Shown here piece after piece: positions 1-36,989 of a stretch of DNA of 36,989 nt. The notes below the pieces were generated by a model. The model did not search any database. It was given only the letters and a program-made list of their open reading frames with translations, and was not told the origin of the DNA. How positions within the stretch are numbered: the stretch's first letter is position 1; each line of letters starts with the position of its first letter. The DNA comes from an uncultured Anaerolineales bacterium (GTDB taxonomy: Bacteria > Chloroflexota > Anaerolineae > Aggregatilineales > Aggregatilineaceae). The stretch spans positions 1-36,989 of the forward strand of contig CAKZOB010000085.1 of assembly GCA_937135955.1 (NCBI GenBank). Reading direction: 5' to 3'. A program made the position numbers and the translations under genes.

Positions 1-1196
1 ATGATGCCGGGCCGTTCGCCCTCTGGCCAGTCGGTGAACAGGTTGCCCGACTCGTAGGTGTACCAGGCATTCTTGTTAATCTGCTCGTGTGGCTCCCGAC
101 ACGAGTCGCAGATGCGCCGTCCTCCTGCCGCCGGCGAATACTCAGTGTAGAAGCCGTGATACCACACGCGCTCGTTGCCGTCCTGATCCACATAGGTCAG
201 CTTGAGCATCACCGGGCACTCCGAGCCGGCGATGCCGCAGGCGCTCAGGCTCTGGTGCTGCACGCGCATGGTCACGCGCAGGCGCAGAGTCTCGTAGCCG
301 CGTACGTCCAGCCCTTGCGATCCCTCGCCGAGCACCTGAATGCAGCCTGTCTTGGCCGGGCCAGGGTTGGGGTGCAGGCGCTTGATGTGAATGGTCGGTC
401 GCCCATCCACGGTGGGAAAGTCGTAAGTGCCGCCGGGCGCGTTGGGGAAACCTGGATCGGGCGTGTGGGCGCATACCCATTCGGTGGGCCACTCCTGATT
501 CTGGCCGAAGGTGCTGTTCGGCAGCAGGTCAATGGGGCCAGGGCCGACGCGAATCTCAGCAGAATCGGGCTGCACTTCTCCTTCGGTGCCGGTGGCCAGA
601 TGTTGCGCTGTGCCCGCCCGGCTGATGAGGGTTGCGCTGCCGTTGCGCGAGGTCACGCGCAGGTAGGCGGGTGTGCTTTCGATCAGGAAGTTGCCCCCCT
701 CGCTGATGCGGGTGGTGCCCAGTGGGCCGTCAATCTCGATCTGCAGATCGCGCTCCAGGTCGCTGATAACCCATACTTCCAGACGGCCAATTACCCCTGA
801 CAGGCGAATCACATAAGGGTTGTCGCTCAGGCTGAAGCGCGGGCGCGTGGCACTGCGCAAAGTCGCCATGCTGTCGTTGCGCAGAGTGACGGTGGCGATG
901 ATGTCCCCTGAATAGGGGTCGGAAAAGGCGATATAGCCCTGGGACAGATTATCGGTGGTAAGAGTATTGTTGGCGTCAACGCTGGTGTAGCTGCGGATCG
1001 CTTTCTGGTCGGTGGAGTTAGGCTCGGCCAGGGCGACCGTCCCCTGACCGACGTGCAGGGTGGCGTTGAGCTGCGTGGGCGAATCGAACAGCAGCCAATG
1101 AGTGAAACCGACGGTACCCCCGCACAGCAGCACGAAGATGATCAGTCCGCCGATCATGGTCGCCCAGGCCATGCGCTGCGGGTTGGATGCAAACAT
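1..1196 (-). CDS. Membrane-anchored FecR-like extracytoplasmic protein (3' end outside window)
   Basis: I translated an open frame on the minus strand running from ATG at 1196 off the left edge, about 398 residues without a stop. Residues about 10-33 form one hydrophobic membrane segment after a short positively charged start, so the rest should lie outside the membrane. The following region (about residues 40-215) is rich in beta-type sequence and asparagine/threonine, and contains the kind of glycine-rich strands seen in FecR-like domains. A later Cys-containing region (CGIAGSEC, CDSC near the edge) may hold disulfides. A GAGG Shine-Dalgarno lies 4 bases before the ATG. The start is 9 bases after the acylphosphatase stop, so the two are probably co-transcribed. 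Function unknown. FecR resemblance is from pattern only and the C-terminus is missing. Confidence 0.7.
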   Translation of the reverse strand, partial: MFASNPQRMAWATMIGGLIIFVLLCGGTVGFTHWLLFDSPTQLNATLHVGQGTVALAEPNSTDQKAIRSYTSVDANNTLTTDNLSQGYIAFSDPYSGDIIATVTLRNDSMATLRSATRPRFSLSDNPYVIRLSGVIGRLEVWVISDLERDLQIEIDGPLGTTRISEGGNFLIESTPAYLRVTSRNGSATLISRAGTAQHLATGTEGEVQPDSAEIRVGPGPIDLLPNSTFGQNQEWPTEWVCAHTPDPGFPNAPGGTYDFPTVDGRPTIHIKRLHPNPGPAKTGCIQVLGEGSQGLDVRGYETLRLRVTMRVQHQSLSACGIAGSECPVMLKLTYVDQDGNERVWYHGFYTEYSPAAGGRRICDSCREPHEQINKNAWYTYESGNLFTDWPEGERPGI

Positions 1197-1205
1197 AAGC
1201 CCTCG

Positions 1206-1502
1206 TCAATAGCGGATGTGAAAGCCGCTGAATTCGCCCGTGGCCTCGCTATATGCGATGTCCACATGAGTCACGTGAGCGCCAGGCGGCCCCTGGTGCA
1301 GAAAGATTTCGAACGATGTCAATGCCGCGCGCGGCCCTTCGGCCACGACCTCGACTGTGCCATCCCAGCGATTGCGCACCCAGCCAGTGAGTCCGCGCTG
1401 CACCGCTTCGCGCTGCGTCGTCGCACGAAAGTAGACGCCCTGCACGTGCCCATGTACGATGGCGTGCAGGCGGACCTTTTCGTCAGACGGCCTGTCCGCC
1501 AT
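1206..1502 (-). CDS. acyP: Acylphosphatase
   Basis: Small cytoplasmic enzyme that hydrolyses acyl-phosphates such as 1,3-bisphosphoglycerate or carbamoyl phosphate. The 98-residue product has the family signature: the phosphate-binding loop VHGHVQGVYFR with its catalytic Arg, then GLTGWVRNRWDGTVEV containing the catalytic Asn, and a C-terminal FHIRY. Length matches the usual 90-100 residues. The frame is open 39 bases further upstream, but I chose ATG at 1502 because AGGAGG lies 7 bases ahead of it, the conserved fold begins just after it, and the longer start would lie inside the promoter -10 box. It is the first gene of a probable two-gene unit with the FecR-like gene. Confidence 0.93.
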   Translation of the reverse strand: MADRPSDEKVRLHAIVHGHVQGVYFRATTQREAVQRGLTGWVRNRWDGTVEVVAEGPRAALTSFEIFLHQGPPGAHVTHVDIAYSEATGEFSGFHIRY

Positions 1503-1539
1503 GGCTGTTCCTCCTGCCTGTGGTTGACATGGCGTCGCC

Positions 1540-1568
1540 ATTATAGCAAGGCAGAGGGGTACTCACAA
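1540..1568 (-). promoter_or_regulatory. Sigma-70-type promoter for acyP
   Basis: Read on the minus strand, TTGTGA (1563-1568) is followed after 17 bases by TATAAT (1540-1545), with TGC directly before the -10 box (extended -10). It lies 38 bases before the acyP start codon. Predicted from sequence only. Confidence 0.6.
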
Positions 1569-1676
1569 CGCGCCGGAAACAGCCGTCAGCCCCCGGCAAT
1601 GGGCCGGTTAGGCGGAACTTTCTGGCCCTGTGTTGGCTGAAGGCTGGGGTTGCTGGCTGAAGGCCGGGGGGGGATG

Positions 1677-2276
1677 TCAGTTGGGCGATGGGGGCTGCGC
1701 GGGCCGGGAGCGCAGATCGTCTACGCGGCGGCGCATGTTATGGGCGTCTTCGTCGTGCGGGTTGGTCTCGATGGCCCGCGTGAAGGCTTCGTAAGCGGCA
1801 TCCCAGTCTCGCCGGTCAACATAGATCAGGCCCATGTTGTAGTGAACGTTCGGATAGGCGGCATCGAGTTCGATCACGCGGCGGTAGGCAGCCAGGGCTT
1901 TTTCCTGACGATCGTGGGTAGAGGTGATCAGCTTGCCCAGGTAAGCCGCCGCCAGGTTCGACCAGACGGCTGGCTCGTGAGGGGCCAGCTCGCTGGCACG
2001 TTCCAGGATGGGCACGGCACGCCGATGTTGCCCGGCCAGAATGTAAGCCCCACCCAGATTGACCAACACGTCAATATTTTCGGGGTATAGCGCAAAGCAG
2101 CGTTCCAGCAGAGGGATAGCATCTGTCCCGTTGCCACTGCTGAGTAGCATAGCCGCCTGGCGCATCTGGCGGCGAAACTGCTCTTCGGAAAGCTGCTGCA
2201 GGTGTGCGTTGAGGCGTTCGCGTTCGTCAGGTTCGGGATCATGATCGGCCTGAGGGCCGTGATCGAGATCGTTCAT
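1677..2276 (-). CDS. TPR-repeat protein
   Basis: A 199-residue soluble protein. After a charged, Glu/Arg-rich N-terminus (about residues 1-45) it contains about four consecutive tetratricopeptide repeats, visible as Asn-Leu-Gly-x-Ala-Tyr and Tyr-x-x-Ala-Ile/Val patterns spaced 34 residues apart (for example LVNLGGAYILAG, WSNLAAAYLG, HYNMGLIYVD). The tail is Pro/Arg-rich. TPRs usually mediate protein contacts, and the partner cannot be told. I prefer ATG at 2276 over the longer frame beginning at 2330, because the first 18 residues of the longer form look unconstrained and a GGAG/AGGA purine run precedes 2276. It lies 105 bases downstream of the HEAT-repeat gene on the same strand and could be co-transcribed with it. 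Confidence 0.8.
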   Translation of the reverse strand: MNDLDHGPQADHDPEPDERERLNAHLQQLSEEQFRRQMRQAAMLLSSGNGTDAIPLLERCFALYPENIDVLVNLGGAYILAGQHRRAVPILERASELAPHEPAVWSNLAAAYLGKLITSTHDRQEKALAAYRRVIELDAAYPNVHYNMGLIYVDRRDWDAAYEAFTRAIETNPHDEDAHNMRRRVDDLRSRPAQPPSPN

Positions 2277-2381
2277 GGTCCTACTGCTCCACACAGACTG
2301 ACACAGTGTTATTGAAGACAGTTCAGGCACACCGCCCGCGTCAGCAGCGGGGTGGCCCGAACAGTTTGGAGAACAGCACAG

Positions 2382-3500
2382 CTAGAAGACGTCTTCGTCC
2401 TCGTCGTCGAAGTAGTCTTCGTCGTCTTCCAGGTCGAAGTCGTCTTCGTCCTCACCGATGACGTGAAAATGCCGCCAGGAGGACGGGTTGCCGTCTTCGT
2501 CGAGCAGGTCTTCTTCGTACTCGCTGAAGTCGAACAGCGGCCACATGTCCTCACCAGAAAGTGTCGCGAATGCCTGCGCTTCGGCGACAGCTTCGGCCAG
2601 CTCGTCGTCTTCCTGTGCCTCGGCCAGGGCTGCCAGTTCATTGAGCGCGCGCGTGGCCTGCTTGCCGCCAATCTCACCAATCGCCCAGATGGCCATCTCC
2701 TGAATCTCGCGGTCGTCTTCATAGGCCAGTTCGATCAAGCGGGCCAGGGCGGGGCGCAACTCCAGTTCGCCCGCAGCGCGCGCCGCTTCATAGCGCATTT
2801 CGGGGTGTTCGCTGGAAAGCTCGTCGAGAATCTGGCTGGCCCAGCGTTCGTCGCACGAGCGACCCATGGCGAAGACGGCGCTGATGCGCATGGGCAGTTC
2901 GTCGGCGTAGTAGGCTTCGCGGATCATCTCGCTGACACCCTCGCGCCCGCAGTTGCCGATGGCTTCCAGGGCGCGGCGGCGCACGTCGAGGGCTTCGCCC
3001 CGATCGTGATAGAGCGCGAAGAGCAAATCTTGCAGGCGTTCGTTGAGCGCGGCGGAGAGTTTGCCGAGTTCGCCCTGCAAGACGAACTGTCCCAGCGTCT
3101 TGACCGCTGAGGCACGCACGGTGACAGAAGCGTTGCTGGCGGCAATGCGCATCAACTGCTCAATCACCGAACGCGGGCTATCTTCGAGCACGCCTTCCAT
3201 GGCGGCAATGCGCACTTCGTCGTCGGGATCGTCGAGGGCAGGGTGAATGATGGCGCTGAAGTCCAGCTCGAAGTTCGTCTCCGCCGTCTCGACCAGGCGC
3301 AAGATGAGGTTGCGCCGCCGTTCGACCGGCAGTTCTGGCCACAGGGCGCGGAAACGCTCCAGGTGTTCCCCTTCCAGATCGGATAGCGCATAGATGGTCT
3401 CGGCGGTGAAAGGGGCGTCAGCGTCGCGCAGCAGGGTGACGGTGCGCTGAAACCGGGCGTTACGTTCTTCCTCGCTGATGATGCCGTGAATCATGGTCAA
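2382..3500 (-). CDS. HEAT-repeat protein with acidic C-terminal tail
   Basis: A 372-residue soluble protein built of HEAT/PBS-lyase-type alpha-helical repeats from about residue 75 to 300. Patterns such as DDPDDEVRIAAMEGV, VTVRASAVKTLGQF, DVRRRALEAIGNCG and EMRYEAARAAGEL recur about every 30-40 residues. The last 60 residues are extremely acidic (Asp/Glu runs) with aromatic residues, ending in DEDEDVF. Repeat proteins of this sort are binding scaffolds, and no enzymatic motif is visible. Start choice is uncertain: TTG at 3500 has an AGGTAGG Shine-Dalgarno at about 9 bases, while ATG at 3494 is 15 bases from it. The gene follows the rseP-like gene by 17 bases on the same strand, which suggests a shared operon. 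Confidence 0.82.
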   Translation of the reverse strand: MTMIHGIISEEERNARFQRTVTLLRDADAPFTAETIYALSDLEGEHLERFRALWPELPVERRRNLILRLVETAETNFELDFSAIIHPALDDPDDEVRIAAMEGVLEDSPRSVIEQLMRIAASNASVTVRASAVKTLGQFVLQGELGKLSAALNERLQDLLFALYHDRGEALDVRRRALEAIGNCGREGVSEMIREAYYADELPMRISAVFAMGRSCDERWASQILDELSSEHPEMRYEAARAAGELELRPALARLIELAYEDDREIQEMAIWAIGEIGGKQATRALNELAALAEAQEDDELAEAVAEAQAFATLSGEDMWPLFDFSEYEEDLLDEDGNPSSWRHFHVIGEDEDDFDLEDDEDYFDDEDEDVF

Positions 3501-3517
3501 TGTAGCATTCCTACCTG

Positions 3518-4924
3518 CTAGCGGAGTCCTTCGATGTTGATCGGGTTGAAGATGTCGTTGAGCACTGTGATGAAGATGATGCCCAACAACAACATGACGC
3601 CGATGAAATGGATCAGCCCTTCGCGTTCTGGCTCCATGGGCTTGCCGCGGATCAGTTCGATGACGACGAACAGGATACGCCCGCCGTCGAGGCCGGGGAT
3701 GGGCAGCAGATTGGTGATAGCCAGGGCGACGCTGATCAGCGCGGCGAAGAGCACGATGGGATACATCTTGCCTTCGTCCAAGCTTTGCTCGAAGACGGGC
3801 GCGCCCAGTTGCCCGATACCAATGGGGCTGACCGGACGGGCTGCTTCCGGAGCAATGTTGCCCTCGACCAAGTCCTGCACGAAGTTCGCCATCATTTTAT
3901 GCAGGTTCACGAACTGATCCACCCCTGTGCTGATTGCCTCGTCCAGGGGTAGGGCGCGGGTGTAAGTCTGCTCGTTGCGGTTGATGGCCGTCAGACCGAT
4001 GGCTGCTGGTTCTACGCCCACAATGCCGATGCCAATGCGCACTGTGCCGTTGTCATCAGGCCGCGGCGTGACCGGCAGATCGAGCCGCTGATTGCCACGC
4101 AGCACAGTCACAACGATTTCCTGCCCTTCGTGCGACTGGGTGTAAGCCTGCAACTGCTCGATGCTGGTGACCTCGATGCCATCTACGGCCACGATCAGGT
4201 CTTCGGGCAGGAAACCGGCCCCGTAGGCGGGCATGTCGCGTTCGACCGAGTCAATATAGACGCGCTGGACTTGCTGGTCGGGATCAACCGAGGCAACCAG
4301 CGAGGTCTCGAAGACCTCATTTCCACGCTGCACCTGCAAGGTCACAGCCTGGTTGGTGTGCTGTGCAACCAGGCGGTTGAATTGATCAGCCGAGTCTATG
4401 GTTGTGCCATTGAGCGAGAGAATGACATCGCCGGCCTCTAACCCCGCTTGCTCGGCTGCTGACCCTGGCTGCACGTCGTAGACGGTGACTTCAGCACGGG
4501 CGAAGGGCTGGCCGACGAGCGCGACAAACACGAACAGCAAGAACGCAGCCAGGTAGTTGATGCCAGGGCCAGCCGCCATGAAAAACATGCGCTCCCATGG
4601 GCCAGCCTGAAAGACGCTCTTAGGATTCTTGATGCCGCGCTCCTGGATTTCGCGCTGATCGCTGGATAGCTCGGCCTCGCTCTTGGGGCGGACGAAGTCT
4701 TCGCCATAGGGGCGCACGAAGCCGCCGATGGGCAACCAATTGAGGGTGTAGAGCGTGCCACCGCGCGTGAACAGCACCTTAGCGCGGGGCGGAAAGCCAA
4801 TGCCGAACTCCAGCACGGTGATGCCCACCAGTTTGGCAGCAATGAAGTGCCCCAGCTCGTGCACGATCACCAGGGGAACCAGGACCAGCACGAAAGAAGC
4901 CAGCCCCAGCAAGAAGTTGTCCAT
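3518..4924 (-). CDS. rseP: RIP metalloprotease, RseP/site-2 protease family
   Basis: Intramembrane zinc metalloprotease (peptidase family M50) that cleaves membrane-embedded substrates such as anti-sigma factors. The 468-residue protein has the zinc site HELGH at residues 22-26 inside the first membrane segment, another membrane segment near 115-135 (AAGPGINYLAAF), two PDZ domains (about 146-215 and 225-300) and the third zinc ligand in NLLPIPGLDGGR (Asp about 413), then a last membrane helix. Two PDZ domains resemble E. coli RseP more than the single-PDZ Firmicutes form. ATG at 4924 is preceded by GAGGA. It heads a likely operon with the HEAT-repeat gene. No cognate sigma/anti-sigma pair is seen in the window, so the substrate is unknown. 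Confidence 0.93.
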   Translation of the reverse strand: MDNFLLGLASFVLVLVPLVIVHELGHFIAAKLVGITVLEFGIGFPPRAKVLFTRGGTLYTLNWLPIGGFVRPYGEDFVRPKSEAELSSDQREIQERGIKNPKSVFQAGPWERMFFMAAGPGINYLAAFLLFVFVALVGQPFARAEVTVYDVQPGSAAEQAGLEAGDVILSLNGTTIDSADQFNRLVAQHTNQAVTLQVQRGNEVFETSLVASVDPDQQVQRVYIDSVERDMPAYGAGFLPEDLIVAVDGIEVTSIEQLQAYTQSHEGQEIVVTVLRGNQRLDLPVTPRPDDNGTVRIGIGIVGVEPAAIGLTAINRNEQTYTRALPLDEAISTGVDQFVNLHKMMANFVQDLVEGNIAPEAARPVSPIGIGQLGAPVFEQSLDEGKMYPIVLFAALISVALAITNLLPIPGLDGGRILFVVIELIRGKPMEPEREGLIHFIGVMLLLGIIFITVLNDIFNPINIEGLR

Positions 4925-5044
4925 CAGTCTGTCCTCGTCCTAAGCCTGCTCAAGTAAACGGGGCGTCTCAGCCCCGACGCCCCCGGTTGGTTCTGGTTGA
5001 ACACGCACACGGTGGGAATTGAAGTGCCATCACTGCTACGCAAG

Positions 5045-5073
5045 ATTATAGTCGTGGCGTGGGCCAAGGGCAA
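5045..5073 (-). promoter_or_regulatory. Sigma-70-type promoter for the rseP unit
   Basis: Minus-strand TTGCCC (5068-5073), 17 bases, then a perfect TATAAT (5045-5050). This would give a leader of roughly 115 bases before the rseP start at 4924. The rest of the 259-base gap 4925-5183 holds GC-rich inverted segments (around 5090-5115) but no gene that I can see. Confidence 0.6.
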
Positions 5074-5183
5074 GGATTACCCACGATCGGGGTGCGTGCC
5101 CCCACGCTCACAGCCAGCGACAACCGGCTTTCGCAGCGGGAAGAAGTGTCCTGGCTGACGGTACTGCTGCCAATGAGGACGGG

Positions 5184-6131
5184 TCACCTGGTCAGGTGTT
5201 GCTGCGCGTAGAAGGCGGCCCCGACCAGACACACATCGTCGCCTAGCTGAGCGATCCGGATCAGGGCCGGATCGTCGAAGCGCGGATCGAGCAGATTCTG
5301 TTCCATAGCATGGCGGGCAGGCCGCAAAATCAGATCGCCAAGCTGTACGACGCTGCCGCCCAGGACGATTGCTTGGGGGTTGAACAGGTGCGCCAGGTTA
5401 GCCAGGCCGAGGCCAAGCCAGTATCCGGCCTGTTGCACCACCTGGAGCGCCAGAGCATCACCTTGCTGCGCCGCTTCGCCAACCGTCTTACCATCAATGA
5501 CTTCTGCAGAACGCAGGGACGAAGGTTGCGAACTGGCGACCAGCGTTTCCTGAGCCAGACGACCTATACCAGTGCCGGAAGCCAGTTCTTCCAGGCGGCA
5601 AACCCGACCGTCGGGCAACGTGAAGCGCATATGTCCAGGCTCGATGGCCAGCCTCCGCCAGCCAGTGAACAACTGACCGTTGATCACCGCGCCCCCGCCG
5701 ATGCCTGTGCTAATCGTCAGGTAAATGGCGGGATCGGCCCCTCTGGCCGCGCCAAAATGATATTCGGCCAGCGCGGCCAGGTTGGCATCGTTGTTCATGG
5801 CGACGGGCACATCGCCGAAGGCCTCGCTGATAATCCGCGCCAGGGGAACCTGCTGCCAGCCGGGAAGTGTTTCGGCGTGATGGATGATGCCTGCCTGCGC
5901 ATCGAGCGGGCCAGGGGCGGACAGGCCGATGGCGCTGATTCCGGCCTGGAAATGAGGATCGTCTGGGGAGGGCAGCACCTGGCGAGCTGTGTTGAGCAGG
6001 CGCTCGATCACCGCTGCGGGTGCTTCATTCACTCGCGATAGCGTCTCGCTGCGCCGGACCAGGGCCAGGTCTGGCGTGAACCAACCCGCGCGGATACGTG
6101 TGCCGCCGAAGTCAATCGCCAGAATACCCAT
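5184..6131 (-). CDS. ROK-family sugar kinase (locus A)
   Basis: A 315-residue ROK-fold kinase expected to phosphorylate a hexose or N-acetylhexosamine with ATP in the cytoplasm. The N-terminal phosphate loop IDFGGTRIRAG, the catalytic Asp115 in NNDANLAALAEYHFG and the glycine-rich STGIGGGAVING are intact. The usual zinc-site cluster (CxCGxxGCxE) is degenerate: only Cys178 remains in GRVCRLEELASGTG. Glu-Pro-Gly-His (164-167) replaces the usual E-x-GH form but keeps Glu, Gly and His. Its ATG directly abuts the TAG stop of the phosphofructokinase-like gene, so the two are almost certainly translationally coupled. Substrate could be GalNAc, galactosamine, glucose or another sugar; the neighbours favour an amino sugar or a galactose-series sugar, which is inference. 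Confidence 0.88.
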   Translation of the reverse strand: MGILAIDFGGTRIRAGWFTPDLALVRRSETLSRVNEAPAAVIERLLNTARQVLPSPDDPHFQAGISAIGLSAPGPLDAQAGIIHHAETLPGWQQVPLARIISEAFGDVPVAMNNDANLAALAEYHFGAARGADPAIYLTISTGIGGGAVINGQLFTGWRRLAIEPGHMRFTLPDGRVCRLEELASGTGIGRLAQETLVASSQPSSLRSAEVIDGKTVGEAAQQGDALALQVVQQAGYWLGLGLANLAHLFNPQAIVLGGSVVQLGDLILRPARHAMEQNLLDPRFDDPALIRIAQLGDDVCLVGAAFYAQQHLTR

Positions 6132-7091
6132 CTAGCGTTCGTCTCCGTTGATCTGATCGTAGATGTCGCGGGAAGGGAGGCGGGTCGGGTAACCCTGGAG
6201 CAGCCCTTCGTGTAACTGGGGTTTTCCCTGCCGAACTACCACTGTGCCCGTCCGAAGTCCATCGCGCAGGGCCTGATAGGCCAAGCGGGCCATGTGCGCG
6301 GCCAGGGCGCGGTCACTGTGAGATGGCCTGGCCCCGCGCTGAGCGTGTCCCAGCCGCGTATCGCGAACCCGGATGTTTGTCCACCTGAAAATGTCCTCAG
6401 CCAGCGTGCGGCTGGCGAGCACTCCTTCTGAGAGTACCAGCAGCGCGTAGCCATGCTTGCTGACCATGCGTTTCAGGCGTTCGGCCAGCCAGTCGTTGTC
6501 GTAGGTGTACTCCGGCACCAAGACGACATGCGCCCCCGCTCCCCAGGCGATTTCCAGGGCCAGGAAGCCCGTGTTACCGCCGAGTGTTTCAAGGGTGAAG
6601 ATGCGGTTGTGTAGAGCGTGGCCAGTGGCCAGAATGCCGTCCACGGCCTGATAAGCGTAATTACAGGCTGAGTCGAAGCCAAGGGTCTGTTCGGTGCCGG
6701 CGATGTCGTTGTCAATGGTAGTAGGCAGACCGATGCAGGCAATGCCCCACTCGCTCAGCAAGGGGGCCACATAGCGCAGAGTGCCATCGCCGCCGAGCAG
6801 GATCACGTTGTCAATGCCGTGATGGGCCAGGGCCTCTACTAGCTGTTCGCGCGCCTCGGTCTGTTTTAGGACGGGATCGCGGCTCGATAGCAGGTACGAA
6901 CCACTTTGGCCAGCCCAGGGTGTGATCAGGGCGGGCGTGAGCTGCTCGATCTGCCCGGACAGGATGCCCGCTAAACCGCCCTGAGCACCGTAGACCTCGT
7001 CCCCATGTGCAGTGGCCAGCACCGTATAGTGGGCAAGCACAGTGTTGATTCCGGGAGCATCGCCCCCGCTGACTACAAGCAAGGTTCTCAA
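6132..7091 (-). CDS. Phosphofructokinase-family sugar-phosphate kinase with altered sugar pocket
   Basis: PfkA-family enzyme, 319 residues from the start chosen (E. coli PfkA has 320). I chose TTG at 7091: GGAG lies 8 bases ahead and the product then begins MRTLLVVSGGDAPG, as expected. GGDGT (about 100-104) has Gly after Asp, the ATP-dependent pattern rather than the PPi-dependent GGDD. TIDND (125-129) gives the catalytic Asp127. Arg in HNRIF, the VRDTRLGHAQRG arginines and His match the sugar-phosphate contacts of E. coli PfkA. The MGR motif, however, is replaced by LGG (ETLGGNTG, about 168-175), and PGTIDND is PTTIDND. The substrate may therefore not be fructose-6-phosphate. Tagatose-6-phosphate would fit the LacD and AgaS neighbours, but this is inference. 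First gene of a two-gene operon with the ROK kinase. Confidence 0.87.
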   Translation of the reverse strand: MRTLLVVSGGDAPGINTVLAHYTVLATAHGDEVYGAQGGLAGILSGQIEQLTPALITPWAGQSGSYLLSSRDPVLKQTEAREQLVEALAHHGIDNVILLGGDGTLRYVAPLLSEWGIACIGLPTTIDNDIAGTEQTLGFDSACNYAYQAVDGILATGHALHNRIFTLETLGGNTGFLALEIAWGAGAHVVLVPEYTYDNDWLAERLKRMVSKHGYALLVLSEGVLASRTLAEDIFRWTNIRVRDTRLGHAQRGARPSHSDRALAAHMARLAYQALRDGLRTGTVVVRQGKPQLHEGLLQGYPTRLPSRDIYDQINGDER

Positions 7092-7135
7092 GACATGCAC
7101 TCCGCAATGGTTTCGAATTCTTTCCAATGATTGGC

Positions 7136-7164
7136 ATTATACGCCCAAAACCTCGTTTTTTCAA
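7136..7164 (-). promoter_or_regulatory. Promoter for the Pfk-like/ROK operon
   Basis: On the minus strand, TTGAAA (7159-7164), a 17-base spacer and a perfect TATAAT (7136-7141), ending 45 bases before the TTG start at 7091. It lies back-to-back with the promoter of the DeoR gene. Confidence 0.72.
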
Positions 7165-7199
7165 AGATTTCTTCGCTTTTGCGAGGTAATGGCAAAAAC

Positions 7200-7228
7200 T
7201 TGACAGAAAAACGAAAGAAATCTAAACT
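7200..7228 (+). promoter_or_regulatory. Promoter for the DeoR regulator of locus A, with candidate operator repeats
   Basis: Perfect TTGACA (7200-7205), 17 bases, TAAACT (7223-7228). The -35/spacer region is A-rich and carries GACAGAAAAACGAAAG. A related TGTCAGAAAGGAAATG follows at 7229-7244, and minus-strand AAAAACGAGG lies near 7151-7161. A-rich CGAAAG-like repeats are typical of DeoR-family operators, so autoregulation and control of the divergent kinase operon are likely. The operator assignment is inference. Confidence 0.65.
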
Positions 7229-7265
7229 GTCAGAAAGGAAATGAGTGGGGGCATTGTTGTGAATC

Positions 7266-8066
7266 ATGAGCCTTGGTGAGAACGCTGAGAGCGGCCTGCT
7301 GGCTGTCGAACGGCAGCGCATCATCCTGGAAATCCTGGAGCGCGAGGGAGTAGTGCGTAACAACGAGCTGAAAGACCTGCTCAGCGTCTCGACGGCCACT
7401 ATTCGCTCCGACCTGCGCGAGCTGGAAAAGGCGGGCGTTTGCGAGATTGTGTGGGGGGGCGCTGTTTCCAAACGTTTCCCCGTTGGTGATTACGGCTCGC
7501 GCTTGCAGGAACGCAGTAAACTGCACCCGGAAGCGAAACGGCGTATCGGTGCCCGCGCGGCGCAACTGGTCGAAGTCGGCCAGACAATCATCGTTGATGC
7601 GGGCACGACCACGGTCGAACTCGTTCATCACCTCTCACGCGATCTGGAATACCTGCGGATCGTTACCCCTGCTCTCAACGTAGCTGCTGCGGCGGCACAA
7701 TTCCCCAATGTAGAGCTTTTCATGACTGGCGGAGTGTTGCGACACCTCACCCGCTCGTTGATTGGCCCGCAGGTGCTGCGTGCGCTGGAACTGTTCAACG
7801 CCGACTGGGTGTTTCTGGCGAGCGGGGGCTTCAGCATAGAGCATGGTGTCACAACGTCCAACATGCTTGAAGTGGAGGTCAAGCGCACTATGGTGCAACG
7901 GGCTGCGCGAGTCGCCTTGATGGCTGACAGCAGCAAGTTTGGCCAGGTGCGCTCACTCACCGTTATTCCCATGAGCGAAGTAAATGTGCTTATCACCGAC
8001 ACGAACCTGGGCGACAAAGAGACTGCGGCGCTGGAGGAACTGGGCGTCCAGGTATTGCGCGTCTGA
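7266..8066 (+). CDS. DeoR/GlpR-family transcriptional regulator (locus A)
   Basis: A 266-residue repressor-type regulator. The N-terminal winged helix-turn-helix has the family opening ERQRIILEILEREG and recognition segment VSTATIRSDLRELEKAG (about 41-57). The sugar-phosphate-sensing C-terminal domain follows, with DAGTTTVELVHHL, LTGG-type MTGGVLRHLTRSLIGP and the late ADSSKFGQ. DeoR proteins of this class usually respond to phosphorylated sugars. Canonical RRDL is RSDL and the THGG motif is VWGG here. ATG at 7266 has only a distant GTGGGGG upstream, and the frame is closed just upstream (TGA at 7260), so no longer start is possible. It probably represses the divergent kinase operon and the downstream importer. 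Confidence 0.9.
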   Translation: MSLGENAESGLLAVERQRIILEILEREGVVRNNELKDLLSVSTATIRSDLRELEKAGVCEIVWGGAVSKRFPVGDYGSRLQERSKLHPEAKRRIGARAAQLVEVGQTIIVDAGTTTVELVHHLSRDLEYLRIVTPALNVAAAAAQFPNVELFMTGGVLRHLTRSLIGPQVLRALELFNADWVFLASGGFSIEHGVTTSNMLEVEVKRTMVQRAARVALMADSSKFGQVRSLTVIPMSEVNVLITDTNLGDKETAALEELGVQVLRV

Positions 8067-8199
8067 GGGAGTAACGGCGCTGTCCGGGATCGGCAATCGG
8101 CAAAGGAGGGGAGCTGCGTAAGTCAAATCGGATCGGTTTTCTACAAAGTACGTCGGGATACAGTTCACGAATCTGTTTGTGTACGAGAGGAGTGAAGTC

Positions 8200-10104
8200 A
8201 TGTTTAGGAAAGCACTGATCCTTGTACTCGTTGTCGCGCTTGCCTTGCCGTTGATGCCATCTGCTTCTTCGGCGCAGGCGCAGGACAAGATCACGATCGC
8301 TTTCGTCCCAGGTGTCAACCCCGATCCCTTTTATGTGACCATGAGCGCGGGCGTCTTCCAGGCCGCGCTTGACCTGGGCGTTGAGGTGATTCAGCAGGAC
8401 CCGCAGGAGTTCAACCCGACTATTCAGACGCCGATCATCGAGGCGCTGGTGGCGCGGGGGGACATTGACTTTCTGATCACAGCGCCGACGGACAAACAGC
8501 AGATGATCCCGGTGCTGGAGGCGGTGCACAATGCGGGCATCCCGGTGCTGACGGTGGACACGTTCATCGGCGATGGTGACTATGCCAACGGCGAAGTGAC
8601 ATTCCCCATCACCTACATCGGTTCGGACAACTTCCAGGGCGGCTACATCATGTGCAACACGCTGGCGGACATTCTGGGTGAGGGGGCGAAGATCTACATC
8701 CAGAATGTGCGACCGGGCATCAGCACGACCGATCAACGTGAAGAGGGCTGCCGTGCGGCGATCGAGGAGCGTGGCCTGGAGCTGGTGGGTGTGGACTACA
8801 ACGAGGACGACCCGAACCTGGCGCAGCAGCAGACGGCGGCGCGCCTGGAGGCCAATCCGGACATTGACGGCATCTTTGGGGCCAACACCTTCAGCGCGCA
8901 GGGCGCGGGCGCGGCGGTGCAGAACGCCGGTCTGGGCGGAGCCATCGAGGTGGCGGCCTTCGACGCTTCTGAGTTCGCTGTCGAACTGCTGCGCGAAGGC
9001 ACGGTTACGCAGGTGATCGCTCAGAAGCCGTATGACATGGGCTATCTGGCTGTGTCGCTGGCGGTGGCCTACCTGAAGGGCTATCAGAGCATCCCCAAGC
9101 GCATCCCGACCGGCTACGCGATCATGAACCGCAACAACATTGACGATCCGGAGATCGCCAAGTACATCTACACCGAAACCCCGCGCGAACCGTTGCCCAA
9201 GCTCGAAGACTTCAAGATCGCCTTTGTGCCGGGCGTCAACCCCGACCCGTTCTATATCACCATGGCCGTCGGTGCGCGCGAGGCGGCAGAACTATATGGC
9301 GTGGAACTGATTCAGCAGGACCCGCAGGAGTTCAACCCGACCATTCAGACGCCGATCATCGAGGCGCTGGTGGCGCGGGGGGACATTGACTTCCTCATGA
9401 CCGCCCCGACGGACAAGCAGCAGATGATCCCGGTGCTGGAGGCGGTGTACAATGCGGGCATCCCGGTGCTGACGGTGGACACGTTCATCGGCGATGGTGA
9501 CTATGCCAACGGCGAAGTGACATTCCCCATCACCTACATCGGTTCGGACAACTTCCAGGGCGGCTACATCATGTGCAACACGCTGGCGGACATTCTGGGT
9601 GAGGGGGCGAAGATCTACATCCAGAATGTGCGACCGGGCATCAGCACGACCGATCAACGTGAAGAGGGCTGCCGTGCGGCGATCGAGGAGCGTGGCCTGG
9701 AGCTGGTGGGTGTGGACTACAACGAGGACGACCCGAACCTGGCGCAGCAGCAGACGGCGGCGCGCCTGGAGGCCAATCCGGACATTGACGGCATCTTTGG
9801 GGCCAACACCTTCAGCGCGCAGGGCGCGGGCGCGGCGGTGCAGAACGCCGGTCTGGGCGGAGCCATCGAGGTGGCGGCCTTCGACGCTTCTGAGTTCGCT
9901 GTCGAACTGCTGCGCGAAGGCACGGTCACGCAGGTGATCGCTCAGAAGCCGGGCGACATGGGCTTCTTCGCCGTGCTGACAGCTGTTGCCAATGAGCGCG
10001 GTGTGGTCAGTATCCCCAAGCGTTGGCCGACCGGTTACGCTATAATGAACGCCGACAACGTGGACGATCCCGAGATTGCCCGCTTCATTTATCGCGAGCA
10101 ATAG
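8200..10104 (+). CDS. Tandem-fused sugar-binding protein (two Peripla_BP_4-type domains)
   Basis: Secreted substrate-binding protein for the adjacent ABC importer, 634 residues. A signal peptide (about 1-28, hydrophobic core then SSAQAQD) has no lipobox cysteine. Two complete ribose-binding-protein-type domains follow, each starting IAFVPGVNPDPFY (about residues 33 and 340), exactly 307 residues apart. Ordinary members have one such domain of about 300 residues. The halves differ at their outer edges: YDMGYLAVSLAV versus GDMGFFAVLTAV, and MSAGVFQAALDLG versus MAVGAREAAELYG. In the middle they are almost identical, including silent sites. ATG at 8200 was chosen over GTG at 8179 because GAGAGGAG lies 7 bases ahead. 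Both ligand sites appear intact. The sugar is unknown. Confidence 0.92.
   Translation: MFRKALILVLVVALALPLMPSASSAQAQDKITIAFVPGVNPDPFYVTMSAGVFQAALDLGVEVIQQDPQEFNPTIQTPIIEALVARGDIDFLITAPTDKQQMIPVLEAVHNAGIPVLTVDTFIGDGDYANGEVTFPITYIGSDNFQGGYIMCNTLADILGEGAKIYIQNVRPGISTTDQREEGCRAAIEERGLELVGVDYNEDDPNLAQQQTAARLEANPDIDGIFGANTFSAQGAGAAVQNAGLGGAIEVAAFDASEFAVELLREGTVTQVIAQKPYDMGYLAVSLAVAYLKGYQSIPKRIPTGYAIMNRNNIDDPEIAKYIYTETPREPLPKLEDFKIAFVPGVNPDPFYITMAVGAREAAELYGVELIQQDPQEFNPTIQTPIIEALVARGDIDFLMTAPTDKQQMIPVLEAVYNAGIPVLTVDTFIGDGDYANGEVTFPITYIGSDNFQGGYIMCNTLADILGEGAKIYIQNVRPGISTTDQREEGCRAAIEERGLELVGVDYNEDDPNLAQQQTAARLEANPDIDGIFGANTFSAQGAGAAVQNAGLGGAIEVAAFDASEFAVELLREGTVTQVIAQKPGDMGFFAVLTAVANERGVVSIPKRWPTGYAIMNADNVDDPEIARFIYREQ
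8528..9005 (+). repeat. Identical direct repeat, copy 1 (478 bp)
   Basis: By direct alignment, bases 8528-9005 are identical to 9449-9926, an offset of 921 bases (307 codons). One mismatch lies at each end (8527 C versus 9448 T, and 9006 T versus 9927 C). Similarity extends outward with more mismatches to about 8388 and 9028 and then drops sharply. It lies wholly inside the binding-protein gene. Confidence 0.95.
9449..9926 (+). repeat. Identical direct repeat, copy 2 (478 bp)
   Basis: Second copy of the intragenic repeat at 8528-9005, encoding the middle of the second sugar-binding domain. Confidence 0.95.
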
Positions 10105-10137
10105 GTCTACAGCGTCTTCCCGCTACTGATCACGCAA

Positions 10138-10171
10138 GCTGCGAGTAGCGGCCTCTGCCACTACTCGCAGC
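10138..10171 (+). terminator. Intercistronic hairpin after the tandem binding protein
   Basis: GCTGCGAGTAG (10138-10148) pairs perfectly with CTACTCGCAGC (10161-10171). The loop contains an inner GGC/GCC pair, and outer arms CGCAAG (10133) and CTTGCG (10181) could extend it. No T-run follows, so it is more likely an RNA-stabilising or attenuating hairpin that favours expression of the binding protein over the permease than a full terminator. Confidence 0.65.
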
Positions 10172-10207
10172 CCTCTGAATCTTGCGCAGTAACTGGATTG
10201 GATCTCA

Positions 10208-11347
10208 ATGGAAGCTACAACCTCAACTCAAGTTAGACGGGTCTCCAGAAGTTCTACACGCGCGACTACCCTCAGCGTGATCGCTCAGGTATGGCCCTGG
10301 CTGTTCCTGCTGGTGCTGGTGACCTATTTCTCGATCACAGGGACAGGCTTCTTCACCGTCCGCAACTTCTCCAACATCCTGGTGACCAGCACACTGGTGA
10401 TGTTGATGGCGACGGGGCAGACTTACGTCATCATCACCGGCGGTATTGATCTGTCGATCGGCTATACGGTGGGGCTGGCCTCGGTGGTCAGCGCGGAGTT
10501 GATGCGCACGCTGGGCAACAATGGTGTAGACCCCACGCTGGCGATTGCGGCGGGTGTGCTGGCCGGGCTGGGGGCGGTGCTCATACCGGGCCTGGCCAAC
10601 GGCATCCTGATCGCCAAGGTGAAGGTGCCGCCATTCATTGCTACGCTGGGCATGTGGGGCATTGTGCGTGGCGCGGCGTTCCTGCTGACGACCGGCAAGA
10701 ATGTGGTGGGCGACCTGCCCGCCGATGTCCGCGCGGTGTTGCGTCAGGTGGGGAATGGCAGCCTGCTTTACCGAATCGAGGATATGGGGTTGGTCTGGTT
10801 CCGTCAACCGGACGATCTCACGCGCGAACAACTGCGCAGCCTGCAGAGGCTGCTGCCCTATCCGGTGTTGATCACGGCGGTTGTGGTGCTCGTCTTCGCC
10901 TTTGTGCTGGCCCGCACCAAGTTTGGACGCCGTACCTATGCCATTGGCGGCAGCAAGGAGGCTGCGCTGCGCGCCGGTATTAACGTCGAGCGTCACCTGA
11001 TCGTCATCTATCTGCTCTCTGCGCTCACCGCTGGCATTGCGGGCATCCTGCACGTCTTTCGCTTCACGGCGGGGTCTCCCCTGGTGGGTGAACCGGTCTT
11101 GCTGGACTCGGTGGCTGCCGTCGTGATCGGTGGCACCGATCTGTTCGGCGGCGAAGGGCGCATCAGCGGGACAGTAGTGGGAGCGCTGATCATTGCCGTC
11201 TTGCAGACAGGTCTGGTCATGCTCAACATTGACGCCCTGTGGCAGTTCATCGTGATCGGCTGCACCATCATCATTGCAGTGCTGGTGAACCGGTTGCGCG
11301 AGTACTTCGAAAAGCAGCAGCAGGAGCATCAGGAAGAATATGCCTAG
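10208..11347 (+). CDS. ABC sugar permease, ribose/xylose (RbsC) type
   Basis: Inner-membrane permease of the carbohydrate uptake family 2 (BPD_transp_2), 379 residues, working as a homodimer or with a partner. Several hydrophobic helices are visible (for example WLFLLVLVTYF, LVMLMATGQTYVIITGG, VLITAVVVLVFAFVLA, LLSALTAGIAGIL). The family motifs GGIDLSIGYTVGLASV (near residue 78) and RRTYAIGGSKEAALRAGI are present, the latter being the ATPase-coupling region. An insertion of about 50 polar residues (ADVRAVLRQ to SLQRLLP) sits between helices. The Shine-Dalgarno before ATG 10208 is weak. Its last 8 bases overlap the start of the ATPase gene, showing translational coupling. Confidence 0.93.
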   Translation: MEATTSTQVRRVSRSSTRATTLSVIAQVWPWLFLLVLVTYFSITGTGFFTVRNFSNILVTSTLVMLMATGQTYVIITGGIDLSIGYTVGLASVVSAELMRTLGNNGVDPTLAIAAGVLAGLGAVLIPGLANGILIAKVKVPPFIATLGMWGIVRGAAFLLTTGKNVVGDLPADVRAVLRQVGNGSLLYRIEDMGLVWFRQPDDLTREQLRSLQRLLPYPVLITAVVVLVFAFVLARTKFGRRTYAIGGSKEAALRAGINVERHLIVIYLLSALTAGIAGILHVFRFTAGSPLVGEPVLLDSVAAVVIGGTDLFGGEGRISGTVVGALIIAVLQTGLVMLNIDALWQFIVIGCTIIIAVLVNRLREYFEKQQQEHQEEYA

Positions 11348-12104
11348 CGCTACCGCTGAACCCATACTCAGGGTTGAGGGAGTCTCCAAGTTCTTCGGCG
11401 GCCTGACTGCCCTCAACAAGGTAGACCTGGAAGTCTATCCCGGCGAGGTTGTGGCTCTGCTGGGGGACAACGGCGCGGGCAAGTCCACGCTGATCAAATG
11501 TGTGTCCGGCGTCTACCGCGCCGACGAAGGCCGTATCCTGTTCAATGGACACGACATCACCGATGCCTCTCCGTCCAAAGTGCGCGAGATGGGGATTGAG
11601 ACTATCTACCAGGACCTGGCCCTGGCCGAGAATCTCGATGTGGGGGCGAACGTGTTCCTGGGCAAGGAGAAAGAGAAACGCCTGCTGGGCCTTATCCCTG
11701 TCACCGATGACGAATATATGCGGCGCGAGGCTGCCGGTGTGCTGGATCGCCTGGATATTCACATCCCCTCCCTCAAACAGAAGCTGGTCAGGCTATCGGG
11801 AGGGCAGCGTCAGGCGGTGGCCCTGGCCCGTGCGCTCTACTGGGACGCCAGGCTGATCATCATGGACGAGCCGACGGCGGCGCTGGGCGTCCCCGAACAG
11901 CGCAAAGTGCTGGCGCTGGTGAAGACGCTGCGCGAGCAGGGCATCCCGGTGATCATCATCAGCCACACCATGCAGGATGTGATGGAAGTCGCCGATCGCA
12001 TGGTGGTGTTGCGGCGTGGTCGCAAAGTGGCCGAAGTACCGCGCAGCGAGGCCACTGTTGACCTGCTGGTCAAGCACATCGTGGGCGGCTTCGACGTGGC
12101 CTGA
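11340..12104 (+). CDS. ABC sugar importer ATPase, single nucleotide-binding domain
   Basis: A 254-residue ATP-binding subunit energising the permease next door. Walker A GDNGAGKST (42-50), Q-loop YQD (Gln91), signature LSGGQRQ (152-158), Walker B LIIMDEP (172-178) and the H-loop His209 are all intact. Family 2 sugar importers such as RbsA and XylG normally carry two fused ATPase domains (about 500 residues). This has one, as in FrcA-type systems, so it presumably dimerises. It begins inside the permease gene with AGGA ahead of ATG 11340. Confidence 0.93.
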   Translation: MPSATAEPILRVEGVSKFFGGLTALNKVDLEVYPGEVVALLGDNGAGKSTLIKCVSGVYRADEGRILFNGHDITDASPSKVREMGIETIYQDLALAENLDVGANVFLGKEKEKRLLGLIPVTDDEYMRREAAGVLDRLDIHIPSLKQKLVRLSGGQRQAVALARALYWDARLIIMDEPTAALGVPEQRKVLALVKTLREQGIPVIIISHTMQDVMEVADRMVVLRRGRKVAEVPRSEATVDLLVKHIVGGFDVA

Positions 12105-12160
12105 GCCACGCCTGTATAGACGTGCTGGCCCGCTGGTGGGTTTGGCTGTGCGGATCGAGC

Positions 12161-12196
12161 GCCCTGGTCTGTGACCCTCGCTGGACCGACCAGGGC
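12161..12196 (+). terminator. Hairpin between ATPase and LacD genes
   Basis: GCCCTGGTC (12161-12169) pairs with GACCAGGGC (12188-12196) over an 18-base loop. There is no T-run after it, so it is probably a partial terminator or RNA-processing element in the 142-base gap before the aldolase gene. Confidence 0.45.
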
Positions 12197-12246
12197 TGTA
12201 TATGTGTGAGCTTGCGATTAACAGGTGACTGCGGAGCAGAACTGAC

Positions 12247-13230
12247 GTGAAACAGACTCTCACGCCCGGTAAGTGGCGGCATCTCAAGCAGACCAGCACC
12301 GATGAACATATCTTCACCATACTGGCGTTCGACCAGCGCGGTAGCTATCGCCGTATGTTGCCTGAAGGTACCTCGTACGAGCAAGCGGTGCAGATCAAGC
12401 GCGAGATCGTGGTGGCCCTGTCGTTTCACACCAGCGCCGTGCTGCTCGACCCGATCTATGGCCTGCCGTCGGCCCTGGACATGTCCGGCACGAGCGGGCT
12501 GTTGATGTCGCTGGAAAAGAGCGGTTACAGCGGCGATTCGACGTACCGTCAGCTTGCTTTCACCGACGGCTGGACGGTGAGTAAGATCAAACGGATGGGC
12601 GCTTCGGCGGTTAAACTGATGGTCTATTACCATCCGGATACTGGCGCACTGGCCGAGGAACTGGAGGAAACCATCCGGCAGGTGGCCCAGGAATGTCAGC
12701 GCTATGATATGCCGCTCTTCCTGGAGCCGATGTCCTACAGTCTGCAGGCGGGCGTACCCAAGGAAAGTGCCGCCTTTGCTCAGACGCGCCCCCGGGTGGT
12801 GCGCGAGACGGCACGGCGTCTTGGCGGGCTTGGTGCGGACGTGCTGAAGCTGGAGTTTCCCATGGACGCCGCCTTTGACAGTGACCGCTCCGCCTGGCAA
12901 GCGGCCTGTGCGGCGATCAGCGAAGTCTGTCAGGTGCCCTGGGTACTGTTGAGCGCCGGCGTGGACTTTGACATCTTCGAAGATCAGGTGCGGGTTGCCT
13001 GTGAGGCAGGGGCCAGCGGCTTTCTGGCCGGGCGCGCCATCTGGAAAGAAGCTGTCGTCATGAGTCCGGCGGAGCGGCAGCATTTCCTGGCGACGACGGC
13101 GGTCGAACGGCTCAGGCGAATTACGGACATTGCAAGTCGCCTGGCGCGACCCTGGACGGACTTCTACGCTCCGCTGGCCGGGAGCGATACGTGGTTCCAG
13201 TCCTATGAAGACTGGCAGGCAGACGCCTAG
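12247..13230 (+). CDS. lacD: Class I tagatose-1,6-bisphosphate aldolase (LacD family)
   Basis: Cytoplasmic Schiff-base aldolase that splits tagatose-1,6-bisphosphate to dihydroxyacetone phosphate and glyceraldehyde-3-phosphate; the family also accepts the fructose, sorbose and psicose isomers. The 327-residue length matches LacD. Visible motifs are AFDQRGSYRRML (27-38), LLDPIYGLPSA (66-76), AVKLMVYYHPD with Lys123, and ADVLKLEFP, where Lys201 is at the position of the Schiff-base lysine. The start is GTG at 12247 with GGAG 10 bases upstream. It is last in the locus A run and followed by a clear terminator. Homologous enzymes cleave 6-deoxy-6-sulfofructose-1-phosphate (YihT), but no other sulfosugar gene is present, so tagatose-bisphosphate is preferred. 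Confidence 0.87.
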   Translation: MKQTLTPGKWRHLKQTSTDEHIFTILAFDQRGSYRRMLPEGTSYEQAVQIKREIVVALSFHTSAVLLDPIYGLPSALDMSGTSGLLMSLEKSGYSGDSTYRQLAFTDGWTVSKIKRMGASAVKLMVYYHPDTGALAEELEETIRQVAQECQRYDMPLFLEPMSYSLQAGVPKESAAFAQTRPRVVRETARRLGGLGADVLKLEFPMDAAFDSDRSAWQAACAAISEVCQVPWVLLSAGVDFDIFEDQVRVACEAGASGFLAGRAIWKEAVVMSPAERQHFLATTAVERLRRITDIASRLARPWTDFYAPLAGSDTWFQSYEDWQADA

Positions 13231-13305
13231 GGGTACCATCCTCTCCGCTGTACCCTGTCCCTTGATGTGGTAGACGGGGTGCTGACGAATTTGCGATGAT
13301 GTTTT

Positions 13306-13338
13306 GACCGACCGGTTTCGGGTCGGTCATCTTTTTTT
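13306..13338 (+). terminator. Rho-independent terminator of locus A
   Basis: Perfect 8-bp stem GACCGACC (13306-13313) and GGTCGGTC (13321-13328) with a 7-base loop, followed by ATCTTTTTTT. It ends the DeoR-importer-LacD run. Confidence 0.9.
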
Positions 13339-13497
13339 CGCGCAGTCGCCTTCTGCCACGATTCTGCTAGCTGGTTTTGAGGCGGTTGCCTCGGTCGTGC
13401 CCAGTCTGATGCCTGCATCGGGGCGATTCCAAGACGGGTGAGAAGTCGTCGGCTTCGCTCGATCGTGGTTATTTATGCGCGAATGTGCTCGGAAATA

Positions 13498-13526
13498 TTG
13501 ACTTTGTGCGCATTTTAGAGTACTAT
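13498..13526 (+). promoter_or_regulatory. Promoter for the AgaS-type gene
   Basis: TTGACT (13498-13503), 17 bases, TACTAT (13521-13526), 42 bases before the start codon at 13569. The surrounding bases are more AT-rich than the genes. Confidence 0.7.
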
Positions 13527-13568
13527 ACAAGCATAAACAGTCTTTTTCTATGCAAAGGTCGTTTGTTC

Positions 13569-14642
13569 ATGGCCGAGAGGGGCTTTCACACTTTCAGTGA
13601 GATCAACAGTCAGCCGGACGTATGGGCAGCAACACTGGCTGAATTCCAGAGCCTCATTCCTGCGTTTGACCGCTTCTGGCAGCAACATCCCATTGAGCGC
13701 ATCATCTGTACCGGTTGCGGCTCGACCTACTATCTTTCTCTAGTTGTTGCTTCGTTGTTTCAGGCCCTGAATCACATTCCGACGCAGGCGCGCCCAGCTT
13801 CGGAGGTGGTGCTGTTTCCCGATGTGGTGCAATTGGGCGATACCAGCACCCTGCTCGTCACGATCTCGCGCTCCGGCGAGACGACCGAGACGCTCGATGC
13901 CGTGGAGGTCTTCCAGACGCGGGCCGGAGGGCCAGTGTTGGCGATCACCTGCTATGGTGACAGTGCTCTGGCTCGCCAGGCAGACTTTGTTCTGACGGCG
14001 AGCGCGGCCCAGGAGCAGAGCGTCGCACAGACACGCTCGTTTTCCAGCATGACCTTGCTAGCCGAGGCACTCGCGGGGCACCTGGCAGGGCTGGATGTAA
14101 CGACGGTTTTGAGGACACTGCCAGCCATTGCCCGGCGACTGCTGGACGAGTATCGCCCTCTGGCGCAGACACTCGGCGAAACGATGGCGATCCAACGCTT
14201 TTTTTTCCTGGGGACAGGTTTCCTGTATGGCATGGCGTGCGAGGCCATGCTGAAGATGAAGGAAATGTCTCTGTCGTATAGCGAAGCCTTTCATGCGCTG
14301 GAGTTCCGTCACGGCCCTATGTCCATGGTGGACGAGCATTCGCTGGTGATCGGTCTGCTGTCGGAAGACGCACAGCGCCATGAAATAGCCGTGTTGGAAC
14401 AGATGCAGTGGGCCGGAGCACATGTGCTGGCGCTTTCTGAGAAGGAAACAGGGCACGCAGATGTTGCGCGGTGGCATGAGGTGGTGCTGGGCAGTGAGCT
14501 GCCCGCATGGGCGCGCACGGTGACGTACTTGCCGGTGCTGCACCTGCTGGCCTATCACCGTGCCATGGCCAACCAACAGAATCCCGATCATCCGGCGCGG
14601 CTTGACGCTGTGGTGGTGCTCAAGTCCCTATTGACAAGCTAG
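13569..14642 (+). CDS. agaS: AgaS-type sugar-phosphate isomerase/deaminase (double SIS domain)
   Basis: Cytoplasmic enzyme with two sugar-isomerase (SIS) domains (about 40-180 and 200-350), 357 residues. Motifs are ICTGCGSTYYLSL (46-58), TISRSGETTETLD (98-110) and the family mark EFRHGP (245-250). The family includes AgaS, which converts galactosamine-6-phosphate to tagatose-6-phosphate plus ammonia, and the isomerase half of GlmS. There is no glutaminase domain, so it is not GlmS. I chose ATG at 13569 because a longer frame back to 13485 runs through the promoter. AAAGG lies 10 bases ahead. Together with NagA/AgaA-type and LacD genes it points to N-acetylgalactosamine use. Glucosamine-6-phosphate deamination is the main alternative. 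Confidence 0.85.
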   Translation: MAERGFHTFSEINSQPDVWAATLAEFQSLIPAFDRFWQQHPIERIICTGCGSTYYLSLVVASLFQALNHIPTQARPASEVVLFPDVVQLGDTSTLLVTISRSGETTETLDAVEVFQTRAGGPVLAITCYGDSALARQADFVLTASAAQEQSVAQTRSFSSMTLLAEALAGHLAGLDVTTVLRTLPAIARRLLDEYRPLAQTLGETMAIQRFFFLGTGFLYGMACEAMLKMKEMSLSYSEAFHALEFRHGPMSMVDEHSLVIGLLSEDAQRHEIAVLEQMQWAGAHVLALSEKETGHADVARWHEVVLGSELPAWARTVTYLPVLHLLAYHRAMANQQNPDHPARLDAVVVLKSLLTS

Positions 14643-14725
14643 GAAAGCAAACTGTTGTAAGGAGCTGTCGGTTGCGTGTCATATGTTCAGGAGCCTCTCG
14701 CTGAGCTCTGACTGTTGCCCGAAGG

Positions 14726-14761
14726 CCTATCTGTTCGTCGGCCAGTGTTTGGCCGGATAGG
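14726..14761 (+). promoter_or_regulatory. Leader hairpin upstream of locus B binding protein
   Basis: CCTATC (14726-14731) with GATAGG (14756-14761), enclosing GGCCA (14740-14744) with TGGCC (14750-14754). No T-run follows. It could be a weak terminator of the AgaS-type gene or part of the leader of the importer operon. Confidence 0.35.
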
Positions 14762-14802
14762 GACGGAGAGTGTCTATGCGATAGAAATGCAAGCCATGAT
14801 TT

Positions 14803-14824
14803 TTACCAGGTTCACGTTTGGTAA
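14803..14824 (+). promoter_or_regulatory. Inverted repeat, possible operator of the locus B operon
   Basis: TTACCA (14803-14808) and TGGTAA (14819-14824) form a 6-base inverted repeat with a 10-base centre, 36 bases before the binding-protein start. This is the normal place for a repressor site. No well-spaced promoter could be fixed nearby. Regulator identity is unknown; the DeoR protein at 20261 is a candidate. Confidence 0.35.
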
Positions 14825-14860
14825 CTGTTCATACTTACAGGGTAAGAAGGAGATGATCCC

Positions 14861-16156
14861 ATGAAGAAATTCCGGCTTTTGACACTAGTGCTCATCGTAG
14901 CCATGCTCGTCCCAGTGAGCACGGGGCTGACTAGCGCCCAGGAGAAGGTCAAGCTGGTCTACTGGTCCATGTGGAATGAGACCGAGCCGCAGGCCAGGGT
15001 TATTCAGAGCTGGATCGCGGACTTTGAGGCGGCCAATCCCAACATTGACATCGAGGCTACTTGGAACGGTCGTCAGAATCAGACCCTGGTACGCACCGCT
15101 CTGAGCGCTGGGCAGCAGATTGACCTGGTGGATCAGGATGCCGACCCGCTCGCCGGTGGGCTGGTGCAGGAAGGGATGGCCTATCCGCTGAACGAATTTC
15201 TGGAAGAGAAGGCGCTGGATGAGGATGTGCCGATCCGCGAGGTCTTCACCCCCGGCACGCTCGAACTCTTCGCTGTGGATGGGCAGATTTACCTGTGGCC
15301 CTATATCTACAACACGTCGCAGTTCTGGTACAACAAAAACGCCTTCGCCGAAGCGGACGCTGAGCCGCCCAAGACCTGGGAAGATTTCCTGAGCGTGTGC
15401 CAGAAGTTGCTAGATGCCGGCTATGCTCCCATTGCCGCGGAGAGCGACATTCAGTTCTATCAGATTGACTATCTGACCTATCAGATTGTGCGCTACAAGG
15501 GCGTGGGCTTCCTGCGACAGACTATCGAGGATAAGACTGGTGAGATGTGGCGCGACCCCGTCTACCTGCAGGCGGCGCAGAATATGCGCGAACTGTGGGA
15601 TCGCGGCTGCATCCCGCCCGAAACCAAGGGGTATCTGTGGCCCGCCGGTCAGCAGACGCTGGGCGTCGGCGTGTCGGCGATGGAACTGGTCGGCTCGTGG
15701 CTGCCCATTGAACTGGCTCCGATCGTCGAGGGTAGCTTCGAGTGGGGTGCTTTCAACTTCCCGGAGATGCCGGGTGGCGTGGGCAAGCAGGGCGATCTGA
15801 TGGTATACCTGCTCAGCTTCATGATCGTCAAAAATACCGAGCATCCGCGCGAAGCCTTCGAGTTCTTGCGCTTCATCATGACCAAAGAAAACATGCAGAA
15901 AATGGCCGATGAAGCGCTGGTTGGAGTGACACGCCTGGGTGTGCAGTGGGCAGAAGCGATCCAGGATGGCGCGACAGCTGCGGCCAACGCTACGGCAGTC
16001 TTCGGCATGGCCGATGGTTCGGTGGCGCAGTACTCCGAGTTTGTCAACAACATTCTCTACGTCAACTGGTCGAAGCTCTTCCTGGACGAGCTGACGCCTG
16101 AAGAGTTCGTTGAGAAGATGGCCACTGACGCGGCGGAGTACTGGAAAGGCAAGTAG
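14861..16156 (+). CDS. Extracellular sugar-binding protein (SBP_bac_1 family), locus B
   Basis: Solute-binding protein of a MalEFG-type importer, 431 residues. Residues 1-26 form a Sec signal peptide (KK, hydrophobic core, TSAQEK) without a lipobox cysteine. The mature protein starts VKLVYWSMWNETEPQ, the usual first strand of family 1 binding proteins, with IDLVDQDADPLAG and GQIYLWPYIYNTSQFWYNKNAF typical of the sugar-site region. Aromatic residues there are expected to stack on the sugar. AAGGAG precedes the ATG. It opens the long run of genes that ends with two URO-D-like proteins, so the ligand is probably an N-acetylhexosamine or an oligosaccharide containing it (inference). Confidence 0.9.
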   Translation: MKKFRLLTLVLIVAMLVPVSTGLTSAQEKVKLVYWSMWNETEPQARVIQSWIADFEAANPNIDIEATWNGRQNQTLVRTALSAGQQIDLVDQDADPLAGGLVQEGMAYPLNEFLEEKALDEDVPIREVFTPGTLELFAVDGQIYLWPYIYNTSQFWYNKNAFAEADAEPPKTWEDFLSVCQKLLDAGYAPIAAESDIQFYQIDYLTYQIVRYKGVGFLRQTIEDKTGEMWRDPVYLQAAQNMRELWDRGCIPPETKGYLWPAGQQTLGVGVSAMELVGSWLPIELAPIVEGSFEWGAFNFPEMPGGVGKQGDLMVYLLSFMIVKNTEHPREAFEFLRFIMTKENMQKMADEALVGVTRLGVQWAEAIQDGATAAANATAVFGMADGSVAQYSEFVNNILYVNWSKLFLDELTPEEFVEKMATDAAEYWKGK

Positions 16157-16178
16157 TTCGCGGTCGAGCGGACGACAG

Positions 16179-16209
16179 ACTGGGATGGGACACAAGAGCC
16201 CATCCCAGT
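16179..16209 (+). terminator. Intercistronic hairpin after the locus B binding protein
   Basis: Perfect 11-bp stem ACTGGGATGGG (16179-16189) with CCCATCCCAGT (16199-16209), 9-base loop, followed by TGTTC rather than a T-run. It lies 22 bases after the binding-protein stop, inside the 129-base gap before the permease. Likely an mRNA-stabilising or attenuating element. Confidence 0.7.
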
Positions 16210-16285
16210 TGTTCATCGGCCTGCAGAGAGGCTCTTGGGCCGTTGACCACGGCGAGGAGTGGCGCGGCAGTGAGGAGCAGGGGGC

Positions 16286-17176
16286 ATGCGCGCGCGCAAA
16301 AGGCTGATCATCACCTTCTTGTTTCCGGCCACATTCCTTTATCTGGTGTTCTTTCTCTACCCCGCCATACGGGCGTTCTACTACAGCTTTTTCGACTGGT
16401 CAGGCTTTTCCTACGAGGCCAAGTTCATTGGCCTGGACAATTACAGGGAACTAATCCGCGACGATCTGTTCATTGAGAGCCTGAAGAACACGCTGACGAT
16501 CGTGTTTGTGGGCGGGGTGATCGTCTTTGGCCTGGCTTTCGCGCTGACCATTCTGCTCAACTCTGGGATCAAGGGGCGCAAGCTGTTCCGGGCGATTATC
16601 TTCTTGCCCAACGTGGTAGCCGTCATTGCGCTGACGACGATGTGGAGCGTGGCGATCTATCATCCGCGCTTCGGCATCCTCAAGAATGGCTTGGCTTACC
16701 TGGGCTTCGAGTCGCTTTCCAGGACTCTCTGGACATCGCCAGAGAATATCTTTGAGTCTATGCTGGCCGCGATCATCTGGATGAACGTGGGCTTTTACGT
16801 GGTGTTGTTGATGGCAGGCATTGATAAGATCCCTCATGAACTCTATGAAGCGGCCAGGATAGACGGGGCAAACGAACTGCAGATGTTCTATCGCATCACC
16901 GTGCCCCTGCTATGGGACGTGATCACCGTGGGTATTGTGTTGTGGAGCATCAGTGCTCTCAAAATCTTCGAATTCCCCTTTGCCTTCTCGGCGTTGGAGC
17001 CATCCCCGAACACCTACACGATCGCCGTGTATCTATATGTGATGGGTTTTGGTCAGCGCACCCCTATCTACCGCCTGGGTTATGCTACGGCGATGGGGGT
17101 AGCGCTCGTGCTGACGGTGGTTGTGGTGGTGGTGGTGCTGCGCCGTGTACTGCGCCGCGAAGTGATCCAGTACTGA
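16286..17176 (+). CDS. ABC sugar permease, MalF type (locus B)
   Basis: Inner-membrane permease, 296 residues, about six hydrophobic helices (first FLFPATFLYLVFFLYPAI). The EAA loop that docks the ATPase reads EAARIDGANELQMFYRITVP (about 191-210) and is well conserved. It would pair with the next gene product. GAGGAG lies ahead of ATG 16286 and there are 10 bases to the next gene. No ATPase gene accompanies the pair. Confidence 0.93.
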   Translation: MRARKRLIITFLFPATFLYLVFFLYPAIRAFYYSFFDWSGFSYEAKFIGLDNYRELIRDDLFIESLKNTLTIVFVGGVIVFGLAFALTILLNSGIKGRKLFRAIIFLPNVVAVIALTTMWSVAIYHPRFGILKNGLAYLGFESLSRTLWTSPENIFESMLAAIIWMNVGFYVVLLMAGIDKIPHELYEAARIDGANELQMFYRITVPLLWDVITVGIVLWSISALKIFEFPFAFSALEPSPNTYTIAVYLYVMGFGQRTPIYRLGYATAMGVALVLTVVVVVVVLRRVLRREVIQY

Positions 17177-17186
17177 GGAGGGCTAC

Positions 17187-18071
17187 ATGGCAACGACAGC
17201 ACACACCCGACCCTGGACGCTCAGCCGACGCACGCAAGGGCGGTTGCTGCGATTTGTGCGTCAGATTCCCGGTTACCTGGTGCTGCTGGCGTGGTGCGGC
17301 TTCACGGTGTTCGCCATTGGCTGGATCGCCATGTCATCGTTCAAGACCAATCGTCAGCTTTTCCAGGAGCCGCTCAAGCTGCCGCCGCAACTGCGCTTCG
17401 AGAACTACAGCACCGCCTGGAACGCGGTGGACATGGGCCGCTATTTCCTGAACAGCGTGATTGTGGTGTCGGTGTCCGTGTTTCTGATCCTGGCGATTTC
17501 CGCCCCGGCGGCCTACGTGCTGAGCCGGGTGAAGTTCCGGGGCAGCAATACGATCACTACGCTGTTTACCGCGGGCATGGGCATTCCCTATCCGCTGCTG
17601 TTCATCCCGCTGTTCGCGCTGATGCTGAACCTGCAGCTGGACAATACCCTGCCGGGGCTGATCGTGGTCTACGTCAGCCTGTCGCTGCCGTTCACTGTCT
17701 ACATCCTGACCGGTTTCTTCATCACACTGCCCAGTGAACTGGAGGACGCAGCGGTCATAGATGGATGTTCGGACTATCAGGTGTACTGGCGGGTGATGTT
17801 GCCTCTGGCTTCGCCGGGGCTGCTAACGGCGGCGATCTTCAATTTCATCGGCCTGTGGAATGAGTATCAGTTGGCGCTGGTGTTTGCCAACACGGACAAG
17901 ACGCGCACCCTGTCGCTCGGTCTCTATGCGCTACGCAATGCGCTGCAATACACCGGCGACTGGGCCAGCTTGTTTGCGGGCATTGTGATCATCATGCTGC
18001 CCACAGTGGCAATCTACATCATCCTGTCGGAGCGCATGATCTCCGGCATCACTATGGGGTCGCTCAAATAG
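17187..18071 (+). CDS. ABC sugar permease, MalG type (locus B)
   Basis: Second permease of the importer, 294 residues. A cytoplasmic N-terminal stretch of about 25 residues is followed by six predicted helices (YLVLLAWCGFTVFAIGWIA first). The EAA loop is EDAAVIDGCSDYQVYWRVML (near 188), and the C-terminus GITMGSLK is characteristic of MalG-type permeases. GAGGAGGG precedes the ATG. Only 8 bases separate it from the deacetylase gene, tying transport to amino-sugar catabolism. Confidence 0.93.
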   Translation: MATTAHTRPWTLSRRTQGRLLRFVRQIPGYLVLLAWCGFTVFAIGWIAMSSFKTNRQLFQEPLKLPPQLRFENYSTAWNAVDMGRYFLNSVIVVSVSVFLILAISAPAAYVLSRVKFRGSNTITTLFTAGMGIPYPLLFIPLFALMLNLQLDNTLPGLIVVYVSLSLPFTVYILTGFFITLPSELEDAAVIDGCSDYQVYWRVMLPLASPGLLTAAIFNFIGLWNEYQLALVFANTDKTRTLSLGLYALRNALQYTGDWASLFAGIVIIMLPTVAIYIILSERMISGITMGSLK

Positions 18072-18079
18072 GGGGTGTC

Positions 18080-19228
18080 ATGCGCACGCTGATCAGCGGG
18101 GGCACACTGCTGACGCCGCACACGGCGCTGGCGAATCACACTCTGGTCATTGAGGGAGGGTGGATCGCGGCTCTGGGCGCAGGTCGGCTCGCGCCAGGAG
18201 CGGGCGACCGGGTCATTGAGGCGGACGGGCGGTGGGTGGTGCCCGGCTTCATTGACGTGCATGTGCATGGCGCGGTCGGCTGGGACACTATGGACGCGAC
18301 ACCGGCGGCGCTGCAACAGATGGCGCGTTTTTTCGCGCAGCATGGCGTCACCAGCTATCTACCCACCACGATGACCGCCGCCAGTGCCGACATTCAGGCG
18401 GCGGTGCAGGCGGTTGCCAGTTGTCCGCAGCCGGAAAACGGCGCTCAGCACCTGGGCGTACACCTGGAAGGACCTTACCTGAATCTGGATTACCGGGGCG
18501 CGCAGCATCCGGATCACTTTCGCTCTCCATCTCCTGATGAATATCTGGCTTGGCTGGAGACAGGGGCGATTCGCCTGATCACCCTTGCACCAGAGCTAGA
18601 GGGGGCAGCGGAACTGGTTGCGGCGGGGCGGGCGCGCGGTGTCGAGTTCGCCATCGGGCACAGCGGGGCGAGCTACGAACAGGTGATTGAGGCCGCCAAC
18701 TGGGGCGTGCGGCAGGCCACGCACACTTTCAACGGGATGTTGGGATTGCATCATCGCACGCCGGGGACGTTGGGCGGTGTGCTGACGGACGATCGCATTT
18801 ATTGCCAGGTGATCGCCGATGGCGTGCACGTACATCCGGCGATGGTCAGGTTACTGGTACGGGCCAAGGGGGCAGGGCGCACCATCCTGATCACCGATGC
18901 CATGCGGGCGACCGGTCTGCAAGACGGCACCTACGATCTGGGAGGACAGAAAGTCGTGGTGCGGGAGGGCGTCGCGCGTATTGCCAGTGGCAGTCTGGCG
19001 GGCAGCACGCTGACGCTCGATGTGGCCTTGCGCAACGTGATGCGTTACACGGGGCTTGCGCTGGCGGAGGCGCTGCCGATGGTCACCGCGACGCCTGCCG
19101 AAGCGCTGGGGCTGGCTGGGCGCAAGGGGGTGCTGGCCCCTGGTGCAGATGCGGACGTGGTCTTGCTCGACGCCGATCTGAACGTTGTCATGACGCTGGT
19201 GGCAGGGCAGGTCGTCTACACAGCATGA
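18080..19228 (+). CDS. N-acetylhexosamine-6-phosphate deacetylase (NagA/AgaA family)
   Basis: Amidohydrolase that removes acetate from N-acetylglucosamine- or N-acetylgalactosamine-6-phosphate in the cytoplasm, 382 residues. The metal and active-site motifs are complete: DVHVHG (His61, His63), HLEGPYLN with Glu130, AIGHSGA with His194, ATHTFNGM with His215, and catalytic Asp273 in ITDAMRATG. The substrate-binding QVIADGVHVHP and the RGAQHP loop match NagA. Sequence alone does not separate the GlcNAc from the GalNAc form. AgaS and LacD nearby favour GalNAc, giving an AgaA role. It sits between the permease and a ROK kinase with 8- and 10-base gaps. Confidence 0.93.
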   Translation: MRTLISGGTLLTPHTALANHTLVIEGGWIAALGAGRLAPGAGDRVIEADGRWVVPGFIDVHVHGAVGWDTMDATPAALQQMARFFAQHGVTSYLPTTMTAASADIQAAVQAVASCPQPENGAQHLGVHLEGPYLNLDYRGAQHPDHFRSPSPDEYLAWLETGAIRLITLAPELEGAAELVAAGRARGVEFAIGHSGASYEQVIEAANWGVRQATHTFNGMLGLHHRTPGTLGGVLTDDRIYCQVIADGVHVHPAMVRLLVRAKGAGRTILITDAMRATGLQDGTYDLGGQKVVVREGVARIASGSLAGSTLTLDVALRNVMRYTGLALAEALPMVTATPAEALGLAGRKGVLAPGADADVVLLDADLNVVMTLVAGQVVYTA

Positions 19229-19238
19229 GAGGCAGGCG

Positions 19239-20240
19239 ATGGGTACGCCTTCGGTGATGGCAGTTGGTATTGACATCGGTGGCAGTTATACCAAGATTGG
19301 CCTGGTGACTGTCAGCGGAGAGATTCTGGCGTCCGAGCGCCTGGTCACTGCCGCCAGAGGTAAGGATGCGGGGCCGTTTCTGAGCGATGTGATGGGCCAG
19401 GTGCGGGCGCTGATGGCTGTTGCGCCTGTCGTCCCGATCGGGATTGGCATCTCCACGCACGGGTATATAGACGATCAGCGGCGCGGGCCGATCATCTGTG
19501 CCAATACGCCTGCTCTACGGGGTGTGAACATGCGCGGCCTGTTCGAAACCGAGTTCGGTCTGCCGGTGACGGTGAACAACGATCTCACCGCCCATGCGCT
19601 GGCGGAATACCATTACGGCAGTGGGCGCGGCGCGCGACGTTTCCTGTGTATGGCCATTGGCACAGGCCTGGGGGCCGGGGTGATCATCAACGGGCAGGCG
19701 CTCCGTTTCATCGGCGGCAAGGCGGGCGACACAGGCCGCGTCATCGTGGAACCCGACGGTCCGCCGGATGTCTACGGGGCGCGTGGCAGTGCAGAGGCGC
19801 TGTGCGGCGTCCCCGGCATCGAGCGCCTGGCGCTGCAGGCGTATGGGCATCCCGTCGCCGCCCATGAGGTGATCCGCGCGGCCAGAGAAGGTTCCGACTC
19901 GCGCGCGGTGCAGGTGATCCAGCAGATCGGCAGATACCTAGGACACGCCCTGGCGACGCTCTGCTCGATCTACCTGCCGGACAGGGTAGCACTGACCGGC
20001 GGCACGGCGGAGGCCGGGCCAGTGCTGCTGGAAGCATGCCGCTGTCGCTTCGACGAGCTGGTGGCGGACTATCACCGCGCTCTGGCTGAGTTTGCGCCGG
20101 ATTTCTATACTGGGGTAGAGATCGTGCTGGGTGAGATGCGCGGCGAGACGGGCATGGTCGGTGCAGCGGTAGAGATCTTCCAGACACAGGCCGCCGAAGC
20201 ATTTGCCCGCCGAGCACCAGTTGCCGCGCAAAGTGAGTGA
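19239..20240 (+). CDS. ROK-family sugar kinase (locus B), zinc motif absent
   Basis: A 333-residue ROK protein, probably the hexosamine kinase feeding the deacetylase. The nucleotide loop GIDIGGSYTKIGLV, catalytic Asp115 in VNNDLTAHALAEYHYG and GTGLGAGVIING are intact. The ROK zinc cluster is missing entirely: where a CxCGxxGCxE segment would lie there is VYGARGSAEAL. The E-x-GH histidine motif is replaced by GDTGRV (163-168). There is no N-terminal HTH, so it is a kinase rather than a ROK repressor. Activity is likely but the sugar is uncertain. AGAGG lies 6 bases before ATG 19239. Confidence 0.87.
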   Translation: MGTPSVMAVGIDIGGSYTKIGLVTVSGEILASERLVTAARGKDAGPFLSDVMGQVRALMAVAPVVPIGIGISTHGYIDDQRRGPIICANTPALRGVNMRGLFETEFGLPVTVNNDLTAHALAEYHYGSGRGARRFLCMAIGTGLGAGVIINGQALRFIGGKAGDTGRVIVEPDGPPDVYGARGSAEALCGVPGIERLALQAYGHPVAAHEVIRAAREGSDSRAVQVIQQIGRYLGHALATLCSIYLPDRVALTGGTAEAGPVLLEACRCRFDELVADYHRALAEFAPDFYTGVEIVLGEMRGETGMVGAAVEIFQTQAAEAFARRAPVAAQSE

Positions 20241-20260
20241 GTAGTGATGCGGAGGCAGTG

Positions 20261-21040
20261 ATGAGTTCCAACGATCTGATGTCTCTGGAGCGACAGGGGC
20301 AGATTGTCGAGCTGGTCAATCAAATGGGGCGCATGACTGTCGCGCAGCTCAGCGAGCGGTTCGGTGTGAGCGAGACCACGATCCGCCGCGATCTGGTAAC
20401 TCTGGCTGCCCGCAACCTGATCCGGCGCACGCATGGGGGAGCCATGCGGGTTGGTTCGGTGGCCACCAGCGAAATCCCTATCTTGCAGCGCCAGAATCAG
20501 CACGCTGCTGAAAAAGAGCGCATCGGGGCGGCGACCGCGGAACTGATTCGTAACGGCGAAACGCTGCTGATTGCGGGCGGCAGCACTGGCCTGGCTGTGG
20601 CACGGCATCTGAATCGGCACATGGGTTTGACCATTATCACCGAGTCTCTGCTGGTGGTGCAAGAGTTGCTGCGCCAGGGGCAGCACCGACTGATCATGTT
20701 GGGCGGCACCGTAGACCCCAACGAACAGGCTGTGCGCGGCACCCTGGCACGGCAAATGCTGGCGCAACTGTGCGTAGACAAGGTCATCATTGGGGCGCGC
20801 GCTGTCTCGGTGACGCGCGGCATCAGCGCCGAAACGCCCGAAGAAGCCGAGTTTCTCCGCGCGTACCTGGAGTGTGGCGATCACCGCATTCTGGTGACTG
20901 ATAGCAGCAAGTTCCACCTCTCGGCGCTGGCGACCCTCGCGCCGTTGTCGGCCATTAACACGCTGGTGACGGACACCAACCTGGACGAAGACATTGCGCG
21001 GCAGATTCGCGAGATGGATGTATACCTGCTGCTGGTCTGA
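20261..21040 (+). CDS. DeoR/GlpR-family transcriptional regulator (locus B)
   Basis: A 259-residue regulator with winged HTH ([18 protein letters not shown], recognition helix [13 protein letters not shown]), the linker THGGAM, and a sugar-phosphate sensor domain ([36 protein letters not shown]). ATG at 20261 was chosen because GGAGG lies 5 bases before it, against GTG at 20237 without a good ribosome site. Placed inside the catabolic operon, it probably controls the operon that encodes it, with a phosphorylated amino sugar as inducer (inference). It is only a distant paralogue of the regulator at 7266. Confidence 0.91.
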
Positions 21041-21084
21041 TGGTGACCAGCCCTGCGCGGACACTCACGAGGGAGAGGAAGACC

Positions 21085-22317
21085 TTGGCTCAGATCAAGC
21101 GGATGGTGGAGCGCATCATCGCGCTGCGCCAACAGGGTATCTATGTGACTCTGCTGGCAGTGTGTCCGAACTCCGAGGCGGTGCTGGAGGCGGCAGTGCA
21201 GGCGGCGGCTCGCAATAACGCGCCGATGCTCTTCGCCGCGACCCTCAATCAGGTAGATCGCGATGGCGGCTACACAGGTTGGACGCCGGCTGAGTTCGTG
21301 CGCAAGGTGCACGAATACGCCCGGCAATACGGCTGTCACGAAGCGCTGTATCCCTGCCTGGATCATGGGGGGCAGTGGCTCAAGGATAAGCACACGCGCG
21401 AGCGGTTGACCTTCGAGCAGACAACAGTTGAGGTCAAGGAGTCCATCACGGCCATGCTCGAAGCCGGTTACGCGCTGCTGCACATTGACCCTACCGTTGA
21501 CCGGACGCTCGGCGGCCCTTTGCCGGTAGAGACAGTCGTCGAGCGCAGCCTCGACCTGATCGCGCACGCTGAGGCCGAGCGACAGCGATTGGGCCTGCCC
21601 CCGGTCGCCTATGAAGTGGGCACCGAGGAAGTGCACGGCGGGCTGGTAGACCTGAATGCTTTTCGGCGCTTCTTGCAGTTGCTACGGCAGGGTCTGGCGG
21701 GGCGTGGTCTGGATCATGCCTGGCCAGCTTTCGTGGTGGCGCAGGTGGGCACCGACCTGCATACGACGCAGTTCGACCGACAGGCAGCGGCAGCGCTCTA
21801 CGAGATCGCCTCGCCATATGGCACGCTCGTGAAAGGGCACTATACCGATTGGGTGGACAATCCCGCTGACTATCCGCTGGCGGGGATGGGTGGGGCCAAC
21901 GTCGGGCCAGAGTTCACTGCCGAGGAATACGACGCACTGCTGGCATTGGAACAGCGGGAGCAGGACCTGTTGCGCACCAGACCCGGGGTGACCCCCTCGC
22001 GTTTCCATGCAACACTGGCAGCGGCGGTGGACGCTTCCAACCGCTGGCAGAAGTGGCTACAACCAGATGAACAGGGAAAAGCGCTGGACGAGCTGACTCC
22101 GGCGCGGCGCGAGTGGTTGCTGAAGACCGGTGCGCGCTACATCTGGACGGAACCGTCGGTTGTGATGGCGCGACAGCAGCTCTACGACAATCTGCGCCCG
22201 ATCATGGGCGATCCACATCGCTATGTGGTGGACTGGATCGCGCGGGCGATCGAACGCTACATTGTTGCTTTTCATCTGTTCAATGCGCGCGTTTTCTTTG
22301 AGGAATTGGGCCAGTGA
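21085..22317 (+). CDS. agaZ: GatZ/KbaZ/AgaZ-family protein without a GatY partner
   Basis: A 410-residue protein of the family annotated as the non-catalytic subunit of class II tagatose-1,6-bisphosphate aldolase. Family marks are [29 protein letters not shown] (the family usually has GGDHLGP), [33 protein letters not shown] and GANVGPEFT. No GatY/KbaY aldolase gene is in the window. From memory of published work, a stand-alone GatZ in Agrobacterium acts as a tagatose-6-phosphate 4-epimerase, which would fit here. The start is uncertain: TTG at 21085 has GAGAGG 6 bases ahead, while ATG at 21040 overlaps the DeoR stop but lacks a ribosome site. Confidence 0.84.
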
Positions 22318-22329
22318 GATAGTGAGATC

Positions 22330-23469
22330 ATGAATCGCCGAGAGGTTCTGCTGACCTTACTCACGCAGAAACGCAACCCCGGCTATATCCCGGTTTCGAC
22401 CTATGGGGTTGACCGCTACAGCCACCCCTGGATGGCTGACGATCCCTCGTACCAGGAAGGGCTGGCCTGGAGTGACCGCTATGACCATATTCAGGCGTTC
22501 TACTGTTCGTATTACGCCTCCTTTGGACTGACTGATATTCTGGCAGTGGACGATCCAGAACAGGTGACGGTCGAGCGATGGCGTCAGGAGCACACGGTTA
22601 TCACACGCTACACGCTACACACACCGCGCGGCGATCTGATGGCCGAGTACAAGGATATTGACGGCAACAAGTCTACCTGGCGCGAGCGTCACCTGATGCA
22701 GACAGACGACGACATCGAGGCATTTCTGTCCATGCCTTTCCGCCCGAAGCTGCCCGACCCAGCGGAGTATCAGGCGCTGCGAGAGGCTTTGGGCGAGCGA
22801 GGGATCGTGCAGGTGCAGCTTCCGAATCCGGTCTGCCTGGTGATCGAGAACATGGACTACGCCGAATTCATGATTCGCACGCGCACCATGCCGGAGAAGA
22901 TAGATGCGTTGCTGGAACGGGCGCAACAACTCATCCTGGAGTGGTTGCAGGGTGTGCTGGCGGCAGGGATCGGCGATTCCTTTCGTATCTTCGGCCCGGA
23001 GTACTGTCAGCCGCCGCAAATGCGCCTGTCCTACTATCAGCATGCGGTCACCGAGTTTGACCGGCCTCTGGTGGAAGCGATACACCGGGCGGGCAAGTTG
23101 GTGCAGTATCACTGTCATGGGCCAATTCGTGCTCTGCTGGACGAATTCCTGAAGCTGGGTGTTGACGCGATCGATCCCTGCGAAGCGCCACCCGCACCTA
23201 CAGGCGACATCACGCTGCGCGAGGTGGCCGAGCGGGTGGAAAATGCCCTGGTAATCATGGGTAACATTCAGCTCGATGACCTGGAACGGGCGGAGCCGGA
23301 GCAGATCGATCGGCTGGTGGCGGAGGCGGTGGACGCCGTGGGCGATCGCGCGCCATTCATGCTGCTGCCGACAGCGGCACCCTTCGTGACCCCCTTGCCA
23401 GAGCGCACCACGCGGAACCTGATTCAGTTCATGGAGTCAGCTCGCAAGTATGGCGGCGCGCCCGCATAA
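22330..23469 (+). CDS. URO-D-superfamily protein 1 (unknown role in sugar operon)
   Basis: A 379-residue TIM-barrel protein of the uroporphyrinogen decarboxylase/MtaA-CmuA methyltransferase superfamily. Typical features are the opening NRREVLLTLL, the long helix PEKIDALLERAQQLILEW, and the C-terminal barrel segment with YHCHGPIRALLDEFLKLGVDAIDPCE. In cobalamin methyltransferases of this family zinc is held by HxC and a later Cys. Here His261-Cys262-His263 and Cys284 could make such a site. The arginine-rich N-terminal substrate motif of true heme-pathway HemE is absent. Function unknown. It lies 12 bases after the AgaZ gene and is followed by a paralogue, so a sugar-linked role is inferred from context. 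Confidence 0.82.
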   Translation: MNRREVLLTLLTQKRNPGYIPVSTYGVDRYSHPWMADDPSYQEGLAWSDRYDHIQAFYCSYYASFGLTDILAVDDPEQVTVERWRQEHTVITRYTLHTPRGDLMAEYKDIDGNKSTWRERHLMQTDDDIEAFLSMPFRPKLPDPAEYQALREALGERGIVQVQLPNPVCLVIENMDYAEFMIRTRTMPEKIDALLERAQQLILEWLQGVLAAGIGDSFRIFGPEYCQPPQMRLSYYQHAVTEFDRPLVEAIHRAGKLVQYHCHGPIRALLDEFLKLGVDAIDPCEAPPAPTGDITLREVAERVENALVIMGNIQLDDLERAEPEQIDRLVAEAVDAVGDRAPFMLLPTAAPFVTPLPERTTRNLIQFMESARKYGGAPA

Positions 23470-23491
23470 AGCGATTCTCTGGAGGAAGGCG

Positions 23492-24547
23492 ATGTCGGAC
23501 AGCATGACCTCGAAGGAACGCTGGTTGGCCGTATTGCGGCGTGAGACGCCCGATCGGGTGCCGATGGATTACTGGGCGACCCCAGAAGCCACGCAGAAAG
23601 TGATGCAGTACCTGGGCTGCGCCAGCGAAGAGGAGATGTTCGCGCGCCTGCACATTGACAAGCCTTTCACCGTTGAGCCGGCGTACATCGGCCCCCCCAT
23701 CCTACCTGGTTACGATCTGTACGGCTGCGGCTTCAAAGACGTGGACTATGGGACAGGGGTGTATCCGGAGTGTGTGTATCATCCCCTGGCGCGTTACTCG
23801 ACGATCGAAGAGATCGAAGCGCACTACACCTGGCCTTCCGCCGACTGGTTCGACTATTCCGTGTTACGCGAGCAAGTGAAGGGCAAAGATCACCTGCCCA
23901 TCCGCGGTGGCGGTTCCGAACCATTTCTCACATATGTCAATCTGCGGGGGATGGAGCTGGCCTACAGCGATCTGGTGGAGAACCGCGCTCTGGTCGAGCA
24001 TTGTCTCGACAGGCTGTTCGACTTCGCCTATGAGCATACGCGCCGCATTTATGAGGCGATCCCTGGTGTGGTGAACATCACCTATGTGGCCGAGGATTTC
24101 GGTTCACAGGAGAATCTGCTGTTTTCGCCACGGATCATCCGCGAAGTGTTCATCCCGCGCATGAAGCGTATGATGGAACTGGTGCATCAGGCGGGCGCAT
24201 ACGTGTTTTTCCACAGCGACGGCGCGATCCGCGAGATCATCCCGGATATGATCGCGGCGGGGATAGATGCGCTCAACCCGCTGCAATGGCGGGCGAAGGG
24301 CATGGATCGCGAAGGGTTGAAGCGGGACTTCGGCGACAAGGTGATCCTGCACGGCGGCGTAGACAACCAGTACACGTTGCCGTTTGGCTCGGTAGACGAG
24401 GTGCGCCAGGAAGTCATTGACAATCTGCACATCCTGGGGGCAGGAGGCGGCTATATCCTGGCTCCCTGCCACAACATCCAGGCTGTCAGCCCCGCGGAAA
24501 ACGTCGTGGCGCTCTACGAGACAGGCTATGAATACGGGCGCTGCTGA
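23492..24547 (+). CDS. URO-D-superfamily protein 2 (unknown role in sugar operon)
   Basis: A 351-residue paralogue of the preceding protein. It starts TSKERWLAVLRRETPDRVPMDYW, the standard opening of URO-D-like proteins, and carries VAEDFGSQENLLFSP, then YVFFHSDGAIREIIPDMIAAGIDALNP, where the metal-ligand Cys of the HxCG motif is Asp (His241, Asp243). ILHGGVDNQYTLPFGS near residue 285 and the end GGGYILAPCHNIQ are also conserved in this branch. It differs from copy 1 in the metal-site residues, so the two may form a heteromer or act in sequence. ATG at 23492 has GGAGG 6 bases ahead. It is the last gene of the locus B run. Confidence 0.82.
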   Translation: MSDSMTSKERWLAVLRRETPDRVPMDYWATPEATQKVMQYLGCASEEEMFARLHIDKPFTVEPAYIGPPILPGYDLYGCGFKDVDYGTGVYPECVYHPLARYSTIEEIEAHYTWPSADWFDYSVLREQVKGKDHLPIRGGGSEPFLTYVNLRGMELAYSDLVENRALVEHCLDRLFDFAYEHTRRIYEAIPGVVNITYVAEDFGSQENLLFSPRIIREVFIPRMKRMMELVHQAGAYVFFHSDGAIREIIPDMIAAGIDALNPLQWRAKGMDREGLKRDFGDKVILHGGVDNQYTLPFGSVDEVRQEVIDNLHILGAGGGYILAPCHNIQAVSPAENVVALYETGYEYGRC

Positions 24548-24576
24548 GCGAAGCCCAGCGCGCCCGCGAGCTGCTG

Positions 24577-24602
24577 CCTGGCGTCACTCGTGTGATGCCA
24601 GG
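24577..24602. terminator. Hairpin between convergent genes
   Basis: CCTGGCGTCAC (24577-24587) pairs with GTGATGCCAGG (24592-24602), with one G-T wobble and a 4-base loop. It covers the end of the PfkB-family gene and follows the URO-D-like gene by 30 bases. There is no T-run, so terminator function in either direction is tentative. Confidence 0.45.
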
Positions 24603-25534
24603 AATGCCTCAACTTCGGCCAGCGGACGCGCGCCGCTCATGGGCCCCTGGGCGGTGACCGCCAGCGCCCCGCAGGCATTGGCGAAGCGCGCGGCTTCAAC
24701 CGGAGACGCTCCCTTCAGCCAGCGAATGAGAAAACCGGCATCGAAGCAATCGCCCGCGCCGGTGGGGTCTACTTCCTGCACGGCAAAACCGGGCACGTGT
24801 TGTGCGCCATTGCGGGTGTAGACGGTGCAGCCGTCTTTGCCCTGCGTGACGATCACAATGCGGTCGGGTTTGGCGGTGAGCAGGGACTCAACGGCCGCTT
24901 CTAGCGTGACCTGGCCGGTGAGCAGGCGCGCTTCTTCTGCTGTGGGGATAATCACGTCAGCCGCCTGCACGAAGGGGGCGAATACCTCACGGGCACGCTC
25001 GACAGGCATCAGTTGAGGGCGCAGGTTGGGGTCGAAACAGAACCTGGCCCCATGCTTCTGGGCAAATTCCAGGGCGCGTCGTCCGGCCTGCAGCGCGCGC
25101 TCATGGATGGACAGGGTCGAACCCATCAGGTGTAACACGCGCAAGCCCTCGAAGAGTTCTTCCTGAACCAGTTCTGGCCCGATCTGTCCAGCGGCGGCCT
25201 CGCGCACGTGGAACACGAAATCGCGCGAGCCGTCGGCGAAGTAGGCGACAAAGGCCACGCCGGTGGCATAGTCTTTCAGCACGCGGATGCCGCGCAGGTC
25301 TACTCCATCGGCGCGCAGTTGCTCGATCAGGCAGCGTCCGAAGGCGTCTTCGCCGACTGCGCCGATGCCAGCGACCTGCGCGCCCAGCCGTGCTGCCTGT
25401 ACCGCGAAAATGAAGGGAGCGCCGCTGGGGTAAGGGCCGGTGAAGGGGCCAGGTTGATCCAGGGGTTGGCCGATGCCGGTGCGCATGATTTCGACAAGCG
25501 CTTCGCCCAGGGTGAGGATATCCAGCGCCATCAT
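24584..25534 (-). CDS. PfkB-family carbohydrate kinase
   Basis: Ribokinase-fold sugar kinase, 316 residues, cytoplasmic. The N-terminal GEALVEIMR and SGAPFIFAVQAARLGAQVAGIG, the central FDPNLRP, NAD/NTE-like PTAEEARLL, and the catalytic signature DPTGAGDCFDAGF (256-268; Asp262 is the base) are all present. FDPNLRP is common in 2-keto-3-deoxygluconate and fructose/tagatose kinases, so the substrate cannot be fixed. In this setting a tagatose, fructose or sugar-phosphate kinase role is possible. AGGAG lies 5 bases ahead of the first of two adjacent ATGs. It is transcribed towards locus B, so it is separately controlled. Confidence 0.9.
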   Translation of the reverse strand: MMALDILTLGEALVEIMRTGIGQPLDQPGPFTGPYPSGAPFIFAVQAARLGAQVAGIGAVGEDAFGRCLIEQLRADGVDLRGIRVLKDYATGVAFVAYFADGSRDFVFHVREAAAGQIGPELVQEELFEGLRVLHLMGSTLSIHERALQAGRRALEFAQKHGARFCFDPNLRPQLMPVERAREVFAPFVQAADVIIPTAEEARLLTGQVTLEAAVESLLTAKPDRIVIVTQGKDGCTVYTRNGAQHVPGFAVQEVDPTGAGDCFDAGFLIRWLKGASPVEAARFANACGALAVTAQGPMSGARPLAEVEAFLASHE

Positions 25535-25654
25535 ACAAACTCCTGTTCGTCCTCAGAGGGGGATCAGACAAGACCAAGAATGCGTCCCTATCTTCGCCTG
25601 ATTCACCGGAATTGTAAAGCGGGGAGCGCGACCATTCTTGCATAAAAGGCGAAT

Positions 25655-25687
25655 AAAAGCCACTCACTGGTGTTAGTGTCGGCTTTT
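25655..25687. terminator. A/T-flanked inverted repeat (terminator or operator)
   Basis: AAAAGCC (25655-25661) pairs with GGCTTTT (25681-25687), with an inner CACT/AGTG pair. A T-run follows on the plus strand and matching As precede it, so it resembles a bidirectional terminator. Because it lies between two divergent starts it might instead be a regulator site. Confidence 0.45.
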
Positions 25688-25742
25688 TGTGATTTCAATC
25701 ATCAGATTGTGAATTATTCTATTATCAAGGACTTCCCTTTTG

Positions 25743-25771
25743 TTGACAGTGCTAAGGCTGAATAGTACACT
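25743..25771 (+). promoter_or_regulatory. Promoter of the third importer
   Basis: Perfect TTGACA (25743-25748), 17 bases, TACACT (25766-25771), 67 bases before the binding-protein ATG. Confidence 0.75.
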
Positions 25772-25838
25772 AAAAGGCAGCTTGTAAGCAGTTCATGACG
25801 TTAGATCTCTTTAGTTCTTTCGCTCCAAGGAGGGTGGC

Positions 25839-27506
25839 ATGAGAAAGCTGATAGTGCTCCTGATTGTGATCGCTTTGTTGTTGCCCGCTGGCAACTCGCT
25901 CGTCTCGGCCCAGGGCGGCCCGTTCGACGGCAAGACGCCGGAAGAACTGTTCCCCAACGCTATTGACGACCAGGAACGTCAGTCGGCCTGGGAAGCACTG
26001 ATGGCGGCCAACCTGCCCGACGCACGTGATCGGTTCTCCGGGCAGAAGCTGACGATCGGTGTGCTGGCGAGCGGCACGCGCGGTGTGATCTCCGGTGCGC
26101 CGTACTTCTGGCGCGAGGCGTTCGAGGCGGTCACCGGCGCGGAGCTGGAGATCATCGAGATCCCCTTCGACCAGATGCTGACCACGCTGACAGTGGATTT
26201 CTCCACTAACCAGAACACCTATGATGCGATCATCAACGCCTCCTGGTTCTATGGGGACTACATCAGCAACGAGTGGATCATCCCCATTGATGATTACATC
26301 AACGCGGAAGGGTATCCGAAGTGGGAACCCGACAAGGTGGCTGCTCCGCTGCGTCAGTTGCTGCAGTGGGAGGGCAAGTGGTACGGCGTGGTGAACGACG
26401 GCGATACGCAGATGTTCTACTATCGCCGCGACATCCTGGAAGACCCCCAGTGGCAGGCCGCCTATGAGGAAGAAATGGGCGAGCCGATGGTAGTCCCGCC
26501 GCGCACCTGGCAGCAGGTTTACAAGATCGCCAAGTTCTTCAACGGCAAAGACTGGAACGGCGACGGCGATCCCGATGACGGCATCAGCCTGCACCTGAAG
26601 GTCGGTGGGCAGGGCTTCTTCCACTTCATGTCGCTGTCGGCTCCCTTTGCCATCACCCCGGCTGAGGGCGACGACCCGACCAAGGTCACCAAGTACGACA
26701 ACATTTACTGGTTCGATCCCGATGACATGACGCCGGTCATCAACTCGCCCGGCCACGTCAAGGCGCTCGAATTCCTGAAGGAACTGGCTGCTACCGGCTC
26801 TCAGTCGCAGTTCGGCTGGGACCTGGGCGAGGCCTGGAACAACTTCCTGACGGGCAATGCGGTATTGCTCTTCTCGTGGGGCGACGTGGGATCGCTGGCG
26901 CAGGACCCGAACTCCTCGACCATCAAGGGCAAGCTGGGTGGCGCGCCGATCCCGTGCTCTGAGGTGTGGTATGATCGCGAACTGGGCCAGTTCGTGGAAG
27001 ACCCGGAGAATCCCAACTGCGTGAGCAACCTGGTAGGTGCATCGTGGCACGGTGTCATCTCCAGCCGTTCGGACAACCCGGACCTGGCCTACTACTTCCT
27101 GGCCATGCAGGCGACACCGCCCATCCTCTTCTGGAACGTGGTGTATGGCTGGACGGGCGTTGACCCCAGCTCGACCACGCATCTGTTCCCGCCCGCTGGC
27201 GAGGCGACTGTGGAAGATTACGTGAACGCCGGGTACGACGCGGGCGATGTGCAGTCCTACATCACCGCCTACGGCCAGAACCTGTTCGACTTCCCGACCA
27301 CGCAGACCTACCTGCGTATCCCTGGCACGCCTGAGTACTGGAATATCCTGGACATGCGCCTGGCGCAGGCCATGGTCGGCGAGCTGTCGCCGCAGGAAGC
27401 TCTGGATCAGGTGGCCGAGGAATGGGAAGAGATCACCGACGACATTGGCCGCGATTACCTGCTGGAAATCTATCAGGCGTCGATCGGGTATACGCCGGCG
27501 GAGTAA
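25839..27506 (+). CDS. Extracellular sugar-binding protein (large SBP_bac_1 type), third importer
   Basis: Solute-binding protein of 555 residues, larger than the common 420-450, with a Sec signal peptide (1-24, ending VSAQG) and no lipobox cysteine. After a linker, the binding fold begins KLTIGVLASGTRGVISG and contains YDAIINASWFYGDYISNEWIIPIDDYI and KWYGVVNDGDTQMFYYRRDI, the sugar-contact region. DWNGDGDPDDG (about 238-248) looks like a calcium-binding loop on the surface. Aromatic-rich segments (FWNVVYGWTG) suggest carbohydrate stacking, and the larger size is common for oligosaccharide binders. AAGGAGG lies 5 bases ahead of ATG 25839. It has its own promoter and is followed by a hairpin and two permeases. 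Confidence 0.9.
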   Translation: MRKLIVLLIVIALLLPAGNSLVSAQGGPFDGKTPEELFPNAIDDQERQSAWEALMAANLPDARDRFSGQKLTIGVLASGTRGVISGAPYFWREAFEAVTGAELEIIEIPFDQMLTTLTVDFSTNQNTYDAIINASWFYGDYISNEWIIPIDDYINAEGYPKWEPDKVAAPLRQLLQWEGKWYGVVNDGDTQMFYYRRDILEDPQWQAAYEEEMGEPMVVPPRTWQQVYKIAKFFNGKDWNGDGDPDDGISLHLKVGGQGFFHFMSLSAPFAITPAEGDDPTKVTKYDNIYWFDPDDMTPVINSPGHVKALEFLKELAATGSQSQFGWDLGEAWNNFLTGNAVLLFSWGDVGSLAQDPNSSTIKGKLGGAPIPCSEVWYDRELGQFVEDPENPNCVSNLVGASWHGVISSRSDNPDLAYYFLAMQATPPILFWNVVYGWTGVDPSSTTHLFPPAGEATVEDYVNAGYDAGDVQSYITAYGQNLFDFPTTQTYLRIPGTPEYWNILDMRLAQAMVGELSPQEALDQVAEEWEEITDDIGRDYLLEIYQASIGYTPAE

Positions 27507-27533
27507 TTCTCTGACGTTGTGTTGACGTGCAAA

Positions 27534-27563
27534 AAAGGGGAGAGGAGCATTCCTCTCCCCTTT
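27534..27563 (+). terminator. Intercistronic hairpin after the third binding protein
   Basis: Perfect 13-bp stem AAAGGGGAGAGGA (27534-27546) with TCCTCTCCCCTTT (27551-27563) and a GCAT tetraloop. The T-tail is only three bases (TTTGATAA), so read-through into the permease genes is expected. It resembles the hairpins at 10138 and 16179. Confidence 0.75.
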
Positions 27564-27619
27564 GATAACCTGTGATCACCTGGTGGGGGTGCAAGACTAA
27601 CCGCAGCAGGCAGGTTCCC

Positions 27620-28495
27620 ATGAAGAAGAGAAACCGTGCAGGTCTGTTCTTTTTGTTGCCAGGCGTGGTGTGGGTGCTGTGTTTTACCCTCTTCCCGCTG
27701 CTGTACTCGCTAGGGCTGAGCTTCACCGACAAACGGATTGGGCGGCGCCCCCGTCCGGTGCAGTTCATCGGTTTTGAAAACTACGCGGACATCTTCAGCG
27801 ACAATCGCGTCTCCGAAGTGCTGGAGATGACCGTCTTCATTGTGCTGGGCAGCGTATTGCTCACGGTAGTGCTGGGGATTCTGGTGGCCTGGCTGTTCAA
27901 CCACGATATACCTGGCCTGCGGGTATTCCGCGCCATTCTGACTCTGCCCATCTTCGCTGCGCCCATTGCGTTGGGGCAGCTTGGCATGATCCTGTTCAAC
28001 GAGCAGAGCGGGCCGGTCAACCAGATGCTGCGGGCCATCGGGGCAGGGACAGTCTACTGGATCACTGATCCGTGGTCAGCGCGGTTTGCGGTCTTGATTG
28101 TGGATGTGTGGCAGTGGACGCCGTTTGTCTTCATCATCGTGCTGGCAGCGATGCAGTCTATCCCCGACGAACTGTATGAGGCTGCCCGGCTCGATACCTC
28201 ATCGGCCTGGACGCTCTTCCGCAAGGTCACATTCCCGTTGATCTTGCCCGCCATCGGCACGGTCACCATGCTGCGGCTGGTGGAGACCTTCAAGATTCTG
28301 GATATCCCGTACACGCTGACGGGCGGGGGGCCTGGCGTTTCGACGCAAACTTACTCCTACTACATTTATCTGACCGGTCTGCGCCATTTCGACATGGGCT
28401 ACGCTTCGGCGCTCGCTTATCTGCTGGTGGTGGTGGCCATCATCGTGTCGTCCATCTTCTTCTGGCGTGTGCGTGAGCGCTACGAGGTCCAGTAA
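27620..28495 (+). CDS. ABC sugar permease, MalF type (third importer)
   Basis: Inner-membrane permease, 291 residues from the start at 27620 (MKKRNRAGLFFLLPG), which gives the standard short basic N-terminus. The frame is open 48 bases further upstream, but that stretch lacks family similarity and runs to within a few bases of the hairpin. Six helices are visible. The EAA loop is EAARLDTSSAWTLFRKVTFP, with Thr in place of the usual Gly after Asp. The TGGGPGVSTQTYSYYIY region is typical of the family. It pairs with the next gene, 14 bases away. Confidence 0.9.
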   Translation: MKKRNRAGLFFLLPGVVWVLCFTLFPLLYSLGLSFTDKRIGRRPRPVQFIGFENYADIFSDNRVSEVLEMTVFIVLGSVLLTVVLGILVAWLFNHDIPGLRVFRAILTLPIFAAPIALGQLGMILFNEQSGPVNQMLRAIGAGTVYWITDPWSARFAVLIVDVWQWTPFVFIIVLAAMQSIPDELYEAARLDTSSAWTLFRKVTFPLILPAIGTVTMLRLVETFKILDIPYTLTGGGPGVSTQTYSYYIYLTGLRHFDMGYASALAYLLVVVAIIVSSIFFWRVRERYEVQ

Positions 28496-28509
28496 AAGGG
28501 GCACTGACG

Positions 28510-29367
28510 ATGCAGACGAGCCAGTTGATTTCACGGAGAACGATCGAGCATACCTTGTTGTGGGCAGCGGTGCTCTTGGTGACGCTCATCGCGCTTTACC
28601 CCTTCGCGTGGGCGCTGATCACTTCCTTCAAACCTCAGCGCGATGCGCTGGAATCGTCCATGATCCCCTTCCTGCAGTTCAAGCCGATCATGGACAACTG
28701 GAACGCTGAATTGGGGCGCACCGGTGAGGAGAACATCAAAGCGCTCAAGAACAGCGCCATCATTGCTATCGGCGCGACGGTCATTGCGCTCACTCTTGGC
28801 TCAACAGCGGGATATGCGCTGGCGCGATTCCGTTTCGGGATCGGCAACCGCAACCTGGTATCGTGGTTTCTGTCGCAGCGCTTTCTGCCGCCTGTGGCGA
28901 CGCTGATCCCGTTTTTCCTGCTGCTGCAGCGCTTCGACCTGCTGGATACCTACGTTGGCATGATTGTGGTCAACGCGACCTTCGTCATGCCCTTTGCCGT
29001 GCTGATCATGCGCGACTTCTTCGCGGACATTCCCAAAGACCTGGAGGAAGCGGCGCTGGTAGATGGGGCATCGCATCTCCAGGTATTCCTGCGGGTGGCG
29101 CTGCCCATTGCTGGGCCGGCGCTAGTGGCCGCAGGGATCATTTGTTTCACGTTTGCGTGGAACGAGTTTCTCTTCGCCAGCGTGCTGACAGTGCGCGACG
29201 CGCAGCCGTTCACGGTGAAGATCATCAGCACGGGCACGGTGCGCGGCATTCACTTCGGGTTTGTGTCTACCCGTTTGCTGATGGCTGTGGTGCCGCCCCT
29301 GGTGCTCTCGCTGTTCGTGCAGCGCTACATCGTGCGCGGTCTGACTATGGGGGCGGTGAAGGGCTAG
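28510..29367 (+). CDS. ABC sugar permease, MalG type (third importer)
   Basis: Partner permease, 285 residues, six helices starting TLLWAAVLLVTLIALYPFAW. The EAA loop EEAALVDGASHLQVFLRVALP (near 178) is well conserved, and the C-terminal GLTMGAVKG is typical of MalG. AAGGGG precedes the ATG. A strong terminator follows, ending the three-gene importer unit; no ATPase gene is included. Confidence 0.93.
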   Translation: MQTSQLISRRTIEHTLLWAAVLLVTLIALYPFAWALITSFKPQRDALESSMIPFLQFKPIMDNWNAELGRTGEENIKALKNSAIIAIGATVIALTLGSTAGYALARFRFGIGNRNLVSWFLSQRFLPPVATLIPFFLLLQRFDLLDTYVGMIVVNATFVMPFAVLIMRDFFADIPKDLEEAALVDGASHLQVFLRVALPIAGPALVAAGIICFTFAWNEFLFASVLTVRDAQPFTVKIISTGTVRGIHFGFVSTRLLMAVVPPLVLSLFVQRYIVRGLTMGAVKG

Positions 29368-29394
29368 TCAGACACCCTCACTCACCTGGTGCTC

Positions 29395-29423
29395 AAACAG
29401 CGGCTCCGTGGCCGCTGTTTTTC
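29395..29423 (+). terminator. Rho-independent terminator of the third importer
   Basis: AAACAGCGGC (29395-29404) pairs perfectly with GCCGCTGTTT (29411-29420) over a 6-base loop, and the T-run continues to TTTTTC. It is 27 bases after the permease stop and faces the end of the minus-strand membrane-protein gene. Confidence 0.9.
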
Positions 29424-29437
29424 TTGCCGGAAGCGCG

Positions 29438-30031
29438 TCACAGGTGCCGGTGACGCTGGCGCGGGGGGGCGGGCGGTCTGTCGAAGCCGAAGACGTTGAT
29501 GCGCTTCTGTTTGGCTTCGGCCAGGGCCAGCAAATGAGCGGCGAAGTTCACTGCGTCGTCGCGGTCGTCGGTGGGGATGGGGATGCTCAGCGTCGGTCCC
29601 TGGAACGGGACGATGATCAGCGCGAAAGTGTACGTCGAGGTATAGACGTGATCGGTCGCGCCATCGCGATCGGCAAAGCTGAAACCAGGCTGCATCCGCA
29701 CCCCCACGCCGCCGATTTCCGCCCAGGGTAGCGTGGTAGTGGGGACTGTCGCTGGCGAGCCGCGGTGACACTCGATGCCCTGGGGGCTGATGGTGTAGGT
29801 TGCGCCGGAGGGAGCCTGCCAGGCCAGCAGAAGGGCATCGTCTCGCAGGGGGGCGATCTGATGGTAGCGCTGCACAATTTGCCCCAACGTGATCTGGCAA
29901 CGTTGATAGGCCAGCGGCGTGCCGTTGGTGATCAGTTCGGGATGTTCGCGCAGATATGTCAGCGCGCGCAGCAACACCACGATGATCAGCACGGCCAGCA
30001 CCAGCGCAGTGAGCAGCGCAATCCACCCCAT
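29438..30031 (-). CDS. Small membrane-anchored protein of unknown function
   Basis: A 197-residue protein with one N-terminal membrane helix (IALLTALVLAVLIIVVLLRAL, about 4-24). It is followed by a soluble domain of mixed strands (ITLGQIVQRYHQIAPLRDDALLLAWQAP, TYTISPQGIECHRG, TYTFALIIVPFQGP) and a basic, Pro-rich tail. I do not recognise the family; the strand order is faintly like PH-type domains. AAGGA lies 6 bases before ATG 30031. It starts 13 bases after the mevalonate kinase stop, so it is the third gene of that operon. Confidence 0.75.
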   Translation of the reverse strand: MGWIALLTALVLAVLIIVVLLRALTYLREHPELITNGTPLAYQRCQITLGQIVQRYHQIAPLRDDALLLAWQAPSGATYTISPQGIECHRGSPATVPTTTLPWAEIGGVGVRMQPGFSFADRDGATDHVYTSTYTFALIIVPFQGPTLSIPIPTDDRDDAVNFAAHLLALAEAKQKRINVFGFDRPPAPPRQRHRHL

Positions 30032-30044
30032 GACACGTCCTTGC

Positions 30045-31007
30045 TTAGCTTGGGGAATCGACCCGTGTGGTCAGCACGCGCACGGCTCCTGCCTGGCGCA
30101 GCGCCTCGGCGACCGCGTCCGCGCTATCTTCCTGCACCAGGGCGATCATGTTGCCGCCGCGCCCGCCGCCGGAGAGCTTGGCTCCTTGGGCTCCCGCCGC
30201 GCGCGCGGCCTGGCATAGCTGGTCAAGATGGGGCGAAGAGACGGTCAACTCGGCCAACAAGGCATGATTTTCGTCCATCAGCGGCCCCAGCGCAGCGATT
30301 TCGCCCGCCTCGATAGCCTGGCGCGCCTGTTCGGCAATGGCTCCAATCCGCGCCAGGACAGCGCCTGTCCCTGTGGGATCGGCATCGTAACGATGCCGCA
30401 CGTCGGCTACTGTGAGGCGGGTGGGGCTGCTGTGGCCGCTGTCGGCAACCAGCAGAGTGAAAGGGCGGGCAACGGTGAAGGTCTGCGGCGGCTGCTCGCG
30501 CACGAAGTAGACCGGGCGGGCGTAGACGATGGTGGTGTTGTCTATGCCGCTCGGTGTGCCATGATGTCTTTTCTCGACCTCGTAGACCAGAGGATTCAGC
30601 ACGTCGTCGTCTAGGGGCTGGCCGAGCGCTCCCCAGACCGCGCGAATGAGGGCGGCGGCCAGCGCCGCGCCGCTGCCCAGCCCACTGGCGATAGGGATGG
30701 TCGAGCGGACGGTCAGGCGCAAGTCGGGAGCCGGACAGCGCAGAGTCTGCAAGGCAAGGTGTATCGGATAGGCCAGGGCGTCGTAGAGCGGATCGGCGGG
30801 CTGCAGGTCGGCTAGGGCAAGAGTGCGCCCCAGGTCGGCGGCGTGAAGAGTGATCCCGCTGCCGGACGGCGCTGCTTCTGCGCTGACGGTCACCTGGACG
30901 GCGGTCAGCGGCACGGCGATGGCCGGGTAACCATAGACGACCGCGTGTTCGCCGAAGAGGATGATCTTGCCAGGAGCCGAAGCGGTGAAAGCGCGCACAG
31001 CAGTCAT
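30045..31007 (-). CDS. mvk: Mevalonate kinase
   Basis: GHMP-family kinase, 320 residues, phosphorylating mevalonate on the route to isopentenyl diphosphate. Motifs are SAPGKIILFGEHAVVYG (10-26), the ATP loop PIASGLGSGAALAAA (about 105-119; usually GLGSSA), EVEKRHHGTPSGIDNTTI with the catalytic Asp (about 148-165), and the C-terminal KLSGGGRGGNMIAL. The last differs slightly from the usual GAGGGG but is close. Presence of the mevalonate pathway in a bacterium is uncommon outside certain lineages, among them some Chloroflexota. The start lies 10 bases after the prenyltransferase stop and lacks a good ribosome site, suggesting coupling. Other pathway genes are not in the window. Confidence 0.92.
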   Translation of the reverse strand: MTAVRAFTASAPGKIILFGEHAVVYGYPAIAVPLTAVQVTVSAEAAPSGSGITLHAADLGRTLALADLQPADPLYDALAYPIHLALQTLRCPAPDLRLTVRSTIPIASGLGSGAALAAALIRAVWGALGQPLDDDVLNPLVYEVEKRHHGTPSGIDNTTIVYARPVYFVREQPPQTFTVARPFTLLVADSGHSSPTRLTVADVRHRYDADPTGTGAVLARIGAIAEQARQAIEAGEIAALGPLMDENHALLAELTVSSPHLDQLCQAARAAGAQGAKLSGGGRGGNMIALVQEDSADAVAEALRQAGAVRVLTTRVDSPS

Positions 31008-31017
31008 CAGCAGGGGG

Positions 31018-31947
31018 TTAGATCACATAGAGCACGAAGCCAACCGCACTTACCCACAGCACGACGGTCGCCAGCAGGGGCAGGTCTTCGAAGAGTAGTT
31101 CGTCCGGCGCGCTCCCTTCGCCCCGCACGTGGATCAGGTACAGATAGCGAAATACCCCGTAGATGACGAAGGGGATGGTGAGCATCATGTTGTGGCCATT
31201 GGTGCGGATGGTAGGCGCTTCGATGGTGTAGAGCATGTAGGTCAACACGCTACCAGTGGTGACCAGGCGCAGCATGTCGTCCAACAGGGCCATGTTGTAG
31301 TCCTTGTAGGTGGAGCGCACGTCCTGCGCATTTTCGGCCAGCAGGATCAGTTCCTGACGGCGCTTGCCGATGGCCAGGAACAACGCCAGCAAGCCCGCGC
31401 AGACATAGAGCCACGGAGAAAAGCGGGCGACATGGATCACCACAATTCCAGCGACCACGCGCAGGATGAATCCCGCGGCGATGGCGAAGACATCCAGCAG
31501 CACGATGTTCTTGAGGAAGAAGGAGTAGGCCAGGTGCAGGGCCAGATAGCCCAACAGGACAACCGTCAGCTTCCAGGTGAGGGCCAGGCTAACCAGCAGC
31601 GAAAAAGTGGGGAGTAGAATGGCTGCAGCGGTAGCCCAGCTCTTGGGAAGCTGACCGGAGGGCAGCGGGCGCAGGCGTTTGCGCGGGTGCAGGCGGTCGC
31701 GCTCGATGTCAACCAGATCGTTGACCAGGTAGATGGCGCTGGCCGTCAGGCAGAGCAGGATGAAAGTCGCGGTGACCCGCGCCAGCGGTTCGGGTTTGGT
31801 CAGTTGCTGGTCGAACAACAGCCCGGCGAAGACGAAGCCATTCTTCGCCCATTGAATGGGGCGTATGGCAATGAGCAGGCCGCGCACCGGTTCCGGCAAC
31901 GTACTCCATAGCGGTTGCAGGGCAGACTTGAGGTTGTGCACGTGCAT
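31018..31947 (-). CDS. UbiA-family prenyltransferase, decaprenyl-phosphate phosphoribosyltransferase type
   Basis: Polytopic membrane enzyme, 309 residues, about eight or nine helices. The opening [18 protein letters not shown] and the Asp-rich motif [23 protein letters not shown] (NDxxDxxxD) match the subgroup that includes mycobacterial Rv3806c, which moves phosphoribose onto decaprenyl phosphate, better than quinone- or heme-forming UbiA enzymes. The second motif region [15 protein letters not shown] is also typical of that group. It would use polyprenyl phosphate made from the isoprenoid path to which the next gene, mevalonate kinase, belongs. GGTGGAGAA directly precedes the ATG. Exact substrate unproven. 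Confidence 0.85.
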
Positions 31948-31979
31948 TTCTCCACCCGTTTCTTTCTCAACGAGCGCTC

Positions 31980-31985
31980 ATTATA
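31980..31985 (-). promoter_or_regulatory. Extended -10 promoter of the prenyltransferase operon
   Basis: Minus-strand TGCTATAAT gives an extended -10 box (TATAAT at 31980-31985), 32 bases before the ATG at 31947. The -35 region (TACCAG at 17 bases) is poor, as is common with extended -10 promoters. Confidence 0.5.
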
Positions 31986-32125
31986 GCAGCGAAGCAGAGT
32001 CGCTGGTAGATGAGCGAGACGGCGGGCATGCGGAGGTTGTCAGCAGCTTTGCTATGCCCGATGACCCTCATCTCCCAGGCCCTTGTCCCGCGCTGTGGGG
32101 AAGCACTCGCGCGAGAGACAGCAAG

Positions 32126-32180
32126 TCCCCTCGCCCCGCAACGCAGTCGCGAGCGAGAGGGGATCTTAGGGGTGAGGGGC
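32126..32180. repeat. Candidate interspersed palindromic repeat
   Basis: TCCCCTC (32126-32132) faces GAGGGGA (32157-32163), and TCTTAGGGGTGAGGGGC follows. Intergenic blocks alternating CCCCTC and GAGGGG around a variable centre are, to my knowledge, common multi-copy elements in Chloroflexota genomes. Only one copy is in this window, so the repeat nature is inferred. Confidence 0.4.
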
Positions 32181-32266
32181 AGCAAACTGCCGCAAATTGC
32201 CTGACGCATTTTGCACGCACTCAGGCAGGATGCGCTAGACTTAGGTCAAAGAGGGATACTGAGTTC

Positions 32267-33082
32267 ATGGGCGACCGAGAACGACTGGACGTGTTGCTGG
32301 TGGAGCGTGGGCTGGTCGCCAGCCGCGAGGCAGCCCGCCGCCTGATCATGGCTGGTGAAGTGCGCGTAGATGGCGAGTTGCGCACCAAACCGGGTATGCG
32401 CGTGGCGCGGGAGGCAACGCTGACCGTCCAGCAAGCGCCACGCTTTGTGAGTCGCGGTGGGGAAAAACTGGCAGCGGCTCTGGAGACTTTTCCCGTCGCA
32501 GTAGAGGGACGTGTCTGCGCCGATGTCGGGGCCAGTACTGGCGGGTTCACGGACTGCTTGCTACAGCATGGGGCGGCGCGCGTGTATGCGATTGATGTGG
32601 GCTACGGGCAACTCGACTACCGGCTGCGCTCTGATCCGCGCGTGGTGGTGATGGAGCGCACCAATGCCCGCTATGTGGAGCGCCTCGCCGAACCGGTGAG
32701 CCTGGTGGTGGCCGATGTCTCGTTCATCTCGCTGCGCTATCTGTTGCCAGTGGTGCGCGGTTGGCTGACTCTACCTGCCGACCTGATCATCTTGATCAAG
32801 CCTCAGTTTGAGGCTGGTCGCGAACAGGTGGGTAAAGGCGGTGTAGTGCGCGATCCACTGGTGCACCGGCGCGTCTTGCTAGACGTGCTGGAAGCAGCAC
32901 AGGCAGAAGGATTTGCCGTGCATGGTCTGATGCGCTCGCCCCTGCGTGGACCGGCGGGCAATATCGAATTCCTGGCATGGCTGAGAGCGGGGGACGAAGT
33001 CCAGGGCCAGCAAGTGGCGAGCATGGTCGAGGGGGCACTTGCCGATGCGCCTGAACAGAAACGGACTCCACAGGAGGAATGA
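32267..33082 (+). CDS. tlyA: TlyA-type rRNA 2'-O-methyltransferase
   Basis: A 271-residue protein with an S4 RNA-binding domain (about 6-65; [28 protein letters not shown]) and an FtsJ-like methyltransferase domain. SRGGEKL (Lys67), the SAM loop [16 protein letters not shown] (85-100), VADVSFISL (Asp150) and [10 protein letters not shown] (Lys178, Glu182) match the family. TlyA methylates cytidines of 16S and/or 23S rRNA and affects capreomycin sensitivity; the old 'hemolysin' label is historical. ATG at 32267 gives the normal N-terminus, with GAGGG about 13 bases upstream. Confidence 0.93.
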
Positions 33083-33096
33083 ACGATCATCGGCAA

Positions 33097-33125
33097 TTGA
33101 AATTTCTGCCTGAGCGCCGTATCAT
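33097..33125 (+). promoter_or_regulatory. Promoter of the FHA protein gene
   Basis: TTGAAA (33097-33102), 17 bases, TATCAT (33120-33125), 55 bases before the start at 33180. Confidence 0.65.
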
Positions 33126-33179
33126 TAAGACCACACATTTTTTATACCAGGCTTTATCTCGATGAAGGGATCGTGGGTC

Positions 33180-33692
33180 ATGCAGGTATGCCCTCACTGT
33201 GGCCGCCAGAATCCTGATACAGATGCTTATTGCTACTCCTGCGGCCATATCTTGCCCAATGCGCTGGCTGACCTGGAACGCGATGGGACGGGTTTGCTCG
33301 ATGATACCCTCTATGAGGGGATAGAGCCGCGCCGCCGTTGGGGGACGGCCTATTTCGACCGGCGCAGCAAGCTTCAGCTTCATTTCCGCGATTCCGATGA
33401 GGTGCTGGTGTTAGACGTGGATCGCGAGATCATCTTGGGGCGCGCGCACAATGAGCCGGGCATCCCGCAGCCGGACGTTGATCTTTCGCCCTACGGGGCG
33501 CTGGAGAAGGGCGTTTCGCGCAACCATCTGGCGCTGATGCGCGATCATGATACGGTAGTGGTCACCGACATGGGCAGCGCCAACAGCACTTATCTGAACG
33601 GGCAGCGCCTGATGCCCTACGAGCCGCGTATTCTGCGCGACAATGACGAACTACGGCTGGGACGGTTGGTGATTCGCGTGTCGTTCAGCTAG
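33180..33692 (+). CDS. Zinc-ribbon and FHA-domain protein
   Basis: A 170-residue soluble protein. The N-terminus MQVCPHCGRQ and YCYSCGHIL form a four-cysteine zinc ribbon (about 4-21). After a linker, residues about 70-168 form a forkhead-associated domain with IILGRAHNEPG (Arg for phosphothreonine), GVSRNHLAL (Ser-Arg-Asn-His) and SANSTYLNGQRL, ending with LRLGRLVIRVSF. FHA domains bind phosphothreonine peptides, so the protein probably belongs to Ser/Thr-kinase signalling; no kinase gene is in the window. ATG at 33180 was chosen over 33162 because AAGGGA precedes it and the ribbon starts immediately. Confidence 0.88.
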   Translation: MQVCPHCGRQNPDTDAYCYSCGHILPNALADLERDGTGLLDDTLYEGIEPRRRWGTAYFDRRSKLQLHFRDSDEVLVLDVDREIILGRAHNEPGIPQPDVDLSPYGALEKGVSRNHLALMRDHDTVVVTDMGSANSTYLNGQRLMPYEPRILRDNDELRLGRLVIRVSFS

Positions 33693-33750
33693 CAGCACGG
33701 ATGGTAGCGGTTTCTTTGCTTCGTGCACAGAGCAGCCGTTGTCGGAGAGC

Positions 33751-34464
33751 ATGGCCGAATTGATCAAGTTACAAGAGCGCCTGTCTGTTCAGTTTCACGA
33801 TCTGTCGCTGTTGCAGCGTGCGCTGACGCACCGATCGTATCTAAACGAGCACCCTGAACACTCGCTGGAAGACAACGAGCGCCTGGAATTCCTGGGCGAC
33901 GCTGTGCTCGACTTCGTGGCGGGGGCCTGGCTCTATGATCGCTTTCCAGAAATGGACGAAGGCCGCCTGACTCGCCTGCGGGCCGGGCTGGTGCGGACGG
34001 AGACGCTGGCGAGCTTTGCGCGACGCTTCCGGCTGGGAGAGGCGTTGTTGCTGGGCAAGGGGGAAGATGAGTCCGGCGGGCGCGAACGAGAAAAGATTCT
34101 GTGTGGCGCGTTCGAGGCGTTGATCGGCGCGTTGTATCTCGACCAGGGCATGGAAGCAGTGCAACGGTTCGTCGAGCCGTTGCTGGAACCGGCGTTGACC
34201 GATATGCTGGAACGTGCCGCTGACAAGGACCCTAAGAGTCTGTTGCAGGAATGGGCACAGGCTACGCTGGGCGAGACGCCCCTTTATCGCACAGTGAGCA
34301 GCCATGGGCCAGATCATGCCAAGCAATTCACCGTCGAAGTACTGATCGGGGCGACGCCCTGTGGCCGAGGCACCGGGCCGAGCAAGCAGGCTGCCGCGCA
34401 ATCCGCCGCACAGAATGCCCTCAGCGCCATCGAGGCGGGCGAGATCGTCTTTGAAGAGCGCTGA
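33751..34464 (+). CDS. rnc: Ribonuclease III
   Basis: Double-strand-specific endoribonuclease processing rRNA precursors, 237 residues as coded from ATG 33751. The catalytic domain holds ALTHRSYLNE, the signature NERLEFLGDAVLDF (about 43-56), and CGAFEALIGALYLDQG with the second metal Glu. The double-stranded RNA-binding domain (about 155-228) contains DPKSLLQEWAQ, FTVEVLIG, GPSKQAAAQSAAQNAL. Start choice: GGAG lies only 3 bases before this ATG. TTG at 33739 is the alternative and would add four residues. It follows the FHA gene by 58 bases on the same strand. Confidence 0.94.
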   Translation: MAELIKLQERLSVQFHDLSLLQRALTHRSYLNEHPEHSLEDNERLEFLGDAVLDFVAGAWLYDRFPEMDEGRLTRLRAGLVRTETLASFARRFRLGEALLLGKGEDESGGREREKILCGAFEALIGALYLDQGMEAVQRFVEPLLEPALTDMLERAADKDPKSLLQEWAQATLGETPLYRTVSSHGPDHAKQFTVEVLIGATPCGRGTGPSKQAAAQSAAQNALSAIEAGEIVFEER

Positions 34465-34633
34465 TCCGGCAGGTTTGTTTCAGTAGACTGTGTACAGAAA
34501 AGCGTTCAGTGGTGGAAAGAGCACCTCGTCGGCAGTGGTCAGCGATTCAAGACCAGACCATCGCCGGGAGGCTTGCGATAAGGCCGCGTGGGGGTGAACA
34601 TAGAGTGCTGCTCGGTAGGTGATGAACCAGGAC

Positions 34634-36808
34634 CTACGGCGAGCAGGAGACACCCTGGTGACGGCTGATCGCCACAATGGTGGAGCGGTGATCGGAAGTG
34701 TGTGCTGCCAGCGAACTGTTGTCTACCATGGCTCCGGTCAGCGGCAGATTGTATGTCCATAGATAGTCGAAACGAGCTGCCGAGCCGTCAACCAGATAGA
34801 CGGTCATCGCCTCTTCGGCGCGCAGGCTGGCGATAGGGTCTTGCAGAGCCGGATTGCCCAGGGCGGCATAGAGCGGCGATTCCGGGCCACGGTACAGCGG
34901 CGAATCTGGCCCAAAGTTGAAGGTGCCCCCGACGATGATGCGGTCTTTCCAGGCCGGGTTGTGCCAAGCGGCGATCCAGTCGAGCATACGGCGATATTGT
35001 CGGTTCTGATCCTGTTCGCCTTCGGGCACCGGCTGCCCATTGCGTTCTGCCAGGCGGAAACCTAACCAGGCATTGTAGACATAGAGATTGCCCAACCCGT
35101 CGGCCAGCGGATCGGCGACCAGTCGTTCTGGACTCAGCGCGACCTGCATCGCGGCGGCCTGGTTGCCAGTGCTGGGTAATTTGAGGCCGCGCACCTGCTC
35201 AATGGGCACACGGCTGAGCACGGCCAGCCCCTGTAACTTCTCGTTCTGTGGGTAGAAGGCGGACTCCATGCGCAACCGCCGGGCCAGCCACAGCACCTGA
35301 TCCACACCAAAGCTGGCCATGCGCCCGGTATCTACTTCCTGCAACAGCAGGATGTCCACGCCGTTTAGTTCGACGAGCTGGGCGACGCGCTCCAGATTGG
35401 GGTCGAAGAACTGCGAGTAGCCGCCGTGAATGTTGTAGGTGGCCACGCGCAGACAGTCGGGGTTGGCGGGGCGGCGGATGATTGCCCCAGAGGCGGCCAG
35501 CGCGCCCACATAGCTGGCAACCAGCACCAACAACAGTCCGCTGAAAGTGTAGAGTCCGCGCCCTCCACGCCAGGGAATCCGTCCACGCCAGAGAATGACC
35601 GGAATGGCCAGTATCAGGGCCGCGACCAGGGTCAGGCCCAGGCCCATGCCGCGGAACGAGCGCAGAAAGTCGTCTACATTCTGGTAGGGCTGCCCCAGGT
35701 CGCGCACGTAGGCGTAGTCATAGGTGAAATAGTCGCCAGTGGCGAGCGCGGCGAAACCAACTGGGCAGAGCAAGATGACGATGGCCGTCAGATTGCGGCG
35801 CGGCAGGCCGGTCTGCACTAGCCACCAGAGCGTCAGACTGACCAGGAACTGAGCGAGCACCAGCGCCAACGCCGCGGGCAGACCATCGTAGCGACGCCCG
35901 ACTACCAATAGCAGGCTCAGCAGCAAGGCCCACAACCAGCCTCGCCAGGCGGCATCGAACATGCCAGCGAAACGGGCTGCCTGCGCGCGTACCTCTGGCA
36001 CCAGGGGGAGCAGGGTAGCTCCCAGCAACCAGGGCACTACTCCGGCGTAAGGGACGTCTGCCCAGCGCGCGACTGCATTGGGCAGAGCCAGCAGGGTGAA
36101 TTCCAGGAACAGGATCGCGCCCAGCGCCAGCCCTCCCCAGGCATTCATGTGCCCGGCCAGCGGCGGCGCGTAGCCTTCCTGGCGACGGGCGGCCTGGTCG
36201 GCGCGCCGTTCCAGGTACCACAACAGCAACGCCAGGAAAATGAGCGCAATGACAGCCGGAGCAATGACGACGCCCATCTCGATATCAATCAGTCCGGCGA
36301 TGTTGATGCGGTAATCGGTTTGCCAGGTGCGATCATACGTGTCGCCCAGGGCGCGGATGAACTGGTCGCCGGCAAAGCCGAGCAGAAGCACTGTGGGGAA
36401 GAACAGAGGGCGGCGGATGATGGTGAGGGTGAGATAGAGCAACCCCGCACCAATGACCAGCGACGCGGCGGGCACCTGCAAGTCGGCGGATTGCAGGGCC
36501 ATAGAGCGTCCCAGTGCCACCAGAATCACGGCCAGAGGCAGGCTCCAACGCCAGCGCGCCAGGAGCAGGGCGGTCAGCGGCAGCAGTAGCAGCGCGATCA
36601 GTACGGCGACCTCGCCTTGCACGGTGCTCAGTTCGACAACCCCTGGTACGCCCTGCAGTGTGGCCCGATCCGGCACGCGCTGGACAAGGTCGGCGCTGCT
36701 GGCACGCGCGTAAAGGGAGGCATAGGTGAACCGCACGGCCTGCACCAGGAACAGGCCCACCGTACCGGCTTCGAGAGTGCGCAGAAAGTCTTGTCGTAGG
36801 TGCGACAT
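34634..36808 (-). CDS. Multi-spanning membrane protein with degenerate EEP-type C-terminal domain
   Basis: A 724-residue protein. Residues about 10-440 contain roughly ten to twelve hydrophobic helices with short loops. Residues 452-720 form an endonuclease/exonuclease/phosphatase-type domain (ATYNIHGG with Asn459, LLLQEVDTG with Glu491, TSDHRST with Asp706-His707), probably outside the membrane. Two usual catalytic positions are changed: the NTHL histidine is Trp (YNAWL, about 579-582) and the GDFN aspartate is Thr (GGTFN, Thr629). It may thus bind rather than hydrolyse its target. Family members with intact sites cleave phosphodiesters, including lipids and nucleic acids. It is transcribed convergently with rnc. 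ATG at 36808; the upstream Shine-Dalgarno is weak. Confidence 0.85.
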   Translation of the reverse strand: MSHLRQDFLRTLEAGTVGLFLVQAVRFTYASLYARASSADLVQRVPDRATLQGVPGVVELSTVQGEVAVLIALLLLPLTALLLARWRWSLPLAVILVALGRSMALQSADLQVPAASLVIGAGLLYLTLTIIRRPLFFPTVLLLGFAGDQFIRALGDTYDRTWQTDYRINIAGLIDIEMGVVIAPAVIALIFLALLLWYLERRADQAARRQEGYAPPLAGHMNAWGGLALGAILFLEFTLLALPNAVARWADVPYAGVVPWLLGATLLPLVPEVRAQAARFAGMFDAAWRGWLWALLLSLLLVVGRRYDGLPAALALVLAQFLVSLTLWWLVQTGLPRRNLTAIVILLCPVGFAALATGDYFTYDYAYVRDLGQPYQNVDDFLRSFRGMGLGLTLVAALILAIPVILWRGRIPWRGGRGLYTFSGLLLVLVASYVGALAASGAIIRRPANPDCLRVATYNIHGGYSQFFDPNLERVAQLVELNGVDILLLQEVDTGRMASFGVDQVLWLARRLRMESAFYPQNEKLQGLAVLSRVPIEQVRGLKLPSTGNQAAAMQVALSPERLVADPLADGLGNLYVYNAWLGFRLAERNGQPVPEGEQDQNRQYRRMLDWIAAWHNPAWKDRIIVGGTFNFGPDSPLYRGPESPLYAALGNPALQDPIASLRAEEAMTVYLVDGSAARFDYLWTYNLPLTGAMVDNSSLAAHTSDHRSTIVAISRHQGVSCSP

Positions 36809-36866
36809 AAAGCGGATTGCCTCGTATCAGGGTGTAAGAGCACTTGGTGACACAAAAACTAACCGT

Positions 36867-36895
36867 ATTGTACGCGCTGTTGCTGTTCTTGCCAG
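36867..36895 (-). promoter_or_regulatory. Promoter of the membrane/EEP gene
   Basis: Minus-strand CTGGCA (36890-36895), 17 bases, TACAAT (36867-36872), about 58 bases before the start codon. The remaining bases to the right edge (36896-36989) show nothing that I can identify. Confidence 0.45.
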
Positions 36896-36989
36896 CCTTG
36901 CCTGGGTCAGGGCAGGGTAATCGCATCAAAACCAGCCAGCAGAACCATGGGCAGAAGTAAGCTCAGGTGTGATCTGCTGGTTGACCTCA

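Follow-up and report, generated by a model that had tools for sequence, protein, structure and literature searches.

Two proteins of the URO-D superfamily, U1 and U2, are encoded by the last genes of a tight nagA-ROK-deoR-gatZ operon, all on the forward (+) strand of the window, i.e. the whole stretch of 36,989 nucleotides that was analysed (Table 1). The evidence leans towards both being substrate-side (MT-I type) methyltransferases of a corrinoid-dependent system that is encoded partly elsewhere, and that would O-demethylate an amino sugar.

The first-pass annotation had placed two URO-D superfamily genes behind amino-sugar genes with gaps of 12-22 bases, and this layout holds. Both proteins match PF01208 above its cut-off of 23.9 bits, and since the start of U2 is placed at ATG 23492, the likely start and the sole one available to its 96% identical orthologue in locus L017, the gaps are 12 bases between gatZ and U1 and 22 bases between U1 and U2. 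The upstream genes were also named correctly (NagA above its cut-off, a ROK kinase and an AgaR-like DeoR regulator), save that the GatZ/KbaZ-like protein fits the broader PF08013 and stays under the cut-off of TIGR02810 (agaZ_gatZ; 110.2 bits, cut-off 568.8). C4-epimerase activity belongs to GatZ/KbaZ according to PMC11907403. Both transporter permeases were labelled by similarity to BPD_transp_1 proteins from other loci. Between positions 17900 and 24700 no promoter-like sites were found, and the only terminator-like site lies within nagA. A scan of genome contigs with U1 confirmed L017 alone (one of 15 stretches), and comparison with the L017 orthologues indicates strong purifying selection on both genes (dN/dS = 0.048 for U1 and 0.046 for U2).

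Table 1. Genes of the amino-sugar operon and site codons of U1 and U2 (positions in the window)
Feature	Position	Strand	Evidence or remark
SIS-domain isomerase/deaminase (GlmD/AgaS-like)	13485..14642	+	under specific cut-offs
Sugar ABC transporter, binding protein and two permeases	14861..18071	+	binding protein: PF01547, and NgcE-like under cut-off
NagA, amino-sugar-6-P deacetylase	18080..19228	+	TIGR00221 324.8 bits, cut-off 225.65
ROK-family sugar kinase	19239..20240	+	PF00480
DeoR-type regulator, AgaR-like	20237..21040	+	AgaR 170.5 bits, under cut-off 260
GatZ/KbaZ-like protein, probable tagatose-6-P 4-epimerase	21040..22317	+	PF08013 133.8 bits, cut-off 26.7
U1, URO-D superfamily protein, 379 aa, HxH-type site (H261, H263, E285)	22330..23469	+	PF01208 32.7 bits
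Codons of U1 H261-C262-H263	23110..23118	+	HxHG motif, aligned to His-x-Cys of MtaA
Codon of U1 E285	23182..23184	+	Glu common to U1 and its three relatives
U2, URO-D superfamily protein, 351 aa, HxD-type site (H241, D243, N262-P263, Q265, H327)	23492..24547	+	PF01208 80.8 bits, scan run from ATG 23450
Codons of U2 H241-S242-D243	24212..24220	+	H241 invariant in 34 rows
Codons of U2 C326-H327	24467..24472	+	H327 conserved in 90% or more of 34 rows; aligned to late Cys of MtaA

HemE proteins carry the N-terminal signature P-x-W-x-M-R-Q-A-G-R. It is present as PVWLMRQAGR in the HemE of the source genome (G000), encoded on another contig (C59), and absent from U1 and U2, whose NCBIfam matches at 0.001 are methyltransferase models only, with no hemE family. 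A role of U1 and U2 as uroporphyrinogen decarboxylases of the heme pathway that ended up in a sugar operon is thus already contradicted and hardly conceivable, despite their fold similarity to UROD (VIA Z of 26.9 and 26.5, respectively), and we rejected a HemE function for both. With HemE they share the overall barrel fold and differ in their sugar operon and in lacking the signature, in line with the earlier assignment to sugar metabolism rather than heme synthesis.

Structure prediction, proposed as a check in the earlier annotation, yields URO-D barrels for both proteins (pLDDT 85.3 and pTM 0.88 for the U1 model; 96.4 and 0.92 for U2). The predicted U2 fold has MtaA as its best Foldseek match (4ay8, 1.3e-16, versus 1.3e-12 for the best UROD), while VIA gives a tie between UROD 1r3y (Z 26.5, rmsd 2.8, 300 aligned) and MtaA 4ay7 (Z 26.0, rmsd 3.4, 305 aligned); MtaA is also the single sequence retrieved from the PDB by a sequence search with U2. 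For U1 the same search gave no match, Foldseek ranks MtaA equal with HemE, and VIA prefers UROD 1r3y (Z 26.9, rmsd 3.0, 310 aligned) over MtaA 4ay7 (Z 23.4, rmsd 3.5, 309 aligned). At the aligned site positions U1 has His-His, without the late Cys/His ligand, whereas U2 has His/Asp/His. The MT-I role of U1 is therefore argued from its operon and its kin, given the absent late ligand, the level Foldseek result and the VIA preference for UROD.

The metal sites had been described as non-canonical in both proteins, which applies to one of them. Across 53 scored family rows, which include U1, U2 and their L017 orthologues, the motif is HxD in 24, HxC in 21, HxH in 6 (U1 and its orthologue among them) and other in 2; only the HxH of U1 is rare, HxD being the commonest form of the group. 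The His-Ser-Asp of U2 is present as reported, and we discarded the view that it is unusual. Likewise, the His-Cys-His and later Cys noted in U1 are found as H261-C262-H263 and C284, but Ile, Leu or Val takes the place of C284 in the three relatives, while the adjoining E285 is kept in all. In the superfamily, thiol methyltransferases have a His-Cys-Cys site, and in O-methyltransferases carboxylates or non-coordinating residues replace the Cys ligands (PMC10418091), which counts in favour of the MT-I reading. The His/Asp/His of U2 in place of His-Cys-Cys also speaks against a role of one or both proteins in biosynthesis or repair, e.g. as a methionine synthase of MetE/core type that shares the operon by chance. 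Such synthases do have the fold in common with U1 and U2 (VIA Z of roughly 13-16), but the genome has a 1215-aa open frame that matches B12-binding_2 and Pterin_bind and is read as MetH, and this explanation appears very improbable.

U1 and U2 had also been called paralogues of one pair. They are only 15% identical and fall into distant, separate clades of a tree that was built without five of the 55 URO-D rows (two fragments, one odd row and two L017 copies) and without an MtaA fragment, so that close paralogy was abandoned. U2 belongs to a clade of 12 rows (98/97) together with L023 of genome G201, L022 and L042.

The absence of a corrinoid protein gene, noted by the first-pass annotation, is true for the window and for L017; the genome as a whole encodes one stand-alone corrinoid protein (G000:C19), which is MtbC-like and has DxHxxG. 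There are also two reductive activases (RACo; the RACo search matches in one of 14 control genomes). One adjoins AcsE (Pfam) in a Wood-Ljungdahl-like cluster on C47, where inspection by eye also points to CoFeSP- and CODH-like genes, and C15 carries a DUF1638-RACo pair like that of a gene run in G201. With these genes in the genome, the corrinoid gene missing from the operon matters little. It had been taken as a hint of unrecognised chemistry, with O-methyl removal among the options; that option stands, while the hint is weakened by the corrinoid protein, activases and Wood-Ljungdahl-like cluster encoded elsewhere. For the assignment of a corrinoid MT-I, PMC13222342 accepts presence in the genome in addition to synteny, and a URO-D fold (in the models), a corrinoid protein and a reductive activase were all found, the same-operon corrinoid protein being the element that the window and L017 lack. 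The corrinoid protein, RACo and AcsE of the own genome, along with the first rank of MtaA for U2 in Foldseek, argue for the MT-I reading. Besides AcsE, Pterin_bind matches only two other frames in the genome, the one of MetH size and one of 284 aa.

Under the MT-I reading, an amino sugar carrying an O-methyl group, or the phosphate of that sugar, would enter through the transporter of the operon, and U1 and U2 would move the methyl group from the sugar to Co(I) of the C19 corrinoid protein, the cobalt being kept reduced by the RACo on C15. Either of the two might be the one that binds the sugar, and they may act jointly. The methyl group would then pass to tetrahydrofolate and on to the Wood-Ljungdahl-like cluster, and the demethylated sugar phosphate may reach glycolysis by way of NagA, the SIS protein and GatZ. 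Counted against this scheme is that AcsE of the Wood-Ljungdahl-like cluster is the sole Pterin_bind candidate for methyl transfer to tetrahydrofolate.

Genome-wide co-occurrence points in the same direction. A U2-like match at 1e-25 occurs in 24 genomes, every one of which also has a RACo match, compared with 108 of the 301 genomes of the phylum (107 above the cut-off; Fisher p = 3e-12, and 0.0017 as the product over six families that visibly include RACo-positive and RACo-negative genomes), although RACo may simply mark anaerobes and also serves CoFeSP. Among the matches listed, 23 of the 24 have an open frame, 173-367 aa long, that matches B12-binding_2, the exception being a genome of 73% completeness. 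Counted against the MT-I reading, some RACo-negative genomes (e.g. G046, G072, G152, G216 and G240) also match PF01208, with scores far below that of HemE that presumably reflect other subfamilies; at most six candidates per genome were scored. That U1 and U2, perhaps as a heteromer, convert the amino sugar or sugar phosphate without a corrinoid, e.g. by cleaving a C-C or C-N bond, by decarboxylation or by epimerisation, is quite unlikely, as the remaining steps to glycolysis already have candidate genes and U2-like proteins co-occur with RACo; it would fit an operon without a corrinoid gene, a fold that also serves a decarboxylase and is matched first to UROD by VIA for U1, and the rarity of the U1 site.

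For the neighbourhood counts, genes were called by a simple method and labelled with phmmer, which missed the corrinoid label at seven of 19 corrinoid loci, all 19 of them confirmed. Of 61 URO-D loci (the loci of the U1 relatives, L051-L053, being excluded), 8 have a corrinoid gene no more than 4 kb away, against none of 14 background loci, two of which hold URO-D genes themselves. That only 8 of 61 have one was also counted against the preferred explanation. URO-D pairs (4/13) show no clear excess over singles (4/48; p = 0.055), and the surroundings of the 19 corrinoid genes of other genomes offer scattered sugar-type labels only (one binding protein, two PfkB and some ABC ATPases).

Three members of the U2 clade are in operons with a corrinoid gene, which, like the presence of RACo in every U2-like genome, supports the MT-I reading. 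L022 and L042 each lie in a run with a corrinoid gene, and L023 in the order AcsE-like, methylene-THF reductase, RACo, DUF1638, URO-D, corrinoid, URO-D. Sugar operons also contain other URO-D pairs or triplets, and two such cases come from the source genome itself. There, each of the two URO-Ds on C35 has its own sister (96/96 and 100/99; identities of 37% and 29%) in a sugar operon of G019, where the two sisters are about 6 kb apart and not adjacent; this operon also includes an FGGY kinase along with a corrinoid protein. The source genome has homologues of the latter two proteins (58% identity each), encoded next to each other on C19 in opposite orientations; as we read it, this related sugar-linked pair has its corrinoid gene in cis in G019 and in trans in G000.

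Such sharing of corrinoid proteins is supported by G136, where PF01208 has 36 matches (fragments among them) and B12-binding_2 a single one among the matches listed; G129 has 66 URO-D matches and, among those listed, four of B12-binding_2. At 20 URO-D loci of G136, drawn from 30 clusters built from 35 of the 36 matches, GFO_IDH_MocA was found in six and AP_endonuc_2 in five of 120 neighbours, and neither is among the 25 commonest families of 118 background proteins. Tentatively, and with less than even confidence, we suggest a hub-and-spoke methoxysugar metabolism in part of Chloroflexota, in which one or few stand-alone corrinoid proteins and an activase serve many URO-D methyltransferases, each specific for a substrate and some encoded in sugar operons, with U1 and U2 as an unlike pair forming the amino-sugar spoke.

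Constant linkage to nagA, agaS and agaZ across genomes, for which a neighbourhood survey had been proposed, was rejected: GatZ-like proteins occur in five of the 301 genomes (at 1e-15), the other four have no U2-like match at 1e-25, and three U2 orthologues of 63-65% identity stand alone, with no neighbour matching the sugar genes of the window. Thymidylate kinase and TrpS were read by eye among their neighbours. That these nearest U2 orthologues stand alone and that the window and L017 have no corrinoid gene was likewise counted against the best explanation. The nagA/gatZ linkage was seen only in the source lineage and its 96% identical relative, so the concern that sugar linkage might be seen in this genome only is partly borne out; more broadly, sugar-type ABC transporter genes precede two of three more distant U1 relatives, and the other pairs and triplets described above also sit in sugar operons. 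A plasmid search returned no record for U1 and five weak ones for U2, one of which supplied annotated sugar genes for the labels. An incidental place in the operon, with U1 and U2 acting as corrinoid methyltransferases on a methylthiol, methoxyaromatic or halomethane, is unlikely. Known URO-D MT-I enzymes do use these substrates (PMC13222342 and PMC10418091), and the 63-65% orthologues lack neighbours like the sugar genes, but two intact genes are kept in L017 just past gatZ, two of the three U1 relatives follow sugar-type ABC genes, and U2 lacks the His-Cys-Cys of thiol methyltransferases.

In the literature searched we found no sugar or O-methyl sugar substrate for corrinoid enzymes of the URO-D superfamily, nor anaerobic O-methyl removal from sugars by them. 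If true, the MT-I reading would correct a likely misannotation as 'uroporphyrinogen decarboxylase', help to explain the dozens of genes so named in some Chloroflexota, and tie polysaccharide breakdown to one-carbon and acetogenic metabolism.

Among known systems, MtaA, MtbA and CmuA resemble U2 in that MtaA (4ay8/4ay7) is its best Foldseek match, but U1 and U2 lack their His-Cys-Cys zinc site, and the MtaA/CmuA family TIGR01463 gives 54.7 bits for U2 (cut-off 235.4) and no match for U1. OdmB, VdmB, MtvB, MtoB and CdmB, for which PMC13222342 names methoxyaromatics and halomethanes as substrates, share with the present case the URO-D fold, a genome-encoded corrinoid protein and RACo-type activase and, in U2, a carboxylate in the site region; they differ in that the U1/U2 operon has sugar genes in place of a corrinoid gene and combines two divergent URO-D proteins. 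Mlp clusters join several URO-D proteins with a corrinoid protein and an activase (PMC10418091). The G019 sugar operon (L054, G019:C15) likewise combines a sugar ABC transporter, a kinase and URO-D proteins, one of them in the U2 clade, in a single run, whereas it has its own corrinoid gene, shows no nagA or gatZ, and its other URO-Ds fall outside the group of U1.

The likeliest reading of the two URO-D superfamily proteins U1 and U2, favoured here with moderate confidence, is that they form a sugar-side pair of MT-I enzymes (substrate-side methyltransferases) that act on an O-methyl amino sugar and load a corrinoid protein shared with other enzymes. Its corrinoid part is better supported than its sugar-ether part, and the case for U2 better than that for U1. 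Both genes end a same-strand run encoding a sugar ABC transporter, NagA, ROK kinase, AgaR-like DeoR regulator and GatZ/KbaZ-like protein, in which neighbouring genes, counted from the first permease as far as GatZ, overlap slightly or lie no more than 10 bases apart. The GatZ-U1 and U1-U2 gaps are 12 and 22 bases and no promoter-like site was found in 17900-24700; the first-pass placement of the genes at the end of a tightly spaced sugar operon is upheld. The single terminator-like site in that interval lies within nagA (shuffles average 2.9). Gene order is the same in the close relative Anaerolineales bacterium UBA2029, as far as its contig reaches, and dN/dS of U1 (0.048) and U2 (0.046) is similar to that of three neighbour genes (0.040-0.084). 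The window constitutes contig 85 of G000, a 4.28 Mb genome in 93 contigs that probably belongs to the Chloroflexota, judging from UBA2029. On either side of the amino-sugar genes are a tagatose-kinase-like PfkB gene (300.5 bits, below the cut-off of 420) and a LacD-like aldolase gene (PRK12858, 298.7 bits, cut-off 184), whose products plus GatZ would give two routes out of tagatose 6-phosphate.

Coordinates of the genes and loci discussed
Feature	Contig	Position	Strand	Remark
LacD-like aldolase	window	12247-13230	+	
Sugar ABC transporter	window	14861-18071		first in run ending with U1, U2
U1	window	22330-23469	+	379 aa
U2	window	23492-24547	+	351 aa
PfkB protein	window	24584-25534	-	
Wood-Ljungdahl-like cluster (L066)	G000:C47	11000-30900		
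DUF1638 next to RACo (L067)	G000:C15	4304-7145		
DUF1638 next to RACo (L166)	G201:C29	5621-8046		
369-aa protein (L061)	G000:C48	11360-12469		

A heme role was already discounted at first reading, and rightly so, since both proteins are without the HemE signature, which is present in the real HemE of the genome (contig 59). The predicted structures are good URO-D barrels (pLDDT 85.3 for U1 and 96.4 for U2). With the U2 model, Foldseek places the methyltransferase MtaA on top, its E-value four orders of magnitude ahead of uroporphyrinogen decarboxylases (UROD), while for U1 the two are level; VIA-align favours UROD for U1 (Z 26.9 to 1r3y vs 23.4 to MtaA 4ay7) and gives a tie for U2 (26.5 vs 26.0). 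The two are not the near kin that the term paralogous pair implied, being only 15% identical and falling in separate clades, U1 closest to L014 (support 99/96) and U2 to three 63-65% orthologues (100/100) inside a 12-row clade (98/97).

A U2-like match (threshold 1e-25) occurs in 24 of 301 Chloroflexota genomes, all within the 108 (107 above cut-off) that encode RACo, the reductive activase keeping cobalt reduced (Fisher p 3e-12). Within the six families seen, among the genomes listed, to contain RACo-positive and RACo-negative members, the exact probabilities multiply to 0.0017. A B12-binding_2 match in a 173-367-aa frame is present in 23 of the 24, among the matches listed. As a minor contrast, three of the five genomes with GatZ-like proteins (5/301) are RACo-positive. 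All three genomes with a U1-like match are RACo-positive, too few for a test. It counts against the argument that RACo has a further role with acetyl-CoA synthase and is a marker of anaerobes, and that RACo-negative genomes contain PF01208 matches scoring far below HemE; the rule is therefore shown for the U2-like group only.

The reported absence of a corrinoid gene holds for the window but not for the genome, whose sole stand-alone corrinoid protein (contig 19) has both B12-binding domains and the DxHxxG motif; a 1215-aa MetH-size frame is additionally encoded. There are two RACo activases, one adjoining AcsE plus CoFeSP- and CODH/ACS-like genes (the latter read by eye from sequence starts) and the other, on contig 15, adjoining a DUF1638 protein. 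The same DUF1638-RACo pair recurs in genome G201 in the run AcsE-like, MTHFR, RACo, DUF1638, URO-D, corrinoid, URO-D, where the URO-D immediately upstream of the corrinoid gene belongs to the 12-row clade of U2. Because DUF1638 lies beside RACo in these two genomes and about 8 kb from it in a third (G058:C129, L163), it is suggested to be a component of corrinoid methyl transfer. The Wood-Ljungdahl-like cluster L066, with AcsE, RACo and, by eye, CoFeSP-, CODH/ACS- and CooC-like genes, adjoins a sugar ABC transporter.

The clearest single argument comes from a pair other than U1/U2. One run in genome G019 (L054) holds a LacI regulator, sugar ABC genes, three URO-D proteins, a glycosidase-like protein, a dehydrogenase, a corrinoid protein, a lyxose-isomerase-like protein and an FGGY kinase. 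Two of these URO-Ds, separated by about 6 kb, group as sisters of two on contig 35 of G000 (96/96 and 100/99; identity 37% and 29%). The contig-35 pair sits among GH38, GH31 and ABC genes, and the stretch examined there shows no corrinoid gene. The contig-19 proteins most similar to the corrinoid protein and FGGY kinase of G019 (58% identity each) are encoded by adjacent genes on opposite strands. Since the gene set of the G019 run thus appears split up in G000, where no stand-alone corrinoid protein other than that of contig 19 is encoded, the natural reading is that this protein serves the sugar-linked URO-Ds in trans. A third sugar-linked set (C48) comprises two URO-Ds plus a third that has diverged, encoded alongside GH4, a galactokinase-like protein and ABC genes. 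The 369-aa L061 protein, adjoining two URO-D genes there, has the longest tree branch and is recognised by the URO-D profile constructed in this analysis, though not by any Pfam family at 1e-5.

The three nearest U2 orthologues come from G136 (2.6 Mb, 99% complete), G129 (590 contigs) and G283, with 36 (a few fragments), 66 (some possibly pieces) and 5 PF01208 matches vs 1, 4 and 3 B12-binding_2 matches, respectively, among the matches listed. With so many URO-Ds per corrinoid protein in this group, the missing corrinoid gene beside U1/U2 is less remarkable. Very large URO-D families occur in some Chloroflexota genomes, their loci including L051, L053, L150 and L151 (G129), L050, L148 and L168-L187 (G136) and L087 (G081; 24 PF01208 matches, fragments included, vs 1 B12-binding_2 among the matches listed).

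Sugar linkage of URO-Ds recurs without being constant. Two of the three U1 relatives in the phylum lie downstream of sugar-type ABC transporter genes (binding protein, permease, permease, U1-like in L051; permeases, then U1-like in L053); the third (L052) does not, Gfo/Idh/MocA- and isomerase-like genes being about 4 kb off by eye. Among 61 URO-D loci, a sugar-type permease lies within 4 kb of 5/13 pairs vs 5/48 singles (p 0.028), and a corrinoid gene within 4 kb of 4/13 vs 4/48 (p 0.055). No genes resembling the window's sugar genes were found near the three nearest U2 orthologues, nagA/gatZ linkage was observed only in the U1/U2 lineage, and corrinoid genes of other genomes (19 loci) are mostly without sugar-type neighbours.

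No description of URO-D enzymes acting on sugars was found in the open-access literature searched, and the sugar-side MT-I reading is testable and possibly of broad implication. Aligned to the His-Cys-Cys of MtaA, U2 has His241, Asp243 and His327, and U1 has His261 and His263 with no counterpart at the late position; these residues may bind metal. The sites had been called non-canonical, which suits the HxH of U1 (6 of 53 family rows) but not the HxD of U2, the commonest form (24, with HxC in 21 and others in 2). Nor is a later Cys in the U1 site confirmed: C284 is not conserved in the three relatives of U1, while E285 is. According to published accounts, thiol methyltransferases of the superfamily have a His-Cys-Cys site and its O-methyltransferases carboxylates or non-coordinating residues in place of Cys (PMC10418091), and zinc is absent from some MT-I enzymes, e.g. 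CdmB (PMC13222342).
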